64,000 nt of DNA from Calothrix brevissima NIES-22 (GTDB lineage Bacteria > Cyanobacteriota > Cyanobacteriia > Cyanobacteriales > Nostocaceae), in contig NZ_AP018209.1 of assembly GCF_002367995.1 (NCBI RefSeq), forward strand, positions 62,001 through 126,000. Reading direction: 5' to 3'. Position 1 is the stretch's first letter. Each line of letters opens with the position of its first letter. Below are positions 1-64,000 of this stretch, piece by piece. The notes under the pieces were generated by a model, which saw nothing but the letters and a program-made list of their open reading frames with translations, made no database searches and had not been told where the DNA came from. Both the position numbers and the translations under genes were made by a program.

Positions 1-31
1 TCGCTATCTTTTGTTCACCAGCATACGCCCA

Positions 32-862
32 CTATCTGTAATCAGTAGATTCAGCTAGAGCACGCCATTGTGCTGTTTCCTGCTCGACGTAAGCGTTTTT
101 AAGAGCAATGACTTGCAGGGTGTCTGTACCGAGAGGTAACCGTAGAGGTGGTGTATCTGCGTTGACGATCTGTAGCATCGCTTGGGCGAGCTTGGTGGGG
201 TCTCCCAGTTGTTGATAGTTCCGTTGGGATGCCATTTCACGAGTTTTACCGACAGTCTCCGTGTAATCCGAAATTTGTATTGCCGTTCGCTGGAGCGAGC
301 TGCTATCGAGAAAATTGGTTCGGAAGTATCCCGGCTCGACCACAGTTGCATGGATTCCTAAAGGAGCTAACTCACCATGCAGAGCTTCGGTAATGCCCTC
401 AACGGCAAATTTGGTTGAGCAATAGATGCCCCACCCTGGATAGGATTGATAGCCCCCGACAGACGACAGGTTAATAATGTGTCCTCTTCGGTGCTGGCGC
501 ATACTGGGCAATACCGCGCGGGTTACATTCAACAGCCCGAAGACATTGGTGCGGTATACCCGCTCAACCTCGTCTGCACTGGTTTCTTCGATGCCGCCCA
601 GTAGACCGAATCCGGCATTGTTGACTAACACATCGATCTGCTCAAAGCGTTCCAGTCCTGCTGCAACTGCCGCTTGCACCTGAGCCTCGTCGGTAACATC
701 CATACTCAGTGTCAATACATTGGGGTTTGACTCGAATTGATCCAGATCGGTCTTGTTGCGGGCGGTGGCAATTAATTGGTCTCCTGCTGTCAAAACGGCT
801 TTTGCGATTTCGGCTCCAATTCCACGGGAAGCACCTGTAATGAACCATGTTTTCTGAGTCAT
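32..862 (-). CDS. SDR family NAD(P)-dependent oxidoreductase
   Basis: A 276-residue classical short-chain dehydrogenase/reductase, a soluble NAD(P)(H)-dependent enzyme acting on a hydroxyl/carbonyl substrate that the sequence does not identify. The Rossmann glycine motif TGASRGIG lies at residues 9-16, NNAG at 81-84, the catalytic serine region around NLSS (131-134), and the catalytic pair Y147-x3-K151 (YCSTK). Length and motif spacing are normal and the gene is intact. It is transcribed away from the AraC-type regulator at 1084, and the 221-bp space between them holds a palindrome. Divergent SDR/AraC pairs are commonly regulator-target pairs, so control by that regulator is a reasonable inference. 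Confidence 0.93.
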   Translation of the reverse strand: MTQKTWFITGASRGIGAEIAKAVLTAGDQLIATARNKTDLDQFESNPNVLTLSMDVTDEAQVQAAVAAGLERFEQIDVLVNNAGFGLLGGIEETSADEVERVYRTNVFGLLNVTRAVLPSMRQHRRGHIINLSSVGGYQSYPGWGIYCSTKFAVEGITEALHGELAPLGIHATVVEPGYFRTNFLDSSSLQRTAIQISDYTETVGKTREMASQRNYQQLGDPTKLAQAMLQIVNADTPPLRLPLGTDTLQVIALKNAYVEQETAQWRALAESTDYR

Positions 863-973
863 TGGTTGATCTCCTTGATTGCCTTATCCTTTCATTGCCT
901 TTCTGACATGGGTTCATCATAGGCTTTATAAACAAGGCTATAAATACATAAACCTTGCAGGTTATTGCCTAAT

Positions 974-1016
974 CCTCTCAATCGAGAGGGTGATGCTCAA
1001 AAGAATCCTCTATAAT
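974..1016 (+). promoter_or_regulatory. Palindrome and -10 box between SDR and AraC genes
   Basis: A 6-bp-arm inverted repeat, CCTCTC-AATC-GAGAGG (974-989), lies in the divergent intergenic region. A perfect TATAAT (1011-1016) follows about 68 bp before the AraC-type start. No good -35 box is seen at 17 bp, as expected for an activated promoter. The palindrome is a candidate operator for one or both genes; this is inference. Confidence 0.4.
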
Positions 1017-1083
1017 ATGCACAGTCAAACGGTGAGAGAGATAGTTCTCACGACAAGTCGCTAAGCGTTTACAAGAATCCGGT

Positions 1084-2004
1084 ATGACAAATGAATCCCG
1101 AAAGCACGAAACCACAATAGATGCTTGTCAAGAACTGACGAAATTAGTGACCCGTCACACGGATGGCAGGGGGGATGGGATTCATTCAACGGCGATTGCT
1201 CAGTTGGAATTTATCCGGGAATCAACTGCGCCTACAGCAGTCTGCGCTGTGTATGAACCGACGTTTTGCATTATTCTTCAGGGTAAAAAAGAAACCTTAC
1301 TGGGCAAGGAAACCTATTACTATGGTGCTGCTCAATATCTTGTTGCCACAGTCGATCTACCGCTTAGTGGAAATATTGTCGAAGCGACATCGAATAAGCC
1401 GTATCTATGCTTTAAGTTAAGCCTGGACGCGACTGGGCTTTGGGAGATTATTGATCAAATCCAGTGCAATCGAGATCAAAAAGAAAGTTCAGTCAGAGGC
1501 TTATTCGTCAGCGATGCCAATGCCGCGTTAATTGATTGTGCCACTAGACTCACTCGGCTTCTGGATACCCCACAGGATATTTCATTCCTGGCACCGATGA
1601 TCATTCGGGAAATTTACTACCGTCTTTTGATGGGCGATCAAAACGAAGCAGTTTGGCAGATTGCGACCTCCGGCAGCCATATGCAGCGTGTTGCAGAGGT
1701 GATTAAACAGATCAAAGCTGAGTTTACAAAAACATTGCGCGTTGATGATTTGGCAAAGCAAGCGAGTATGTCTCCTGCATCATTTCATCGGCACTTTAAG
1801 GCAGTGACCTCAATGAGTCCGTTGCAATATCAAAAGCAGTTGAGGTTATTGGAAGCCCGTCGTCTAATGCTGGCTGAAAATGCGGATGCAACCTATGCGG
1901 CGTACCAAGTGGGTTATGAGAGTCCTTCTCAGTTCAGCCGCGAATATTCCCGTATGTTTGGCGCGCCACCGATGAAGGATATTGAGCGTTTACGAATTGC
2001 CTAA
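1084..2004 (+). CDS. AraC family transcriptional regulator
   Basis: A 306-residue regulator. The N-terminal two thirds match the AraC-type N-terminal ligand-sensing family (PF06719-like: HSTAIAQLEFIRESTAP, the PTFCIILQGKK strand, then YLVATVDLPLSG). The last ~100 residues form the double helix-turn-helix (first HTH around LRVDDLAKQASMSPASFHRHF, second around AAYQVGYESPSQFSREYSR). It binds DNA in the cytoplasm, and its likely target is the divergent dehydrogenase. A strong intrinsic terminator follows at 2015. The gene is intact and of normal family length; the inducer is unknown. Confidence 0.93.
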   Translation: MTNESRKHETTIDACQELTKLVTRHTDGRGDGIHSTAIAQLEFIRESTAPTAVCAVYEPTFCIILQGKKETLLGKETYYYGAAQYLVATVDLPLSGNIVEATSNKPYLCFKLSLDATGLWEIIDQIQCNRDQKESSVRGLFVSDANAALIDCATRLTRLLDTPQDISFLAPMIIREIYYRLLMGDQNEAVWQIATSGSHMQRVAEVIKQIKAEFTKTLRVDDLAKQASMSPASFHRHFKAVTSMSPLQYQKQLRLLEARRLMLAENADATYAAYQVGYESPSQFSREYSRMFGAPPMKDIERLRIA

Positions 2005-2014
2005 GTATTGACTG

Positions 2015-2035
2015 CGAGAGTCGCTCTCGTTTTTT
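2015..2035 (+). terminator. Rho-independent terminator of the AraC gene
   Basis: Perfect 6-bp stem CGAGAG-TCG-CTCTCG followed directly by six T, 10 bp after the AraC-type stop codon. Confidence 0.85.
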
Positions 2036-2324
2036 AACTGCATTCCCGACTTTTCAAACATCCTCTAAGTTGCATAAAAATAGCTTTGACTTGGGGTTGA
2101 CTTCCGGAACTCAATCGGAAGTCAACCCCAACTCTAATGCCCAAAACGTAGGTGACTGCTATCCGATGGCTAAGTCTTTTTTAGAGTGGTTGCTCCTGCA
2201 TAGTGGCAGTTAATTATGATGTTGCACCTGTTTTAGCAGAAGTATTCGATTGAGCGGTTTCAAGCCTATTATTTCGGTGAGGTAGCTCCTCCTAAAGCCT
2301 GTTACATGATGTTTGACGAAAGAG
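2036..2324. repeat. Gene-free stretch with a 16-bp perfect inverted repeat
   Basis: No gene is seen. At 2091-2106 and 2116-2131 two 16-bp arms (TTGGGGTTGACTTCCG and its exact complement) face each other across a 9-nt loop. There is no T-run after it, so it is not a plain terminator. The core GACTTCCG recurs as direct repeats at 7104-7150 and in the coding repeat at 47148-47269, so it is probably a member of a dispersed repeat family. Confidence 0.6.
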
Positions 2325-4292
2325 TTATTCAACATCGCACATCAGGTCTTTGTATTCCGAAACGGCATTTCGATAAGCCTCATTCTCCCCAGGTCTGGCA
2401 TCCCAAAGGATTCTAATGATGTTTGTCTGGTTGAGATTCATTTCGTTTCGCAAGCGCAAAATCTCCGCTATTGCTTCATTTCGGAGTAAGCCGAAACGGG
2501 TGAAACGCTGTTCTTGTGGACTGAAACTATTGATTTCGCGTTGTTTCGGCGTTTCGGATGATTGTTTCGCCGTTTCGCTAGGTGAGGAATCCGAAACGCC
2601 TTCATCAGCGTGAAAACTTGACTCCAGTCTCTTGATAGTGTCAATATCAGAACTGATGAATTCTCCTGGTGTGGGTGGTTGGAATCCTTCAAGAAAACTC
2701 CTCGTATCACGGTCATAGCCAGAATGATTTTCTAGCTTAGGCATACCAAACCAACGATTGAGTCCACCATGATAAACCGCTCGGTTCACAGGTGAAGCAT
2801 CAATAAACTCCTGAAGTTTGGCATCACTGATTTTCTGAGAAGTGGGGATAAAACCAGTAGAAATCATGGCACTATAGGCTGCAATATTCACAGCAGAAAC
2901 AATCGCCAGCGGAGTAAACTGCGAGCGCAATCCGCCGCTAATACCCAAATCTTCAGTATGGGGATTCTGGGCTAAAATCCAAACTCTAATCCCCGCAGAG
3001 TCACCGCAGGAAGTATAACTGGTCAATTTTCCCTTGAGCCAATCAAGTTGTTTCGCAATTTTAAACTGACTGCCAATCTGCGTCCCTTCATCAAAAGCCA
3101 GTAGCTTGTCACCAGAAATGGTATCAAATTCTTTAATGCAATTTTGGAACCAACTGACAATTTCAACAGGAGTCATAGATGGAGTAGAAGCCCGTTTGAG
3201 GACATCTACACAACCAGAGAAATAACCAGTTTCTTTTGGGTCGTTTTTGGGGTCAATGTAAAAAATGGTAGTCTGCGGGTGCAATTGTTTAATTCGCCGC
3301 AAAGCATTACTGACAAGCAAACCTTTGCCAGCCCCAGGAATACCTATGATTAAGTGATTAGAAATCCGTTGTGACATCTTCTCAATCACATCAAGTGTTT
3401 GAGGAGTTTGGGGACTGTATTCATCAATGTGCGTGTTAGTTTCTGAAGTTGGTGTAGGAGTTGAGGAATTAGATGAAGGAATACCAAGTGGTAAATCAGT
3501 TGTCGGTGCGGCTAAAGGTAAGTGAGCAATAGGTGAAGGGGGTAAGTTGATTTGAGGTGCTTCTAATTGTGGTGGGCGTATTTGTTGAATCGCTTGAACA
3601 TGGTGATAGTTCACCCTGGGGTCAACTGAAACTTTGGCAAGATGCTGATTGAGTTGGTCAAACGTAGGGAAGACACCGCGAAAATTGACAAAGCAATCAA
3701 GCAGATACCGATAAGCGTAAAAGCGTTTTCCCGGTTCCACAATATTAATAAACTCAGTTAAGGTATGGGTATGTTGCCTAAGCATGGCAAATTCATAACG
3801 CTCAAGCGGTTCCAAGTGATGCATCAAGTCAACAAATTCGTTTTGATTTGAGAACCATTCTTCTCTGGCTTGACTATCACCCATCGCTGATAAAAACTCG
3901 AAGAAGTTACCTCTAATAAAGGGTATGGGTGCAAACTGATGGGAAGCATTCATGTCAGTTGCAACCGCCCAAACATAGCCAGCACTGGCAATTAATGCAC
4001 CGATAGGTGCCAGAGGACTGGTTGCATAACAGACTGCTCCAATTGCCCCACCAGCAAGAGTGATGAGTTTCGAGAGGTTCATCCCAGCTCGCTCATCTTT
4101 GGCTCTAATTAATAGCTGGTCAGTGCGTTCAACTAACCAAGCCGCAACATTTCCCGCTTCCAGGTGTTCTATTGAGGGATAATCTTCTCTGAGCCGAGCA
4201 GTTTCTAGCGTAGTTAAAGATGGTACTTGCCTACTCTGATGAGTTTGGTTGGAATTAGATGCAGGGTCAGGCTGATAATTGATAAAATCCAT
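2325..4292 (-). CDS. P-loop ATPase, FtsK/VirD4-like, membrane-anchored
   Basis: A 655-residue protein. A hydrophobic hairpin lies near residues 72-112 (GGAIGAVCYATSPLAPIG then IASAGYVWAVA). A Pro/Ser/Thr-rich linker around 240-300 leads to an ATPase domain with Walker A GIPGAGKG (about 315) and Walker B KLLAFDEG (about 400). The tail is charged. Membrane anchor plus C-terminal pumping-type ATPase resembles conjugative coupling (VirD4/TraD) or FtsK-like proteins, but no relaxase or type IV secretion gene is seen here. It lies 18 bp after the membrane protein gene upstream and looks like the last gene of a minus-strand backbone operon. A role in plasmid transfer or partition is inferred. Confidence 0.6.
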   Translation of the reverse strand: MDFINYQPDPASNSNQTHQSRQVPSLTTLETARLREDYPSIEHLEAGNVAAWLVERTDQLLIRAKDERAGMNLSKLITLAGGAIGAVCYATSPLAPIGALIASAGYVWAVATDMNASHQFAPIPFIRGNFFEFLSAMGDSQAREEWFSNQNEFVDLMHHLEPLERYEFAMLRQHTHTLTEFINIVEPGKRFYAYRYLLDCFVNFRGVFPTFDQLNQHLAKVSVDPRVNYHHVQAIQQIRPPQLEAPQINLPPSPIAHLPLAAPTTDLPLGIPSSNSSTPTPTSETNTHIDEYSPQTPQTLDVIEKMSQRISNHLIIGIPGAGKGLLVSNALRRIKQLHPQTTIFYIDPKNDPKETGYFSGCVDVLKRASTPSMTPVEIVSWFQNCIKEFDTISGDKLLAFDEGTQIGSQFKIAKQLDWLKGKLTSYTSCGDSAGIRVWILAQNPHTEDLGISGGLRSQFTPLAIVSAVNIAAYSAMISTGFIPTSQKISDAKLQEFIDASPVNRAVYHGGLNRWFGMPKLENHSGYDRDTRSFLEGFQPPTPGEFISSDIDTIKRLESSFHADEGVSDSSPSETAKQSSETPKQREINSFSPQEQRFTRFGLLRNEAIAEILRLRNEMNLNQTNIIRILWDARPGENEAYRNAVSEYKDLMCDVE

Positions 4293-4310
4293 AGCTTCTT
4301 CACTCAGTTG

Positions 4311-5018
4311 CTAACTCTTGGTTAATTTCCAGATGGTGTAGCCAATTTCGCCAGCCATCATTGAGCCTAAGTTGTAGACAAGGCAGGCAAGAATAGTACT
4401 GGGGTTGGTGAAGGCGAAAGGGTTGCGTCCAACGAAGGTGGTTGTCAGGTCAAAAATCCAAAAGAACAAAGCAACTGCACCGCCTGTGTGTCGTTCTTTC
4501 ATCCCTGCGACCTTATAATCCCGCCACAATGCCTGTGTTAGGTCAATGGTGCCACTGGGTTTGCCGCCTAATGTAAACTGCTTGGAATATTCAAACTCGG
4601 TTTTTGCTTCTTCTGGACGTTTACCACGCAATGTGCGAGCCTCCATTACTTGGACTAACGCAGATATACCAAAAGATAACCAGAATAATGGATTGAAGGG
4701 CAGTGTTAGCCAACCAATCCAGCCTATCCAATTTTGCTCAAACCAGGGGAAGAGAGGGGTTCCAGCAAACATTGTCTGCCAAATGCCATCAGTACTGAGT
4801 AAAGAGCCGATGAAAAAGCCGAGTGCGCCGATGATTTTTGTACCGCCAGAACCAGGGGTGACGAACTGTGCCAGGATATGGGAAACGAAAGACACGGGGA
4901 TAGAGATAATATCAACAATCCAGCCCGCAAGGATTTCTATGTAATCAGAAACTCCCTTCCTTTTCTGAGTCTGCTTTTCGGTTGCTTGCTCAGAAGATGA
5001 ATTTTTCTGAGTATCCAT
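4311..5018 (-). CDS. Multi-pass membrane protein of unknown function
   Basis: 235 residues with a charged, Gln/Lys-rich N-terminus (about 1-25) and four or more hydrophobic segments: around ILAGWIVDIISIPVSFV, IIGALGFFIGSLL, LFWLSFGISALV and VALFFWIFDLTTTF. I do not recognise a family. The start ATG is preceded by AGGA-type Shine-Dalgarno sequence. It sits 18 bp upstream of the P-loop ATPase gene on the same strand, so the two are probably co-transcribed, and the ATPase may act at the membrane with this protein (inference). Confidence 0.65.
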   Translation of the reverse strand: MDTQKNSSSEQATEKQTQKRKGVSDYIEILAGWIVDIISIPVSFVSHILAQFVTPGSGGTKIIGALGFFIGSLLSTDGIWQTMFAGTPLFPWFEQNWIGWIGWLTLPFNPLFWLSFGISALVQVMEARTLRGKRPEEAKTEFEYSKQFTLGGKPSGTIDLTQALWRDYKVAGMKERHTGGAVALFFWIFDLTTTFVGRNPFAFTNPSTILACLVYNLGSMMAGEIGYTIWKLTKS

Positions 5019-5074
5019 TCTCTTTATTCCTCCACGAACCCGAAATTATTAGGCGAGGGTGAGCTCTTGAGGCT

Positions 5075-5165
5075 GGGGAAGCAGGGGAAGCAGGGGAGGT
5101 AAGAGAGTGATTGAACAATAACTCTTTTCTCCCCCAGCACCCCCAGCACCCCCCGCTCCCCCAGC
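5075..5165. repeat. Short tandem repeats between plasmid-backbone genes
   Basis: Two low-complexity blocks: GGGGAAGCA units at 5075-5098 and CCCCCAGCA units at 5131-5165. They resemble the short tandemly repeated repetitive (STRR) heptamer-type repeats known from heterocystous cyanobacteria. Reading frames across them are artefacts. Confidence 0.7.
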
Positions 5166-5195
5166 TTGCCAACGCGAAGTTTGTGTGCAGCACCA

Positions 5196-5603
5196 CTAGC
5201 CCGGTGCATCAGTACAAGCATTTTTGTAGTGATATTTCCATTGCCATTGCCGAGCAGAAATCCGCCCAATGCAAGCACCGGCAGAGTCATAAACATAAAT
5301 CACTTCTGACTCTAACCAACCTGTAGTTTCCGGGCGCGGATCTCGTTTTGGATTGTCAATGTACTGACGGATTTTGAGTTTTTGAGTATTGGGTATGACT
5401 TGGGTTTGAGCTAGCTTTAAAGCTGTTAGCTGACGTTGCTCTATGCGTGAGCGCTCTACATCTTCGCTCTGTTCAATTTCTGCGGCAGCGTTAAATGATT
5501 GAAATTGGGATGGGAGTTTGAGGAATAGGGGTGATGCAATTAAGGCGATTCCTAAAAAACCCAAAATTGCTTGTCCAAGGTATTTATTAGCACTAGTAGT
5601 CAC
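5196..5603 (-). CDS. Small single-pass membrane protein, unknown
   Basis: 135 residues with one N-terminal transmembrane helix (AILGFLGIALIASPLFL, about residues 11-27) and a polar remainder containing YVYDSAGACIG. The start is GTG with a good GGAG Shine-Dalgarno, and it overlaps the stop of the upstream gene by 4 bp (translational coupling). No family is recognised. It is part of the small-gene operon of the plasmid-like backbone. Confidence 0.55.
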   Translation of the reverse strand: MTTSANKYLGQAILGFLGIALIASPLFLKLPSQFQSFNAAAEIEQSEDVERSRIEQRQLTALKLAQTQVIPNTQKLKIRQYIDNPKRDPRPETTGWLESEVIYVYDSAGACIGRISARQWQWKYHYKNACTDAPG

Positions 5604-5932
5604 GATTTCTCCTGGATCAATTTCGCTGATATACCGCCAGTAAAGCCTAAAGTCATAGCAGCTATGGTGACATTAGGCTTTATCAGTAATGTTGAAATCC
5701 CAATTAAAGCTGCCCAGAAAAAACCATTCGCAATAGCAATTAATTGCTTGTTTTTTGGCTTAGTTATTTGCTCGTTGATCACCTGATGTACGATTGCGTA
5801 ATCTTCAAGTTCAGTCAGGATTTCTGTTACAGAAGCGCCGTACTCTTTTTCAAGTCTTGTAATTGCTATTTGGTCAAGCTTGACTGGGCTGGTTGCTAAT
5901 TTCTGCAATGCTTGAATGAGTTTTTGGCTCAT
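5600..5932 (-). CDS. Small membrane protein, unknown
   Basis: 110 residues. The first half is soluble and helical (KLDQIAITRLEKEYGASVTEILTELEDYAIV). It is followed by two hydrophobic segments (LIAIANGFFWAALIGISTLL and VTIAAMTLGFTGGI). It overlaps its neighbours by 4 bp on both sides, a clear sign of a co-translated series. Function unknown. Confidence 0.55.
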   Translation of the reverse strand: MSQKLIQALQKLATSPVKLDQIAITRLEKEYGASVTEILTELEDYAIVHQVINEQITKPKNKQLIAIANGFFWAALIGISTLLIKPNVTIAAMTLGFTGGISAKLIQEKS

Positions 5933-6102
5933 TTTGAAACACGCCCCAAAATTGCAAAACCTACGCCAATAACTATTCCTAAAGCTGGCAGCAATCCAGC
6001 AGAAAGTATGCCAGTGGCGATCGCACTTCCTACGAGATAGCTACTACCACCCAGAGCACCTAAAACCGAAGTGGTGAATAAACTTGTACTGAGAATATCC
6101 AT
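5929..6102 (-). CDS. Small Gly/Ala-rich membrane peptide, possibly the tail of a frameshifted gene
   Basis: From ATG 6102 this is 57 residues with two hydrophobic Gly/Ala-rich segments (LGALGGSSYLVGSAIATGIL and LLPALGIVIGVGFAIL). The same frame stays open upstream to at least 6300, without an ATG, GTG or TTG beyond 6129. That upstream part encodes a protein-like helical stretch (TDPVLKAYSTVALALQLHQE, then TVATIAQIRLLQEILKSQRK). It overlaps the end of the 6216-6785 gene in another frame. A single-base slip near 6240-6260 would join them into one protein of about 250 residues. Either the gene is broken (by mutation or sequencing error), or this short membrane peptide starts internally. Confidence 0.45.
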   Translation of the reverse strand: MDILSTSLFTTSVLGALGGSSYLVGSAIATGILSAGLLPALGIVIGVGFAILGRVSK

Positions 6103-6215
6103 AACCGTCTTTTTCCTTTGGGATTTCAAGATTTCTTGCAGTAGTCGGATTTGGGCAATAGTAGCGACAGTCTCCTGATGGAGTTGTAGAGCCAGTGCTA
6201 CTGTTGAATAAGCTT

Positions 6216-6785
6216 TTAGAACTGGATCTGTGTCCCCATTGAGCTGACTCTCTGTCTGAGTGAATTGAGTCGCTGTTTGAGTTGTTCCTTGTTTCGGATG
6301 GACTCCCCCAATCTTGTTGAGGCTTCTTCGGCTAGGTTAATTAAGCTCTGATCAATCTCCGCTATTTGATTGTCAACTTCAAGCAGAGATTGCTCGGCAA
6401 AAGCATCTAGTACTGTCCCTTTGGCTGCAATCAAGGATTCCATGAACAACAATGCGCCTGTTACCCCAGTGGAGGCACCCAAGATTTTCGATTGTTCGTT
6501 TTGAACCGCGATCGCTCCTGATATCGTCTGTTTATCTGCTGCTGTTAGCTTGTATGAAGCCTGCTGAATTGCTTCGTCAGCCTTTGTAATTGTGGCTTCT
6601 CCCATGCCATTGAATGGTTGCGAGTCCGGCTTTTGGTCTTGTTTGACTTTTGAATGAGCAGCCAGAAATTCTTCGGGGAGTTGGGAATTGATTGTCCAAG
6701 TTTGGCCTGGAAAGTTCTTGCGGAACTCGTCAACTAACTTACCCGGTTTTATACCAATAGATTCTGCATATTCTTTAATAGTCAT
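6216..6785 (-). CDS. Unknown protein with IF2-N-like start; likely frameshifted at its 3' end
   Basis: 189 residues. The start (MTIKEYAESIGIKPGKLVDE) resembles the small IF2_N-type fold that begins with a short DNA/RNA-binding helix. The rest is helical with a hydrophobic patch around TGALLFMESLIAAKG and a coiled-coil-like end (LINLAEEASTRLGESIRNKE). The stop at 6216 falls where the next frame continues as plausible protein toward 5929, suggesting a frameshift. It lies 3 bp after the upstream gene, in the same operon. No function is assigned. Confidence 0.5.
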   Translation of the reverse strand: MTIKEYAESIGIKPGKLVDEFRKNFPGQTWTINSQLPEEFLAAHSKVKQDQKPDSQPFNGMGEATITKADEAIQQASYKLTAADKQTISGAIAVQNEQSKILGASTGVTGALLFMESLIAAKGTVLDAFAEQSLLEVDNQIAEIDQSLINLAEEASTRLGESIRNKEQLKQRLNSLRQRVSSMGTQIQF

Positions 6786-6788
6786 TAT

Positions 6789-7139
6789 CTAAACTCCTGT
6801 AAATTTTTCTGGGTGTTGTTTTAACTCAACTGCGGTTTTGATTAAACCTTTAAGTAAAACGCAAGTTCTAATTTGTTGCAGAACTGGAAGATGCCAATTA
6901 GTCAATTTGACATGGCGATTTAATCCACCATTCTCTTCATCTCTAAAATCAGCAAAACTTGGGAGATATAAAGAAGCTAAATCGAGATATGTTCTTAACT
7001 GCCTTTCGCTAATTTGTGGTTTCAATCTCAGAGCTGCCTGTTGTCTTGTGAGAACTTCTTCAACGGAGCAAGAACCTTTCAGTTGCAATACTTTCTCTCC
7101 TTTCACTTCCGATTGACTTCCGATGAACTTCCGATTCAT
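6789..7139 (-). CDS. Small DNA-binding-like protein, unknown
   Basis: 116 residues from the ATG at 7139; a TTG at 7160 would add 7. The middle (VEEVLTRQQAALRLKPQIS) reads like a helix-turn-helix entry of a MerR/excisionase-type fold. Family not recognised. The 5' end of the gene is made of four 11-bp repeats, so any operator there overlaps the first codons. It is the first gene of the minus-strand operon that runs to 2325. Confidence 0.5.
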   Translation of the reverse strand: MNRKFIGSQSEVKGEKVLQLKGSCSVEEVLTRQQAALRLKPQISERQLRTYLDLASLYLPSFADFRDEENGGLNRHVKLTNWHLPVLQQIRTCVLLKGLIKTAVELKQHPEKFTGV

Positions 7140-7150
7140 TTCCGGAAGTG
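7104..7150. repeat. Four 11-bp iteron-like repeats
   Basis: ACTTCCGATTG, ACTTCCGATGA, ACTTCCGATTC and ATTTCCGGAAG follow each other with exact 11-bp spacing (7105-7148). The block is closed by an inverted pair CACTTCCG (7104-7111) and CGGAAGTG (7143-7150). One helical turn per unit suggests a protein-binding array: an operator, or replication iterons. Confidence 0.6.
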
Positions 7151-7164
7151 CTGATATCAATCAT

Positions 7165-7187
7165 AAAAAACCCGCAATATTGCGGGT
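7165..7187 (-). terminator. Rho-independent terminator on the minus strand
   Basis: An 18-bp perfect palindrome, ACCCGCAATATTGCGGGT (7170-7187), is followed on the minus strand by six T (7170-7165). It would end transcription of the small regulator gene at 7222-7431 and insulate the next operon. Confidence 0.8.
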
Positions 7188-7221
7188 AGTGTTTGTGTAA
7201 CCTCTTTGTGTTTCTCCAACA

Positions 7222-7431
7222 CTAAGCTAAAGCTAATATTTTATGGATAGCTCCGAAGTGGTTCAGTACATATGGCTTAGGTTCTACAAATCTAGAACTA
7301 TTTTCATCAGCTAACCAATTTTTTAATGTTTCAACTGAATACCCTGACAATTTGCTCATTTGGTAAATCGAAAACTTATGAATCTTTTTAAAATCTTTAG
7401 GATGTATGGGATTAATACTAATAGTTACCAT
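7222..7431 (-). CDS. Small helix-turn-helix-like protein
   Basis: 69 residues from the ATG at 7431. SIYQMSKLSGYSVETLKNWL has the pattern of a helix-turn-helix of the MerR or terminase-small-subunit kind, and the rest is short (FVEPKPYVLNHFGAIHKILA). It probably binds DNA and may bind the tandem TACCGTACCA repeats 50 bp upstream, which lie between this gene and the divergent gene at 7559. It is followed by a strong terminator. Specific family uncertain. Confidence 0.55.
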   Translation of the reverse strand: MVTISINPIHPKDFKKIHKFSIYQMSKLSGYSVETLKNWLADENSSRFVEPKPYVLNHFGAIHKILALA

Positions 7432-7481
7432 AGACAATTGCTCCTACTATTTGTGAAGCTTTGTGGGATGATCCTCTTATT

Positions 7482-7501
7482 TACCGTACCATACCGTACC
7501 A
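7482..7501. promoter_or_regulatory. Tandem 10-bp operator-like repeat
   Basis: Two perfect copies of TACCGTACCA end to end, with a related CCGTACT at 7526-7532. They sit in the 127-bp divergent region between two small genes with possible DNA-binding products. Likely an operator for one of them. Confidence 0.5.
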
Positions 7502-7558
7502 AATTTGCAACTATGACGTAATTTGCCGTACTATCAGAAAACTATTTCTCTGCTATGT

Positions 7559-7834
7559 ATGCCAAAGCCAGGATATAAAACTATCACAGTTCCCGACTGG
7601 ATAATTGATGAAATTAAAAGACAACCTGATTACCAGGGGAATCAAGCTGCTACACTGGGAAGATTGATTAAAGATGCGGTTGCGGCTCGCAGTGGAGATT
7701 TAGAAAGCCCAGAATTAATTACTGGACGCATCCTCAATCATCTGCCTCATTGGGACAGAAACAAATCCTGGGAGTTAGCGCTAACTATTTTAAGCTGGCT
7801 ACAAGAAAGCGAGCGCTCTGACCATGAGCTTTGA
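7559..7834 (+). CDS. Small ribbon-helix-helix-like protein
   Basis: 91 residues from ATG 7559; an upstream TTG at 7523 would run into the regulatory repeats and is less likely. The pattern KTITVPDWIIDEIKRQPDY followed by TLGRLIKDAVAARSGD resembles a CopG/ribbon-helix-helix DNA-binding unit (a short strand, then two helices). It heads a three-gene plus-strand group (7559, 7859, 8188). It could be a plasmid copy-control or antitoxin-type regulator, but no toxin family is recognised beside it. Confidence 0.5.
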   Translation: MPKPGYKTITVPDWIIDEIKRQPDYQGNQAATLGRLIKDAVAARSGDLESPELITGRILNHLPHWDRNKSWELALTILSWLQESERSDHEL

Positions 7835-7858
7835 TAAGATACAGGGGTGTTCCAGAGA

Positions 7859-8191
7859 ATGATTCTGTTGTTACGCAATCGCGCTACAAGTGAACAACTT
7901 GAACAAATGCTCATAGAACACAAGTTCTATATTAAAACAGCAGTAGATATTGAGCGTAGAGTATTAGTTGGCGGCGGTGAGCTACACGTTGATTGTGAAC
8001 AAGTGCTGTTGGATGATGGTAGTAGACAACAGGATATTTGGGCTGCTAGTTTCATGCCAGTGACTGGGAGGATTATATGCGAATCTATGGTTAACCTTCG
8101 TCCCCGGCAGAATCGCTCAATGGAAATTTTAGACTCTAATATTAGAGAAAGAGTTGCTCAAATCATTATTGAGTTCTTGGGAAACTTATGA
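7859..8191 (+). CDS. Unknown small protein
   Basis: 110 residues from ATG 7859; a GTG at 7847 is possible. The sequence mixes strands and helices (FYIKTAVDIERRVLVGGGEL, then VLLDDGSRQQDIWAASFMP), consistent with a compact alpha/beta fold. It is reminiscent of DUF5674-like small proteins seen on cyanobacterial plasmids, but I cannot name a family. The stop overlaps the next start by 4 bp, so the two are translated together. Confidence 0.5.
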   Translation: MILLLRNRATSEQLEQMLIEHKFYIKTAVDIERRVLVGGGELHVDCEQVLLDDGSRQQDIWAASFMPVTGRIICESMVNLRPRQNRSMEILDSNIRERVAQIIIEFLGNL

Positions 8192-8562
8192 TTGAAATGA
8201 CACCACAACAGCAAAGTTTTGTACAAGATGATGTTTCCACTCGCCTGCATCACTTGGTAAATCACTTATCGCAAATTCATTCTTTATGGGCTGGGGAGTC
8301 ATCGAAAGATTTGATGCTAAATCTGGTAAAAGAAAGTCGTTACTTTATCGAGTGGACTGTGCCTGACATGGTGAAAGCCGATGACATTGACAGAGCTTGT
8401 GAGTTAGTTGATTTAGCGCGTTTAATGAGTAATTGGTTATTCCATTGGGACGAGATGTGGTCTGATGCTGAACAAAAGCGGATCGCACAGAAAACGACCC
8501 AAAACTGGTTGCATCGGGTTTGGGAAATAGCTGATACAAAGCCAGAATCACTGAGTGCCTAG
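8188..8562 (+). CDS. Unknown small helical protein
   Basis: 124 residues, mostly helical and rich in Trp, His and Asp (HHLVNHLSQIHSLWAGES, EWTVPDMVKADDIDRACELV, SNWLFHWDEMWSDAEQKR). It overlaps the previous gene by ATGA. No known family is recognised. Tight coupling suggests it works with the 110-residue partner. Confidence 0.5.
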   Translation: MIEMTPQQQSFVQDDVSTRLHHLVNHLSQIHSLWAGESSKDLMLNLVKESRYFIEWTVPDMVKADDIDRACELVDLARLMSNWLFHWDEMWSDAEQKRIAQKTTQNWLHRVWEIADTKPESLSA

Positions 8563-8616
8563 TTTTTCGGTTTGTCTAGCTTGACCTCAACAAACGGCTC
8601 AAAACAACCCATCGCC

Positions 8617-8868
8617 TTACCCAGATAATGCATTACATCGCCCAAATGTGTCTTGATTTGGGTTTAAAACTTCCAAAGTTTGTGCAAGTGCCTGTATTGC
8701 ATCTGCCACACTAAAATCCCTTTTGTTATCACATAAGAATTGATAAACTAGTGGGTTATGCTCTTGAAAATCTACTAGTGAATTGAGTATTTTCTCCAAT
8801 TCTTCATGCACAGATTCTCTGGTTCTGCTGTCTAAGTACAGTGTCTTGTCTAGAGTTTGTTCATTCAT
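8617..8868 (-). CDS. Unknown small acidic protein
   Basis: 83 residues, helical and acidic (LDSRTRESVHEELEKILNSL). ATG start with GGAT upstream. Not recognised. It is convergent with the 8188 gene. The last residues and the downstream boundary look ordinary. Confidence 0.4.
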   Translation of the reverse strand: MNEQTLDKTLYLDSRTRESVHEELEKILNSLVDFQEHNPLVYQFLCDNKRDFSVADAIQALAQTLEVLNPNQDTFGRCNALSG

Positions 8869-8970
8869 GATTTCTATCCAATATAAATAAAGAATCGCTC
8901 TGTTAATAACAAAGCGCTTGGTGATTGATAGATTGTGGTAAGTTGCTACTAATATGTCTTCGGATTGCTC

Positions 8971-9865
8971 TCAAGTTGCAGCGAATCTTGTCAACAATTC
9001 TTCACGGCTTAATTGAATGCATAGAGGCGTAAATTCTTCTGGTGGTAACTGTAACAACCTATCAATAACTCTTGACAGTTCCTCATCTACTGAACCAAAT
9101 CTTACTTTAAGCAAATTTTCTACAACTTCGCGTCGTTCCTCCAGTCTTGCCTGCTGTTTTGTAGTTTCTTCCCATTGTTGATATGCTTGTGACAAGTTCA
9201 TGATTAACTCCTGGTCATCTTCTGTAAGATTTTCTGGCTGTTGAATTGAAACAATCCGCCAATTGGTAATCAGTTTCAAAGTGTTTTGTCGTACCAGATT
9301 GCTTTGGGGTAGTGCCAATAATTCACGCTCCAGCTTGGCGTTGAGTTTCTCCTTTACCTAATAGCCTTAACCACAATGTTTCCGAAGTCACTGGCAACTG
9401 ATTAATCGCCACTATCGCCGTTCTCAACGAGTCAGCTAGAAAATACACTCCAGTTGTCCAGGTTTCTAGGTCTAGTTTAGCGCCAAAACTGTTAAGCAAA
9501 CTTTCTGAAGCTGATGGTGCTAAAATCCATAATCGTGCAAGATTATCCTCTGGTAAGCTCGCATCCTCTCGCTTGGCTTTTCGTTGTGAGTCTGCCATGA
9601 CTGTAAAGACCTTCAGAAGACAGTTGCGTACTTCTGTTTTCGTTGGTTGATTGCGAAAGGGTTCTAGCAAAGAAATTCCTACAGCTATTCTGCCAAGTAA
9701 CCCCAATGACTGTTGATTAGCTTGGGGTGTTGGTATGGCAGAAAACAAAATATCTACTTGGCGAATTTCATCGGTTATTTCTTTATTGACTTCCACCTTT
9801 CCTAAAGGAGAAAGTAATTCCTCCAAGAATTGCTTTGAAAACTGATCGTAAGGTTTTCTAGTCAT
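8971..9865 (-). pseudogene. DUF4351-family protein, frameshifted
   Basis: Two adjacent reading frames together make one protein of a family common in cyanobacteria (DUF4351 C-terminus, often with a degraded PD-(D/E)XK/Rpn-like N-terminus). The first part runs from ATG 9865 through KQFLEELLSPLGKVEVNKEI and LWLRLLGKGE. It then hits a stop at 9323. The other frame continues without a gap as EKLNAKLERELLALPQSN and ends with the typical LQLPPEEFTPLCIQLSREEL. The shift lies near 9335-9342, in an AAAGGAGAAA run, and a single base accounts for it. It may be a real mutation or a sequencing error. The first frame's in-frame TTG at 9916 is not needed. Confidence 0.75.
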
Positions 9866-9962
9866 AGTTTTAATCGGAGGTGTTTTGCATGTTAGATGCT
9901 GAACTTTTGGTTCCAACTGAATAGTATTTGCCTATCCAAATGTGTATTTTTTCAAAAATTGC

Positions 9963-10817
9963 CTATACCATCTTTGCAACAGTCTGCTGTTGAACTTGCT
10001 GCATCCATCCCTTAATTGCTTGTAGTTCATCCACACCATCAACTACAGCATTCACAACATACTTTTGATAGGAATTAGCAGCATGATTGGGGTGGTCAAA
10101 CTTATCTGATGCCCAAGCAATACACATGGTTTTTACAAGCTCATCAACCTTACTGTGATGAAGCTCACTGGGGCTACTAACATCTTGAAAATGTAACCAT
10201 TCTTTGATTAAATCAAGAGGGTAATTTAGTAATTTACGAATTTGTTTTATCCGTAAATCTTGAGGATGTATTGCAGATGTTACAGTAGTTTGCTTTGGAT
10301 TTGATTGCGGTTGTACAGATTGAGCATAATCGACTGAATCTGAAGTTAGAGTTAACTTTGATTGAACATCACGAATAATTGCTCCCCAGTCAGCGTTAGG
10401 ATTCCATTCTCGACGAATTTTAGTTTTAGTCAAAGCATCATAGAGATTGCAGAAAACTGAATTTTCATCACCAGGAGTAGCAACAATTATTAAAGGCTGA
10501 GTAAAATCTTTCACAACAGATGCAGCTAACAAGAATGATTTAGCAAAGTTTGTTTCAATGCCACTGCGGACGATATAAATTTCATCGGCTTGAACAACAA
10601 TATCTAATTTTAAATTGTCCTTGCCTTTGAAATCTTTATCTGTTAGTCTTAGCTCCAAAACATAACCTGTTAATGCTCTTTGGCTCACAGGAATCTTTTT
10701 ATCTTGTTCAATTTCGCAGTTATACCAAGCGTAAATCCAACCATCAACCTCTAATTTCTTCACATACAGATAAATTGGCTGTGGTGGATTACCTAATCCG
10801 AGTTTTATTTCAGGCAT
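9963..10817 (-). CDS. Unknown protein, co-transcribed with a small Rep/Tra-like gene
   Basis: 284 residues. The first 130 form a beta-rich domain (YLYVKKLEVDGWIYAWYNCE, then ALTGYVLELRLTDKDF, then FLLAASVVKDF), OB-fold-like in pattern. A linker rich in Gln, Thr and Ser follows, then a helical C-terminus (IRKLLNYPLDLIKEWLHF). The arrangement recalls single-strand DNA-binding or plasmid-maintenance proteins of cyanobacteria, but I do not recognise the family. It starts 2 bp after the stop of the frameshifted gene at 10820-11093, so they form one operon. Confidence 0.5.
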   Translation of the reverse strand: MPEIKLGLGNPPQPIYLYVKKLEVDGWIYAWYNCEIEQDKKIPVSQRALTGYVLELRLTDKDFKGKDNLKLDIVVQADEIYIVRSGIETNFAKSFLLAASVVKDFTQPLIIVATPGDENSVFCNLYDALTKTKIRREWNPNADWGAIIRDVQSKLTLTSDSVDYAQSVQPQSNPKQTTVTSAIHPQDLRIKQIRKLLNYPLDLIKEWLHFQDVSSPSELHHSKVDELVKTMCIAWASDKFDHPNHAANSYQKYVVNAVVDGVDELQAIKGWMQQVQQQTVAKMV

Positions 10818-10819
10818 AA

Positions 10820-11093
10820 TTAGAAATCATCCAGTTCAGTTTCAGTTTGAGCTTTAGTTGATTGTCGCTGCATCCTGACTTTATTCATCTGGTGAATTGA
10901 TTCTTGAATTACAGGTTTGGCAGCTTCTTTAACAGAGGCTTTGGCTTGTTGATATATATAAAAATTGTGTTACGCCCTCTGCATCTTCTTCTGGGTCAAT
11001 TTGCGCCCATAATGAGCAACCCAATTCCAACGATTCACAGTCACCCAAATTAAATTTTCTGTGATAGGTGACAGCAATAGTTTTGATATCCAT
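10820..11093 (-). pseudogene. Small conserved protein, frameshifted
   Basis: From ATG 11093 the frame reads MDIKTIAVTYHRKFNLGD, then CSLWAQIDPEEDAEGV and QFLYIS, and stops early at about 54 residues. In another frame it continues directly as YQQAKASVKEAAKPVIQE and ends ...TELDDF at 10820, 2 bp before the next gene. The slip is in the run TTTTTATATATAT near 10962, and a one-base change restores an ~89-residue protein. The start resembles small cyanobacterial proteins of the MDIKTIAVTY...LGD type that accompany plasmid genes. Real frameshift or sequencing error cannot be told apart here. Confidence 0.7.
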
Positions 11094-11392
11094 CAGTTTT
11101 TCAAACTCTCAAAGATGAAGTTTAGTGTTGCAGTTTGTTTCTGACTTTTATGGATTAACTTTTTTGAGTTATTGCAACTATTCCCTCATACAGCAAGTGG
11201 CGGGAGAGTTTTTTCTTATTGAGGTGCTTATTTCAAAGCACTCTCCTCATGTATTTAGCTGCCATTTGTGATATCACCGAAGCTGAACGCAAATCAGCGA
11301 GCTTTACTTCTTAATTTAGGACTTCTCACGTCCGACTTATTGTGATGATATGGAGGTGGTGGGCATAGTGGCCCACCATATTCTCTCTTAAA
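11094..11392. other. Gene-free stretch with a hairpin
   Basis: About 300 bp without a supported gene. At 11357-11378 a perfect 8-bp-arm hairpin (TGGTGGGC, 6-nt loop, GCCCACCA) lies 14 bp beyond the stop of the minus-strand gene at 11393. It has no T-run, so it may stabilise the 3' end rather than act as a classical terminator. Confidence 0.5.
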
Positions 11393-12094
11393 CTACGCGG
11401 TTAACACCATACTGTCTGGAAGTGGCTGATACTCCATTAGCCGCTTCCATTCCTCGCTCGTCAGTTGATCAAATGGTTTATCCAACAACTCCTCACAAGA
11501 TTTTGTTTCTACGCCAAGCAATACTTCGACCATCGACAACGACCACACGGCATCGAATGCAGAATCACAGGGCACTTGCTGCTGATGTTCTGATGACGCT
11601 CTGTTGACCCACCAGTGACCGTCACTACATCCTGCCGAGCCTAGCTTTTTGTCGTTGTTGTAGATACCGTCATCGAGGAGTTCAAAGCCAAACTTCTCAC
11701 ATTCCAAGGCAATTTGTGCCATGAATTCGTTACCAGTTGTATTGGCTGGAACTTTCTGCTGTTGCACAGGCAGTGTGCCTTGCTTGTAATGCCAAGCAAT
11801 GTGGTTGTGGCACTTGGCCCAGCTGTTTGCACGATGTTCTTCTGTTGAGTTCACCATGACCACCCAGCGTTGTGTCACGAATTCGTCATGATCGTATGTA
11901 ATGCTGCCTATCAGTTTATCGCCAACGTAAATTTCATAGTCGTAGCAGCTGATTTCGATAACTGTGAATTCTTCGGGTGCTAAAACTTCACCCTGTTGTG
12001 TGATGTGCTGCTCTAGTTCTGCTTGAGCTAGAGCTTGTTCGTCAACAGCAAAAGAAGCAAAAATTGCTTGCTGTGTATGCGTTGTATGGGTCAT
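11393..12094 (-). CDS. Unknown protein; paralogue of the 46703 gene product
   Basis: 233 residues, not a known family to me. It is clearly paralogous to the product of the 46703-47866 gene. Shared signatures are ISCYDYEIYVGD/ISFYDQEAFVGD, SITYDHDEF/SISYDHGNY, CEKFGFELLDDGIYNNDKKLG, and CSDGHWWVNRA/CTDGRWWVIRA. The fold is probably a small strand-helix module (ExxxYDxExxVGD...W.VMVN) followed by a second conserved domain. The product has no signal peptide or membrane segment. It is followed by a hairpin at 11357 and preceded by a GCGATCGC-based inverted repeat. The paralogue stands next to an XRE-type regulator, and so does this one. Confidence 0.55.
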   Translation of the reverse strand: MTHTTHTQQAIFASFAVDEQALAQAELEQHITQQGEVLAPEEFTVIEISCYDYEIYVGDKLIGSITYDHDEFVTQRWVVMVNSTEEHRANSWAKCHNHIAWHYKQGTLPVQQQKVPANTTGNEFMAQIALECEKFGFELLDDGIYNNDKKLGSAGCSDGHWWVNRASSEHQQQVPCDSAFDAVWSLSMVEVLLGVETKSCEELLDKPFDQLTSEEWKRLMEYQPLPDSMVLTA

Positions 12095-12121
12095 AATGAA
12101 AATCTCCAGTAAATTTGGATA

Positions 12122-12162
12122 AAAGGCGATCGCAATGTTTCTCAGGCCGAGCGATCGCCTTT
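12122..12162 (-). terminator. HIP1-containing inverted repeat, probable terminator
   Basis: Two 12-bp arms (AAAGGCGATCGC and its complement) are separated by 17 nt. On the minus strand they are followed by TTTTAT. The hairpin lies just upstream of the 11393-12094 gene and downstream of the XRE-type gene. It could end the regulator's transcript, or be a HIP1-derived repeat. Confidence 0.45.
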
Positions 12163-12383
12163 GTTTTTGATGTAGAAAAGAGCGCTGTGCAAATGAAACG
12201 CTCTCACAACAGAATCAGCGAAGCTGTACAAATCTTTGGATTACGGGCGTATATACGATAAATAACCAATTTTTTAGACTTAGTTAGGTCATCGGAATCA
12301 TCTCCGGCGGCTTGAGCATTACAAGTTTGGCTTCCGGCTGCTAATCCCGGTGGCATTGGGTTTTGTGGGTAACTAAACAGAAT

Positions 12384-12558
12384 TCAGGAGTCAGGAGCCA
12401 GAATTCTGAATTCTCTTGCTTGTATTCTGTGCGACTGCCTCAACTAAATTTTCAATTCGGTGGTCTTCTTCCCTTGGGAGAAGCACTCGCGTTCAATCAG
12501 TCGCAGGTTTGAATCCCCAACTGATTGATTCTGACTCCTGACTCCTGACTCCTGACTT
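12384..12558. repeat. Short-tandem-repeat element in a 497-bp gene-free stretch
   Basis: The stretch 12095-12591 has no gene. Heptamers of TCAGGAG type (12384-12397) and of CTCCTGA type (12531-12558) form complementary ends about 135 bp apart. Between them is a perfect 9-bp-arm hairpin (TCAATCAGT at 12493-12501, ACTGATTGA at 12520-12528). The whole could fold into one long structure, as STRR-flanked elements of heterocystous cyanobacteria can. Confidence 0.55.
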
Positions 12559-12583
12559 CTTTTTGCTCTCCTTAACAATATAG

Positions 12584-12598
12584 TGCAACCTTTAGTTG
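12584..12598. promoter_or_regulatory. Operator-like motif at the 3' end of the XRE gene
   Basis: TGCAACCTTTAGTTG, with a self-complementary core (TGCAAC, 5-nt loop, GTTGCA to 12600). It overlaps the stop codon of the XRE gene. A 13/15 match lies upstream of the gene at 12920-12934, so the gene is bracketed by the motif. Confidence 0.4.
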
Positions 12599-12915
12599 CA
12601 TTTGTCAACCCCTAATTGCACAATTTTGGTTTCTGTTAAACACAGTAATTCAGCCAAAGTACAGCCAAATACTTTACATAAGCCAGTAACGAGTTCTGGG
12701 GAAGCACTTTTGACCTCTGTGAAGGTTTCCATCCGGTTCAGATATTGCCGAGACATATCTACGTCATATTCAGCAAGCTTTTTAGATAAAGTTACTAATG
12801 GCATATCACCACGCAATGAGCGCATTTTCTGCCCGCGCTCTTTTGTCCATCTAATAGATCCCACTTCAGTTAGTGGTAACATTACTACCTCTTCTATCTG
12901 TTCTTGGCTAGCCAT
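12592..12915 (-). CDS. XRE family transcriptional regulator
   Basis: 107 residues from the ATG at 12915; a TTG three codons upstream falls in the operator region. The helix-turn-helix is of the Cro/CI type: KMRSLRGDMPLVTLSKKLAEYD, then VDMSRQYLNRMETF, and the recognition-type end KVFGCTLAELLCL. As a small repressor it probably controls itself, since matching motifs (TGCAAN2TTTAGTTG) lie before and after the gene. Upstream at 12953 a further TGCAAC half-site is seen. Right of it begins the RNA-repair/defence group. Confidence 0.8.
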   Translation of the reverse strand: MASQEQIEEVVMLPLTEVGSIRWTKERGQKMRSLRGDMPLVTLSKKLAEYDVDMSRQYLNRMETFTEVKSASPELVTGLCKVFGCTLAELLCLTETKIVQLGVDKCN

Positions 12916-12919
12916 ATTA

Positions 12920-12934
12920 TGCAATTTTTAGTTG
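12920..12934. promoter_or_regulatory. Operator-like motif upstream of the XRE gene
   Basis: TGCAATTTTTAGTTG lies 5-19 bp before the preferred start. It matches 13 of 15 positions of the motif at 12584, and TGCAAC also occurs at 12953-12958. Autoregulation by the XRE protein is the simplest reading. Confidence 0.4.
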
Positions 12935-13203
12935 ACAAAAACAAGAGTTAAGTGCAACTATTAGTATCAAGGAAAAAGTGGGAATTATCACCAGATGACA
13001 AGTTCATTAAGTTTAGACCTGTGAGATTCTAGTGGAAGGAGTATATGGTGTAGAGAACAAAGTAGAGAATTTTTGAAGCTATTGAAGTCTCATATGAGAA
13101 ATGTATGGCATTTAATCTATGATTTATTGTTTTTCTATAATCGGTTAGAAAAAAGGACGGTAGCGATCGCTGTTTTGGCATTGCCGCAACTCGTGAAGTA
13201 TAA

Positions 13204-13223
13204 TGTATTATAAAAGTAATACA
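13204..13223. promoter_or_regulatory. Inverted repeat upstream of the RNA-processing gene
   Basis: TGTATTA-TAAAAG-TAATACA has perfect 7-bp arms with 6 bp between. It lies in the 435-bp gene-free stretch 12916-13350, about 130 bp before the preferred start at 13351. The A/T-rich centre could also serve as a -10 region. It is an operator candidate only. Confidence 0.4.
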
Positions 13224-13350
13224 ATAAAAAAACTACGGTAAAAGCATATGTAGTCCCTCGTTTCAATCAAATTCGGTTCTAGTGGCGAATGCTAACTTGC
13301 TCATTCGTTTGATTTCGTCACGAAATTATTTGATTACAGAAAAAGGGAAG

Positions 13351-16350
13351 ATGTCAAAATCAGCAAAGAAAAAAATGGCAACCAGTCGCGAGGTTTATGA
13401 TCGCATTATCTGGGATGTACGTCTTGATAGCAGCGCTTTTGTTGTCGGTTATATTGAACGTCTTGCATCTACAGGAATCAGAGAAAAACCTCTAACACAA
13501 TGGGCTACAGATGGGGATATTCCTTGGCATCGCATCCGCTATATCCGTTGCAAAGACGTGGTTGTTTGGGATCGGGAACAGCATTTAGATTTAATTTCCA
13601 GTGGAGAGTTACCTGCGGCGGCTTGGAAAAACGAAACTAGAGAAAATACAGGGGGAAAAGTTATCACCGTATTAGATAGCACAGCAATATTTACTCCGCG
13701 ACCCGTTTATAAATACGATATTCAAGGTTGGCAAGCAAATACACAAAAAGCTGCGTCTGTCAATTTAGAAACTTTGACAATTGCTAGTTTTAACGTGCTT
13801 TGTGACCTCTACGACAAGGAGAAAATCGCAACTGAAAAAAGATTACCAGCAATTGTTGAGCAGTTACGTCAATGTAACGCAGATATCATCGCCATACAAG
13901 AAGCGACACCAGCTTTAGTAGAGTTACTTTTATCGCAAACTTGGGTACGCAATTATTATATTTCCGAATCCAGCACAGCCGAAAAGGTGCGACCTTACGG
14001 TAATTTATTATTGTCGCGTCTGCCTTTTACACTCGTTGAACATCAATTTTCTGGACACAAGCGGGTATTGGTAGGGAGTTGTGAAATTAACGGTCAATTA
14101 TTGCACATTGCAGTCGTGCATTTAACCAGCGATTACGCTCAAAATGCCCTAGAAAAACGCCAGCATCAACTATCTACCATAGTTGCATATCTACAAACTC
14201 TACCAGGAAATAGCTTAATAGCTGGTGACTTCAATACGCGAGGTAACGAACAAAAAGAGATATTAATGAGTGCTGGATATGTCGATATCTGGCAACAACT
14301 ACATCCAGATGCAGCAGGTTATACATTTGACCCGCAACGTAACGCCTTAGCGGCGTTGATGAGTTTAACAGGAATACCAGTTAGGCTCGATCGCATTTTA
14401 CTGCTCAATTCAAACCATGATTGGCAAGCGCAGTCTATTGACTTATTCGCTTGTGAACCAATAGCAGATACAGAGGAGAAAATTTATCCATCAGATCATT
14501 TTGGTCTTCGTGCAGTTCTAAGAGCAAGAAGACAGGGAGAAACAGAAACTAGACGACGTACAGAGAAGCCTGCATTTCTCAATCCGAGTGATGTGTCTCC
14601 TCTATCTACAGTCCGTCCAGTTTATCAAAGTGCTGTAGTTGTGATTCCGCCAGACAATGTTTTACCTGCGATTCAAGTCATCCGTCAGCTTTATGATGCC
14701 AGAGTAGAGCGTTGGATGGCTCACATTAATTTACTTTACGGTTTTCTGCCAGAATCCTATTTTGCCGAGGCGGTAGACATTATTGCGCCTGCACTTGCTC
14801 AACTACAACCATTTCAAATTACCTTAGCCGACTTCCAAACATTTACACATCGCAAAAGTTCTACAGCTTTGTTGCGTCCTGTTGTCCAACCAGAAAACGC
14901 ATTGCATGAGTTACAGACAGTACTGCAAAATCTGTTTCCCCAATGTAACGAACAAAGCAGCAAAACAAAAGCAGGTTTTACACCCCACCTCAGCGTCGGA
15001 CAATTCCCCAGTCCGGAAGCAGCCTTGGCTGAGTTACCGCAATGGCATCCAGTTAGTTTTACAGTTGACTCTATCGCCTTAATTAGCCGTCGCAATGATG
15101 AGCCTTTTGCGGTGAGACATATTGTGTATTTGGGAGAAAGTGGAGTCACCCATTCTTCCGAATTGGGGGAGTTGGTTAATAAATTGGAACCTGAACTATC
15201 TCCGGCACAGCAATTACAGCGTGACACAGTTTTAGAAGTCGTTACTCAAGCTTGTGCAGAATGTTTGGGTTTTCAACCATCACTACGGTTATTGGGTTCG
15301 GCGCGTCTTGGCATACAAAGTCCCGACAGCGATTTGGATGCTGTGTGTGTGATTCCCAATTATTTATCTGGGGAAGCTTTTCTAGTTAGCGTCCAAGAAC
15401 GTTTGCAAGGATTGTGCCAAACTCAACTAGTATTAGATGCACGAGTCCCAGTACTGCGCCTGCAATTAGAAGGAATATCCTTAGATTTACTTTACGCAAG
15501 GACAGAAAACTACCAATTGGCGAGGAAAAATCCGCAAAACCTTGACCCAATTAGCTTAAAAGCTATTATCGGTTGCTGGGAAGCAGATTTAATTACTGAG
15601 GTAGTTAGTAAATATGTATCGCTAGACACCTTCCGGCAGCTATTGCGAGCAGTACGCGCCTGGGCTAAAGCCAGAGATATTTACGGTAATGCTTGGGGTT
15701 TCCTGGGTGGTTTCTCCTGGGCGTTACTCTGCGCTTTTTGTTGTAAATCTGACCAAAAATCAGAAACAAGCCTAGAGAAATTACTGGCTAATTTTTTCCA
15801 AATTTTGTACCATCATAATTGGCAACAGGCGATTGCACTTACAGATGTAGGTAGACAATATCAGGTACAATCCCCAAGAGACTGGTTACCTGTAGTCACA
15901 TCAATAAAACCATGTCAGAATACTGCTCGTAATGTCACCCGTTCTACTGCACAGATAATCCAAAGCGAATTTGCTAGAGGTGCAACACTGACTAAGCAAA
16001 TTTTAGCTGGTGAACAGAAGTGGACAGCTTTATTTGAAACAATCGAGTTACACCAAGAATCAGAAATTTTCTTGATATTAAAGGTGAGTAATCAAGATGA
16101 GGATGAGCTAGAAAAATGCTGCGGTATTTTAGCAGGTTACATCGTTGGTTTAATTATTCAGCTTGAGCAACTTGGTATCTTTGTGCGACCTTGGACAGGT
16201 ATTCAAAAGATGCAGAATACAGCGCGTTTAGTATTGGGTTTGCATCTTGTTGCTAATTGTCAAAGCACTACCGTAGAACAGTTAGTGAGAGATTTTTTAT
16301 CACAGTTAAATTGTCAAAATACTAGTTTTGAGGTGATGCTTTCAAATTAA
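13351..16350 (+). CDS. Four-domain RNA end-processing fusion: MJ1316/DUF504 - EEP - 2H phosphoesterase - poly(A)-polymerase-like
   Basis: 999 residues from the ATG at 13351 (GGGAAG just before it); a GTG at 13282 would add 23. Domains in order follow. MJ1316/DUF504, proposed in comparative studies to recognise RNA cyclic-phosphate ends: about 10-75, with REVYDRIIWD and HRIRYIRCKDVVVWDRE. Endonuclease/exonuclease/phosphatase: about 141-390, with SFNVL, AIQEA, GDFNTRG and SDHFGL. 2H phosphoesterase: about 425-595, with H458 in HINLLYGF and H546 in PHLSVGQF. Nucleotidyltransferase of the poly(A) polymerase type: from about 620, with GSARLGIQSPDSDLDAV near 649, then LRAVRAWAKARDIYGNAWG. Every catalytic motif looks intact. 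It probably trims, heals and extends damaged RNA ends. It is a single intact gene whose last 4 bases overlap, in convergence, the end of the 2H-like gene at 16347. Confidence 0.88.
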   Translation: MSKSAKKKMATSREVYDRIIWDVRLDSSAFVVGYIERLASTGIREKPLTQWATDGDIPWHRIRYIRCKDVVVWDREQHLDLISSGELPAAAWKNETRENTGGKVITVLDSTAIFTPRPVYKYDIQGWQANTQKAASVNLETLTIASFNVLCDLYDKEKIATEKRLPAIVEQLRQCNADIIAIQEATPALVELLLSQTWVRNYYISESSTAEKVRPYGNLLLSRLPFTLVEHQFSGHKRVLVGSCEINGQLLHIAVVHLTSDYAQNALEKRQHQLSTIVAYLQTLPGNSLIAGDFNTRGNEQKEILMSAGYVDIWQQLHPDAAGYTFDPQRNALAALMSLTGIPVRLDRILLLNSNHDWQAQSIDLFACEPIADTEEKIYPSDHFGLRAVLRARRQGETETRRRTEKPAFLNPSDVSPLSTVRPVYQSAVVVIPPDNVLPAIQVIRQLYDARVERWMAHINLLYGFLPESYFAEAVDIIAPALAQLQPFQITLADFQTFTHRKSSTALLRPVVQPENALHELQTVLQNLFPQCNEQSSKTKAGFTPHLSVGQFPSPEAALAELPQWHPVSFTVDSIALISRRNDEPFAVRHIVYLGESGVTHSSELGELVNKLEPELSPAQQLQRDTVLEVVTQACAECLGFQPSLRLLGSARLGIQSPDSDLDAVCVIPNYLSGEAFLVSVQERLQGLCQTQLVLDARVPVLRLQLEGISLDLLYARTENYQLARKNPQNLDPISLKAIIGCWEADLITEVVSKYVSLDTFRQLLRAVRAWAKARDIYGNAWGFLGGFSWALLCAFCCKSDQKSETSLEKLLANFFQILYHHNWQQAIALTDVGRQYQVQSPRDWLPVVTSIKPCQNTARNVTRSTAQIIQSEFARGATLTKQILAGEQKWTALFETIELHQESEIFLILKVSNQDEDELEKCCGILAGYIVGLIIQLEQLGIFVRPWTGIQKMQNTARLVLGLHLVANCQSTTVEQLVRDFLSQLNCQNTSFEVMLSN

Positions 16351-16901
16351 ATTTCTTGCCAATAATTTGAATCACATTGTTCACCATTGCATTGGCAAGC
16401 TTTGGATGGTTCTCTGACAAGCCAAAGTTTCCAATCTTTCTTCCTGAGAGCATTAAACTGTGCCTTGGCTACTTCATTATGTTCATTGCTGGGAATGTTT
16501 AACGTAATATGCCAAGACTTACCGTGCTTTTTACCTTTTATTCTCTCAAATGTCTGTTGTTTTAATTTAGCAGCTAATTTATCTAAAAGGTCGCTGTTGA
16601 AAGAGACTCGATAGCCTAAATCATTACCATTTTTATCCCGCTTTGTTTCAATCCAATAATCTTTGCCCTCAACCTTTTTCCGGAAGCTATAGGGATGAGC
16701 ATTGTGAATCTTCTTCCAGATATTATTCAAAATGGTTTTCTGGCTTTTTTGGCAAGCATGAGAATTACTAAATCCAGTAATTGTCACATGGTAACCACCC
16801 CATTTGAAATTTTCTTCATATCCTGGTGAGAGATAAACAGCATATTTATGCTCGCGTGGTGGTAAGCATTCTTTAGGGATGTCCTCGTTAATGGAAGCCA
16901 T
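16347..16901 (-). CDS. 2H phosphoesterase-like protein
   Basis: 184 residues with the two-histidine signature of 2H phosphoesterases (LigT/2',5' RNA ligase-like fold): H38 in YHVTITGF and H131 in WHITLNI, each on a predicted strand. The C-terminus carries a short Cys cluster (CQCNGEQC). The pair of HxT motifs is seen; membership and an RNA cyclic-phosphate or nucleotide 2',3'-cyclic substrate are inferred. It lies 9 bp after the dynamin-like gene, so it is the last gene of the operon 20700-16347. It overlaps the convergent RNA-repair gene by 4 bp, and that gene has its own 2H domain. Confidence 0.7.
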   Translation of the reverse strand: MASINEDIPKECLPPREHKYAVYLSPGYEENFKWGGYHVTITGFSNSHACQKSQKTILNNIWKKIHNAHPYSFRKKVEGKDYWIETKRDKNGNDLGYRVSFNSDLLDKLAAKLKQQTFERIKGKKHGKSWHITLNIPSNEHNEVAKAQFNALRKKDWKLWLVREPSKACQCNGEQCDSNYWQEI

Positions 16902-16910
16902 TTTCTACTG

Positions 16911-19670
16911 TCAGTTTGTAATCGGTGGTTTCCAACTGTCGAGTATTTCTCGACTAAGTAATAATTTATGAATATACTTACTAACTTCGATTCTTTGAGT
17001 TTCTAAACCAGTAACAACTTCATCAGCTTGTAATTCCTTCCTCGCTCGTTCTTTAATTAAATAATCAAATTCAGACTGGAACCTATTAATATAGTCATCA
17101 ATTTGCTTCTCGCCTTTACGAAAATCTTCTGAAACCTGTTTTTCAATAACGCGCTGAAGTAGTGCTAAGTTTCTCTGAACTTGTAAATCAATATTTTGTT
17201 GAATACCTTGAGAAGTTTGCCGTAAATCAATTTCATAAAAATATACTGTTTCTTCGTAAGGAACATCTACTTCATATACTTTATCTGATTTACAGCATCG
17301 GCTTTTTCTCTTATATTCTTTTCTATTTCTGGTAACTACTTCTTGTTGATGTTGAATCTTTGCATCAATACCAGAAAAATCAAAGTCAGGAAATTGAATA
17401 GGATTATTACTTATGTCTATCTGTAATTCTTTTTTAATGGCATCAGAAAGCTCATCTGAAACAACTTGTATTTCTTCTTTTATCTTTTGAACTAATTCTT
17501 CACGAATTTTTGTTCCTTCTCTAACCAATTTATCTTGAGTATCTAACCAAAAATTCTGTATTAAGGGAGTGCAGTATTCATTAATAGTTTTACCTATCTT
17601 CTGTGCATCAGTTTTACTATTAACCCTAATTTTATAAGAATCTGGACTGGCAGAGATTTCAAATAAAGAACTAAATTTATCCCGTATGAAAGTTAAAAGG
17701 TTCTGACTATTATTGTGTTTTAAATTTTTCTGAGATTGATTTTTTGCTACTTTCTCTATTTCCAATTCTATGTGTTTCTTAGCAGTTTCAGCAAATTTAT
17801 CAATCTCTTGGCTGAAAGTTGTAATTAGTATTCTTTTTTGCACTTCTACAGAATTTTTTATATTGATCACCTTATTTTTAGCCAAATCAGCATCTTTTTT
17901 GTACTCTTCTATTTTTTGTATTAACACCTCAAATTCTAACTGCCAGCCTCGGATATCTGTAATAAATATTTCATCAATAGCTGTAGCAGCTTTATATAAT
18001 TCGTTTAAAACATCGCTTAATAAATTCCAACCGGAATTTTGAGTAATAGTTTGGATTACCATTTCTTGGATTTTGGGAATACCGCTATCATTTAAAGCTA
18101 ATGTTGCTACTTCTTCTGGCAAGGGAATAATACGTCTCCCTCTTTCATCTCTTTCAGCATATCTAGCACTAAAAAAATCTTCAAAGTCTTTAATATGAGA
18201 ATTTGTTGCTTTATCTTGCTGAATAAGCTTTGATAATAAACCTTTCCATCCACTAGCTGGGTAAATAACTGGTTCTGGAATGCCAAAATCAATTAAATTT
18301 TCTTTTAAAGACTTGATAACATCTGCAATAGGTCTGTCTCTCTCTGCTTTTTTATCTACCTTGTTAAGGACAAAATAAATTTTACCTGTACTTTCTGATA
18401 AAAAATCCTTACGCTTTTCTATTAAGTCTTGGAGTAATTCTAAATTAGTATCGGCTTTAAATGCAGCGTAATCTAAAATAAATAATATGGCATCACATGT
18501 TCTAAGAGCTTCTAAGGCAGTCTGCTTTAAGGAAGTAGTGTTAAACGAAGCAGATTCCCATTCATTGGGGCCGGGGGTATCTACTAATGTAAAACCTGCC
18601 AGCGATGGCATTGTATTAATGGCTTCTATAGGATGTTCTAATTCAAAGCGTGTAGTATTATCTTCATTAGATTTAGCTCGAATCTCATGGGTACGCTCTA
18701 AAAATTTCTGTCGAATTTCGTTTGCTTCACCTTCTATCAAAACTATAGGTTCTCGTTTACCTGCTTGATATTCCAATAGCCTGGGAGTTTTATCTGCATC
18801 TATTGGACGGATGTCTGTGCGGCAAACTGTACAAGCCTCTGCTTCGCTTGCCAAGACATCTGCACCAATTACAGCATTCAAGAATGTGCTTTTACCAGCC
18901 TTCATTGCTGCAATTACAGCAACTTGATATTTCTGTTCTACTAATGCTTTTAAAACTTTTGCAATATCATCTTCAATGTTTTGCAATCCCTGAGCCTTAT
19001 TTCCCTCTTTTAGCCGTTCGTTACGGAGTTGTTTTAAGTAACTCAAAAAGCTTTCGCCTACATCTCGAATTCTGTTGTAGCATTCTTGAAATTCTTGAGA
19101 AGGTTTATTGGTAGAGTGTGAATCCATCTGATGTATTTTTATTAATTCTTCTATGAAAGGTGAACTTTGAGCTAATTCGTCATTGCTTTGCTGACAGTTT
19201 ACTGGATTTAAAATCATTTCTCTTTGAACAGCAACTGTAAGATTACGTACATAGTAATCACTAGGTACAAAGATTAACTCTTCATTGATTTGGCAAAGAA
19301 CTTTATTAGTAAAATCTACTGCGTTGATAAATTCCTTCAAAGCAGCTTCTGTTGGTTCTCGATCAATATCCCACATTAGAGAAATTAGATTATTCTGTAA
19401 TCTAAGTGCTAAACGCAAGCAATCTTTTTCTACTTCATCTAAGGCGTGCTGGCAAGTTAAATCTATAATCTTTTTTTTGCTTTTAGCAGCTAATTTGCGG
19501 TATTTCTTCTCTAACAAAGCATATTTTTTTGTTAATTCATTGGCGACTTGTCTGTGATGTTTAGCGGCTTGTCTGTTTTTTTCGCCAGCAGCATGAGCAG
19601 TAAAAGCACCTGCAACAGCACCAGCTGCTACACCTAAAGCACCAAACACAAAAGGCAGTATAAAAATCAT
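16911..19670 (-). CDS. Dynamin-like large GTPase
   Basis: 919 residues. An N-terminal hydrophobic, Gly/Ala-rich segment (FVFGALGVAAGAVAGAFTA) should anchor it to a membrane. The GTPase domain has P-loop AAMKAGKST (about 258), the DTPGP switch II motif (about 363) and NKVDK (about 436). Long helical and coiled-coil regions follow, with a Lys/Arg-Cys-Cys patch (KRKSRCCKSDK) and a basic tail. This is the bacterial dynamin-like layout, usually linked to membrane remodelling or phage-response membrane repair. It is 19 bp downstream of the HNH-like membrane protein gene and 9 bp upstream of the 2H-like gene, so it is central to that operon. Confidence 0.85.
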   Translation of the reverse strand: MIFILPFVFGALGVAAGAVAGAFTAHAAGEKNRQAAKHHRQVANELTKKYALLEKKYRKLAAKSKKKIIDLTCQHALDEVEKDCLRLALRLQNNLISLMWDIDREPTEAALKEFINAVDFTNKVLCQINEELIFVPSDYYVRNLTVAVQREMILNPVNCQQSNDELAQSSPFIEELIKIHQMDSHSTNKPSQEFQECYNRIRDVGESFLSYLKQLRNERLKEGNKAQGLQNIEDDIAKVLKALVEQKYQVAVIAAMKAGKSTFLNAVIGADVLASEAEACTVCRTDIRPIDADKTPRLLEYQAGKREPIVLIEGEANEIRQKFLERTHEIRAKSNEDNTTRFELEHPIEAINTMPSLAGFTLVDTPGPNEWESASFNTTSLKQTALEALRTCDAILFILDYAAFKADTNLELLQDLIEKRKDFLSESTGKIYFVLNKVDKKAERDRPIADVIKSLKENLIDFGIPEPVIYPASGWKGLLSKLIQQDKATNSHIKDFEDFFSARYAERDERGRRIIPLPEEVATLALNDSGIPKIQEMVIQTITQNSGWNLLSDVLNELYKAATAIDEIFITDIRGWQLEFEVLIQKIEEYKKDADLAKNKVINIKNSVEVQKRILITTFSQEIDKFAETAKKHIELEIEKVAKNQSQKNLKHNNSQNLLTFIRDKFSSLFEISASPDSYKIRVNSKTDAQKIGKTINEYCTPLIQNFWLDTQDKLVREGTKIREELVQKIKEEIQVVSDELSDAIKKELQIDISNNPIQFPDFDFSGIDAKIQHQQEVVTRNRKEYKRKSRCCKSDKVYEVDVPYEETVYFYEIDLRQTSQGIQQNIDLQVQRNLALLQRVIEKQVSEDFRKGEKQIDDYINRFQSEFDYLIKERARKELQADEVVTGLETQRIEVSKYIHKLLLSREILDSWKPPITN

Positions 19671-19689
19671 AGAATTTTTGACTAATTAT

Positions 19690-20700
19690 CTAAGAACTAG
19701 GAAGGAGGTAAGGCATTTGAGAATCAGGCAGTAAATTACTATCTGCGGAGGTGAGTCCTAAAGATTGAGCAATAGCAATTGATTCACTTAAACGTTGCAT
19801 AGCTCCTTGGATACCTGGCGCAATTGGACGATTTGTAATTTCGTGATTAATTGCTTCTGCTTGTGCCAAAAATTCTAGATTTTTCTGATGTTCATAAATC
19901 AGTTCGTTCTCAATTTCTTGTAATCTTTCTAATTCTTGCCGAGTTAAAGATTCATAATAAGTTTTTACAGCCTGCTTATGATCGTCAAGGATTCTGAAAA
20001 ACTCGTAAACCATACCTGTGGCACCAACAACAGCTAAAACTGGTGCTGCTGCGCTTAACGCGATCGCAATTGGTGGACAAGCTGCTGCTACTGCTGTGGT
20101 TGCAAATGCCGTTACACCCCCAACAGCACCACCTATGGCGGTATCCTTTAATGTTGTGGTAGCCGCTTCCTGTGGAGAAATTTCCCCTCGGACTACACGT
20201 AAGCCATTAGTTAAAAGTGAAAAAGGTATAGTTGTAATTGCACCTACAGCAGCCCCCACAGGTGCAGCTTGAAGCCCAGCTTTTACAGCACCAGTTAAGT
20301 TATCAAAGTGGTATTTAGCATTTAGCCTCATTTGCTCAATGCTAGTCATGGGTTTACCACCACGGGCTACATTGTCTTTGCCATTCTCCCATTTGATATT
20401 GTTGGGATGATTAGAACCACCCTTGCTATGAGGCTTGATGTGACTAGCGTGCTTATCAGATAGGTAATGTTCGGCATTATTAGCCGCAGATTTCCCATCA
20501 ATACCTGCACGTTGAGAAGGGGGAATCTTCTCTAGCATTTTTTGGGCTTGCACCCTGGTTCTTACGGGTTCACCAGGCCTAATCCCACCTTTGTACATTT
20601 TACGTGCTGCACTTAAAGGTAAATCCTGCAATTGAGCGTGCTGAACTTTAGTCGCGGCAGCTGCATTGATAACAGAATTACGATAGGAATCGTCCGTCAT
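19690..20700 (-). CDS. HNH-like motif protein with membrane segments
   Basis: 336 residues. An HNH-like block at about 84-113 has His84, His87 and His91 in HASHIKPHSKGGSNHPNNIKW, ending near NGKDNVARGG. That is the HIxPxSxGG...NxxW pattern of HNH nucleases of the toxin-like group. Two hydrophobic Gly/Ala-rich stretches follow: around VKAGLQAAPVGAAVGAITTI (about 138-160) and a longer one at about 190-235. The C-terminus is a coiled-coil helix (LTRQELERLQEIENELIYEH). The layout suggests a nuclease-type effector held at or inserted into a membrane. It is the first gene of the operon with the dynamin-like GTPase. No classical immunity gene is adjacent; HNH activity is inferred from the motif. Confidence 0.65.
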   Translation of the reverse strand: MTDDSYRNSVINAAAATKVQHAQLQDLPLSAARKMYKGGIRPGEPVRTRVQAQKMLEKIPPSQRAGIDGKSAANNAEHYLSDKHASHIKPHSKGGSNHPNNIKWENGKDNVARGGKPMTSIEQMRLNAKYHFDNLTGAVKAGLQAAPVGAAVGAITTIPFSLLTNGLRVVRGEISPQEAATTTLKDTAIGGAVGGVTAFATTAVAAACPPIAIALSAAAPVLAVVGATGMVYEFFRILDDHKQAVKTYYESLTRQELERLQEIENELIYEHQKNLEFLAQAEAINHEITNRPIAPGIQGAMQRLSESIAIAQSLGLTSADSNLLPDSQMPYLLPSS

Positions 20701-21196
20701 GAATTCTTAGCTTCCTTAGCAATGGGCTAAATATGGTATCAGCTGATTTTTTATTATTTCTAATTATCTTTGGTTAAGTACAATACTTTTATCAAGATAT
20801 TATGAATCTTAAGTACAATTAAAATTAAGACAACAGAGCAAAAGCACCCAGTCATTGGTATTTTTTTACAGCAGATAACAGATATATGAAGTACAAAAAA
20901 TTTATCACATAACTCTTGTAGAGCAGGCTATAAAGCCCGCTACGGGTGTACTTTATTGAGATGAGTTCGCTGTAGTTAAAGTTGCAAAGGCATTCACAGT
21001 GTTAATTCATTAATTCATGACAATGTAAACACTACATTAATACCACTGTCAGCCTGACTAGATATCCAGTCGTAGGAAAGTGATCGCATCAATATCTATT
21101 TCATTGCGCCCATACCAATGCGGTCACACTGATAATCACTCTAGCTGTTGCAGTTTTTTTGTACATCGTTGTTACTTGCTGTGAATGTTTCTATTT
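20701..21196. other. Gene-free stretch, 496 bp
   Basis: A/T-rich spacer between two minus-strand genes. I see no ORF, terminator or repeat that I can support; it probably carries the promoter of the HNH-like/dynamin operon near 20700-20800. Confidence 0.5.
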
Positions 21197-23599
21197 TCAT
21201 GCTGCTTGTGCAACCAATTTAGTGAAGCCAAACATACTAAACAGCCAGTGATACCATTCTGGATGAGTAATAAATATATTTAGAGCCGACTCCAAATTAA
21301 CATCTAAGTCTCTGTTCTGAATGTCGATAATTGTTTGATAAGTCAAATCCAAACAAATTCTATCTTGTTTTTTGAATAAGACAAACTTACCATTAGATGA
21401 ATTATTCAGTTGAGCTATTCGTTCTTTACCCACCTTGCCCGTGACTTGCGTTAAACGCTGATCACGAAATAAACCAAAGCGGTCATGACGATGTAAACTT
21501 ACTAACTCATTAAAATTACCAATTCTGCTCGTAAACGATATACCATCTGGTGCTATCTGGAGAAACCCTATGACATAATTTTTATTATCAGTCTCAACTA
21601 CAATATGCTCTGGTAAAACCTTCTTGCCCAAGCGATAATGGGTTAATTTAATAGGTTTAATGTGGTTAAAAGCTTCAGCAATAGTCTTTAGCTTGCCTAT
21701 GTCATCATAATCAGAAATAATAGGAGTATTTTGATAACTCTGTTCTAATTCAGCCTTTTTTAAATTTAAATATTCGAGAATATTGTGTGATATCTGCGGG
21801 TTTACTGGGACAACATCAGGTACAAACTGCTGACAGAGTTTTGTCAGGTCAACCGAGCTTGGTTCTTGTATTGCTTGCACCAAACTAAGAAATGCTTCGG
21901 TCAATTTTTGCTGTTGCTGCTGAACAACTCGTAATTGCTGTTCTAGTTTTTCTGTAGTGTTGAGTTGGTGCAGATTTTCTTTGATAGATAGCAGTGGGAT
22001 TTGACGAACTCTATAGTTGTAATAGTCTGCTGCTCGATTCAAAACCGCTCGAATCGGTTTTTGTCCGAGAATATCTTCTAAATCTTCTGGAGTGAATAAT
22101 AGTTCTAGGGGAATATTTACAGTCTGAAGCTTTACCTGAAGAATTGCTTTAAGTTCTGTTTCATCTGGCTGACGTAAGTGGATTTGGTACTGGGATATTC
22201 GACCAATAATTGAGTTGTCAAAACTAGTTTGAAACTGTTCCCATCGGTCAGGAAACATATTTAGGATAACTAAGCTGTTGGGGACATGAGTAAAAATTTC
22301 TTTGATGGCTTCCCCAAAGTTCAACAATATTTCTCGGTTATGCGACAATCCTAATCCTTCTAGTTGATCAAAGATGATAATTAGAGGCTCATCCAAAATC
22401 GACAGTTTAGCTAAAACTGAAATCGCTTCTAGTGAAAATGCTTCTTGGCTGAGGTCTTCGCCCCAGTTTGGCAAACCCACTAATTCCGCTTCTTCCACAG
22501 ACAAGATATTGGCGGCTAACCAACGGGTAGCGATATCTTTTCGCCGAGGGTCAGTATAACTGCAATATTTAACAATTCCTTTGAGGATAGTAAGAGCAAA
22601 GCCACCAGAGGAGTAATGACCTGCCCACCACTCACTAATCCGTTTCTCAATATGCTGCCAGTAATCTCGTTTGCGTTGAGTGCCTTCACCCCCAAGCGCA
22701 TCTAGATTTTTGTCTTGCAGGGCTTTGAGAATCTCTTGGTCTTTCTGGGATGTGATCCGGAAACTAAGAATTTTACAAAAGCTGTTAATAATCAAGTAAT
22801 CTAATTGAGTAGAAGAGCCAACCCGCTCTATCAGCGACTCCAAAATGCGGCTGTATATGTGATACAGCACTGATTTAGGATGGTTTGGCTGACGGATAAA
22901 CAGCAGTCTATTACTGTATAGTCGCTCTTGGGCCAGTCTCATCATTAAGTGAGTTTTACCAGTTCCTGGTTCGCCAATAACTACTGCTCCTTTACTCTGT
23001 CGGTTGGAATCTAGTTTGATATCCGTCAAAATTGACTCAAGAATCAGGTATTCTTGGCGGTAAGTACCAAAGTAATCAGGATGAGTTTGAAACGGAGTGT
23101 CCACCCTGCTTCCACTAAATGGATTTGGATGCTGTTTTAATTGTTCGACCATTAGCCGCCGATAAAGATGGTAGGTGAACTGGGCATCATATCGGGCAGC
23201 ATGAGCCATATCGCGGATAAAGTAGCGGTTGTCCACCTGTAAATTGAAATGCTTACTCAGGTATTCCAGAGAATGGCTTTCTAGCTCTGGCCAAACAGTT
23301 TTGGCTCTATCCCAAGTACACTCAAATTCTAGTTTGGGAAACACTAGACCCACTCTGCGAAAACTGGACTGAAGTATCTCAATATCATGCTTGGCGTAGT
23401 GACAGACTATTCTCTTTCCTTGCACAAGACTCAAAAACTCTGTCAGTAGGGTTTTCAGACTTTTGAGGTTAGGCAGATTCGTGTTGTGATTGGGATAGTC
23501 ACTAGAGAAGCCTTCAAAAATCACCCGGCCTTGACTATCTACAATCGCTAATTCTCTTAATTCTGGTTTACCTTCAGTATCGAGAACTACAAAGTCCAT
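21197..23599 (-). CDS. DEDDh exonuclease fused to an AAA-type ATPase
   Basis: 800 residues. The first ~150 are a DnaQ-like DEDDh 3'-5' exonuclease: D7 and E9 in VLDTEG, D72 in YAKHDIEIL, and His133/Asp138 in AHAARYDAQFT, all five active-site residues kept. A P-loop ATPase follows, with Walker A GEPGTGKTH (about 209-217) and Walker B LIIIFDQLEG. The rest includes Gln-rich and strand-rich parts and no known nuclease tail. It is a nucleic-acid-degrading enzyme probably gated by nucleotide binding. It stands alone between the dynamin operon and the DUF262/DISARM operon, both minus strand, in a defence context. It could be an abortive-infection or anti-phage enzyme; unknown to me as a named system. 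Confidence 0.75.
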   Translation of the reverse strand: MDFVVLDTEGKPELRELAIVDSQGRVIFEGFSSDYPNHNTNLPNLKSLKTLLTEFLSLVQGKRIVCHYAKHDIEILQSSFRRVGLVFPKLEFECTWDRAKTVWPELESHSLEYLSKHFNLQVDNRYFIRDMAHAARYDAQFTYHLYRRLMVEQLKQHPNPFSGSRVDTPFQTHPDYFGTYRQEYLILESILTDIKLDSNRQSKGAVVIGEPGTGKTHLMMRLAQERLYSNRLLFIRQPNHPKSVLYHIYSRILESLIERVGSSTQLDYLIINSFCKILSFRITSQKDQEILKALQDKNLDALGGEGTQRKRDYWQHIEKRISEWWAGHYSSGGFALTILKGIVKYCSYTDPRRKDIATRWLAANILSVEEAELVGLPNWGEDLSQEAFSLEAISVLAKLSILDEPLIIIFDQLEGLGLSHNREILLNFGEAIKEIFTHVPNSLVILNMFPDRWEQFQTSFDNSIIGRISQYQIHLRQPDETELKAILQVKLQTVNIPLELLFTPEDLEDILGQKPIRAVLNRAADYYNYRVRQIPLLSIKENLHQLNTTEKLEQQLRVVQQQQQKLTEAFLSLVQAIQEPSSVDLTKLCQQFVPDVVPVNPQISHNILEYLNLKKAELEQSYQNTPIISDYDDIGKLKTIAEAFNHIKPIKLTHYRLGKKVLPEHIVVETDNKNYVIGFLQIAPDGISFTSRIGNFNELVSLHRHDRFGLFRDQRLTQVTGKVGKERIAQLNNSSNGKFVLFKKQDRICLDLTYQTIIDIQNRDLDVNLESALNIFITHPEWYHWLFSMFGFTKLVAQAA

Positions 23600-23803
23600 A
23601 TCACCTTGGCTACGAGTAGGCTATAGCAAAATTAACATAACTAGTATTAAAACAGTATAATTTTTGGCAACAAGCTAAGTAGGAAGGCAAATCTTAGCAC
23701 GAAACTAGTGAGTAGGTAGAACTCAACCCAAACTGAAATATTAAGGCTCAGACCAAATCACCTGTTTCATCCAACAAAGCCGCTTGGAGAGAAAAATCTC
23801 CAA

Positions 23804-25645
23804 TCACTCTTCATCATCTGCGACATCACTAATCGCCGAATCATCCACTGCTAATACAGGCTTGCCCATAGCCGCTTCAATTTTGGAAAGTATCATTCGT
23901 TGGCGCGATGCCATGAAACCCTCAAAGTCGTCTTGTCGCAGTGTTATTGCGTCGATTTGATGAGTTGCCAGAATTGCATTCATGCCTGCATCGTCTAGCT
24001 GAACACTGTCATGCTTTTGAAGCTGAACCAGATATTCGCTTGGAGCTTTACCGCCAATCATGCGATTTGCTTTAAACGATATGGGAGTTTTGTTGAGGAT
24101 AGAGTTATAGCGAGATGCGGGAATACCCTGCTTGTCACACCAACTCTTGGGAAAAATGTGATGAATATCGAGTTTGCGTTCCTCCCAATCGGTTTCATCT
24201 AAATCTCGTATAGCAACTTTCCAGAAGAAGTCTTGAGCGCCTTCACGCTGAACTAAGACATTGATACCTTTATATGCAGCGCTATTGCGGGAACGTAAAG
24301 TACCTAACCGAGTAGGCTGGAAGTTAGCATCCCTAACAGTCGAAGGTTCTTCCTTGCTACCCTCAATCCAGTCTATAAGTTCCTGAATGTCCAAAGCTAT
24401 ACGGGTTTCAACTGCCCCGCCGTAAAGTTCACCGAGGATACCACACCAAAACCAACGAGCGATTTTGTCATAGATTTTCGGTTCAAGCCAGCGATCGCCA
24501 AGGAATGCCATGACCACGGCAAGCGGAACAAGTTGGGTACGGTAGGGTAAATCGTTGGTAGAGAAAAACGATTCTTGACGTAGAAATTTAGCTGCTTTCC
24601 AATAACCTTGCGTAAGAGGCTGTTTCCATTTTTGGTAAGCATCTAGAGGTAAAGACAAAACTGCTTCGCGCTTTGCAGTAACACCTGTTACCTGCTTGCC
24701 AGTTTTACCCGCCTTTAAGTCTTCCCTTCGTTTATCCCAAGTATGCAGTAGTGTCAATCCTTGAAGAAACTCAGTAGGTTGAACCTCGCGTAACAAACTT
24801 TGCTTTCTTAGATGCGGTTGAGTACCTTCGATACCTTCGTGAGCATTACCAAACCATTCATCCCGCAGGTTTACATTATCAATAGCGTAAGTGGCAGTCA
24901 TGAGTTCAAATACCGAGAGGGAAACACCTCCGGTATTGACTTTCTCAAAGACAAGGCAGACTGCTTCTTTCTTGTTTTCCTTGCTGAGTTCAATGATCGG
25001 AATGTTATAGTTACGAAATTCATTCACAACCTGTTTACGGAATTGAGCATATCGCCCGAACTTTGTAACGTCGTAAGCAAGCAATCCTTCCTCCCACTCA
25101 TCAGAGTTAAGGAGCTGGTTACAAGGAAAGTAAAAGTTCTCATATTCCTTTTCTGGAGTGCTGAGATCCAGCTTTAAATCACGTCCAAAATTTTCTCGCA
25201 CAGTCCGATCAGTGTCAACGCTAATAATCGCACTTTCATAATGCTCTTTTCCTAATAGGGCTGTTTCGATATCAATGTAGTAATAGCGATGAAGTAATTT
25301 TTTCTTGTAGTCACGAGTTTGTACTGGTTGTGTAAACATTAACACTTGCGTTAATGAAGTCAGTCTCTGTTGCCCATCAAGAATCAACTTTTCTAATTTG
25401 CTAAGTATTGCTTTTGTTAGCTCTACTCCTTCAATGGGACGCGCTTTGAACTTAGCATCACCGCCTGCCTCTAGTAACATGATTGCTCCGACAGGAAAGG
25501 CACGAGCAATACTTACTAACAGAGAGCGGATATGTTCATCATCCCAAACCCACCCTCGTTGAAAATCGGGCAGTTGAATTTTGCCAACTACGATATCGTT
25601 TAGTAAAGTGGCTAGACTTGTCTTGGTAGAATCAAATGTAGACAT
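23804..25645 (-). CDS. DUF262/DUF1524 (GmrSD-like) restriction-type protein
   Basis: 613 residues. The N-terminus has the ParB/DUF262 signatures LPDFQRGWVW and ILDGQQRLTSL (nucleotide-binding/hydrolysing domain). The C-terminus has the HNH-type DUF1524 motif HHIFPKSW with RYNSILNKTPIS. That is the two-domain layout of GmrSD-type, Type IV restriction enzymes, which cleave modified DNA. Both signature motifs look intact. It lies 19 bp downstream of drmC on the same strand, so it is probably transcribed with DISARM. The combination suggests an added layer against modified phage DNA (inference). Confidence 0.85.
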   Translation of the reverse strand: MSTFDSTKTSLATLLNDIVVGKIQLPDFQRGWVWDDEHIRSLLVSIARAFPVGAIMLLEAGGDAKFKARPIEGVELTKAILSKLEKLILDGQQRLTSLTQVLMFTQPVQTRDYKKKLLHRYYYIDIETALLGKEHYESAIISVDTDRTVRENFGRDLKLDLSTPEKEYENFYFPCNQLLNSDEWEEGLLAYDVTKFGRYAQFRKQVVNEFRNYNIPIIELSKENKKEAVCLVFEKVNTGGVSLSVFELMTATYAIDNVNLRDEWFGNAHEGIEGTQPHLRKQSLLREVQPTEFLQGLTLLHTWDKRREDLKAGKTGKQVTGVTAKREAVLSLPLDAYQKWKQPLTQGYWKAAKFLRQESFFSTNDLPYRTQLVPLAVVMAFLGDRWLEPKIYDKIARWFWCGILGELYGGAVETRIALDIQELIDWIEGSKEEPSTVRDANFQPTRLGTLRSRNSAAYKGINVLVQREGAQDFFWKVAIRDLDETDWEERKLDIHHIFPKSWCDKQGIPASRYNSILNKTPISFKANRMIGGKAPSEYLVQLQKHDSVQLDDAGMNAILATHQIDAITLRQDDFEGFMASRQRMILSKIEAAMGKPVLAVDDSAISDVADDEE

Positions 25646-25664
25646 AAAATGTTACTTTAAATAT

Positions 25665-26462
25665 TTAAATTCCAGGAATTCGACATAAGATATTTCTTGT
25701 AACCAAGCTTTCAAATTGCATTTGCAAAGCAATAGCAGTTACTGGGTCATTGAGTAATACACCAGCTTCGATATTGCGCTCGTGAGCCGCTTCTGTAAAA
25801 TTAGCGGATGTCACAAGCACACGCTGCTTATCTACAACAACACACTTGGCGTGTAAACAAGCTTTTGATTCCACACCCAGCGTCAGCGATCGCGGATCGT
25901 GAAACACTTCAGGTAGTCTTTTTCCTGGCCAAACATCTTGGCGAAAACTACTAGCAAACTCGCGCAGTAAAGTAGATGTTGGCACTTCACTGTTGTGCGG
26001 TCGGTTGACGTTAAGAAACATTCGCACATTTAATTCTGGGTTAGTTTCCATTGCATGGGCTAAAACTCCAAATAAATCTCGTGCTTTTTGCCCTTTATCG
26101 ATAGCAAAACTAGAAATGAGAACGCTGGTTTTGGCAGTGCTAAATAATTCGCGCACAACAATGGCAGTATCACGACTTTGAGAGCCAGCAATTTCTGGGC
26201 CAGTCCAAACTAAGTCAACGCGATCGCTCAATGCTTGAGATGTACGTCGTTCTTCTGCCAGCAATCGCAATGTATAAGCAATATGCTGAGAATGTACACC
26301 TATACTATTGAGGCGATTGAGTTCATCAACTATCCCTTGGTTCAAAGCTGCTGGGATATAGTTAGCTACATTTGATGCAGAGAAAGGCGGGGAAAGTCTG
26401 CCAGTTTCTAAAGCTGCTGCCAAATTAACGAGGGTTGGACGACTAAGGTTGAGAAAACTCAT
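25665..26462 (-). CDS. drmC: DISARM protein DrmC, phospholipase D-like
   Basis: 265 residues with a phospholipase D-type HxKx4D motif (HAKCVVVDKQRVLVTSANF) in the last third, and a helical N-terminus. DrmC is the PLD-family member of DISARM, an anti-phage system. The start overlaps the stop of drmB by one base (TAATG), so they are translated together. Gene order and size agree with class 1 DISARM. Confidence 0.9.
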   Translation of the reverse strand: MSFLNLSRPTLVNLAAALETGRLSPPFSASNVANYIPAALNQGIVDELNRLNSIGVHSQHIAYTLRLLAEERRTSQALSDRVDLVWTGPEIAGSQSRDTAIVVRELFSTAKTSVLISSFAIDKGQKARDLFGVLAHAMETNPELNVRMFLNVNRPHNSEVPTSTLLREFASSFRQDVWPGKRLPEVFHDPRSLTLGVESKACLHAKCVVVDKQRVLVTSANFTEAAHERNIEAGVLLNDPVTAIALQMQFESLVTRNILCRIPGI

Positions 26463-28345
26463 TAAACAAGTACCTGATCTGGAAAGAATTCTGCTCCTAG
26501 TCCTTCAACAGTAGCCACAACCAATGCTCGGTCGAGAAACTCATTGCGGCGTTCGCAGGAAGTTTCCGCGATCAGTAGGCATCCGTGACAAGCAGATCCG
26601 TGTAAAAATCTTTCCTCTTGTACGTTATCTGGTTGATGTTGAGCGCATACTGGATCGTTAGAACAAAGTTTTCCCAACTCTAGGGCAACATTCAAATGTT
26701 CTTCAAGTTGATTGCCTACTTGTACAAGTCCCCCTAAAGTCCCCTCAGAACCGGGAGAACCAGTATATAAAAGGATGCCATAACCTGCATCACTGGCATA
26801 GATGCGTTCACGAATTGAACTAGCAGCATAACCACATTCCAAAGACACTGCTGTAATCAAGAGGTGTGATAGGGAATGCAGCATAATATAAGGAAGTCCA
26901 GGGAAAATGGCTTTTTCAGGGGGAATGCCTTTGCGATCGCGCCAGACATTGAAACCCCTTTCTAATTTTTGCCCCTGTTGTTTAACAGCCTTCCGTTGTT
27001 GCCAATCTTTTATCGCTTGTTTGTTGAAGGCAATAAATACCCCTTCGCCTTTATTTTCAATCGTAGGCACCCACTGACGTTCAAAATCCAAATCAGCACG
27101 CCGCACATTAATGCTTAAATCATCAATTTCTCCTTCAATATTAGGGATGGATGCCTCAAAACGAGTAAAGCCAACTTGGGCAATCACTTCTCGCAGACGA
27201 TGCACCAACACTACCTGTTCTATAAATGGCAATAGTGCTGGATTGAAATTATCTAACTTGCGTTTACTAGCGTAAAACTCGTCATTAGAAGTACCTATTT
27301 CTGCTGAACAAGAAAGTAAGGCTTCAATTTCTACTTGTTTGATGGTTTTAGAATCGCTGCTTCTTCCACTTTGACGGCGTTGAATTTCTGCCCAAACCAC
27401 CTCCGATCCAAATTTAGTTAAATCAGCATACTTAGGATTCCTTCTTAGATTTTTTTGCACCTCATCCAAGTCTTCCCAATATTCCAAGTCCTTTAAGTAA
27501 TAGCGATCTACTACTTGTTTCAATTGCTCATCAGCATCTGGAATCGAAATCACGCTGAGGGTTTGAGCAAAATAAGCATTACTAGCAGAACGTACCAAAA
27601 GACGGTTATGTTCTGGTTCGTTGGTTTGGACAATATTACCTGATTTATCTGGGGCACAAACCCAACAAGGTTCCTGAGCTTTAGCACCCAGCCAAGGACG
27701 ATGCCCTTGGCATTGTCCGAAAACTTTGGAATTTTTGGCTTTAGCTATGGAAAGTGGACGACGGGCATCGCAGTCTTGACATCGAACAAAAATTTCTTCA
27801 AAGTCATTGCCAGAGCCACCTTCATCTAGCCACAGTTGTCCCCGACAGGTGGTTTTAAAATCATTATGGGCAAAGGCGTACCAGTCTATATCGCTTAGAT
27901 GTCCATTTATACAAGCTTGTACAAAGCGGACTGGTACGTATGACACGTGCTGTCCTTCAAATTTTGATCCCTCCTTAACTGTTCGCCAGTTAGCTAGGGG
28001 ACGGGTACGGTAATCTTTACCGTTGAAGCGAATGGTTTGATCAACTTGAGCTACAAACCAAGCAGGAAAAATAAATGCATCCACACCAGTAAGAGGCATA
28101 TTCGGGTCTGAAGTCTCTCGTGGTGGACTAAATAGTTCGATATTCTTAACTTGCAGCATTTCGCAGACTTTATCTTTCAAACGGTCTTCACGAATGGGCT
28201 GCATTTCACCTTTCCAGTAGGTCAATCCCCCAATTACTACCGAGTATTTAGGTAAATCTACCATCGCTCCTGGACCAAAGGTTGATAAAAGCTGGCTTTG
28301 GCGGATTTCTGCTTGTGGTTTTATTTTATTATTTGACTTCTTCAT
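26462..28345 (-). CDS. drmB: DISARM protein DrmB (DUF1998)
   Basis: 627 residues. The C-terminal part matches DUF1998: MLHSLSHLLITAVSLECGY, LYTGSPGSEGTLGGLV, and the Cys-rich end (CSNDPVC, CHGCLLIAETSC), a probable zinc site. A further Cys cluster lies at CQDCDARRPLS and CWVC. DrmB pairs with DrmA in DISARM as the core complex. It overlaps drmA and drmC by one base each. Confidence 0.92.
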   Translation of the reverse strand: MKKSNNKIKPQAEIRQSQLLSTFGPGAMVDLPKYSVVIGGLTYWKGEMQPIREDRLKDKVCEMLQVKNIELFSPPRETSDPNMPLTGVDAFIFPAWFVAQVDQTIRFNGKDYRTRPLANWRTVKEGSKFEGQHVSYVPVRFVQACINGHLSDIDWYAFAHNDFKTTCRGQLWLDEGGSGNDFEEIFVRCQDCDARRPLSIAKAKNSKVFGQCQGHRPWLGAKAQEPCWVCAPDKSGNIVQTNEPEHNRLLVRSASNAYFAQTLSVISIPDADEQLKQVVDRYYLKDLEYWEDLDEVQKNLRRNPKYADLTKFGSEVVWAEIQRRQSGRSSDSKTIKQVEIEALLSCSAEIGTSNDEFYASKRKLDNFNPALLPFIEQVVLVHRLREVIAQVGFTRFEASIPNIEGEIDDLSINVRRADLDFERQWVPTIENKGEGVFIAFNKQAIKDWQQRKAVKQQGQKLERGFNVWRDRKGIPPEKAIFPGLPYIMLHSLSHLLITAVSLECGYAASSIRERIYASDAGYGILLYTGSPGSEGTLGGLVQVGNQLEEHLNVALELGKLCSNDPVCAQHQPDNVQEERFLHGSACHGCLLIAETSCERRNEFLDRALVVATVEGLGAEFFPDQVLV

Positions 28346-31300
28346 TAAACCTCTTCCTCTATTTCTAAACCAACGGGGTCACGCACAAAAAGTTTCACTA
28401 CTGGCTCGACATCCCGCAAGCTGCGTTGGGCTTTGAATTTTTGCCGATCGCTACTTTCTTTGTCCGCCTTGGGGTCAAGGGCATCAAGTAGTAAAGGGGC
28501 TGCCATCTCTATTTCATTGCGTTGATATTGTAGGCGTTGGTCTTGCACGGCAATATGTTGCCATGTATCTAAACGGTCTATAACTTGTCGCCGGATTTCT
28601 TGACGCAGACTTTCGGCTTCATCGGCTTTTAAGGGGCTATGTCCTTCTGCACGTTTAACGATCACATCCACCACAAAATCTAAAAGCAGGCGATGTTGGG
28701 TAATTTGAGCAGCACCTAGAGGCGCTGTCATTTCTGCATTACCTAATCTGGCAAGGGCAACGGTAACACCTGATAAACCCCGATCGATGGCGCGGGGTGA
28801 GAAGGGAGTAACGCTACTTGCTTCCACTGTGCGGTAGAAAGTATCATGCCAGATTTGAAAACGTTCGTAGTGAGAGCGATCACGCGGTCGGTGAATGTTG
28901 AGTAAGGTAACGACTAAACCAGGTTTTTCGGCTTCTCGACCGACGCGGCTGGTGGCTTGGATGTATTCGGCAGTGGTTTTCGGCTGTCCTAAAACTACCA
29001 TCAGCCCTAAGCGGGTGATATCTAGCCCTACGGAAATCATGTTAGTTGCTAGGGCAATATCAACTCTTTCTTTCTCATGAAAAGGTAAAGCTAGACGACG
29101 TTTGGTATTAGCAACTTTGTTGGTGCTGATGCGAGAGGTTAACTCTTCCGGTTCATCATCAATTTTGCGATCGCAAAATAAGCTAAACGGTTCTTGGTAG
29201 CGACGGCGATCGCCATAATGACTCAGGCGCGAGTTTACCTCATCCTCCACTAGGCGGCGACTACCACCCAATTCTCGCAGAGAATTAAAATAACCTAGCA
29301 GTGTCATATAAGGGTCAGCAGGATTATGCTGATTTGTTTTCCCGCCGGCATCTTCCCAAGCTTGTTTAGCTGCTCCCAACAGGGCTAAGTATGCTCGTAA
29401 CAGAACTACTTTAAGGCTGCGTCCTTGGGCTACAACTCCGACATAAAGCCGTCCCGGTGTTTTGGTAATTGGTACGGTTTCGGCAAAAAAGGAGTCGTGG
29501 CGATCGGGCCCAGGAGGCGGAAAAATATCTACCTGGCTGTGACTAAACAAAGCTTGAATTTGGCGCTCTGCACGGCGGACTGTAGCAGTGGAGGCAATAA
29601 TCTTCGGTCGGATAGTTTTATCATTGTGCGTCACACTACACAGAACATCGATAACCGTTTCGTATAATCCCACCATTGTTCCCAGAGGCCCAGAAATCAA
29701 GTGCAATTCGTCTTGAATAATCAAATCTGGTGGAGGTAAATTTTTGTCTAAGGCTCGACCTTTGGTTTTAGCATCAGCTGGCCCAGTGAATCCTACTTTT
29801 TCATCAAAATGAGTTACCTTGCCAAATAACGCTCCAGTTTGACCAACCCAAGGCAGATTCGCAAATTTATCAACGGTGGAAATTATGAAGCAAGGAAGCC
29901 GTCGATAGATTTGTTCATCTACGGCAACGATGGGTAGGGGGTTGTTGCCTTTAAATACACAAGCAGATTGACCATCTGCGTGTTTTTTCCGATTGTCGCA
30001 GATTACCCGCAGGTCAGTAGGTGCATCGGCAAGTGGTAAAAGTTGAAACGATCGCGCTTTCAATTCCGTGCCGCACCAAGGACACCTTTCTAGGGGAATC
30101 GGCTTTGGTTTATGAGGATAATGCCGCTCAAATTCTTGAGTCCGCGCCCAAGCTGAATTATCTTTATCGCCTTTTTTACCCATTTTATTGGGTGTGGCAC
30201 CCTGCCCAACCCACAACCCAATCTCAAAGGGATGCTTACCTAGTCTAGGATTTTGCTGACGTTCTAGTTCTAAGGCACAGATGAGGGTTGCGGCTCTTTC
30301 CAATTGGTCTAGGGTCAGGAGGCGCAGAGTGTAGCGCATGAGAACGCTGACACCAGCAGAGTGGATACTAGGATCGCGCAGACGACGCAGCACCAGAGTG
30401 AACGCTGCCAACCCTAAATAGGCTTCGGTTTTGCCGCCACCTGTGGGAAAGAACAGCAAATCGACAATTTCCCGATCTGGATGTTCTGGTTGAGCAATGC
30501 TCAGGATGTTCAACAGCAGAAAAGCTAGCTGGAAAGGTCGCCACTTCGGTGGTGAAAAGTCTTCAGGGGATTTGTCTGGATTATCGTGAGTTAGGCGTTG
30601 TCTTCTAGCAGTTGCTAAGGCTTGGTTAGCAATTTGAAAAGCTTCTAACACCAGAGGATCGTCTAAAGCTTGTAATCCGGCGGCAATGCGTTGCTTAATT
30701 CTGCTAGCTGTGGTTAATAATTCACTAGCAATTTTTCCTTGGTGCGGTTCAGTGGGGGCTGCGGCTTGCTGTTGGGCAATCCAGTCAGTATATGCAGTCA
30801 CCATTGGGTAAACCATCTGAGAGATTGTTGCCGCGTCTTTTGCCTTAGCTAGTGCTTCCATGCCTAGTTCTAGCCCCGAAATTTCTGCTGGTTCTACTCT
30901 GGCCACCTCTGCTGTGGGCATCCAGTTAGTACGAATTTCTTGACAGATATGATTTGAGCCAAGGATAGTAATAGCAGAAACGTTGTGTCCAACAGCATAT
31001 TCGCAATCGTTGCGGTATTGCAGGCTTGACACCGCTTCGTCCCTGTCTTGGCTGTTTTGCCCCCGCAAGTTAGGGCGGGATACAAAAGCGTCATCTGTGC
31101 AGATGGTGAGGCAGGCTTGAAAAATAAAACTGATGTCGTGCTTTTGGTTGGGATTGTTGCTGCGGTAGTTAACTAAGAATACTGAAACTGAACGCGTACC
31201 AACAGGGAGTTTTTGTTGAGGTGATGAAGCTACAGCCCGATTTGACACAAATAACTTTAAGCCGTTGCTGTCTGGAACTTCAATCTGAATTTTTCGTTGA

Positions 31301-31767
31301 TTTCCCAGCAGAGAAATAGGCATACTAATGCAATGAGGAGAGCGTTGCCATAATTCTTGCTTGGCTGGCTGGGGATTCTCGTTATCATCTAATTCTGTTT
31401 CGCTTTCAAGAAATTGGTAGTCACCCCACTGCACAGTTATATTCAGTTCTGTGGTATTTTCTGGGAGAAGAAAGCTCAAGCCAATGGAAGAAGGAAAGTG
31501 AGCTTTACGGGCTGAGGAGGCTTCGGGAGCATTGGCATCTTCATTAGTATCACTGCTACTAAGTTGTTCGAGTGTGTCGTCTGCTGTTTCGTCCGATCGC
31601 ACTTCAACAGGCGCTCCAAAAGGTACTAAAAAACCTGTAAGATACCACTTAGAAGGAGCTTGGGTGAGGATTTCCTCGGCATATTCAACATCATCAGGGG
31701 TGGGGCCAACCAAGTCTAGTTGCATGGCGCGGATTAGATGCGATCGCACTTCGGCAGATGTGGTCAT
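28345..31767 (-). CDS. drmA: DISARM helicase DrmA
   Basis: 1140 residues, superfamily 2 helicase. Walker A GGGKT near residue 443 (FFPTGGGKTEAYLGL), Walker B DELH near 684 (LIIQDELHLISG), SAT motif (IIASTATVRRA), and the second helicase lobe near 940 (SVGLDITRLGLMVV then TSRVGR). DrmA is the DNA-translocating core subunit of DISARM with DrmB. Its end overlaps drmB by 1 bp. A 111-bp gap with a heptamer repeat separates it from the methylase gene upstream. Confidence 0.95.
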   Translation of the reverse strand: MTTSAEVRSHLIRAMQLDLVGPTPDDVEYAEEILTQAPSKWYLTGFLVPFGAPVEVRSDETADDTLEQLSSSDTNEDANAPEASSARKAHFPSSIGLSFLLPENTTELNITVQWGDYQFLESETELDDNENPQPAKQELWQRSPHCISMPISLLGNQRKIQIEVPDSNGLKLFVSNRAVASSPQQKLPVGTRSVSVFLVNYRSNNPNQKHDISFIFQACLTICTDDAFVSRPNLRGQNSQDRDEAVSSLQYRNDCEYAVGHNVSAITILGSNHICQEIRTNWMPTAEVARVEPAEISGLELGMEALAKAKDAATISQMVYPMVTAYTDWIAQQQAAAPTEPHQGKIASELLTTASRIKQRIAAGLQALDDPLVLEAFQIANQALATARRQRLTHDNPDKSPEDFSPPKWRPFQLAFLLLNILSIAQPEHPDREIVDLLFFPTGGGKTEAYLGLAAFTLVLRRLRDPSIHSAGVSVLMRYTLRLLTLDQLERAATLICALELERQQNPRLGKHPFEIGLWVGQGATPNKMGKKGDKDNSAWARTQEFERHYPHKPKPIPLERCPWCGTELKARSFQLLPLADAPTDLRVICDNRKKHADGQSACVFKGNNPLPIVAVDEQIYRRLPCFIISTVDKFANLPWVGQTGALFGKVTHFDEKVGFTGPADAKTKGRALDKNLPPPDLIIQDELHLISGPLGTMVGLYETVIDVLCSVTHNDKTIRPKIIASTATVRRAERQIQALFSHSQVDIFPPPGPDRHDSFFAETVPITKTPGRLYVGVVAQGRSLKVVLLRAYLALLGAAKQAWEDAGGKTNQHNPADPYMTLLGYFNSLRELGGSRRLVEDEVNSRLSHYGDRRRYQEPFSLFCDRKIDDEPEELTSRISTNKVANTKRRLALPFHEKERVDIALATNMISVGLDITRLGLMVVLGQPKTTAEYIQATSRVGREAEKPGLVVTLLNIHRPRDRSHYERFQIWHDTFYRTVEASSVTPFSPRAIDRGLSGVTVALARLGNAEMTAPLGAAQITQHRLLLDFVVDVIVKRAEGHSPLKADEAESLRQEIRRQVIDRLDTWQHIAVQDQRLQYQRNEIEMAAPLLLDALDPKADKESSDRQKFKAQRSLRDVEPVVKLFVRDPVGLEIEEEV

Positions 31768-31779
31768 AATGAGGGCAGA

Positions 31780-31806
31780 GAACAGGGAATAGGGAACAGG
31801 GAACAG
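31780..31806. repeat. Short tandem repeat between drmMI and drmA
   Basis: GGGAACA/GGGAATA units in tandem, an STRR-like heptamer repeat in the only sizeable gap (111 bp) inside the DISARM operon. Confidence 0.65.
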
Positions 31807-31878
31807 TAAGTGTTCATAAATGATTTAGGATGGCTATGCTTTTTTGGGAATTCATCGGTATGGCTAACGTTGAACCTG

Positions 31879-34800
31879 TCACATAGAAGTAGAGGGAAAA
31901 TCAGGAATAGTTAAAGTCGTTTCCGTCGCCTTGCGAGATTTCGCTACTTTTTTAGTATTCCCTTTTGCCTTGGATTTCTCAGCAGCTTTACCGCCTAAAA
32001 TTTCCGCTTCGGCGCGTTGCTGGTTGAGTTCGAGTAAACGGGCTAATACTTCGTCGTGAATTTCTTCAGGCCAACGGTAGCGCCAAGGCTTTTTCTTCTG
32101 GCGTTTGCTGGTGTTTTCGTCGTCTTCTTCGTCTTCGTAGTCAAGCAGGAAGGTACAATTTGTGGAAATATCTGTCCAGCCGTAAGCATCGAGGACAGCC
32201 CGATCCATTTGGGCGTGGAGCAAGCGTAGTTGTAAAATATCGGGGTGGCGTTCGTCGGGATCGTGGAAGCGGTTGTATGTGTCGGTGAGTCCCTGGTTGT
32301 TGCGAACCATTAAGGCGGCGCGGTATTCGTAGTAGGTTTTTCCTAAAGTTTCTAGGGTGGGGTTGGTTTCCCAGTTTTCGGGGAAAGGGAAGGTTTGAAA
32401 ACAGTCTGAGGGGGAATAGTTAAGTCTATCCTCTAAAGTAGAAGAGAAAAATCTTGCAAAAATTTCGTGAATACGACTTTGCAGAATAGCTAAAACTGTA
32501 TAACTACTCATTGCAAAAACAACTGTCTTATGTGCATAAACCATTCCAGTTGGTAGAAATACAAAAGAAATATATTTACTGACAATACAACAAACTAATA
32601 CACGATTAAGAGGGGCGATCGCTTTAAACAAAGCTGGTGTCGTTTCACCAAAACGCCACCAATAACGAGAACGAATTTCACGATTTTGTGCTAATCGTGA
32701 AGGCTTAACTTTTTCTTCTACAATTTTCATCAAATCAGGATATTCCCAAGCCTCTGCCTCGCTCATTTCACCAAAGTTAATCACATAACGATGATGTGCA
32801 TGAGTTGGACTTGAGTTTACCTCTTCACCCCCGATATAAGGAAAAATTCTCTCGGCATTTTTAGGATTTTGTTCAATCAATTGGTGCATTTTAGAAATGG
32901 GTGTAGCATCAGTATTAGAATCATCAAATGTAAAACCCATTCCTAATACGATGCTACCAATAAAGCTTTTATCAACATTCGCCAATAACACCTTTGGATT
33001 TTCATTGCCTCCTGCATGAAATAAAAACGCAGAAATTAAGTTAACCTCTCTTCCATCTAGCAATTTTCTATTTTCGTATTTTCCTTTAAAAACATGAATA
33101 ACACTCACCACAACCGCCGCTAAACCCGGCCACTTTAACCGCTTTTGAGCATTGTAAATCGTACCGCCCTGCTCACAGATATATCTCAAACCAGTGCTGC
33201 GAGTGTCACCTTGGGCAATGGTATTTGTAGCAATCAATCCAAAACATCCAGACTGGCGTAAGAGGCTAAACGCTCGTCGGAAAAAATGCGCTACCAAATC
33301 AGCATTCCCATGAGATTCGGGATTAACAACTTTCAACCAATCCTGATAACCAGAAGCATGAGCATTTATTGTTGTATTCTTCCCTGCAAATGGCGGATTA
33401 CCAACAATTGCATCAAACCCTGGATTATCTCTATCAAATACCTCTGGAAATTCAATCTCCCAATTAAAGGTGGGAACTGGTTTCTCCCCATACCGCAATT
33501 CTGCACAAATTCGCCTGACATCTAAATCATCTTCCTGATTTTTCTGCCATTGATAAAACTTCAACCATGAATTATCACGCTCATCCTTTCTCGCCTTGTC
33601 CTTATCTTTGGCGAAAAATGAAGCAATAACCAAATCCCCTTTCAGCCGAATATCCCCCAACTCTGTTTCTATATTTTCGTAAAAATCGCGCTTGGCTGCA
33701 TAATCATCTTCATCTAAATTGTGAATTCCATTGCGATAAAACTTCGCTTTCTCCATTGATAGATTAAACAAAGGTGAGTTTAGGTCTTTATAAGTCTTGT
33801 CTTCATCCCAAGTAAACGTTTTAATCTGTTCAGAAGTTAACCCAACTAAAGAATCTCCCCACTTCAAAGCATGGTCTAAAAATGTAAAAGGATGAGCCTT
33901 CGCCAAAGTCGCCAGCCACAAAGATAACTTAGCCAAATTTACCGCAAAGGGGTTTTTATCCACACCATACAAACACCGTTGTGCTACTAACCGCCGCGCA
34001 TAAAGTAATGGTTCTTCATCAATTGGAATTTCAGGTAATACGTTCTGTTTATTCCACGCTTCAACTAATTTCTCTGCCAACTGACGACAACTTTCTACCA
34101 AAAATGCGCCCGAACCCATCGCCAAATCACAAACTTTCAACTCTAAAATCTGCTCAGGTGTGGGGTTTTCTCCCAAAGCCTCTAAAATTGGTCTGAGGGT
34201 TTCTTTCACAATCGGCTCAGTCAAAGCACGAGGCGTATAATGAGAACCACTACGCCGCCGTTCTTCCCCCGGTTGCAAATATAAAGAACCCATAGGCATT
34301 AAACTCGGCGTTTTCGGTGATACCTTGCGTCCTAAAGCTGCCACTACATCCTCTGGTGTCCTCGCATCCTTTAATTCAGTTAGGGATTTACCAGTAATTT
34401 CGCAACCAGCAAAATCCTTTAAATATTTAGCCCGTTCTCCCGCCTTAGTTTTGAGAATGTCCCCAACGCTGACAACAACTGTCACCGAAGATTTAGAACC
34501 TTTGGGTTTACTCCAAACACCGATAGCAGGACTACTTGCTCTTTCTACCTCATAGCCGGCGGCTGCCTCATAGACAGACCCAATTTGCTCAACCGCCAAG
34601 GAACGGTAAGATAGGCGTTCTCCATCAAGTACCAGTAACCCTTGCAATACCCTGTGAATTACCCCATCTGAAACGCGAGGGGGTTCAAGACTTTCCCCTG
34701 TTTGATATTTTGTAGATTGGAGACGACCTTCTAAAAACGGATATTCATCTGGGTCAAATAGTTGCCCATGACGAGCAGGTAAGTACAAATCAGCATGACC

Positions 34801-35853
34801 GCCGCCATCGTAAACCAAACGAAACAGACTCAGCAACCATGCCCAAGCACCATACCTCTGATCCATTGTATCTGGGTAGTTGCCTGCATCTTCTCTCAAG
34901 CGCTCGTAAAGTCCACTAACTGAGTAGTAGCGTGTATAAACTGCATCTTGAGACATCAGCCCCCGATCTTCAGCGTAAAGCAGGAACACCAACCGCAGCA
35001 AGACGGTAATCAGTCCACCGTAAATATGCTGAGGCGCATTGATTGCAATGTCACTTACTAAGCCGCTTTTAGTGGTTGCATCTGCTATTTGGAAGCCGCG
35101 CAGTAAATCCCATAATGCCTCTAATACCTGCTCTGCTAGCTTTATAGAGACATCGTTTTGATATTTACGGCTTTTTTCTAGGATTGCAGACAAACGGCGA
35201 TCGCTAGGGACATTAAACAGTCGGTCAGCCGAGAGCAACATCTCCATTGCACCCAAAATCAACCGCCCAGATACCTCACACATTGCCTGTATAGGAAAAG
35301 TTAGGTGTCCCGATGACTCCCCAAGCGGTGCATAAACCAAACGCAATTCTGTACCGTTGCACAATAGCCCAGTATAAACTTTCGTTTCTTTCAAAAGGCG
35401 CTCAAACTTAGACTGGGGGCTGGCGTGCCAACCAGTAGATTTACTATCCTCCGCCCCAGCGTTGTCAAGTTCAGTACCATCAGGAAGCACCTGTACCAGC
35501 ATCATCCAACCGCTATTTGGGTCGGGTACAGCATACGTGGGTGTCAAAACTTCGTTGTAATCTGGGAGTGCGATCGCTAATTCTTCTGGACTGGCAACTA
35601 AATCTTCTGCCTGCCAACCTAAAACATTGATAGTGAAAGCAGGAAAGTCGTCAATTTTAAAGGTTTCCTTGCCTATCTCACCGGGCAGAGGTTCACGTTT
35701 GGCAACTGTAGCGAGTGTTTGTTGCAGTTCCACCACATTGCGGTTAACCACAGCTTGGGCTGCTGACAATGCAGGCGGAGACACCACCAACCCCACAGGC
35801 TGGAGAAAGCCCAACCATTCTTTATGTAACCGAATTTCTGGATCGTTTGCCAT
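31879..35853 (-). CDS. drmMI: DISARM class 1 DNA methyltransferase DrmMI
   Basis: 1324 residues. SAM-binding motif I near residue 579 (LKVCDLAMGSGAFLVESCR), catalytic NPPF near 818 (AIVGNPPFAGKN), typical of N6-adenine methylases of the Eco57I/type IIG-like group. The long N-terminus and C-terminus are usual for class 1 DISARM methylases. It marks host DNA so that the DrmAB complex spares it. The C-terminus is Lys-rich (KSKAKGNTKKVAKSRKA). 14 bp downstream of drmD, 111 bp upstream of drmA. Confidence 0.95.
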   Translation of the reverse strand: MANDPEIRLHKEWLGFLQPVGLVVSPPALSAAQAVVNRNVVELQQTLATVAKREPLPGEIGKETFKIDDFPAFTINVLGWQAEDLVASPEELAIALPDYNEVLTPTYAVPDPNSGWMMLVQVLPDGTELDNAGAEDSKSTGWHASPQSKFERLLKETKVYTGLLCNGTELRLVYAPLGESSGHLTFPIQAMCEVSGRLILGAMEMLLSADRLFNVPSDRRLSAILEKSRKYQNDVSIKLAEQVLEALWDLLRGFQIADATTKSGLVSDIAINAPQHIYGGLITVLLRLVFLLYAEDRGLMSQDAVYTRYYSVSGLYERLREDAGNYPDTMDQRYGAWAWLLSLFRLVYDGGGHADLYLPARHGQLFDPDEYPFLEGRLQSTKYQTGESLEPPRVSDGVIHRVLQGLLVLDGERLSYRSLAVEQIGSVYEAAAGYEVERASSPAIGVWSKPKGSKSSVTVVVSVGDILKTKAGERAKYLKDFAGCEITGKSLTELKDARTPEDVVAALGRKVSPKTPSLMPMGSLYLQPGEERRRSGSHYTPRALTEPIVKETLRPILEALGENPTPEQILELKVCDLAMGSGAFLVESCRQLAEKLVEAWNKQNVLPEIPIDEEPLLYARRLVAQRCLYGVDKNPFAVNLAKLSLWLATLAKAHPFTFLDHALKWGDSLVGLTSEQIKTFTWDEDKTYKDLNSPLFNLSMEKAKFYRNGIHNLDEDDYAAKRDFYENIETELGDIRLKGDLVIASFFAKDKDKARKDERDNSWLKFYQWQKNQEDDLDVRRICAELRYGEKPVPTFNWEIEFPEVFDRDNPGFDAIVGNPPFAGKNTTINAHASGYQDWLKVVNPESHGNADLVAHFFRRAFSLLRQSGCFGLIATNTIAQGDTRSTGLRYICEQGGTIYNAQKRLKWPGLAAVVVSVIHVFKGKYENRKLLDGREVNLISAFLFHAGGNENPKVLLANVDKSFIGSIVLGMGFTFDDSNTDATPISKMHQLIEQNPKNAERIFPYIGGEEVNSSPTHAHHRYVINFGEMSEAEAWEYPDLMKIVEEKVKPSRLAQNREIRSRYWWRFGETTPALFKAIAPLNRVLVCCIVSKYISFVFLPTGMVYAHKTVVFAMSSYTVLAILQSRIHEIFARFFSSTLEDRLNYSPSDCFQTFPFPENWETNPTLETLGKTYYEYRAALMVRNNQGLTDTYNRFHDPDERHPDILQLRLLHAQMDRAVLDAYGWTDISTNCTFLLDYEDEEDDENTSKRQKKKPWRYRWPEEIHDEVLARLLELNQQRAEAEILGGKAAEKSKAKGNTKKVAKSRKATETTLTIPDFPSTSM

Positions 35854-35867
35854 TGTTTATACTCCCT

Positions 35868-38800
35868 CTAGCCGGAAATCGGCCATAAATAAATTACGCC
35901 GACTGGCTCAACTCGCACTGCTTTTACTTTGTAGGCGGCTTCAATCCGGGCTGGTTCTGAAATTAGTTCGGTTGCGATCGCTTGAAGGCGTTTTTCCCAA
36001 TGGCGACGGTCTGCATCCAATTGACGCTGTTCTTCTATGAATGGAAGAGACAACTGCACTACTTTAGATTCTTCTTGACACTTGAGAATTCGCGTCTGTT
36101 GTTCTTCCAGAATCTTCTTCATCTCAGCAGCTTCTTTAACACCCCGGTTAGCCAACTTTTTCTCAGCACTTTCTGCCAAAGCTGTGGCGCGGCGTTCCAG
36201 ATGGGAAATTAATTCTGCTACATCTTGGGCAGCACTTTTTTTTAGTCGCTCTTTCACCGCTTCGGCAACTTGCAGCAAGTGTGGGGAAGCTAGGGAGGTT
36301 TCGAGTAATTCCAGTACGTTATCTTTTTCGCCTTCTCTTAAAGGTTGAAGTTTCTTGCGTCCTCGACTGGTTGGGTCTGACCACTCTGCTGCTACTGCAA
36401 TCACCTGGTCGTGCAAGCGAGAAGCCCGCTCACCATACAGAGCCAGCCGTCCCAGTGCAATCACTTTTGGCATGGGGTCATTAGTCAGACAAACACAAGC
36501 ACGAGTTAATTCATCATGCAGAAAACCCTGAGCTAAAAACCTGCTCAGTAAACGCTGGACAATTCTGTGTTCTAAATGCAGATGAACTACATCCCCATCT
36601 AAAGAACCAGGATCTCGAAAGACTACAGGACGAATCGGTGCTTCTTTCCGCCATTCCCAAGGCTTTTGTCCAATTTTCCGAGGTGTTCTTAGGGTATCAA
36701 GTGTAGTTGACCATGTTGGATCTGCACCAGTACGCTGGTCGAGAGCCGGAATTGTCCAACGGGCAGTTACAGGATTGTTAGCAACCTCATTCACATCTAC
36801 AGGGGCAAGTGTTGGGACTCCCAGAATTTCTAAAGAAGCAGAGATGGCATTACGGAAGTGATTGTCATCTAGTCCCAACCAATCCCGTGATTCTTTCAAC
36901 ATTTCTTGTAAATTCTCGACTTGTTTAGTCAAATCCTGTTGGCGAAGTCTGGCTTGTTCCAGTTCCTCATTAATTACTTGCGTGTTTACTGTTTCCTTGT
37001 TATTGAGTTGTTCTGCCTGATTAATCGAATTTGCAAGATTATTTACTTCTTGGTGGCGAATTCCATTAGCCAGTAAGCGCGACACATTTTTTTCAACTAC
37101 TGGTGCAAGAGAACCAAGTTCTTGTTGAATCGTCACTGTCTTCCGCACCAGTACGTCCAATACTTTGTCTTCTGTGCGTTGTGGTAAAACAAAGTAATAG
37201 CAATGGACAACAGGCGATCGCTGTAATTTGCGGTCAATCCGTCCGTTACGCTGTTCCATCCTTGATGGATTCCACGGTACATCAAAGTGGAACAAGTCAG
37301 CACAGTTGTTTTGCAGGTTCACCCCTTCTCGTGCTGCATCTGTGGCAATCAGGATTCGCAGGGGATGACGTGCTGGGTCAGCGTTAAATGCACTTTTAAT
37401 AGCTTCGCGGCGTTCTTCTCCAATGCCCCCATGAAATACATCTATGCGTTCATGTTCACGGTTAGAGTTAGCGATCGCACTTTGTAATTGCTGTTGTAAA
37501 TAACGTTTAGTATCTGTATATTCTGTAAATATAATTACTCGCCGTTCTAACCAAAGGGCATTTGGTTGGCCTAGATCGGGACAGAGATTTTGGCGAATCC
37601 ACTCTACCAGTTTTTGAATCCTCGGATCTGGCTGGTAGCGAGAGGAATTAGCAACATCTGCCATTTCATCTAAAATTGCTAATTCACGGGCTGTTTGTCC
37701 GGCAACTTGCATAGTAGCTGCTGCCATTTGAGCATCTTCTTCTGCAATTACTTCCTCTTCAGAAAATTCAGCCCGTTCATCATCTGCACCAGGGGATTCA
37801 AACAGCAACGGTAGACTAGCTTGATGTATCAAAGGACGGTTCGCCGCTTGTTTTTCCATCGCCGTCCGATGCACCTTTAAAGTCCGAGCAAATGCTTCAA
37901 TGGAAGATAAAAGACGCTTTTGTAATGAGGTAATCACCAGCATCGCCGTAGTCTGGGTGGACTTAGCTGCATCTTTAAGTCGTTCCTCACGCAGATTGCG
38001 ATATTGTTGCAGCAATCGGGATAATTTTAGTTCGGGCGCGTCTTCTGGTAAGTTATCAATAACTATAGGAAGAACGTAGCGTTGGGGAAACTCTTCTCCG
38101 ATCTCTCGTAAATCTTGTTTTAAGCGCCGTACCATTACTGTGTCCAGCAACTTACGATTACGAACGGGTACTCCTCGGCAGAAACGCTGGGGATCAAGGA
38201 TTTCTAGTAAGGCGGCGAAGCTGTTGGAGTGTCCATTGTGGGGTGTTGCAGACAAGAACAGCTTGTGTTCAAAACGCGGTGCTAAATCTCGAACAGTTTT
38301 GGTAAGTTGGGAATCAACGGCATACTTTGCACCACTCGCAGGTGCAGCATTGTGAGCTTCATCAAGGATGAGCATGGAAGCAGCCGCAAAATCACCAAGC
38401 CAGTCCCGTAACGGTGCGGCATAGGTTTCATCTCGTAGCAAAGCGTGGGAAATAATGAACCGAGTGTGCGTCATCCAAGGGTTAATTCCATAACCCCGTT
38501 CTTGACGACGGGCAGCAATAAACTCACGGTCAAGAATCATAAATGTGAGTCCAAAGCGACTCTCCATTTCTTCTTGCCATTGCCTTACCACTGACGGCGG
38601 ACACGAGATAACTACTCGCCTAACTTTTTGCCGCATCAACATCTCACGCAGTATCAGGCCTGCTTCTATGGTTTTGCCCAACCCTACATCGTCCGCAATA
38701 AACAAACCAACTCTCGGCATCAGCAAAGCTTTACGTAGCGGCTCTAATTGATAAGCTTTGACTTCTATACCCGCTCGGTAAGGCGCTTGGAAAAGCTTGG

Positions 38801-39089
38801 CATCTGTGGAGGTTACGCAATTCCACCGTAATGTGTGCAGGTAGGCAGAAAACAAACGCGGATTATCAAAACCTCGATTCGCTATCGATTCCCATGATGT
38901 CGCCCCTACGATTTTGGCATCTATTTCCCGTTCCCATAGGACTTCTAGCGATTCTCCTAACGCATCATCTTCTAAACAAGAAAGACTAACTTTAGTGTCT
39001 TGCTCTGGAGAGGGTTTCGACACAACTTCTTCTACAAGATATTGCCGCGATCGCACGCGCACAATCTGTCCAGTTACAATGTCAGTCAC
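35868..39089 (-). CDS. drmD: DISARM SNF2-like helicase DrmD
   Basis: 1073 residues, an SNF2/RapA-type ATPase. Motifs: IADDVGLGKTIEAGLILREM (Walker A), LILDEAHNAAP (Walker B), LSATPHNGHS (motif III), and RMEQRNGRIDRKLQRS (motif VI). DrmD is the class 1-specific subunit. It is the first gene of the operon. The C-terminus has a helical Lys/Glu-rich part (SHLERRATALAESAEKKLAN). Together with drmMI, drmA, drmB and drmC, all five class 1 genes are present and unbroken. Confidence 0.93.
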   Translation of the reverse strand: MTDIVTGQIVRVRSRQYLVEEVVSKPSPEQDTKVSLSCLEDDALGESLEVLWEREIDAKIVGATSWESIANRGFDNPRLFSAYLHTLRWNCVTSTDAKLFQAPYRAGIEVKAYQLEPLRKALLMPRVGLFIADDVGLGKTIEAGLILREMLMRQKVRRVVISCPPSVVRQWQEEMESRFGLTFMILDREFIAARRQERGYGINPWMTHTRFIISHALLRDETYAAPLRDWLGDFAAASMLILDEAHNAAPASGAKYAVDSQLTKTVRDLAPRFEHKLFLSATPHNGHSNSFAALLEILDPQRFCRGVPVRNRKLLDTVMVRRLKQDLREIGEEFPQRYVLPIVIDNLPEDAPELKLSRLLQQYRNLREERLKDAAKSTQTTAMLVITSLQKRLLSSIEAFARTLKVHRTAMEKQAANRPLIHQASLPLLFESPGADDERAEFSEEEVIAEEDAQMAAATMQVAGQTARELAILDEMADVANSSRYQPDPRIQKLVEWIRQNLCPDLGQPNALWLERRVIIFTEYTDTKRYLQQQLQSAIANSNREHERIDVFHGGIGEERREAIKSAFNADPARHPLRILIATDAAREGVNLQNNCADLFHFDVPWNPSRMEQRNGRIDRKLQRSPVVHCYYFVLPQRTEDKVLDVLVRKTVTIQQELGSLAPVVEKNVSRLLANGIRHQEVNNLANSINQAEQLNNKETVNTQVINEELEQARLRQQDLTKQVENLQEMLKESRDWLGLDDNHFRNAISASLEILGVPTLAPVDVNEVANNPVTARWTIPALDQRTGADPTWSTTLDTLRTPRKIGQKPWEWRKEAPIRPVVFRDPGSLDGDVVHLHLEHRIVQRLLSRFLAQGFLHDELTRACVCLTNDPMPKVIALGRLALYGERASRLHDQVIAVAAEWSDPTSRGRKKLQPLREGEKDNVLELLETSLASPHLLQVAEAVKERLKKSAAQDVAELISHLERRATALAESAEKKLANRGVKEAAEMKKILEEQQTRILKCQEESKVVQLSLPFIEEQRQLDADRRHWEKRLQAIATELISEPARIEAAYKVKAVRVEPVGVIYLWPISG

Positions 39090-39262
39090 TCGTGTCTTCC
39101 CCCTTGTAACTGGACTGGTATTATCCCTCCTCTAATCATGAGAAACTCACTCCCATCAACCCCAATCATTGGTTAGCTCGGAGTGCTAATCTGCAACTAT
39201 AGTTTTTTGAGTAGCAGGTATAAAATAGTATTTATGTTCTATTTATTTTTAGCACCTAATAC

Positions 39263-39326
39263 ATCTTATGAAGTATTTTTATATACGGCTATATATCTTA
39301 CGAAGTATTTTTATATACGGCTATAG
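39263..39326. repeat. 32-bp tandem repeat upstream of DISARM
   Basis: Two copies of a 32-bp unit (start ATCTTATGAAG at 39263 and ATCTTACGAAG at 39295), differing at two positions, lie in the gene-free stretch 39090-39554. Their A/T-rich composition and position before drmD make a promoter-linked role possible. Nothing else is seen in this stretch. Confidence 0.6.
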
Positions 39327-39554
39327 TATCTAGATTATTATCAATAAAATGTTAAAAGCATTGTTTTAGAAGCAATGTACTAATTAATTTTCACCGGATT
39401 ATTACGTAGATTGATTTTAAATCTCAAGTTAATACTAAATCCATATAGTAATAATACTTAGCTTTCTTAGAGTGAGCTATATTTTGTAGTACGACGTTGA
39501 GGTAGCTTCCTTTGAGTAGCGATCACTTTATGGTTTCTTATGAAAATTCTTGTA

Positions 39555-40025
39555 CTAATTTTGTACAATAGCCCCCAAAATGCCATTAACTGCACATAAA
39601 TAGTCATCTGGAGATAACAGAAGTAGCATTCCTCGCATCCCCGCAGAAACAGTAATCTGCTCAAAAAGAGTTGCTGTCTCGTCAACGTAGACTGGATAGC
39701 TTTTTTTACTGGCTAAAGCTGTTACACCCCCACGAATGTATCCTGTTAGTGGCTGGACTTCTTTTAGGGCAACTGTCTCAACTTTGCGGTTTCCTGAAAT
39801 CCGCGCCAAGGCTTTCAAATCTAAGTGAGCATTTCCCGGCACAACAGCAAAACAGATACCTGTTGTGTCACCTCTGACTACTAAAGTCTTAAAAACTTGC
39901 TCTGGCGGAAGACCCACTTTGTACGCTGTACTTTCAGCTGCCAAATCATCAGGATCTACTTCATAGCTGAGGATTTGGTAGGGAATATCTAGTTTATCCA
40001 GTAGTCGAGCAGCATTGGTTTTCAT
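39555..40025 (-). CDS. ybaK: YbaK/EbsC family aminoacyl-tRNA deacylase (Cys-tRNA(Pro) type)
   Basis: 156 residues of the YbaK/ProX-like editing fold: MKTNAARLLDKLDIPYQILS, VFKTLVVRGDTTG, VVPGNAHLDLKALARISG, and GYIRGGVTALASKKSYPVYV. These proteins hydrolyse misacylated Cys-tRNA(Pro) in the cytoplasm. Length and motifs are normal. It is a housekeeping-type gene in an accessory setting and is not part of an operon here. Confidence 0.9.
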   Translation of the reverse strand: MKTNAARLLDKLDIPYQILSYEVDPDDLAAESTAYKVGLPPEQVFKTLVVRGDTTGICFAVVPGNAHLDLKALARISGNRKVETVALKEVQPLTGYIRGGVTALASKKSYPVYVDETATLFEQITVSAGMRGMLLLLSPDDYLCAVNGILGAIVQN

Positions 40026-40313
40026 TCAAGTCCAACATTAGAACTGCATGATATTTAATCTTTAATTCTGTATTCTTTCTCTATCAAACTCGGGAGCATC
40101 CCAATTTGGCAAAAAATTCAGGTTCTCACGGTGCAACTGAGTCACTGTCTGTGGCATACAACTATATGCTTTTTAGCTTGATACTAAAGAATAATCAGGC
40201 TAATAAGAGCAATTTATGGCTTATAAACCTACTCTTATATATTTTAGCTAAATATCACGTTAATATAAGGATAATCAACAGGTTACATACTTAATCTTTT
40301 ACATAAAAGTCCT

Positions 40314-43300
40314 GTGTTACCGATTCCTCTTGACAAGCTAATTGAAGCAATTAGTGGGATTGCCACTCCTGTTCTCAAGAATAAAATTCAGCGCAGTGAG
40401 ATCGTAATTAAGCTCTTAAATAATTTTAACCTTAGTCCCGAACATCCTCCCAGTGATTTCAGTGGAATTTATGCCTACACTTTAGTGGAATATGGTGTCA
40501 ACAGTGCAACCAAAGAAAAGCCATTACTAGAACTTTTTCGGCAAGAAGAAATAAAACAATCATTTCGCAAAGCATTTGACCATAATAACCCTTCAATTAT
40601 TTTATCTGAAGTTGATGCTTTTATTGAGGCTTATGCTTTAGGAGACGAAATAAAAAGCTTGAGACTTGATATCAGACGCGAAATTATTGAATTTTATATT
40701 GTCTTTTCACAAGTAGCTAAACGTAGTCGGGCACCTGCTGATGTGTTAATGGATCAAGCTATTGGCTCCTTACATAAAAGTATTGCCAGTATTCAAGAAC
40801 AGCTTGAAAGATTACCAACATTAGAAGGTGTTCGTACAGAAATGGCACGCTTGGCAGAACAAAATTCTTATCTAGCCCTGCCAGGATCTGATACCAAAAC
40901 AGAAAACCAATGTAGAGCCATAGCACTAGCAGAACAGATACGTGGTTGGTTTGAAACTTTGGGCTATCGCTTTGAAAAATATGAATATTGGACAGAAAAT
41001 TATTTTGAATGGATCATCAATATTCCTGTCAGACGTAATCGATATGACCGAATTATTGTACGTGGAATAGAAGGTGAAGTTGGATTAAGTGATGTTGTGG
41101 CTTTGGGTCAGTCAACTGAAACGCAAAGAGCAGATGAAGGATGGTTAGTGACTACTCGCCGTATTTCCAAAGCAGCACGAAATGAAGTCAACAAAGAAGA
41201 AAATAGTCATCTTGGTTGTTATACATTTGATGAATTATTGGCTCAGGATGCAGATTTTAATGGTTATTTAGATTGGCTAGAAGCTGAAGTAAAACGGCGA
41301 AAAATTGACAGCCAGTATGTTCCTTTAGCCTGTAAAAAAGAAGAAATAGATCCCCTTAGTAAAAATAAAATAGCTGTCAGCCATTACGATGAACAAGACG
41401 GTTGGATAGATGGCTATATCGACCGTTGGCTACATGACCCAGTTAAGGAACATATTTCTATACTTGGGGAGTTTGGTACAGGTAAAACTTGGTTTGCTTT
41501 ACATTATGCTTGGGTGACAGTGCAACGCTATCGAGATGCACAAAGACGTGGTATTGAACTTCCTCGGTTGCCTTTGGTGATTCCATTACAGGATTATGCT
41601 AAAGCAGTGAGCGTGGAGTCACTTTTTTCCGAGTTTTTTTTTCGCAAACATGAAATCCCTCTACCTGGGTATTCTGCTTTTGAACAACTCAACCGTATGG
41701 GTAAGCTGCTACTCATTTTTGATGGCTTCGATGAAATGGCAGCACGGGTAGATAAGCAAGAAATGATCAATAATTTTTGGGAACTAGCAAAGGTAGTAGT
41801 TCCCGGTGCTAAGGTTATTCTTACTTGTCGCACTGAACACTTTCCTGAAGCTCAAGAAGGACGTGCTTTGTTAAATGCAGAACTGCAAGCATCAACTAAA
41901 AATTTAACTGGAGAAACACCACAATTTGAGGTATTGGAACTAGAAAAATTTAATGACGACCAAATACGACAAGTTTTGTTACATCAAGCGGAAGTTACCA
42001 CCGTTCAGCAAGTAATGAGTAATCCGCAATTATTAGACTTAGCCCGTCGCCCAGTAATGACCGATTTAATTTTAGAAGCATTGCCAGATATTGAAGCAGG
42101 TAAACCTGTTGATATGTCACGGGTTTATCTGTATGCAGTGCGGCGCAAAATGGAAAGGGACATCAAAGCCGAGCGTACTTTTACTTCTTTGGCCGATAAG
42201 CTGTATTTTTTATGTGAACTATCGTGGGAAATGCTATCTACTGAGCAAATGAGCCTCAATTATCGGCTATTCCCAGAACGCATTCGCCGCTTATTTGGTT
42301 CTATCGTGCAAGAAGAGAAGGATTTAGACCACTGGCATTATGACATGATGGCACAGACAATGCTTGTCCGCGATGGTGATGGTGACTATACTCCTGCCCA
42401 TAGGTCGCTGTTAGAGTTTTTTGTAGCGTATAAATTTGCGGCAGAGCTAGGAGTCTTATCTGGTGATTTTCTTGAATTGGCACAAGCGCAATCTTACATC
42501 AATAATGTAACACCAATTAATTACACTTGGTCATCTTATTTTCAACGGCAAGTAGATGAAACAAAGGAGATTTTGCATAGTCCACCACTAAAAAAATTCT
42601 TAACTGAACCATTAGAAAAACTAAGAGAAACTTTTGGCAAAAAGAGTTTGACAAAGGCTGTCATTGATTTGCTTGTGCCAATGCTTGATGGTGATGCACA
42701 AAAATTAACTATAAATATTATAGAAGCTACACGAAATAAAAATGAAGATGAAGTTGGCTATATAGGAGGAAATGCAGCAACACTAGCAGTTAAAATTAAT
42801 CATGCAGCTTTAGAAGGTAAAGATTTTAGTAATACAGTTATTTTAGGTGCTGATCTAACAGAGGCAAGTTTATCACATATCAACTTTGCTAACGCCAATT
42901 TACTTCAATCTATTTTTATTAAAAACATAGGCTACATCTGGTCAATATGCCTTAGCAGAGATGGAAAACTTTTAGCAATAGGCGATAGTAACGATACAGT
43001 TCATTTGTGGGAAGTAAGTAGTGGACAAGAGTTACTAGTTTGTAACGGAAATAATGTTAATTGGATAATTGCACTTGCTTTTACTTCAGATAATACAATG
43101 CTTGCAAGTGGAAGTAATAACACCACTATTAAGCTTTGGAATGTTAAAAATGGTAATTTATTGAAAATTTTTGAAGGGCACAAAAAAGCAATTAATTCGG
43201 TAAGTTTTACTTCAGATAATAAAATACTTGCAAGTGGAAGTGATGATACAACTATTAGAATTTGGGATACCCAAACTGGTCAATGTTTAAAAGTTTTACA

Positions 43301-44789
43301 AGCACACACTGAACAAGTTAATTCAGTTAAGTTTAGTTCGGATAATAAAATACTTGCAAGTGGAAGTGATGATACAACTATTAGAATTTGGGATACCCAA
43401 ACTGGTCAATGTTTAAAAGTTTTACAAGCACACACCAAAAAAGTCAATTCGGTTTGTTTTAGCGTTTCAAGTAAATTACTTGTGAGTGGTAGTCATGATA
43501 AAACAGTAAAACTTTGGAATGTCGAAACAGGTGAATGTTTAAACGTATTTCAATATCATGCACAACCAGTCCTCAGTGTTGCATTTGATTCAAAGAATGA
43601 AACAATTATAAGTGGTAGCAAAGATGGTTACGTAAAGTTATGGGATATTTCTACAGGAAAATGTATAAAGACCTTACAAGGAATAACAGCTTATCGGATA
43701 GATTTTCAGGCAGAGAAATTTGCTAGTTGCAACAGTAAAAAATTAGTGGAAATTCGAGATATTAAAGCTGGTTTATCTTTAAGAACTATACAAAGATACG
43801 GTAACGAGCAATTGTCATGCACTTGTGATGATAATCGTAGTAGATTTGCGGCTGGTACAGAAGATGGAACAATAAAAGTGTGGGATATTTCAACTGGTTT
43901 ATGTACACATACTTTATATGGACACGTAGGCTGGGTTCGTTCTCTTGTTTTTAGCCCTTTGAGTAATATACTCTTCAGCAGTAGTGATGATCAAACAGTT
44001 AGGTTATGGGATCTTAACACTGAAGAATGCTTAAAAGTTATAACTTCACATACTTTACCTGTACGTACATTAGCCTTAAATCCTTTAGGTACCATATTAG
44101 CTAGTGGTAGTAATGATCAAACCATTAGGCTATGGGATGTTAATACTGGTGAGTGTATAAGAATTTTAGAAGCCCATACTGGTTGGATAAATTCGTTAGC
44201 TTTCAGTACTAATAGTAAGTTTCTTGCCAGTGTTAGTAGTGATACTACTATTAGATTATGGGATGTTACGAGTACCGAATGCTTAAAAGTTTTTCGAGGA
44301 CATAATAGACCTTTGCAATCAGTTGCTTTTGCTCCTCATAGCAATTTACTGGCAAGTGGTGGAGGTTCTGATCACCTTATAAAATTATGGAATTTTCAAT
44401 CTGATCAGTGTTTACAAACCTTAGATGGACACACTGGGAGAATTTTCTCTATTGCCTTTAGCTCCGATGGGAGTATTCTTGCTAGTGGCAGTTCTGACCA
44501 AACAGTAAGAATATGGAATGCTGACACTGGTGAATGTATAAGAACATTGCAAGGACATCATCATTCAGTGCTATTTGTTACTTTTTTTCCTGACGATAAA
44601 TTAATTGTTACGGGAAGTAGCGATCGAACAATGAAAATATGGAACATCATAACAGGAGAATGTTTAAAAACTCTGAGTTCTCGCCCATACGAAGGTATGA
44701 ATATTACAGATATTAAAGGGTTAACTGAAGCTGAAAAAGCCACTCTTAAAACATTAGGTGCAACAGCACTTGGAAATTTTAGATCGTAA
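40314..44789 (+). CDS. Nuclease-like - NACHT - pentapeptide - WD40 protein
   Basis: 1491 residues from GTG 40314. About 205-340: a probable PD-(D/E)XK/Mrr-like domain (FEWIINIPVRRNRYDRIIVR, EGEVGLSDVV, WLVTTRRIS). The NACHT ATPase has Walker A GEFGTGKT (385-392) and Walker B LLLIFDGFDE (near 470). Then come a helical region, a short pentapeptide-like stretch (LEGKDFSNTVILGADLTEAS), and 14 WD40 blades (SGS.D.TIRLWD repeats), enough for two seven-bladed propellers. This is a STAND sensor: WD40 senses, NACHT oligomerises, the N-terminus is the effector. Cyanobacterial NACHT-WD40 proteins are candidates for innate-type immunity. Two neighbouring blades are nearly identical at DNA level. The end is the Ala-rich sequence ...GATALGNF. 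Confidence 0.85.
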   Translation: MLPIPLDKLIEAISGIATPVLKNKIQRSEIVIKLLNNFNLSPEHPPSDFSGIYAYTLVEYGVNSATKEKPLLELFRQEEIKQSFRKAFDHNNPSIILSEVDAFIEAYALGDEIKSLRLDIRREIIEFYIVFSQVAKRSRAPADVLMDQAIGSLHKSIASIQEQLERLPTLEGVRTEMARLAEQNSYLALPGSDTKTENQCRAIALAEQIRGWFETLGYRFEKYEYWTENYFEWIINIPVRRNRYDRIIVRGIEGEVGLSDVVALGQSTETQRADEGWLVTTRRISKAARNEVNKEENSHLGCYTFDELLAQDADFNGYLDWLEAEVKRRKIDSQYVPLACKKEEIDPLSKNKIAVSHYDEQDGWIDGYIDRWLHDPVKEHISILGEFGTGKTWFALHYAWVTVQRYRDAQRRGIELPRLPLVIPLQDYAKAVSVESLFSEFFFRKHEIPLPGYSAFEQLNRMGKLLLIFDGFDEMAARVDKQEMINNFWELAKVVVPGAKVILTCRTEHFPEAQEGRALLNAELQASTKNLTGETPQFEVLELEKFNDDQIRQVLLHQAEVTTVQQVMSNPQLLDLARRPVMTDLILEALPDIEAGKPVDMSRVYLYAVRRKMERDIKAERTFTSLADKLYFLCELSWEMLSTEQMSLNYRLFPERIRRLFGSIVQEEKDLDHWHYDMMAQTMLVRDGDGDYTPAHRSLLEFFVAYKFAAELGVLSGDFLELAQAQSYINNVTPINYTWSSYFQRQVDETKEILHSPPLKKFLTEPLEKLRETFGKKSLTKAVIDLLVPMLDGDAQKLTINIIEATRNKNEDEVGYIGGNAATLAVKINHAALEGKDFSNTVILGADLTEASLSHINFANANLLQSIFIKNIGYIWSICLSRDGKLLAIGDSNDTVHLWEVSSGQELLVCNGNNVNWIIALAFTSDNTMLASGSNNTTIKLWNVKNGNLLKIFEGHKKAINSVSFTSDNKILASGSDDTTIRIWDTQTGQCLKVLQAHTEQVNSVKFSSDNKILASGSDDTTIRIWDTQTGQCLKVLQAHTKKVNSVCFSVSSKLLVSGSHDKTVKLWNVETGECLNVFQYHAQPVLSVAFDSKNETIISGSKDGYVKLWDISTGKCIKTLQGITAYRIDFQAEKFASCNSKKLVEIRDIKAGLSLRTIQRYGNEQLSCTCDDNRSRFAAGTEDGTIKVWDISTGLCTHTLYGHVGWVRSLVFSPLSNILFSSSDDQTVRLWDLNTEECLKVITSHTLPVRTLALNPLGTILASGSNDQTIRLWDVNTGECIRILEAHTGWINSLAFSTNSKFLASVSSDTTIRLWDVTSTECLKVFRGHNRPLQSVAFAPHSNLLASGGGSDHLIKLWNFQSDQCLQTLDGHTGRIFSIAFSSDGSILASGSSDQTVRIWNADTGECIRTLQGHHHSVLFVTFFPDDKLIVTGSSDRTMKIWNIITGECLKTLSSRPYEGMNITDIKGLTEAEKATLKTLGATALGNFRS
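43215..43435 (+). repeat. Recently duplicated WD40 blade
   Basis: 43215-43309 and 43341-43435 are 95 bp of identical sequence spaced exactly 126 bp (42 codons, one blade). Other blades in the gene are far more diverged, so this copy event is recent. Confidence 0.85.
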
Positions 44790-45037
44790 TGAATACCAAT
44801 TCTCTGTGAAGCTACACATTATTTTTAATTATCCCAACTTCCCGATACTTTGGGGATATCACACAGGCAGTGGGGTTTTTTCTATGCATCTTTATACAGA
44901 GTTACTATAAACTCTTAAGTGCATTTGACCTTAGTAAATTCTACAGCTTCAGTACCTGTACTTTCAATGTGTCAACAAATACCTTTAAGAAATTGTCATT
45001 AACCCAAAGACATTGGATGCCAAATTGCCAAAATTGT

Positions 45038-45958
45038 TTAGGGTATTATCTCTCTGCCATATTCCGACTCCACAACATTCAACAATTTCTCTTCCACAGC
45101 AGTAAGATAAGATCGATTCACCTTCCCCAATAACTGCAACAGACTTTTGACTGTCTCCTCAAGCGAATCGGAATAAACCCGACTAATGCGATCGCAAATC
45201 ACTTGCATCTGCTCACATTCGGTAGGCAAGTAATTGTAAGACTTCAGGTACTGCAACCCAATGGTGTACTCGCCATCCCAAACTCTCACGGTGCAACTAA
45301 ACTCGTTTACTGCGCTGACAATCGCCCAGCACCCACCCTTTCCTCTGAGTTCTGGGTTGTCCTTAGCTAGGATTTGGCAAACTTCGCCCAATTGATAGGT
45401 ATTTGGTACTTTGGTGCGTTCCATTATTCGCTGCACTACATCTTTGACGATGCGATGAGACGGTACTTTCCCGTTGGCAGACTCTACAGCTTGTTGCCAT
45501 GCTTCGGGTTGAATATCAGGGTCTAGTTTCGTCAACGGTCTAACTTGCCACTCATTCGTCGGAAAAATGTGAACGGAACGTTCACATTTTTCCACCAAAT
45601 TATCAAAAATAACCGCAGCTTCGATTAAATGGTAAGGCTGGCGACGACTATAACCAAAACGATCCTGGCAGTAATCCTCAAAGGTTTTGTGGGTCGAGCG
45701 GTACAGTCTGCGCTCACGTAACTCCATTAAAGCCTTTCCCGCCTCAAAAAATGCCCTCTCTACCTTTCTCTCCAGATGCAAGCGATCGCTAATTTCCTGC
45801 TCGGTTAATTCTGGAACTTCAACGGCAGTAACGTTAATTGTTGCTAAGGCTGGGTTTTCCTGAAGGGAGATATCCTCAAGGTCTTGGTCATCTGGTAATG
45901 TGCTGTCACTGAATGCAGAGGAGGTGGCTTTGTTGCGCTTACGAGGTGGTTTAGTCAT
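45038..45958 (-). CDS. ParB/KfrA-like plasmid protein, cyanobacterial
   Basis: 306 residues. N-terminal part is low-complexity and acidic. From about residue 57 it has a DNA-binding-like helical block (ERKVERAFFEAGKALMELRE, then THKTFEDYCQDRFGYSRRQP), the pattern of cyanobacterial plasmid-linked proteins with a ParB-HTH-like part. The rest shows EYTIGLQYLKSYNYLP and an LQLLGKVNRSYLTAVEE helix. It is probably DNA-binding and plasmid-associated; its exact role is unknown. It is upstream of, and convergent with, the NACHT gene. Confidence 0.6.
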   Translation of the reverse strand: MTKPPRKRNKATSSAFSDSTLPDDQDLEDISLQENPALATINVTAVEVPELTEQEISDRLHLERKVERAFFEAGKALMELRERRLYRSTHKTFEDYCQDRFGYSRRQPYHLIEAAVIFDNLVEKCERSVHIFPTNEWQVRPLTKLDPDIQPEAWQQAVESANGKVPSHRIVKDVVQRIMERTKVPNTYQLGEVCQILAKDNPELRGKGGCWAIVSAVNEFSCTVRVWDGEYTIGLQYLKSYNYLPTECEQMQVICDRISRVYSDSLEETVKSLLQLLGKVNRSYLTAVEEKLLNVVESEYGREIIP

Positions 45959-46009
45959 TATTCCACCTCTAGCTGAACAGTGCTTGAAGAGTCAACTTTT
46001 AAGGAGGTC

Positions 46010-46204
46010 TTATCTCCATCTGACTCTACCTGTAGCAGCTTCAAAGCATACTTTGTCTCCATATTGCGGCACTTCTTCTTCTGTTGCAGCGTATCGTGAC
46101 TTTGGTTTCTTTTCCCTAGTCATACCTGTTCCACTGCAAGAGGAGTAAGAACAATACTGTTGATTTTCAGTTTTCCAAGGGCAAAAGCACTCATGCAGCC
46201 TCAA
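46010..46204 (-). CDS. Possible small Cys-rich protein
   Basis: Up to 64 residues from TTG 46204 (or 37 from ATG 46123: MTREKKPKSRYAATEEEVPQ). The longer form has a Cys-rich stretch (HECFCPWKTENQQYCSYSSC), zinc-finger-like. It overlaps the 3' end of the XRE gene by 14 bp. Nothing else supports it; composition is reasonable for a real protein. Confidence 0.3.
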   Translation of the reverse strand: MRLHECFCPWKTENQQYCSYSSCSGTGMTREKKPKSRYAATEEEVPQYGDKVCFEAATGRVRWR

Positions 46205-46466
46205 CCTCTGAGTTGGAACGCTTTCTTGATTTGCGTTGAGGTATGTCTTCTGGATTTCTCATTTCAAAAAGATCACCTACTTCTCTAGTAAAGTAATTGC
46301 ACAAAACTTCAACTGTACCGACATCAACGCGGCTGAAGTTATTTGTGAACAAGCGGTTAATCGTTGTGATATCTAACCCAGTTTCTTTTGCCAACTGTCT
46401 CTGTGACAGCTGTGGATCTTTTTCTGCCATAAGCACGGCTAGCCTACAAAACATTTTTTTGCTCAT
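46191..46466 (-). CDS. XRE family transcriptional regulator
   Basis: 91 residues, a Cro/CI-like repressor (LAVLMAEKDPQLSQRQLAKE, then TGLDITTINRLFTNNFSR) with the end NYFTREVGDLFE typical of short XRE proteins. The upstream region contains two TATGCA-type palindromes, one lying between the -35 and -10 boxes of the plus-strand promoter. That points to control of itself and of the divergent 46703 gene. Confidence 0.85.
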   Translation of the reverse strand: MSKKMFCRLAVLMAEKDPQLSQRQLAKETGLDITTINRLFTNNFSRVDVGTVEVLCNYFTREVGDLFEMRNPEDIPQRKSRKRSNSEVEAA

Positions 46467-46503
46467 CCCTCTATCGTACCTGTAGGCTACATTAACACAA
46501 AAC

Positions 46504-46588
46504 TATGCACTAGTGCATACAATATATGCATATATACACATATTATTTGCATTAACCCTTGACAACTGTATGCACTACCGCATACACT
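46504..46588 (+). promoter_or_regulatory. Divergent promoter with two operator palindromes
   Basis: A perfect 16-bp palindrome TATGCACTAGTGCATA (46504-46519) and a second site GTATGCACTACCGCATAC (46568-46585, 6-bp arms, mid-bases unpaired). The plus-strand promoter has -35 TTGACA (46559-46564) and -10 TACACT (46583-46588), spacer 18 bp, with the second site inside the spacer. A repressor there would block the gene at 46703. The minus strand has a weaker TTGTAT/TGTTAA pair around the first site. Confidence 0.65.
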
Positions 46589-46702
46589 TACATATATTAG
46601 AGCAAATAAAATTTGCCAAAAACAAAAGACGACCGCCCCAGTCTGCAAAACGAAGCGATCGCCTTTCAAAAGATCCACCATCAAGATGGAGTACTACTTA
46701 TC

Positions 46703-47866
46703 ATGACATACCAAATCTACAGCCATCAACAGCTGCAACACAAATCCATAGCTCGACTAAAGCAAATCTATTGTGAAGTCGGCTGCACAGTTGAGGTATT
46801 TGACAAGCGGTGCAAGGATGCTTGGATGAATGCGATCGCCGAGTATCAAGCCAGTCAAGTTCAAACAGCCGTTGATGCTGCCCCTGACGAACAAGCAATA
46901 GCGCAAGCCGAACTTGACCAGTACATTGCAGACCAAGCCGAAACCATAGCCCCACAACTGACCACAGTAGAAATCAACTGCTATCACTACGAAGTTTACG
47001 CGCTTAAGCAACTGGTCGCCTACATTACCTACGACTATGACGAGTTTGTTACGCAACCTTGGGTAGTCATGGTCAATGGCGAAGAGATTTTCCGGGATAC
47101 CACAATCGCCCGATGCCAACGATTCATTGAATGGCAGCACAAAGATAAGTCGGAAGTAGTAAGTCGGAAGTCGGAAGTGGAAAAATGCTCTGAAGATAAA
47201 GTAGGAATTTCGCACATAGAAGACGCAAGTAAATTACCTCCGACTTCCGACTTCCGATTTCTGACTTCTTCTGTTGACAACACGCTCAATCCACAAACTG
47301 AAGTACCAGAAGTCCCAACCATTTTAGAAATCTCGTTTTATGACCAAGAGGCATTTGTTGGTGACCTACTCGTAGCCAGCATTAGCTATGACCACGGCAA
47401 TTACCAGAATTTGTACTGGCGGGTAATGATTAACAGTAATGAGATTTTCCGAGACATCAGTCCTGCTAGATGCCACAGCTATATCAAACAGCAGTACCAG
47501 CAAGGCAAACTGCCATTGCAAGACCAGTTAGAACCGGAAGAACCTTGGGCTACCGATAACGAAATCATGGCTGAGATTTTCAGCGCGTGTGAAAACTATG
47601 GGTTTGAAATGCTCGAAGATGGCATTTACCAGAATGACGTAAAACTTGGTGAAGTAGGATGCACTGATGGTCGCTGGTGGGTAATACGTGCAGCAGAGGA
47701 AAATCAACGCATACCGTGCAATTCGGCATCAGAGGCGGTGCAGTTGTTGTCAGAGAGCGCAGCTGATGAATATTTGGGATATCGGCTTCTTGAACACCTC
47801 AGCCCTAGAGAATGGCGATCGCTGCTTTCTGGCGCAGCCCAAGGTCAAAAATTGGTAACAGCCTAA
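46703..47866 (+). CDS. Two-module paralogue of the 11393 gene product
   Basis: 387 residues from ATG 46703. A leading helical part (MTYQIYSHQQLQHKSIARLK) is followed by module 1 (INCYHYEVYALKQLVAYITY, VMVNGEEIFRDTTIARCQRF). A linker encoded by short tandem repeats follows (about 150-190). Module 2 then matches the 11393 gene product over its whole length (ISFYDQEAFVGDLLVASISY, CENYGFEMLEDGIYQNDVKL, CTDGRWWVIRAAEE). So the module was duplicated and the linker grew from repeats. Function unknown; no membrane segments. A repressor-controlled promoter lies upstream, next to an XRE gene. Family name not known to me. Confidence 0.6.
   Translation: MTYQIYSHQQLQHKSIARLKQIYCEVGCTVEVFDKRCKDAWMNAIAEYQASQVQTAVDAAPDEQAIAQAELDQYIADQAETIAPQLTTVEINCYHYEVYALKQLVAYITYDYDEFVTQPWVVMVNGEEIFRDTTIARCQRFIEWQHKDKSEVVSRKSEVEKCSEDKVGISHIEDASKLPPTSDFRFLTSSVDNTLNPQTEVPEVPTILEISFYDQEAFVGDLLVASISYDHGNYQNLYWRVMINSNEIFRDISPARCHSYIKQQYQQGKLPLQDQLEPEEPWATDNEIMAEIFSACENYGFEMLEDGIYQNDVKLGEVGCTDGRWWVIRAAEENQRIPCNSASEAVQLLSESAADEYLGYRLLEHLSPREWRSLLSGAAQGQKLVTA
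47148..47269 (+). repeat. STRR repeats inside a coding region
   Basis: AGTCGGA/GGAAGTC units at 47148-47180 and their complement (CCGACTTCCGACTTCC) at 47240-47269. They form an inverted pair that could fold in the transcript. They encode the linker between the two modules of the 46703 protein and keep the frame. Confidence 0.7.
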
Positions 47867-47977
47867 AACCAACTGTGGGCAGCAATTTCCACTGCTGCTC
47901 ACTCAAATTAACAAATTTAGATAGCGGTATTGCATCAATACCACTCCTTTACCCTGCGTCAAAAATTGGGAGATTGT

Positions 47978-48580
47978 ATGGACGCAATTATAAAAAGCGA
48001 AAGTCACGACAGCTTATTTGACCAAATTAAACAGGTTGATACCGATGGTCAGGAGTATTGGCTGGCCCGTGAATTAATGCCCGTGTTGGGATATCAGCAA
48101 TGGCGACAATTTGAAGATGCAGTACAGCGTGCGATCGCTGCTTGTAAAAACATGGGAAGTGAGAGCGAACAACACTTTTTTCCATTGACTTATTGTAATG
48201 GTGGTAGACCAGGAAAGAACTATAAGTTAACTCTGTATGCGTGCCATTTAATCTTAGGAAATATAGATATAAGGAAAAAGAAAAACTTTAATCGATTAAG
48301 TGAAAAGTTTTATTCAGATCGACTTCAAAAAAAGCTTGGAGGTACTAGAGAAGTTCAAACTCCAGCAGGTTTTATTGATTTACTCACTGATGAGCAAATT
48401 ATTGAAGTCAAAAAAGTAAATTCTTGGAAAGCTGCTGTCGGACAAGTTGAAATTTATAGAGACTATTACCCATTTCATGAAAAACGGATACATCTCTTTG
48501 GTAAATGCCATCCTGAATTTCTGAAAATTGTTATTTTTCATTGTACCAAGCGAAAAATCATTGTCACATGGGAAGCTTAA
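47978..48580 (+). CDS. BRO-N/DinD-like protein with a nuclease-like C-terminus
   Basis: 200 residues from ATG 47978. The N-terminus reads SLFDQIKQVDTDGQEYWLAR, then ELMPVLGYQQWRQFEDAVQR and ACKNMGSESEQHFF. That matches the BRO-N/KilA-N-like DNA-binding domain of the DinD group. The C-terminus (GFIDLLTDEQIIEVKKVNSW, then VGQVEIYRDYYPFHEKRIHL) has an Asp...Glu-x-Lys arrangement and a GQ step, as in PD-(D/E)XK nucleases. The two-part layout, DNA binding plus nuclease, is seen in phage and mobile-element proteins. A paralogous BRO-N protein follows at 48765. Confidence 0.65.
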   Translation: MDAIIKSESHDSLFDQIKQVDTDGQEYWLARELMPVLGYQQWRQFEDAVQRAIAACKNMGSESEQHFFPLTYCNGGRPGKNYKLTLYACHLILGNIDIRKKKNFNRLSEKFYSDRLQKKLGGTREVQTPAGFIDLLTDEQIIEVKKVNSWKAAVGQVEIYRDYYPFHEKRIHLFGKCHPEFLKIVIFHCTKRKIIVTWEA

Positions 48581-48764
48581 TGTGTACATCTCATCGCAAA
48601 AATTAAAGGAAGTAAGCACAGACGAGAGTACGAGCGCTCCCCACAAGAAAATCGATGTTTTATATCTCGACTGCTACCCAAAGACTTCCCTTCTCAAAAT
48701 TAAAAATCCTTCAACATGGTTGCAATGCTGTGGCAGGTTCACAAATCAAAGAGTGAGAGAAATT

Positions 48765-49577
48765 ATGAATGGAATTACTTTTGGTGAAAGTAACAGCAGC
48801 CCATTTGACCAAATTAAAAACATGGATGCTGACGGATCTGAGTATTGGTTAGCAACTGAATTGTTAACACTACTGGGTTATCAGACTTGGAAAAGAATCA
48901 AAGACACAGTTGAAAGAGCAAAAATCAGTGCCAGGAATTCCGGGTTAAATGAATCCTACCATCTGGTCGATGTCGTCCAAATGGCGCAAATTGGAGCTTC
49001 TCAGGCATTTCGAGAAGTGCTGAAGGATTACAAGCTATCACGACATGCCTGCTATTTGGTGGCGATGAACGGCGATCCGCGCAAGAGTGAGATAGCTGCT
49101 GCACAAACTTACTTCGCGGTGAAAACTCGTGAAGCAGAGTTAGCCCCGCAAAATTCAGAACTACTTGCTCAACTATTGGAGAAATTTGAACAGCAGAACC
49201 AGGTAATCGAAGAACAAGGAAAGGCGATCGCCCAACTGCAATCCCAAATCCAAAACCTCCTGCCACCATCAGCTGACTTTACACCCCCAGGCTGGAATGA
49301 GGAAGTATGGCGAAAGCTTCCCCCACAGGACAAACGCCACTTCCGCTATATCTTCCGTCGTCGTGGATTTCGTCCTTCAGGGCAGGGCAAAGATGAGCAA
49401 CTGGCATTACCTCCTGTGACTACTGAGCAGTTGAAGCAACGACAACGGGAGGAATTCGAGCAGCTCGTTGGTGAGTCATCAGCCCAGGAGAAAGAAAAGT
49501 TAGAAGCAGTAAAACAAGAAGCACTGAAACAACTTTGGTTACAAGGAGAACAAGATGATACAGATGTCCCTTTTTAA
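48765..49577 (+). CDS. DinD-like (DNA-damage-inducible protein D) family protein
   Basis: 271 residues from ATG 48765 (GAGAG upstream); longer starts fall in unlikely sequence. The N-terminus is BRO-N-like and parallel to the previous gene: SPFDQIKNMDADGSEYWLAT, then ELLTLLGYQTWKRIKDTVER, and YKLSRHACYLVAMNGDPRKS. A coiled coil follows (about 150-180, KFEQQNQVIEEQGKAIAQLQ), then a basic stretch (KDKRHFRYIFRRRGFRPSG-like) and a Gln/Glu-rich tail. DinD proteins are DNA-binding and damage-linked in E. coli. The end overlaps the AlkB-like gene by 23 bp, so the two are co-expressed. Confidence 0.75.
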   Translation: MNGITFGESNSSPFDQIKNMDADGSEYWLATELLTLLGYQTWKRIKDTVERAKISARNSGLNESYHLVDVVQMAQIGASQAFREVLKDYKLSRHACYLVAMNGDPRKSEIAAAQTYFAVKTREAELAPQNSELLAQLLEKFEQQNQVIEEQGKAIAQLQSQIQNLLPPSADFTPPGWNEEVWRKLPPQDKRHFRYIFRRRGFRPSGQGKDEQLALPPVTTEQLKQRQREEFEQLVGESSAQEKEKLEAVKQEALKQLWLQGEQDDTDVPF

Positions 49578-50154
49578 TGAACCCACCCCAGTTTTACCAG
49601 TCACTTATTACCCAGAGTTCCTTAGCCAAGAAGAAGCAGGTGTGTTATACCAACACTGCCTAAAACTGCAATGGCAACAGAATCAAATCAAAATGGTGGG
49701 TAAAACTTTACTTGTGCCTCGGCTGGAATGCATCTACGGTGACGAAGGTTGCGAGTATTTGTATTCCAAAAGCGTGCTACTGAAACCCCTGCCTTGGACT
49801 TCATTACTGGCCGAGTTGCGGGACAGAATTACTGTACTGACTGGCTACAAATTCAACATAGTTATCGGCAATCAATACAGGAGCGGCCAGGATTCGATAG
49901 GTTGGCACGCAGATAATGAATCGTCGATGGGCCTAAATCCGGCGATCGCATCTGTAAGTTTAGGTGCGGAGCGGAAGTTTCAGATAAAGCCCATCGGGGG
50001 CAAGCCGACTGATTTCTGGCTGGAACACGGGAGTTTGCTGGTTATGCACCCTGGTTGTCAGTCCACGCACCTTCATCAAGTTCCCAAGACCAAGAAATTG
50101 GTTGGCACGCGAATTAACTTAACTTTTCGTCCGCATGTGGGAGGCAAGAAATGA
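49555..50154 (+). CDS. AlkB-like 2OG-Fe(II) oxygenase
   Basis: 199 residues. Active-site HxD in WHADNE (His118, Asp120), distal His172 or His174 in THLHQVPKT, and the 2-oxoglutarate arginine in GTRINLTFR. The core NQYRSGQDSIGWHADNESSM is the AlkB/ALKBH2-3 pattern. It repairs alkylated DNA or RNA bases by oxidative demethylation. It overlaps the DinD-like gene by 23 bp and the next gene by 4 bp (ATGA). Confidence 0.9.
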   Translation: MIQMSLFNEPTPVLPVTYYPEFLSQEEAGVLYQHCLKLQWQQNQIKMVGKTLLVPRLECIYGDEGCEYLYSKSVLLKPLPWTSLLAELRDRITVLTGYKFNIVIGNQYRSGQDSIGWHADNESSMGLNPAIASVSLGAERKFQIKPIGGKPTDFWLEHGSLLVMHPGCQSTHLHQVPKTKKLVGTRINLTFRPHVGGKK

Positions 50155-51134
50155 GTACTGTTGTCTCTACCGAAAAAGCATCCGTGCTGGTGATATTGCG
50201 GCGAGAGTATCTGGACATTACTGGCAACTTCTGTGCTGCCAAGCTGATTGAGTATTTCCGACATTGGACAAAGTGGAAGCTCAAAAATCACCGGACTCCT
50301 TGGGTTTACCAGCCACTCAAACGAATTTATGCTGACCTGATGGGTGAGCATAGTCTTCATGTCATTAGGAGTGCGATCGCACTGCTTGAGGAGATGGGGA
50401 TTCTCTCAAAGCAAAAAAATCCTGGCAATGGGCAAGATAAAACTTGGCAGTATAAATTACACCAAGATGTACTTAATAGTCTATTGGAACCTGGCAAGTG
50501 CAAAACTGAACCTTCAGAATTCAATGCAGAACAACACCATAGATCAGATCCTGAAACTTCTAAACCACAACAAAACACTGCTGTTGGTGAAGTAAAGGAT
50601 GAAGGAGTAGAACAAAGCTCATATGAGCCAGTTCAAGCAGTCCCAAAACCAGAGCCACCCCAGACTACTCGCTTTGTTGATGAAATTGAACAAGATGACT
50701 CAACGAGTGAGATAGACCCTCATGAGGACGAGTTTTCCGAGCCAGAAGTCAAAGTCGGTTCAAGTATGGATAAGCCCACCAAGCAGGAGATTGCTGAGAT
50801 TTGTACCGAGTTGCGGCGGTTGCGGATTAACCCAGAACCTTGTTTGGGGGTGGTGAAGAAATATTGGGCGAATGTCGCCGGGGCACTTGCATATCTCAAA
50901 GAAGCACTCCAAACTTGGCAATCAGTCAACTCACCCACTGGCGTTTTTATCACAGCTTGTAAAGAAGGCAAAAAACCTCAAAACACAGCGACGGCGGACG
51001 TAATTGCTTGGTATGAATGGGCAAAACGCCAAAGGATAGTTGTAGCAATGTCTGGCAAGGTGGTTTACACACCTTCGGGGGAGCCTGTAGATTTGCAACA
51101 GATGATGCGACAGTATCCCTGTGAATGCAGTTAG
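50151..51134 (+). CDS. Winged-helix plasmid/phage replication-like protein
   Basis: 327 residues. The N-terminal ~110 are winged-helix-like, as in plasmid and phage replication or primosome proteins: LVILRREYLDITGNFCAAKL, then WVYQPLKRIYADLMGEHSLH and IALLEEMGILSKQKN. A long polar, Pro/Glu/Gln-rich linker follows. The C-terminus (about 220-327) is helical: EICTELRRLRINPEPCLGVV, YLKEALQTWQ, WYEWAKRQRIVVAMSGKVV. It overlaps the alkB-like gene by 4 bp. A degraded copy of its 3' end follows at 51195. Replication-type function is inferred. Confidence 0.55.
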   Translation: MSTVVSTEKASVLVILRREYLDITGNFCAAKLIEYFRHWTKWKLKNHRTPWVYQPLKRIYADLMGEHSLHVIRSAIALLEEMGILSKQKNPGNGQDKTWQYKLHQDVLNSLLEPGKCKTEPSEFNAEQHHRSDPETSKPQQNTAVGEVKDEGVEQSSYEPVQAVPKPEPPQTTRFVDEIEQDDSTSEIDPHEDEFSEPEVKVGSSMDKPTKQEIAEICTELRRLRINPEPCLGVVKKYWANVAGALAYLKEALQTWQSVNSPTGVFITACKEGKKPQNTATADVIAWYEWAKRQRIVVAMSGKVVYTPSGEPVDLQQMMRQYPCECS

Positions 51135-51194
51135 GTGGACGAGAAAATTATGGGTAAGAATACCGTAACAAGCGAAGTGAGCGCTCCCTTTGGG

Positions 51195-51333
51195 TGGGCG
51201 AGGAAGCAGAGAATTGCGATGCCTGCCGCAGGCAGACATCGCAATGACTGGCGGGTTCGTGTATATACCTTCGGGGGATACGCTGGAAGTACAGGAGATG
51301 ATGCGGCGGTATCCTCACCAGCTAAAAGAGTAA
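51195..51333 (+). pseudogene. Degraded duplicate of the 3' end of the 50151 gene
   Basis: In the 414-bp stretch 51135-51548 there is no intact gene. The codons WARKQRIAM then, after an insertion, VYIPSG..EVQEMMRRYP repeat WAKRQRIVVAM..VVYTPSG..DLQQMMRQYP of the preceding gene's end. A palindromic element (51213-51245) interrupts it and shifts the frame by one base, so it is a relic. It ends at TAA 51331-51333. Confidence 0.75.
51213..51245. repeat. 33-bp palindromic element
   Basis: Arms ATTGCGATG (51213-51221) and CATCGCAAT (51237-51245) are exact complements. Inner arms CTGCC and GGCAG extend the stem around a GCA loop. It sits inside the relic gene copy and looks like a small dispersed hairpin element. 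Confidence 0.75.
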
Positions 51334-51548
51334 ATGGTAAGCCAAGACTCTCAACTTGTTCCATATTTGAGAACGAGTTCCCATTCCCAACGCCAAGCAG
51401 TCTCTACCGCTATTTCTTGATCGTTGGTAAAAACGCCTCAAATAAAATCTGCTTCAAGTGCCTAACTTTTCATGATCACCCAAAGTTGCCAAGAACCTTA
51501 TTATGGTCTTGATTGCAGTTTAATCACTTTCTTTTTCAAACGACACAG

Positions 51549-52232
51549 ATGGCATCACAAGACGCAAGAAAAGAAGCACCAGCAACCCAGCGTAACCGCG
51601 AACCAATTTTAGAAATACTTTTACAAGTATTACCCCAGAGTGGCACGATATTGGAAATAGCGTCTGGAACTGGGGAACATGCAGTATTTTTTGCCCCCAA
51701 GCTCAGCCAAAGAAAGTGGCTACCAACAGATGCAAATAAGCAATTATTCCCCAGCATTAATGCATGGGCTGAATACTTTGGGTGTGATAACATTTATCCA
51801 CCACAAGAGCTTGATGTGAGAGAACCAGTTTGGCCAGTGGAGAATGAGGTAGTAAACGAGTGGCTTCATAGCTCTCCAATTGTTGCCATCGTCAACATCA
51901 ATATGATTCACATTTCACCTTGGTCAGCCTGTCTGGGACTAATGGCAGGGGCAGGTCGTATCCTCAAAGCAGGAGGTATTCTTTATTTATATGGGCCCTT
52001 TAAACAAGGTGGAGAACATACATCACTGAGTAATGCAGCTTTTGACGAATATTTACGCGCCCAAAACTCACAATGGGGTGTGCGTAACTTGGATGATGTA
52101 GTGGCAGCAGCTAGGTCAGAAGATCTGATCTTAAAACAGATTTACCAAATGCCAGCAAATAATCTTTCAGTAGTATTTGAACGTTCTGCTAATGAAGGAA
52201 TCATTCTTGGAGATTATAATTGTGTGACTTGA
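51549..52232 (+). CDS. DUF938 family SAM-dependent methyltransferase
   Basis: 227 residues from ATG 51549 (a TTG at 51513 would add 12). The SAM-binding motif I is ILEIASGTGEHAVFFAPKL; then KWLPTDANKQLFPSINAWAE, INMIHISPWSACLGLMAG and the conserved LYLYGPFKQGGEHTSLSNAA. All are DUF938 hallmarks. It transfers a methyl group to an unidentified small molecule. It is intact and apparently single. Confidence 0.9.
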   Translation: MASQDARKEAPATQRNREPILEILLQVLPQSGTILEIASGTGEHAVFFAPKLSQRKWLPTDANKQLFPSINAWAEYFGCDNIYPPQELDVREPVWPVENEVVNEWLHSSPIVAIVNINMIHISPWSACLGLMAGAGRILKAGGILYLYGPFKQGGEHTSLSNAAFDEYLRAQNSQWGVRNLDDVVAAARSEDLILKQIYQMPANNLSVVFERSANEGIILGDYNCVT

Positions 52233-52646
52233 CTCAAGATGATTCAAAGACTACATTCAAGCAGCATTTGTCTATAAAAGTACAATTTATCAGTAGTTTT
52301 ACCGTGGTTTAAAGCTTACTGTATTTTTAATTCCTTCTAAAAAATATCGCTCAGAAAAATGCTACTTGTCGAGGCGATCGCGATCGCGCATTGAGCTTTT
52401 ACAACACATTAACCAAAGAGCAAAAACAGCAGATACCACAAGAATATTTTGGCGCACATCGAACACAGCCTAACTCGACACTACCAAGGGATAAGCTTAC
52501 GGCATGGCTACGCTTACCGCCAATAAAATGAGCTTGTTCTTGCCGAAATTGCTCTTACAGGATTTGCATATCCTTGAGTCACTGAGAAATACAGTAATGA
52601 TGACAGCTAACTGTTTAGTGTCTCATACTTAGACTAAGGGATAATC
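52233..52646. other. Gene-free stretch with a possible gene remnant
   Basis: No intact gene in 414 bp. A short open stretch at about 52391-52531 reads SFYNTLTKEQKQQIPQEYFG and ends at a stop with no start, so it may be a relic. Double HIP1 (GCGATCGCGATCGC) occurs at 52373-52386. A CGGCATGGCTACGCTTACCG repeat follows at about 52500. Confidence 0.35.
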
Positions 52647-53897
52647 ATGTCTTCATTTAAACGCCGTCATTTTCTGCTACTGGCAAGCTCGACCTTAGCA
52701 ACATTAGGGTTAGGGCAGTTGGGTATAAGTCAACAGGGGAGCTTTGATACTAAAGCTTACGCCCAAAACACACCGCGAAAATTAGCATTATTGGTGGGAA
52801 TTAATGAATACTCTGATGGTGTGGCGCAGTTATCGGGTTGTGTTAATGACGTTTTATTACAACGTGAGTTATTAATTCACCGCTTTGGTTTTAATCCTCA
52901 AGATATTTTGACTCTGACTGATAAACAAGCCACGCGCAAAGGTATCTTACAAGCCTTTGAGGAGCATTTGATTAAGCAAGCTAAACCAGGGGATGTGGTA
53001 GTATTTCACTTTTCTGGACATGGTTCACGAGTAATTGACGCGGATCGGGATCATCCAGATGGTCTTGTTAGTAGCTTGGTTGCTGTCGATAGTCAATTAG
53101 CATCGGAAAATTCTTCTAGCACCAAAGAGGTTACAGGACACACGCTTTGGCTGTTGATGGCAGCATTGAAGACGGAAAATGTGACTTTTGTCATCGATAC
53201 TATCTATTCTGGTGGTTTAGTCAGTAGCGCATTGAAATCATCTCAGTTAAAGCAGAAATTTCAAGTTAGCCCCGAAGAAAAGGCTTACCAAGCAAGTTGG
53301 TTACAACGTTTAGGTTTGTCAGTAGAGGAATTTATAAAACAACGGAGAATCGGAATACCTAAAGGAGTTGTGCTTGCAAGTGCAAGGCGCGATCAATTTG
53401 CCATCGATGCCAGCTTTAATGACTTTAATGCAGGACTATTTACTTATACTTTGACACAGTATCTCTGGCAGCAAAGTCGGAATCAAACTTTGGGTGAATC
53501 ATTTGTGAATATTGCTAGCAATGTCAAAGCTTTAAGTTTTGAGCAAGGTAATTTTCAAGAACCTGTACTTTTTGTTAAACCCAACAGCGATTATCAGCAG
53601 CGTCCCATGTATTTTATTGGAGTACAAACACCGAGGGCAGAAGCAGTAATTACTCAAGTTAAAGAAAATCAAATAGAAATTTGGCTTGGTGGTGTTAATC
53701 CAAAAAATTTGGAGAACTTGAATCAAGGTGCTGTTTTTGAAATCATCAATGCTGAAGGTCAGCAGCAAGGAATAGTTAAGCTTGAAAGTCGTAAAGGATT
53801 GGTAGGATATGCAAAATTGCTAGAATCTCCAACATCTGTATCACTAAAACCTGGACTTTTATTACGTGAGAAAGTTCGAGCCACTCCTTCAAGATGA
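52647..53897 (+). CDS. Caspase-like protein, catalytic cysteine lost (pseudo-caspase)
   Basis: 416 residues. An N-terminal twin-arginine-like signal (FKRRHFLLLASSTLATLG) is followed by a caspase p20-like domain: RKLALLVGINEY, GDVVVFHFSGHGSRV with His125 present. At the catalytic Cys site the sequence is DTIYSGG (184-190) where the paralogue at 53997 has DCCHSGG, so catalytic Cys is replaced by Ile186. The protein also ends at the level where the paralogue goes on for 340 residues. It should be inactive as a protease and could be a regulator or decoy. It is tail to tail with the active paralogue, 99 bp apart. Confidence 0.88.
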   Translation: MSSFKRRHFLLLASSTLATLGLGQLGISQQGSFDTKAYAQNTPRKLALLVGINEYSDGVAQLSGCVNDVLLQRELLIHRFGFNPQDILTLTDKQATRKGILQAFEEHLIKQAKPGDVVVFHFSGHGSRVIDADRDHPDGLVSSLVAVDSQLASENSSSTKEVTGHTLWLLMAALKTENVTFVIDTIYSGGLVSSALKSSQLKQKFQVSPEEKAYQASWLQRLGLSVEEFIKQRRIGIPKGVVLASARRDQFAIDASFNDFNAGLFTYTLTQYLWQQSRNQTLGESFVNIASNVKALSFEQGNFQEPVLFVKPNSDYQQRPMYFIGVQTPRAEAVITQVKENQIEIWLGGVNPKNLENLNQGAVFEIINAEGQQQGIVKLESRKGLVGYAKLLESPTSVSLKPGLLLREKVRATPSR

Positions 53898-53996
53898 TCG
53901 GTTGATTCCTAAATGTGAATTGAAATAAATGAGGTTAGGTAATTTACCTAACCTTCCACAAATGAAATAATAATACTGTAAGTTTACTCAATCTTA

Positions 53997-56264
53997 TTAA
54001 CTCACCACTTCAAATGGAATCGAAATTACGGCTAACTTCGTAGTATCAACTCCACGTTCTCCCTCTGGAAGTTGGATATTTTCCACAAGAATTCCACCGC
54101 GAGTGCTTCTGTCTAAATCATCAAGCAAGTTATTAGTTAAACCTAAAAATTCATCTCCGGTTGCTGTTATGAGGCTGCGTTTACCAGCTTGTCCTTGGGA
54201 AACTGCGATCGCTTGGAGTTTCTCAAGTAAATCCCGTAATGGTGTGGGACTGGCAATAATCAGTATTTCTGAAAAGCCCAGTGGCTCACCAATATTTATT
54301 TTTGTTCCTGTTCGTTGATGTTCAGCTTTGGGGATTAATAGTTCACTTCCAGCTTCTATTGATGCGGCTAATATCGGTTCTTCTGACCAATCATAAGGGA
54401 AGAGATTTCCTATGTCTCCAGCACTATCTATACCTAAAATAGTGACGTAAAGGGGTACTGATTCTTTATTGTGAACATGGAAGGCAATTGTTGTTTTCAA
54501 GGGTAATTTTGGTATACCGGAATCGGAAATATTTACTGGCTTAATTGGTGTTGATTCGTTTCCAGTATCATTATTTGTTTTGGCTCCACGAGGTGTAAAA
54601 GTATTGGCGAGAGGTTCTTGACTATCAGCAATAATCATGGAAACAGAAATATTTATTTTTGATGTATTTTTATTGCCAAGAATGTTTTTAACAACTCTAG
54701 CAGCCCAGAATGATTTAAGTTTTGGTTGTAAGCGTTGCACTGCGGCATTTAAGGTTTCTCCGGCATCATAAAAGGAATTAACAATAATTGTGTCTAAGGT
54801 AGGTGTAAATAAACCAAAGCTACCAATTGCAGGTAAATTTGGGATTTTTTGTTTCTGTAATTCTTGATATTTGGCTTGAGTCATTCTGCCAAATATATAT
54901 TGCACTTCTTTTTGTCGCAGAGGTAAGGCTTCAATGCCAGGTATTTTTTGTAATGCTTGTTTCGCTTGAGCAATGATATTACTATCAAGAGAACTATCAT
55001 CAAGTCCAATTTTTAAAGTTATATCTTTAGGAATAGTGCGAATACGCTCTTGTAAAAAAGTTCCTTTTGCTAATGCTGTTTGAGTGCGTGTGTTGTCGAT
55101 TAATTTACCTTTAGCAAATAAGCCTTGACGGGATTCAATTTGTACATGTCCCCGTGCTTCCCCTTTTTCATCAATAATTGTTAAAGTTGCACTTTTATTG
55201 AAACCCTCTAGACTTTGGGGTTCAATTCCACCCAACCATAAATTCACTTGGTTGCCATTCACACCTGTAACTACAGCTTCTGCGGGAGTTGCTTTAGGAG
55301 GTAAAAAGTATAATGGGGTGTTGAGATTTTTGATGTTTCTTTCTATTTCTGCTTCTTGAAAACCGCCAGTATTCCATGCTATCGTGCGAGCATTATGGCG
55401 AACATAGGCGAAAGTTTTAGCAAAAGCTTCATTGCTGTTTACCTGCCAAAGATATTGAGTTAAAGCGTAAGTAAAAGCTCCAGCACGAAAGTCACTAAAT
55501 TGACCATCTACAGCAAATTGATCGGATTTTGCAGCTGTAATTACGATTCCCTTAGCAACATTTTGGCGGCGTTTGGTAATAAAATCTTGTTGTGACAGTG
55601 GGATTCTTTCTAATAATTTACGCTGTGTTTCATATTCATCTTTACTAGGTAAGAAATTACTTCCACCATCGCGGGAACGAACAGCAAAATTTCCCCGCTT
55701 TGTACCCCCTGAGTGACAGCAATCTAATACCACAGTGACATTTGTGGTTTGCAATGCATACATGAGTAGAAACAGTGTGCCTCCCATAATATCTTGCACC
55801 ACACCACCATTGGGAGGTAAGGAACTATCAACTGGGACAATTGTACCGTTGAGTCCACCAGGCATATCTTTATCTTTGACACGCGAACCATGTCCAGAAA
55901 AATGGAAAATTACGACATCACCGGGTTTGGCTTGCTTGATCAGGTGTTCGTCAAATGCTTGTAAAATACCTTGGCGTGTGGCTTGTGAGTCGGTTAAAGT
56001 CAGAATATTTTTGTCGTTAAAACCAAAGCGGTTGGTTAGTAACTCTTTTTGTAAGGATACATCGGTTAAGCAACCTCCTAGAGTAGGTATGCTGTTTTTA
56101 TAATCGTTGATTCCCACCAGTAACGCCAGTTTGCGGGGTGTATCTTGTGCTAAAGCTTTTGCGTAACGTTCTCCTTGACGCATGATGTCTAACTGGCTGA
56201 TACCCATTGTGGCTAAAGCAGAACCAGCAAATTGGATAAATTGACGGCGTTTGATGTAGGACAT
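53997..56264 (-). CDS. Caspase family protein with intact catalytic dyad
   Basis: 755 residues. N-terminal twin-arginine-like signal (IKRRQFIQFAGSALATMG), then p20-like caspase domain with the catalytic His125 in FHFSGHGSRV and Cys183 in DCCHSGG. The remainder has several beta-rich repeats and a C-terminal part with LYVTILGIDSAGDIGNLFPY. That resembles the DUF4384-type end common in cyanobacterial orthocaspases. Predicted to be exported and to act as an Arg/Lys-specific protease. Its 5' region carries a 38-bp sequence also found at 60941. The paralogue at 52647 has lost the dyad. Confidence 0.92.
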   Translation of the reverse strand: MSYIKRRQFIQFAGSALATMGISQLDIMRQGERYAKALAQDTPRKLALLVGINDYKNSIPTLGGCLTDVSLQKELLTNRFGFNDKNILTLTDSQATRQGILQAFDEHLIKQAKPGDVVIFHFSGHGSRVKDKDMPGGLNGTIVPVDSSLPPNGGVVQDIMGGTLFLLMYALQTTNVTVVLDCCHSGGTKRGNFAVRSRDGGSNFLPSKDEYETQRKLLERIPLSQQDFITKRRQNVAKGIVITAAKSDQFAVDGQFSDFRAGAFTYALTQYLWQVNSNEAFAKTFAYVRHNARTIAWNTGGFQEAEIERNIKNLNTPLYFLPPKATPAEAVVTGVNGNQVNLWLGGIEPQSLEGFNKSATLTIIDEKGEARGHVQIESRQGLFAKGKLIDNTRTQTALAKGTFLQERIRTIPKDITLKIGLDDSSLDSNIIAQAKQALQKIPGIEALPLRQKEVQYIFGRMTQAKYQELQKQKIPNLPAIGSFGLFTPTLDTIIVNSFYDAGETLNAAVQRLQPKLKSFWAARVVKNILGNKNTSKINISVSMIIADSQEPLANTFTPRGAKTNNDTGNESTPIKPVNISDSGIPKLPLKTTIAFHVHNKESVPLYVTILGIDSAGDIGNLFPYDWSEEPILAASIEAGSELLIPKAEHQRTGTKINIGEPLGFSEILIIASPTPLRDLLEKLQAIAVSQGQAGKRSLITATGDEFLGLTNNLLDDLDRSTRGGILVENIQLPEGERGVDTTKLAVISIPFEVVS

Positions 56265-56280
56265 GGTGATTTTGGATTAT

Positions 56281-56318
56281 TTGGTTATTTATATTTCTAG
56301 AAGTGAGGAGGATATGCC
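56281..56318 (-). repeat. 38-bp conserved upstream sequence, copy 1
   Basis: Matches 60941-60978 at 32 of 38 positions without gaps (TTGGTTAT...GAGGATATGCC). It lies between the TPR-CHAT gene end (56410) and the start of the caspase gene (56264). The other copy follows the other TPR-CHAT gene. Probably left by a duplication that included the CHAT 3' flank. Confidence 0.75.
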
Positions 56319-56339
56319 AGTTTTGACCTCTCTCCAAAC

Positions 56340-56360
56340 CTCTCTCCTGCAAGGAGAGAG
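56340..56360. repeat. Hairpin repeat between CHAT and caspase genes
   Basis: CTCTCTCCT-gca-AGGAGAGAG, a perfect 9-bp stem. It is followed by a purine/pyrimidine repeat (CCCCCTTCCCTGCAAGGGAA) of a type common in intergenic DNA of heterocystous cyanobacteria. Confidence 0.7.
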
Positions 56361-56409
56361 GCTTTGAAATTCCCCCTTCCCTGCAAGGGAATGGGGTTAG
56401 GGGGTTAGG

Positions 56410-59400
56410 TCATTGAGATTCACCGATGAGGGTAAAAGCTGCCCATTGTGATGGATTTGAATATTTTTTCTTGGTGTCGAGCATGGCTTTTCTTAATGCT
56501 GTGGCTTTGTCCATTTTTTGTTGCAAATTTTGATAAAATTCAGTCATTAAAAATGCGGTTGAACCATCATCAACTGACCAGAGGGAGACGATAACACTGG
56601 GTACTCCTGCACTGATAAAAGAGCGAGATAAACCGATAACGCCATCCCCTGTAATTCTTCCTCTACCTGTATCGCAAGCACTGAGAACTACTAAATTGGC
56701 TTTGAGTTCCAAGCCGAAAATTTCTTCTGCGGTTAGGAGTCCATCGCGTTTTTGCTCTTCTTTGCTGAGAGGGGATGAGAGGGAGTTAGGATTTTCTGGT
56801 GTGAGAGCAATGGAACTATCTAAACCGCGAATATCATCAAATAATCCGTGGGTGGCGAAGTGAATAATTTGTGCTTGGGGTAAGCGTTGAACTACTCTTG
56901 ATTCTGTGGCTTGTTTACCAATTAATGGTTGGATTTTAAATAAATTGGCAATGGCTTTTGCTTCTTTTTCTGCTTCAGGTAAAGGTGATAATTTTTGCGG
57001 TGTGTCGCCAGTTTTTATTGGAACTTTGGGCATGATGGGATTACCCACAATCAGCATCTTATTACTCTGTATGGGTTGGTTTCCCAGTTTTTGATATTGT
57101 TTTTTAGTTAAATCTAAAACCTGAATTGATGGAGATGTGAGGATGGTATGTTTTTCTATCAGGTATTTGCCGTTTTCGTCTTGCAATGCAGGGAAGGGAA
57201 CTAGAAATAATGAGCTTTGAGGGATGAATACTACTTTATCAGTTTCTTTTTTAGGAAGCAGGTCAGCGATTGGTGAGATTAATATTTTGTGGAGTTTTTG
57301 TAAGCGTTTTTTCTGGTTTTCTGGATTGATTAGAGGTGGGTTTTCCATTTTTGCACCTCTGACACCAATTGATTGACGACTGATTTTAACTAATTGCTCT
57401 AAATTGGTATTTTCTTTTTGCCATAGCGGTTTAAGATCAGCTTTGCGGAAGATGACTTCTCCGGTGGGTTTGATGACCCAGATATATAATTCTGATTCTT
57501 GAATTTGTTGTTGACCTGCAATTTTGAATTTATCATCAATAATCGAATACTGAACTAATGTTGCATTTTGTGATTTGGCAACCTGTTTAATTTCTGCAAA
57601 TTTCGATGGGGTGGCGAATTGCTTTTTAGGGTTAGCAGATAATCGAGAAACAAGTAAATCCACAAATGCACGTCCCCGTCCGCGTTCAGCTATTTCTAAG
57701 GCTGAATCAGTTTTATTCTGAGAAATGAGAACTTGTTGTAAGATTCTATAGGTGCTAATTTGCGTTTCAAAAATTGAGATTTTCTCACTATCTTTTAATC
57801 CTTGATTTCGGAGAGATTCTTTAACTTTTATGCTTTCAATTAGGCTACTCTCAGCTAAAATAAGTTTTTTTTCTTTGTAAAAAGCAAACCCTAGATTATG
57901 AAGTGATATACCCTCGCCTTGACGGTATTTTATTTCTCTTGCGATCGCCAAGAATTGTTGATGATACTTAATAGCTTTGGAGTAGTCTCCCAAAGCTTCG
58001 TAGGCAGTACCAAGATTACCCAATGCGCCACCCTCTCCTCGACGGTTTTTTATTTCTTGAGCAATTTTCAATCTCCGTAAATGGTAATCAATAGCTTTGG
58101 GATAGTCTCCCAAAGCTTCATAGGCAATACCGAGATTGTTTAGTGATATACCCTCACCTTGACGGCTTTTAATTTCTTGGGCGATTTTCAAAGCTTGCTG
58201 ATGGGACTCAATGGCTTTGCGGTCGTCCCCCAATTTATAGTAAGCAATACCGAGATTACCCAATGCACCACCCTCACTTCGACGGTCTTGAATTTCTTGG
58301 GCAATTTTCAAGCTTGGTAGAATGTAATCAATGGCTTTGGGGTAATCTCCCAAGTCAAGGTAGGCAGTACCTAGACTACCCAATGCAACACCCTCACCTC
58401 GACGATCTTGAATTTCTTGGGCGATTTTCAAGCTTTGTTGCTGGTAATCAATGGCTTTGGGATATTCTCCCAAAGCTTGATAGGCAATACCAAGATTACC
58501 CAGTGCGTTCCCCTGGTCTTTAGGGTTTTTAATTTCTTGAGCAATTTTCAAAGCTTGCTGATAAAAATCTATAGCTTTTGGGTAGTCTGCCAAGCCTTGG
58601 TAAGCATTACCGAGATTACTCAGTGCGTTCCCCTGCTTTTCAGGGTCTTTAATTTCTTGGGCGATTTTCAAAGCTTGCTGATGGAAATCTATGGCTTTGG
58701 GGTAGTCTTCCATATCACTGTATGTATAACCGAGATTACGCAATGCGGAACCTTGTACTTTACGGTCTTGAATTTCTTGGGCGATTTTCAAAGCTTTCTG
58801 AGAGAAATATATGGCTTTGGGGTAGTCTGCCAAAGCGTTATAGGAAACACCCAGATTAACCAGTGTACTACCCTCCCCTTTGCGGTCTTGAATTTCTTGG
58901 GCAATTTTCAAAGCTTGCTGATAGAAGTCTATGGCTTTGGGATAGTCTGCCAAAGCGTTATAGGAAACACCCAGATTAACCAGTGCATTCCCCTCCCCTT
59001 TACGGTCTTGAATTTCTTGGGCAATTTTCAAAGCTTGCTGATAGAAGTCTATGGCTTTGGGGTAGTCTGCCAAAGCATCATAGGCAACACCCAGATTAAC
59101 CAGTGCATTACCCTCCCCTTGACGGTCTTTAATTTCTTGGGCAATTTTCAAAGCTTGCTGATAGAAGTTTATGGCTTTGGGGTAGTCTGCCAAAGCGTTA
59201 TAGGAAACACCCAGATTGATCAGTGCATTACCCTTCCCTTTAGGGTCTTTTGTTTCTTGGGCGATTTTCAAAGCTTGCTGATGATAATCAATGGCTTTGG
59301 GATAATTGGCCAAAGCATTATAGGAAGCACCCAGATTACCTAGTGTATTACCCTCTCTTTGGCGGTTTCTTATTTCTTGAAAAATTTTTAAGCTTTGTAG

Positions 59401-59856
59401 ATAATAATCAATAGCTTTAGGGTAGTCCACCAAGACTTGGTAAGCATTACCAAGATTACCTAGTGTATTTCCCTCCCCTTGGCGATATTTTATTTCTTGG
59501 GCAATTTTCAAAGCTTGCTGGTAGAAATCTATAGCTTTGGGATAGTCTGCTAATGCTTGGTAGACCATGCCCAGATTATTTAATGATTGGCCCTCACCCT
59601 TACGATTTTTAATTTCCTGATAAATTTGTAGTGCCTGTTGCCAAGACTGCAATGCTGCTGTAAATTGACTGGTTTGATACTGCTGAAAACCTATGTCTAA
59701 CAATCTATCAGCTTCCGCCTTTCGCGCTTCTACTGTTTGTGCCAAAACCTGCGATTCCGCAAACACCATCAACAAACTAGAACCCAACGAAGTCGAAAAA
59801 ACAGCCAACAAACAAATAAACACACTTAACCTAATCTTGCAGGAACGCATCGTCAT
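56410..59856 (-). CDS. TPR-CHAT protein (16 TPRs)
   Basis: 1148 residues from ATG 59856. An upstream in-frame start at 59901 lies in relic CHAT sequence and is rejected; GAGGGG precedes 59856. An N-terminal signal peptide (ICLLAVFSTSLGSSLLMVFA) is followed by 16 TPR units of ~40 residues of the form GNALVNLG.SYNALADYPKAI. A CHAT protease-like domain follows with His in IIHFATHGLFDD and Cys in VVLSACDTGRG. CHAT domains are caspase-like. TPR-CHAT proteins are thought to act as caspase-like effectors triggered by TPR binding partners. Neighbouring repeats are up to ~95% identical, suggesting recent expansion. Confidence 0.92.
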   Translation of the reverse strand: MTMRSCKIRLSVFICLLAVFSTSLGSSLLMVFAESQVLAQTVEARKAEADRLLDIGFQQYQTSQFTAALQSWQQALQIYQEIKNRKGEGQSLNNLGMVYQALADYPKAIDFYQQALKIAQEIKYRQGEGNTLGNLGNAYQVLVDYPKAIDYYLQSLKIFQEIRNRQREGNTLGNLGASYNALANYPKAIDYHQQALKIAQETKDPKGKGNALINLGVSYNALADYPKAINFYQQALKIAQEIKDRQGEGNALVNLGVAYDALADYPKAIDFYQQALKIAQEIQDRKGEGNALVNLGVSYNALADYPKAIDFYQQALKIAQEIQDRKGEGSTLVNLGVSYNALADYPKAIYFSQKALKIAQEIQDRKVQGSALRNLGYTYSDMEDYPKAIDFHQQALKIAQEIKDPEKQGNALSNLGNAYQGLADYPKAIDFYQQALKIAQEIKNPKDQGNALGNLGIAYQALGEYPKAIDYQQQSLKIAQEIQDRRGEGVALGSLGTAYLDLGDYPKAIDYILPSLKIAQEIQDRRSEGGALGNLGIAYYKLGDDRKAIESHQQALKIAQEIKSRQGEGISLNNLGIAYEALGDYPKAIDYHLRRLKIAQEIKNRRGEGGALGNLGTAYEALGDYSKAIKYHQQFLAIAREIKYRQGEGISLHNLGFAFYKEKKLILAESSLIESIKVKESLRNQGLKDSEKISIFETQISTYRILQQVLISQNKTDSALEIAERGRGRAFVDLLVSRLSANPKKQFATPSKFAEIKQVAKSQNATLVQYSIIDDKFKIAGQQQIQESELYIWVIKPTGEVIFRKADLKPLWQKENTNLEQLVKISRQSIGVRGAKMENPPLINPENQKKRLQKLHKILISPIADLLPKKETDKVVFIPQSSLFLVPFPALQDENGKYLIEKHTILTSPSIQVLDLTKKQYQKLGNQPIQSNKMLIVGNPIMPKVPIKTGDTPQKLSPLPEAEKEAKAIANLFKIQPLIGKQATESRVVQRLPQAQIIHFATHGLFDDIRGLDSSIALTPENPNSLSSPLSKEEQKRDGLLTAEEIFGLELKANLVVLSACDTGRGRITGDGVIGLSRSFISAGVPSVIVSLWSVDDGSTAFLMTEFYQNLQQKMDKATALRKAMLDTKKKYSNPSQWAAFTLIGESQ

Positions 59857-59879
59857 ACCCCTCACCAATACAACAAACC

Positions 59880-60060
59880 GATCGCAGTAAAAGCAGCCCA
59901 ATAGCTTGGATTTGGATACTTTCTCATCGTTTCCAACATCGCTTGACGTAACGCACCCGCTTTTTACGTATTTTTACTTATATCAGAAATACGTCGTCAT
60001 CCGATCCACTGCCCATAAAGAAGCGCTCGCACTATCTCCACCAGCCAGCACGGGAAAGCT
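59880..60060 (-). pseudogene. Relic of a third CHAT-domain gene
   Basis: In the 308-bp space 59857-60164, two frames carry the CHAT C-terminus. The first reads VLAGGDSASASLWAVDRM and then stops. The second reads AGALRQAMLETMRKYPNPSY and then WAAFTAIG, matching LRQAMLSTMKKHPHP and HWAAFTLIG of the 61020 gene product. Middle codons are missing. This is decayed CHAT sequence directly upstream of the TPR-CHAT gene, probably left by an ancestral duplication. Confidence 0.8.
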
Positions 60061-60164
60061 TTAAATATTGGTGCGATCGCTTTCTTAGTAACCGGTAATC
60101 GAGCGATCGCTATCTGTTCAGATTCCCAACGTTTTGAAAAAGTTCGGAATCTTTGTCTTTGCAA

Positions 60165-60824
60165 TTAGCTAATTTGTTTCAAAATATCTAGTGCTGTCTT
60201 CATATTCTCAGTTTTACCCTCTCTCTTATACAGTTCCGCAGCTTGTTTTAAATCTGCAACTGCTCCTTGTTTATTACCTAAATTACCCTGAGCAATACCA
60301 CGCCAAAAATAAGCATGGGCGAAGTCTGAATCTAATTTGATTGCTTGATTAAAGTCTGCTAGTGACTGTTCGTAGTCTTTTAAGTACAAGTAAGCATAAC
60401 CTCTACCAAAGTATGAGTAATGGGAATTTGGCTCAATCCGAATTGCTTGATTAAAATCATCAACTGCGGGCTGATACTTTTCTAGTTGGATATATGCTAA
60501 ACCTCGCAGTATATAAGCTCCATAATTATCTTTATCTTGTTGTAAAATTTGATTACAATTATCAATTACTTGGTCATAATTGCCTTTTTCTAGATACTCT
60601 GTTGCCTGATTTAATAAGGAGTCAGTATTGTTACTATTTCCAGAGTTGTAGGTATGTGTAAATTGAGGGTTGATTGATGGTGGCTGTAGTTGTGGCTTGA
60701 GTTGAGTTTGAGTTTGAGCAATCAGGATTGGTTCTGGTTGATTGAGATTTTCAGCCAAAACTTTGGGACTAGAAATAATCGCACCTAATACAGCCATGCC
60801 AAGTGCTAGTGTGAATTTTTTCAT
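60165..60824 (-). CDS. Secreted TPR protein
   Basis: 219 residues. Signal peptide (KKFTLALGMAVLGAIISSPK, Ala-rich), then a Gln/Pro-rich linker, then four TPR units (about 75-205, e.g. NYGAYILRGLAYIQLEKYQP and AYFWRGIAQGNLGNKQGAVA). No catalytic domain is seen. It is a likely binding partner of a CHAT or caspase protein of the block. It lies upstream of the relic and downstream of the second TPR-CHAT gene. Confidence 0.85.
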   Translation of the reverse strand: MKKFTLALGMAVLGAIISSPKVLAENLNQPEPILIAQTQTQLKPQLQPPSINPQFTHTYNSGNSNNTDSLLNQATEYLEKGNYDQVIDNCNQILQQDKDNYGAYILRGLAYIQLEKYQPAVDDFNQAIRIEPNSHYSYFGRGYAYLYLKDYEQSLADFNQAIKLDSDFAHAYFWRGIAQGNLGNKQGAVADLKQAAELYKREGKTENMKTALDILKQIS

Positions 60825-60940
60825 TTTTTCGCTTCCTAAATTATTGATGATTGTTGGGTGATGTTGGCAAAAGAAAGCTAGATACTTGCGGCAGAGTGAA
60901 TTACAATTGTTTTTCCGTTCTGGAAGTATCTTTTGCTTTC

Positions 60941-60978
60941 TTGGTTATATGTATTTCTGGGAGAAAGGAGGATATGCC
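60941..60978 (-). repeat. 38-bp conserved upstream sequence, copy 2
   Basis: Second copy of the sequence at 56281-56318, located between the TPR-CHAT gene end (61020) and the TPR gene start (60824). Six mismatches without gaps. Confidence 0.75.
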
Positions 60979-61019
60979 AAAATTTTGCGGCTTGGTGAAA
61001 TTTTTTTTAAAATTCCCGT

Positions 61020-63626
61020 TTATTCTGCATTGCCGATGAGGGTGAAAGCCGCCCAGTGTATGGGATGGGGATGTTTTTTCATTGTGCTTAACATTGCTTG
61101 ACGTAGGGCTTTGGCTTTGTCAGGATTTTGCTGTAATTGCTGGTAAAATTCCACCATTAAATCTGAGGTGGAACTATCATCAACCGCCCACAGGGAAACA
61201 ATGACGCTCTCTGCTCCCGCAGTCAGCAAGGAACGGGATAATCCCACGACTCCATCACCTGTGATTTCCCCCCCACCAGTATCGCAAGCACTTAAAACTA
61301 CTAAGTCTGCGTTCAAATTTAAGTTAATTATTTCGGTGGTTTTCAGCAATCCTTCGTTGACACCAGGAGTATCGGGAGCCAAAGCTATGGCACCTGGTAT
61401 TCTTTCCCCAAAGCCATAAAGTAATCCATGTGTGGCTAAATGAATTATTTTGGCGGTTGATATTTTTTGCAGTACGGCAGATTTTGTTGCTTGTTTACCG
61501 ATCAGAGGTTGAGTGTTGAGGATGGGGGCTATTTTATTCGCTTCTTTTTCTGTACCAGGTAAAGGACGTTGTTGTACGGGGGGAATCCCTGTAATTGGCA
61601 TAATTGGGTTCCCTACTAGTAATGTATCTCCCGGTTGCAGAGATGCAATATTTAATGTTTCTGTGTTTTTACGGGTGTAGTCTAATACTTGAATTGCTGG
61701 AGCGGTGAGGATGGTATGCTTTTCAATCAGGTATTTGTCGTTTGCATCCTTGAGCGCTGGGAAGGGGACGAGAAATAGGGATTCATGGGGGATAAAAATT
61801 ACGCGATCGCTCGGATTTTTGGGAAGATGGTTGGCGATGGGTGTAATTAGGAGTTCGTGGAGTTGTTGTAAGCGTTTCTTTTGAGTTTCTGGACTTGGTA
61901 GGGGTGGGTTTTTAATTTCAGCACCACGTTCTTTTATAACAGCGCCTGTAACACCAAGAGAACGGCGACTGGTTTCTACTAATTTTTCTAGAGGTGTTTT
62001 GAGGGATTTTAAATCTACTTGTTTGAAGACTATTTCTCCTGTGGGTTTAACTACCCAAATGTAGAGTTTTGAATCATCTATTACAGAATATTCGACAAGC
62101 GTTGCTTTTTGCTGTTGGGCAATTTTTTTGATTTGAGCAATTGATGGAATTGTGTTAATCCATTCTTGATTTTTGGTTGATTTTGATGTCAATAAATCAA
62201 CAAATGCTCTTGCTCTACCGCGCTCGGATATTTCTAATGCTTGTTCGATTTTTTTCTGTGCGATTAATGCGAATTGTAAATTACCGTATGTTAAAGCTTG
62301 TTGTTGAAATATTGATATTTTCTGGTCATCTTTTAGTGTAATCCGTAACGACTCCCAAACCTTAATAGCATCGGAAAGAGGTTTTTCAGCTTCAAAGTAT
62401 TTACCTTGAGATATATAAGTTCCTCCAATATTATTAAGATATATACCTTCTCCATATTTATAACCAATTTGTTGAGCGATTAATAAAGATTTTTGATGAT
62501 ACTCTAATGCTTTTTTGTGCTGTCCTTGACGACTGTAAACTGCCCCTATCCCATTGAATATTCTAGTCTCATTTTCTTTGTCGCCAATTTGTTGAGCAAT
62601 GACCAATGCTTTTTGAAGATGCTTTAACGCTTTTTGATCCTCTTGAAAGTCGTAGTATAGCATTCCGATAATATAGAACGTATAACCCTCATGAGATGTG
62701 TCGCCAATTTGTTGAGCAATCGATAAACCTTTCTGAAGGTTATCTAAAGCGGGTTTTTGTTTACCCAGTATAGAATAAACTTCTCCAATACTTGTGTAAG
62801 TTCTACCCTCACCAGCTTGATCATTTATATCTTTCTGAATTTCTAAAGCTTTTTGATGAAATTCTAAAGATTGTTGATACTGCCCTACGTTAGAATATAG
62901 TGAGCCAATATTAGCAATTGTTCTAGCTTCATGAGTTTTGTTACCAGTTTGCTGAAGAAGAGTTAATGATTGCTGATAATTTTCTAAAGCTTTTTGGTAG
63001 TCCCCCATACGACGATACACTTCTCCAATATTATTCAGGCTCGTAGCTTTACCATCGGTGAACTTAGTTTGTTCAAAAATATTTAAAGATTGTTGATAAT
63101 GACTTAAAGCATTTTGATATTCACCTATTTCCTCGTAACAAGTTCCAATTCCATTGAGAGTTAAACCTTCAAAGTTTTTATCTGCATAATTTCTAAAAAT
63201 CACTAATGCTTGCTGTAAAACTTCTAAGGCCTCTCTGTACTTACCTTGATTCTTGTAAACTCCTCCAATATTATTGAGAGTAGCTGCTTCAAATGGTTTG
63301 TCTCCTGTGTTTCTGAAAATAACTAGTGCTTGCTGAAAACTTTCTAAAGCTTCTTGATATTTAGCCTGCTGTAATAGCTGAAGACCTTGAATATTAAGTG
63401 TTCTTGCTTCATCTTTAAGTTGTTCCTGTGTTTTTCCTTGTGCCACTAATATAGTGCTAACCTTAATGTTCGCTTCCTTCATCTGCGGAGATGCTAAACC
63501 TACGGGAAACATAAGCGAAATTAACACAGTCACAAATGTAGCCCGATAAACAAATATTGATAACCTATTTTTGGCTTTATAAACCCTATTACCTCGGCGG
63601 TTAAAGCAATTTAGTCTTTTACGCAT
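61020..63626 (-). CDS. TPR-CHAT protein (9 TPRs)
   Basis: 868 residues. Signal-peptide-like start (FVTVLISLMFPVGLASPQM), nine TPR units of 40 residues (for example LNNIGGVYKNQGKYREALEV and LNNIGEVYRRMGDYQKALEN), then a CHAT domain with His in IIHLATHGLLYG and Cys in VVLSACDTGGG. Same layout as the 56410 gene product but with diverged repeats. Exported or membrane-anchored effector, inferred. It is intact. Confidence 0.92.
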   Translation of the reverse strand: MRKRLNCFNRRGNRVYKAKNRLSIFVYRATFVTVLISLMFPVGLASPQMKEANIKVSTILVAQGKTQEQLKDEARTLNIQGLQLLQQAKYQEALESFQQALVIFRNTGDKPFEAATLNNIGGVYKNQGKYREALEVLQQALVIFRNYADKNFEGLTLNGIGTCYEEIGEYQNALSHYQQSLNIFEQTKFTDGKATSLNNIGEVYRRMGDYQKALENYQQSLTLLQQTGNKTHEARTIANIGSLYSNVGQYQQSLEFHQKALEIQKDINDQAGEGRTYTSIGEVYSILGKQKPALDNLQKGLSIAQQIGDTSHEGYTFYIIGMLYYDFQEDQKALKHLQKALVIAQQIGDKENETRIFNGIGAVYSRQGQHKKALEYHQKSLLIAQQIGYKYGEGIYLNNIGGTYISQGKYFEAEKPLSDAIKVWESLRITLKDDQKISIFQQQALTYGNLQFALIAQKKIEQALEISERGRARAFVDLLTSKSTKNQEWINTIPSIAQIKKIAQQQKATLVEYSVIDDSKLYIWVVKPTGEIVFKQVDLKSLKTPLEKLVETSRRSLGVTGAVIKERGAEIKNPPLPSPETQKKRLQQLHELLITPIANHLPKNPSDRVIFIPHESLFLVPFPALKDANDKYLIEKHTILTAPAIQVLDYTRKNTETLNIASLQPGDTLLVGNPIMPITGIPPVQQRPLPGTEKEANKIAPILNTQPLIGKQATKSAVLQKISTAKIIHLATHGLLYGFGERIPGAIALAPDTPGVNEGLLKTTEIINLNLNADLVVLSACDTGGGEITGDGVVGLSRSLLTAGAESVIVSLWAVDDSSTSDLMVEFYQQLQQNPDKAKALRQAMLSTMKKHPHPIHWAAFTLIGNAE

Positions 63627-63762
63627 TTCTTCAGCCCTTTAAATCTTTCAGTAATTACTCGTATTTCTCAACCACAAGAGGTTATGCTTTTTAGCATTCA
63701 AAAAGTGCCATTATGATGCAAGCATCTTTTCCGTTCCTCAAAAACGCTTGCACTACAGATTG

Positions 63763-64000
63763 TTACTGTCCAGATTTATCAGAACTACACAAATCCTTAA
63801 CAATCTCTTCCCGGATTTTGACTAACTCTGGTGAAGGTTTGTCCACCGAATAAGCTTGCTGCAAAGCATCTGATCTCAATGGCGGTTCTTGTTCTAAAAA
63901 ATACTTAGCTTTTGCAAACGCGATACCCTCAGCAGTTACACCCTTAGCTTTTTCTTGCTGCTCCAATTGCTGCAAATCATTGGTAATGCGCTGTCTTTGC
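63763..64000 (-). CDS. Partial CDS at window edge, unknown
   Basis: The reading frame runs beyond the end of the window. The visible C-terminus has QQLEQQEKAKGVTAEGIAFA and YFLEQEPPLRSDALQQAYSV, then EEIVKDLCSSDKSGQ and a stop. In-frame codons continue upstream to 64000, so a start at 63975 is not needed. Coiled-coil-like, function unknown. Confidence 0.5.
   Translation of the reverse strand, partial: QRQRITNDLQQLEQQEKAKGVTAEGIAFAKAKYFLEQEPPLRSDALQQAYSVDKPSPELVKIREEIVKDLCSSDKSGQ

What the first reader, a model, noticed from the sequence alone, without database searches (positions are those of the whole stretch)
16347..20700. Three-gene operon: HNH-like membrane protein, dynamin-like GTPase, 2H phosphoesterase-like protein
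Three minus-strand genes are separated by 19 and 9 bp. The last overlaps a convergent RNA-repair gene by 4 bp. Products are an HNH-motif protein with membrane segments, a bacterial dynamin and a 2H-type RNA/nucleotide phosphoesterase. Membrane, nuclease and RNA-end functions in one operon next to DISARM fit an undescribed defence or membrane-damage system.
Basis: partly seen in the sequence, partly recalled or inferred. Interest (0 to 1): 0.82.

Follow-up and report, generated by a model that had tools for sequence, protein, structure and literature searches.

The report
Membrane nuclease with swappable partner protein
Some cyanobacteria carry a two-gene unit: a membrane-bound protein that looks like a DNA-cutting enzyme, and a membrane-bound partner whose working end is swapped between strains (dynamin, actin-like, pigment-sensing and other domains), which looks like an undescribed defence-type module.

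Summary
The arrangement is real and the coordinates exact, but the third gene does not belong. The conserved unit has two genes. Gene 1 (336 aa) is a predicted HNH (bba-metal) domain followed by a hydrophobic, helical part. Gene 2 begins with a constant ~145-aa module (one hydrophobic segment plus coil, 'NMOD') followed by an exchangeable C-terminal domain: dynamin here; elsewhere ParM/actin-like, four GUN4 domains, FGE/C-type-lectin fold, Zn-ribbon-like, GTPase-less dynamin, or none. Of 42 named loci, 29 have an intact HNH gene and all 29 have NMOD next. In 217 Nostocaceae genomes, 35 of 35 full-length NMODs lie 3' of an HNH gene, some of these interrupted. Two Nostoc loci are 96.6% identical over 3.5 kb up to codon ~148 of gene 2, then carry unrelated C-termini. 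The '2H' gene has two HxTx motifs but no relative in 373 genomes, and only 1 of 29 loci has any close downstream gene. Most likely a membrane-tethered nuclease is controlled by a partner with swappable sensing/scaffolding domains, probably in defence; activity and defence role are inferred, and defence-gene linkage is unproven. My searches found no description of the pair.

The parts
19690..20700 (-). Gene 1, HNH-TM protein, 336 aa; constant component
   Evidence: close homologues
20326..20643 (-). Predicted HNH (bba-metal) domain, residues 20-125; S86 H87 N101 E105 N110 R113 invariant in 34 of 34 loci
   Evidence: fold, by prediction; conservation
19693..20325 (-). Membrane and helical part, residues 126-336 (hydrophobic about 145-163 and 188-235)
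   Evidence: hydropathy; low-confidence helices
19221..19670 (-). NMOD: constant N-terminal module of gene 2, residues 1-150 (hydrophobic 1-26, then coil/helices)
16914..19130 (-). Exchangeable C-terminal domain of gene 2, here a dynamin-like GTPase (about residues 181-919; GKS, DTPG and NKVD motifs visible in the sequence)
16347..16901 (-). '2H-like' 184-aa ORF, 9 bp downstream; NOT part of the conserved unit; relatives not found

Best explanation
A two-gene, membrane-based module. Gene 1 is a membrane-tethered HNH nuclease, the effector. Gene 2 is a membrane-anchored partner: its constant ~145-aa N-terminal module docks on gene 1, and its exchangeable C-terminal domain senses or scaffolds. 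Dynamin and actin-like ATPases would report or assemble on perturbed membrane or incoming filaments or DNA; GUN4 would report tetrapyrrole state; FGE/C-type-lectin-fold domains would bind ligands. Assembly or ligand binding releases or positions the nuclease against DNA at the membrane, for example during phage or plasmid entry, or else kills the cell. Shown here: the near-obligatory pairing, fixed order, co-divergence, mostly purifying selection, the precise swapping of the C-terminal domain, and (by prediction) the HNH fold. Inferred: nuclease activity, direct contact between the two proteins, triggering, and the defence role.
For: Pairing: 29 of 29 named loci with an intact HNH ORF (of 42 loci in all) have NMOD next on the same strand. 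In 217 Nostocaceae genomes 35 of 35 full-length NMOD matches lie 3' of an HNH-TM gene (interrupted in G517, G518, G521, G643, G647), and 33 of 35 close HNH-TM matches (E <= 1e-100) have NMOD; the two without are truncated or fused (tables compared by eye). Gap median 19 bp, n=36. HNH and NMOD distances correlate, r=0.853 over 34 loci; 0 of 999 permutations reach it. Swapping: L078/L083 are 96.6% identical over 3,473 bp up to NMOD codon ~148, then ParM versus GUN4; 10 of 15 pairs compared (loci reused) lose homology at 1455-1478. On the HNH tree of 38 rows, 9 C-terminal states need 12 changes, the least possible being 8. Domains: Pfam ALP_N, MreB-like_C, FGE-sulfatase, GUN4 E 2.3e-131. HNH fold. 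GUN4 and FGE/FGS domains are described as parts of cyanobacterial conflict systems (PMC7159879, PMC8195603; passages read). Precedent for a membrane-bound anti-phage nuclease: SNIPE (PMC13190303; abstract and passages read). A B. subtilis dynamin gives phage resistance (PMC8844932; search listing and start of abstract).
Confidence: 0.45

Rival explanations
1. Plasmid-type maintenance or segregation module: a membrane anchor (NMOD) holds an actin-like or dynamin motor, and the HNH-TM protein acts as an addiction toxin or DNA-processing protein.
For: ParM/StbA-type C-terminus is the second commonest (9 of 36 loci alone, 1 more in tandem). Copies sit on conjugative plasmids of Nostoc N6 and Trichormus, and the window contig is 208 kb. 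Strict toxin-antitoxin-like pairing.
Against: Also on chromosome-size contigs (5.7 Mb with two copies; 8.95 Mb). GUN4, FGE and dynamin are not known segregation motors. The C-terminus is swapped or missing while HNH+NMOD stay.
Confidence: 0.17
2. Photosynthetic or thylakoid membrane maintenance system unrelated to defence, in which the HNH fold has been reused as a structural domain.
For: GUN4 fusion, PsaE fused to the distant HNH-TM family, only cyanobacterial records in the genome scan (a pattern scan for close relatives), Ser in place of the usual acidic residue.
Against: Patchy distribution: strong NMOD in 7 of 386 phylum genomes and 31 of 217 family genomes. Plasmid location. H87, N101 and N110 invariant in 34 of 34.
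Confidence: 0.15
3. The first reader's three-gene system, in which a 2H phosphoesterase works with the HNH and dynamin proteins on RNA or nucleotide ends.
For: 9-bp spacing suggests co-transcription. Two HxTx motifs. Convergent overlap with an RNA-repair gene that has its own 2H domain.
Against: 2H gene found in 1 of 373 genomes, no plasmid or viral hit, no meaningful similarity to the neighbouring gene with a 2H domain. Only 1 of 29 relatives has a close downstream gene.
Confidence: 0.05

Closest known systems
Kaur/Burroughs/Aravind conflict systems of multicellular prokaryotes (VMAP ternary, EAD, bDLD, TRADD-N systems; PMC7159879, PMC8195603)
   Same: Cyanobacteria among the main carriers; interchangeable sensor/effector domains beside constant modules; GUN4 and FGS domains among the interchangeable parts; a NucA-type HNH nuclease in one system (passages read)
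   Different: The word dynamin has no occurrence in either main text. No NMOD or HNH-TM pair in the passages I read. Core NTPases of those systems were not looked for here.
SNIPE (PMC13190303)
   Same: Membrane-bound nuclease with diversified membrane/adapter regions (abstract and passages)
   Different: SNIPE is one protein with TM, DUF4041 and GIY-YIG. Here there is an HNH fold, a longer hydrophobic region and a separate swappable partner.
LeoABC / bacterial dynamin systems (PADLOC LeoBC; PMC4159319, search listing and start of abstract)
   Same: Dynamin-like GTPase; weak LeoBC profile matches to both genes (E 6.3e-5 and 1e-4)
   Different: Dynamin is optional here; the constant parts are HNH-TM and NMOD.
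Polymorphic toxin systems (PMC3482391, search listing and start of abstract)
   Same: Constant N-terminus with recombining C-terminal domains
   Different: The swapped domains here look like sensors or scaffolds, not toxins. The nuclease is the constant part. No recurring downstream immunity-type gene was seen in 29 loci.

Membership tests
HNH / bba-metal nuclease superfamily | Beta hairpin plus helix metal-finger fold | tested here: met
   By prediction only. (83-87, 102-106, 107-113, high pLDDT); 26 of 50 rows shown are named HNH though E >= 0.2; weak
HNH / bba-metal nuclease superfamily | Catalytic His, structural Asn, metal-binding Asn/His | tested here: met
   H87, N101, N110 in 34 of 34; role assignment by analogy, recalled
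HNH / bba-metal nuclease superfamily | Acidic/His metal ligand before the catalytic His (common, not universal; recalled) | tested here: inconclusive
   Ser86 in 34 of 34
HNH / bba-metal nuclease superfamily | Nuclease activity | not testable with these tools
   -
Bacterial dynamin-like proteins | Dynamin_N GTPase domain with intact nucleotide motifs | tested here: met
   (E 9.2e-17); GKS, DTPG, NKVD read in the translation
2H phosphoesterases | Two HxTx motifs | tested here: met
   Residues 38 and 131
2H phosphoesterases | Family profile match or 2H fold | tested here: inconclusive
   No Pfam match, no relevant NCBIfam or PDB sequence match; model pLDDT 45.9
DISARM | Match of the three genes to Drm models | tested here: not met
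   no Drm match at E 0.01 for any of the three
SNIPE | DUF4041 plus GIY-YIG in one protein | tested here: not met
   No such Pfam match at E <= 1 for the three proteins
LeoABC dynamin system | LeoA plus LeoBC dynamin pair | tested here: not met
   Only weak LeoBC profile matches; gene 1 has no GTPase match in Pfam
VMAP/EAD ternary conflict systems | MoxR-vWA or VMAP core with EAD pairs | not tested
   No profile search for these cores in the flanks

The most novel reading that the evidence does not exclude
A previously undescribed class of membrane immunity in cyanobacteria. A constant membrane HNH nuclease is gated by an anchored adaptor. The adaptor's C-terminal input domain is exchanged by recombination at one fixed junction, so the same nuclease is wired to membrane-remodelling GTPases, actin-like filaments, tetrapyrrole sensors or lectin-fold binders.
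Probability: 0.35. Interest if true: 0.86.

Novelty: new variant of a known kind. Interest (0 to 1): 0.72.

Why it matters
The functions of most bacterial dynamins are poorly known. Here a dynamin is one of several plug-in domains next to a predicted membrane nuclease, which gives a concrete, testable role. Interchange of two unrelated NTPases (dynamin and actin-like) at the same junction is unusual and suggests a common physical signal, such as membrane or filament assembly. If defence is confirmed, it adds a membrane nuclease with swappable inputs to the immune repertoire of cyanobacteria, and explains proteins now annotated 'hypothetical' or 'ParM/StbA family'.

Tried and rejected
2H gene as third component: rejected as a conserved part. 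Its relatives were not sought in the named genome contigs or phage collections. Its single-sequence model was too poor to search. Dynamin as the constant core: rejected. The dynamin clade also exists as a solitary gene (14 loci read, none with an HNH match and no NMOD seen in the ORFs printed). 13 of 14 cassette dynamins form one clade (quick tree), so capture happened once or twice rather than in every locus.

DISARM or defence-island linkage: not established as general. Flank scan at E 1e-15: 109 of the 150 flank proteins printed (the rest left out for size or near-duplication) matched 40 PADLOC families, among them methyltransferases, SoFic, DRT-type RT, Druantia/BREX helicase-like and a caspase, mostly one protein each in the 25 rows shown. 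The control (75 of 77 flank proteins of solitary dynamins) matched 35, of which 20 of the 25 shown are PD-T4-6 models. The outputs give families, not proteins per locus, so enrichment is unproven.

PDB sequence search with the HNH profile: one irrelevant weak match. Foldseek against PDB: no E below 1. Phage records: no match. Viral contigs: 1 locus, L118. PHROGs: only weak matches, one an HNH endonuclease family at E 0.013. The genome-contig scan used two conserved peptide patterns, so it reaches close relatives only.

Literature searches that showed no description of the pair in their listings: (open-licence PMC papers only).
Full report
Observation. The three minus-strand ORFs, their 19- and 9-bp gaps and the 4-bp convergent overlap are exactly as described. 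The window is bases 62,001-126,000 of a 207,970-bp contig of a 9.26-Mb genome whose contig 1 is 8.5 Mb, so the contig is probably a plasmid. That is inference.

The conserved unit. In the phylum sample, close relatives of gene 1 sit directly upstream of a gene that shares the first ~145 residues of the window's dynamin protein, and in several of them only these. I call this N-terminal module NMOD: one hydrophobic segment at 1-26, then a coil/helical stretch. A pattern scan of named genomes returned 42 loci, all from cyanobacterial records. In 29 of the 42 the HNH ORF is intact and NMOD is the next clear gene on the same strand (in L094 and L095 after a longer gap). In 5 the HNH ORF is interrupted but NMOD follows (L101, L103, L108, L109, L114). 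In 8 there is no NMOD, and there the HNH gene is truncated, interrupted or fused. In 386 phylum genomes, 10 strong NMOD copies in 7 genomes all lie in HNH loci; 6 further matches are weak, E above 1e-4. In 217 Nostocaceae genomes I compared the coordinates. 35 of 35 full-length NMODs (31 genomes) lie 3' of an HNH-TM gene, which is interrupted in five genomes (G517, G518, G521, G643, G647). 33 of 35 close HNH-TM matches (E <= 1e-100) have NMOD; the two exceptions are truncated or fused. Six partial NMOD matches in five genomes lack an adjacent HNH match; one protein is a 627-aa coil-expanded NMOD-ParM, the others are fragments, short ORFs or lie at a contig end. Median HNH-to-NMOD gap is 19 bp in 36 loci, with outliers of 198 and 423; HNH and NMOD distances correlate (r 0.853 over 34 loci, 0 of 999 permutations as high). 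dN/dS of the HNH domain was computed for 12 pairs: 10 give 0.03-0.41, one gives 0.78 with few changes, and one pair is identical there.

The unit usually ends with gene 2: of the 29 intact loci only L083 has a same-strand ORF of 70 aa or more within 60 bp downstream, and no family among the first three downstream ORFs recurs in more than 3 loci.

The exchangeable end. Among 36 loci the C-terminus is dynamin in 13, ParM/actin-like in 9, Zn-ribbon-like in 4 (one Pfam match below cut-off, otherwise my reading of CxxC pairs), short or other in 4, FGE-sulfatase in 2, and GUN4 in 1. Dynamin with most of the GTPase domain missing occurs in 3, twice in tandem with a second NMOD protein that bears ParM or dynamin (one search counts; clusters; Pfam, which scanned representatives). 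In three loci labelled dynamin, NMOD and dynamin are separate ORFs (L089, L093, L100). Nostoc NMS9 (L078) and NMS8 (L083) are 96.6% identical from 2 kb upstream to position 1473 of the cassette (NMOD codon ~148) and then unrelated, ParM against GUN4. Of 15 pairs compared (loci reused), 10 lose homology at 1455-1478, roughly NMOD codons 138-148; one of these ten, L098/L118, has no C-terminal domain on either side. L056/L057 break at the end of their second NMOD, L081/L084 and L068/L107 run about 130 bp further, window/L076 share the dynamin throughout, and L094/L095 are rearranged. L080/L081 are homologous again downstream. On the gene-1 tree (38 rows) nine states need 12 changes, where 8 is the least possible and shuffles average 21.5, so most loci inherit their type and a few exchange it. 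Thus whole C-terminal domains are exchanged at one junction while HNH and NMOD travel together. The dynamin itself belongs with solitary cyanobacterial dynamins; 13 of 14 cassette dynamins form one group, so it entered once or twice and was then passed among cassettes.

The third gene. The 184-aa ORF has two HxTx motifs with spacing rarely seen in shuffles (106 of 100,000). It has no relative in 373 genomes, 72,556 plasmid records or the viral contigs at the sensitivity used. It is a local neighbour, possibly co-transcribed.

Surroundings. Copies occur on conjugative plasmids (Nostoc N6 pNPM2 and Trichormus variabilis ATCC 29413 plasmid A; in the latter a gene annotated as DNA-phosphorothioation-associated lies close by), on chromosome-size contigs and on one viral-collection contig, where a short NMOD is followed by a caspase-domain gene. 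Proximity to defence genes is suggestive only.

Mechanism. I think gene 1 is a membrane-tethered nuclease and gene 2 its anchored controller, with an interchangeable input. The pairing, the swap and the predicted HNH fold rest on results above; activity, contact and trigger are inference. GUN4 and FGS domains are described as parts of cyanobacterial conflict systems (PMC7159879, PMC8195603; passages). SNIPE shows that a membrane-bound nuclease can cut phage DNA at entry (PMC13190303; abstract and passages). DynA of B. subtilis shows that a dynamin can limit phage infection (PMC8844932; listing and start of abstract). Rivals are plasmid maintenance and a photosynthetic-membrane role.

Novelty. 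No family in Pfam, NCBIfam or PADLOC covers gene 1 or NMOD at a curated or convincing score (the best NMOD match is YtxH, E 3.4e-5, below its cut-off), and eight literature searches listed no description. The principle of interchangeable domains around a constant core is known; this core and the dynamin/actin exchange are, as far as I could search, new.

Noticed in passing
window 13282-16350 (+): A 1022-aa fusion of MJ1316, endonuclease/exonuclease/phosphatase, 2'-5' RNA ligase (2H) and poly(A)-polymerase-like domains, an RNA-repair type protein.
   Followed up: no
window 21197-23599 and 23804-25645 (-): A DEDDh-exonuclease/AAA ATPase gene and a GmrSD_N (DUF262-type) gene between the cassette and DISARM; the exonuclease gene has relatives on Nostoc and Tolypothrix plasmids.
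   Followed up: partly
L031:1129-2181 (+): A photosystem I PsaE domain (Pfam E 4.7e-32, residues 2-61) is in one 350-aa frame with a distant HNH-TM domain.
   Followed up: no
L118:7036-9511 (+): A short NMOD gene followed after 79 bp by a 634-aa caspase-domain gene on a 113.6-kb viral-collection contig.
   Followed up: no
L056:6723-7568, L057:6107-6964, L094:8213-9166: NMOD fused to dynamin stalk-type helices with most of the GTPase domain missing; twice next to a second NMOD protein.
   Followed up: partly
L172:3033-4916 (-): A diverged NMOD with extra coil repeats fused to ParM, without an HNH gene in the 11 kb held.
   Followed up: partly
L134:9045-10574 (+): The record's annotation starts this ParM/StbA gene at locus position 9474 and so misses the NMOD; the open frame starts at 9045.
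   Followed up: yes
G000 contig 3, 139220-139807 (L071:6906-7949) and contig 2, 133100-133540: Two distant HNH-TM paralogues in the window's own genome; the contig 3 copy has no NMOD match in its 17-kb stretch.
   Followed up: partly
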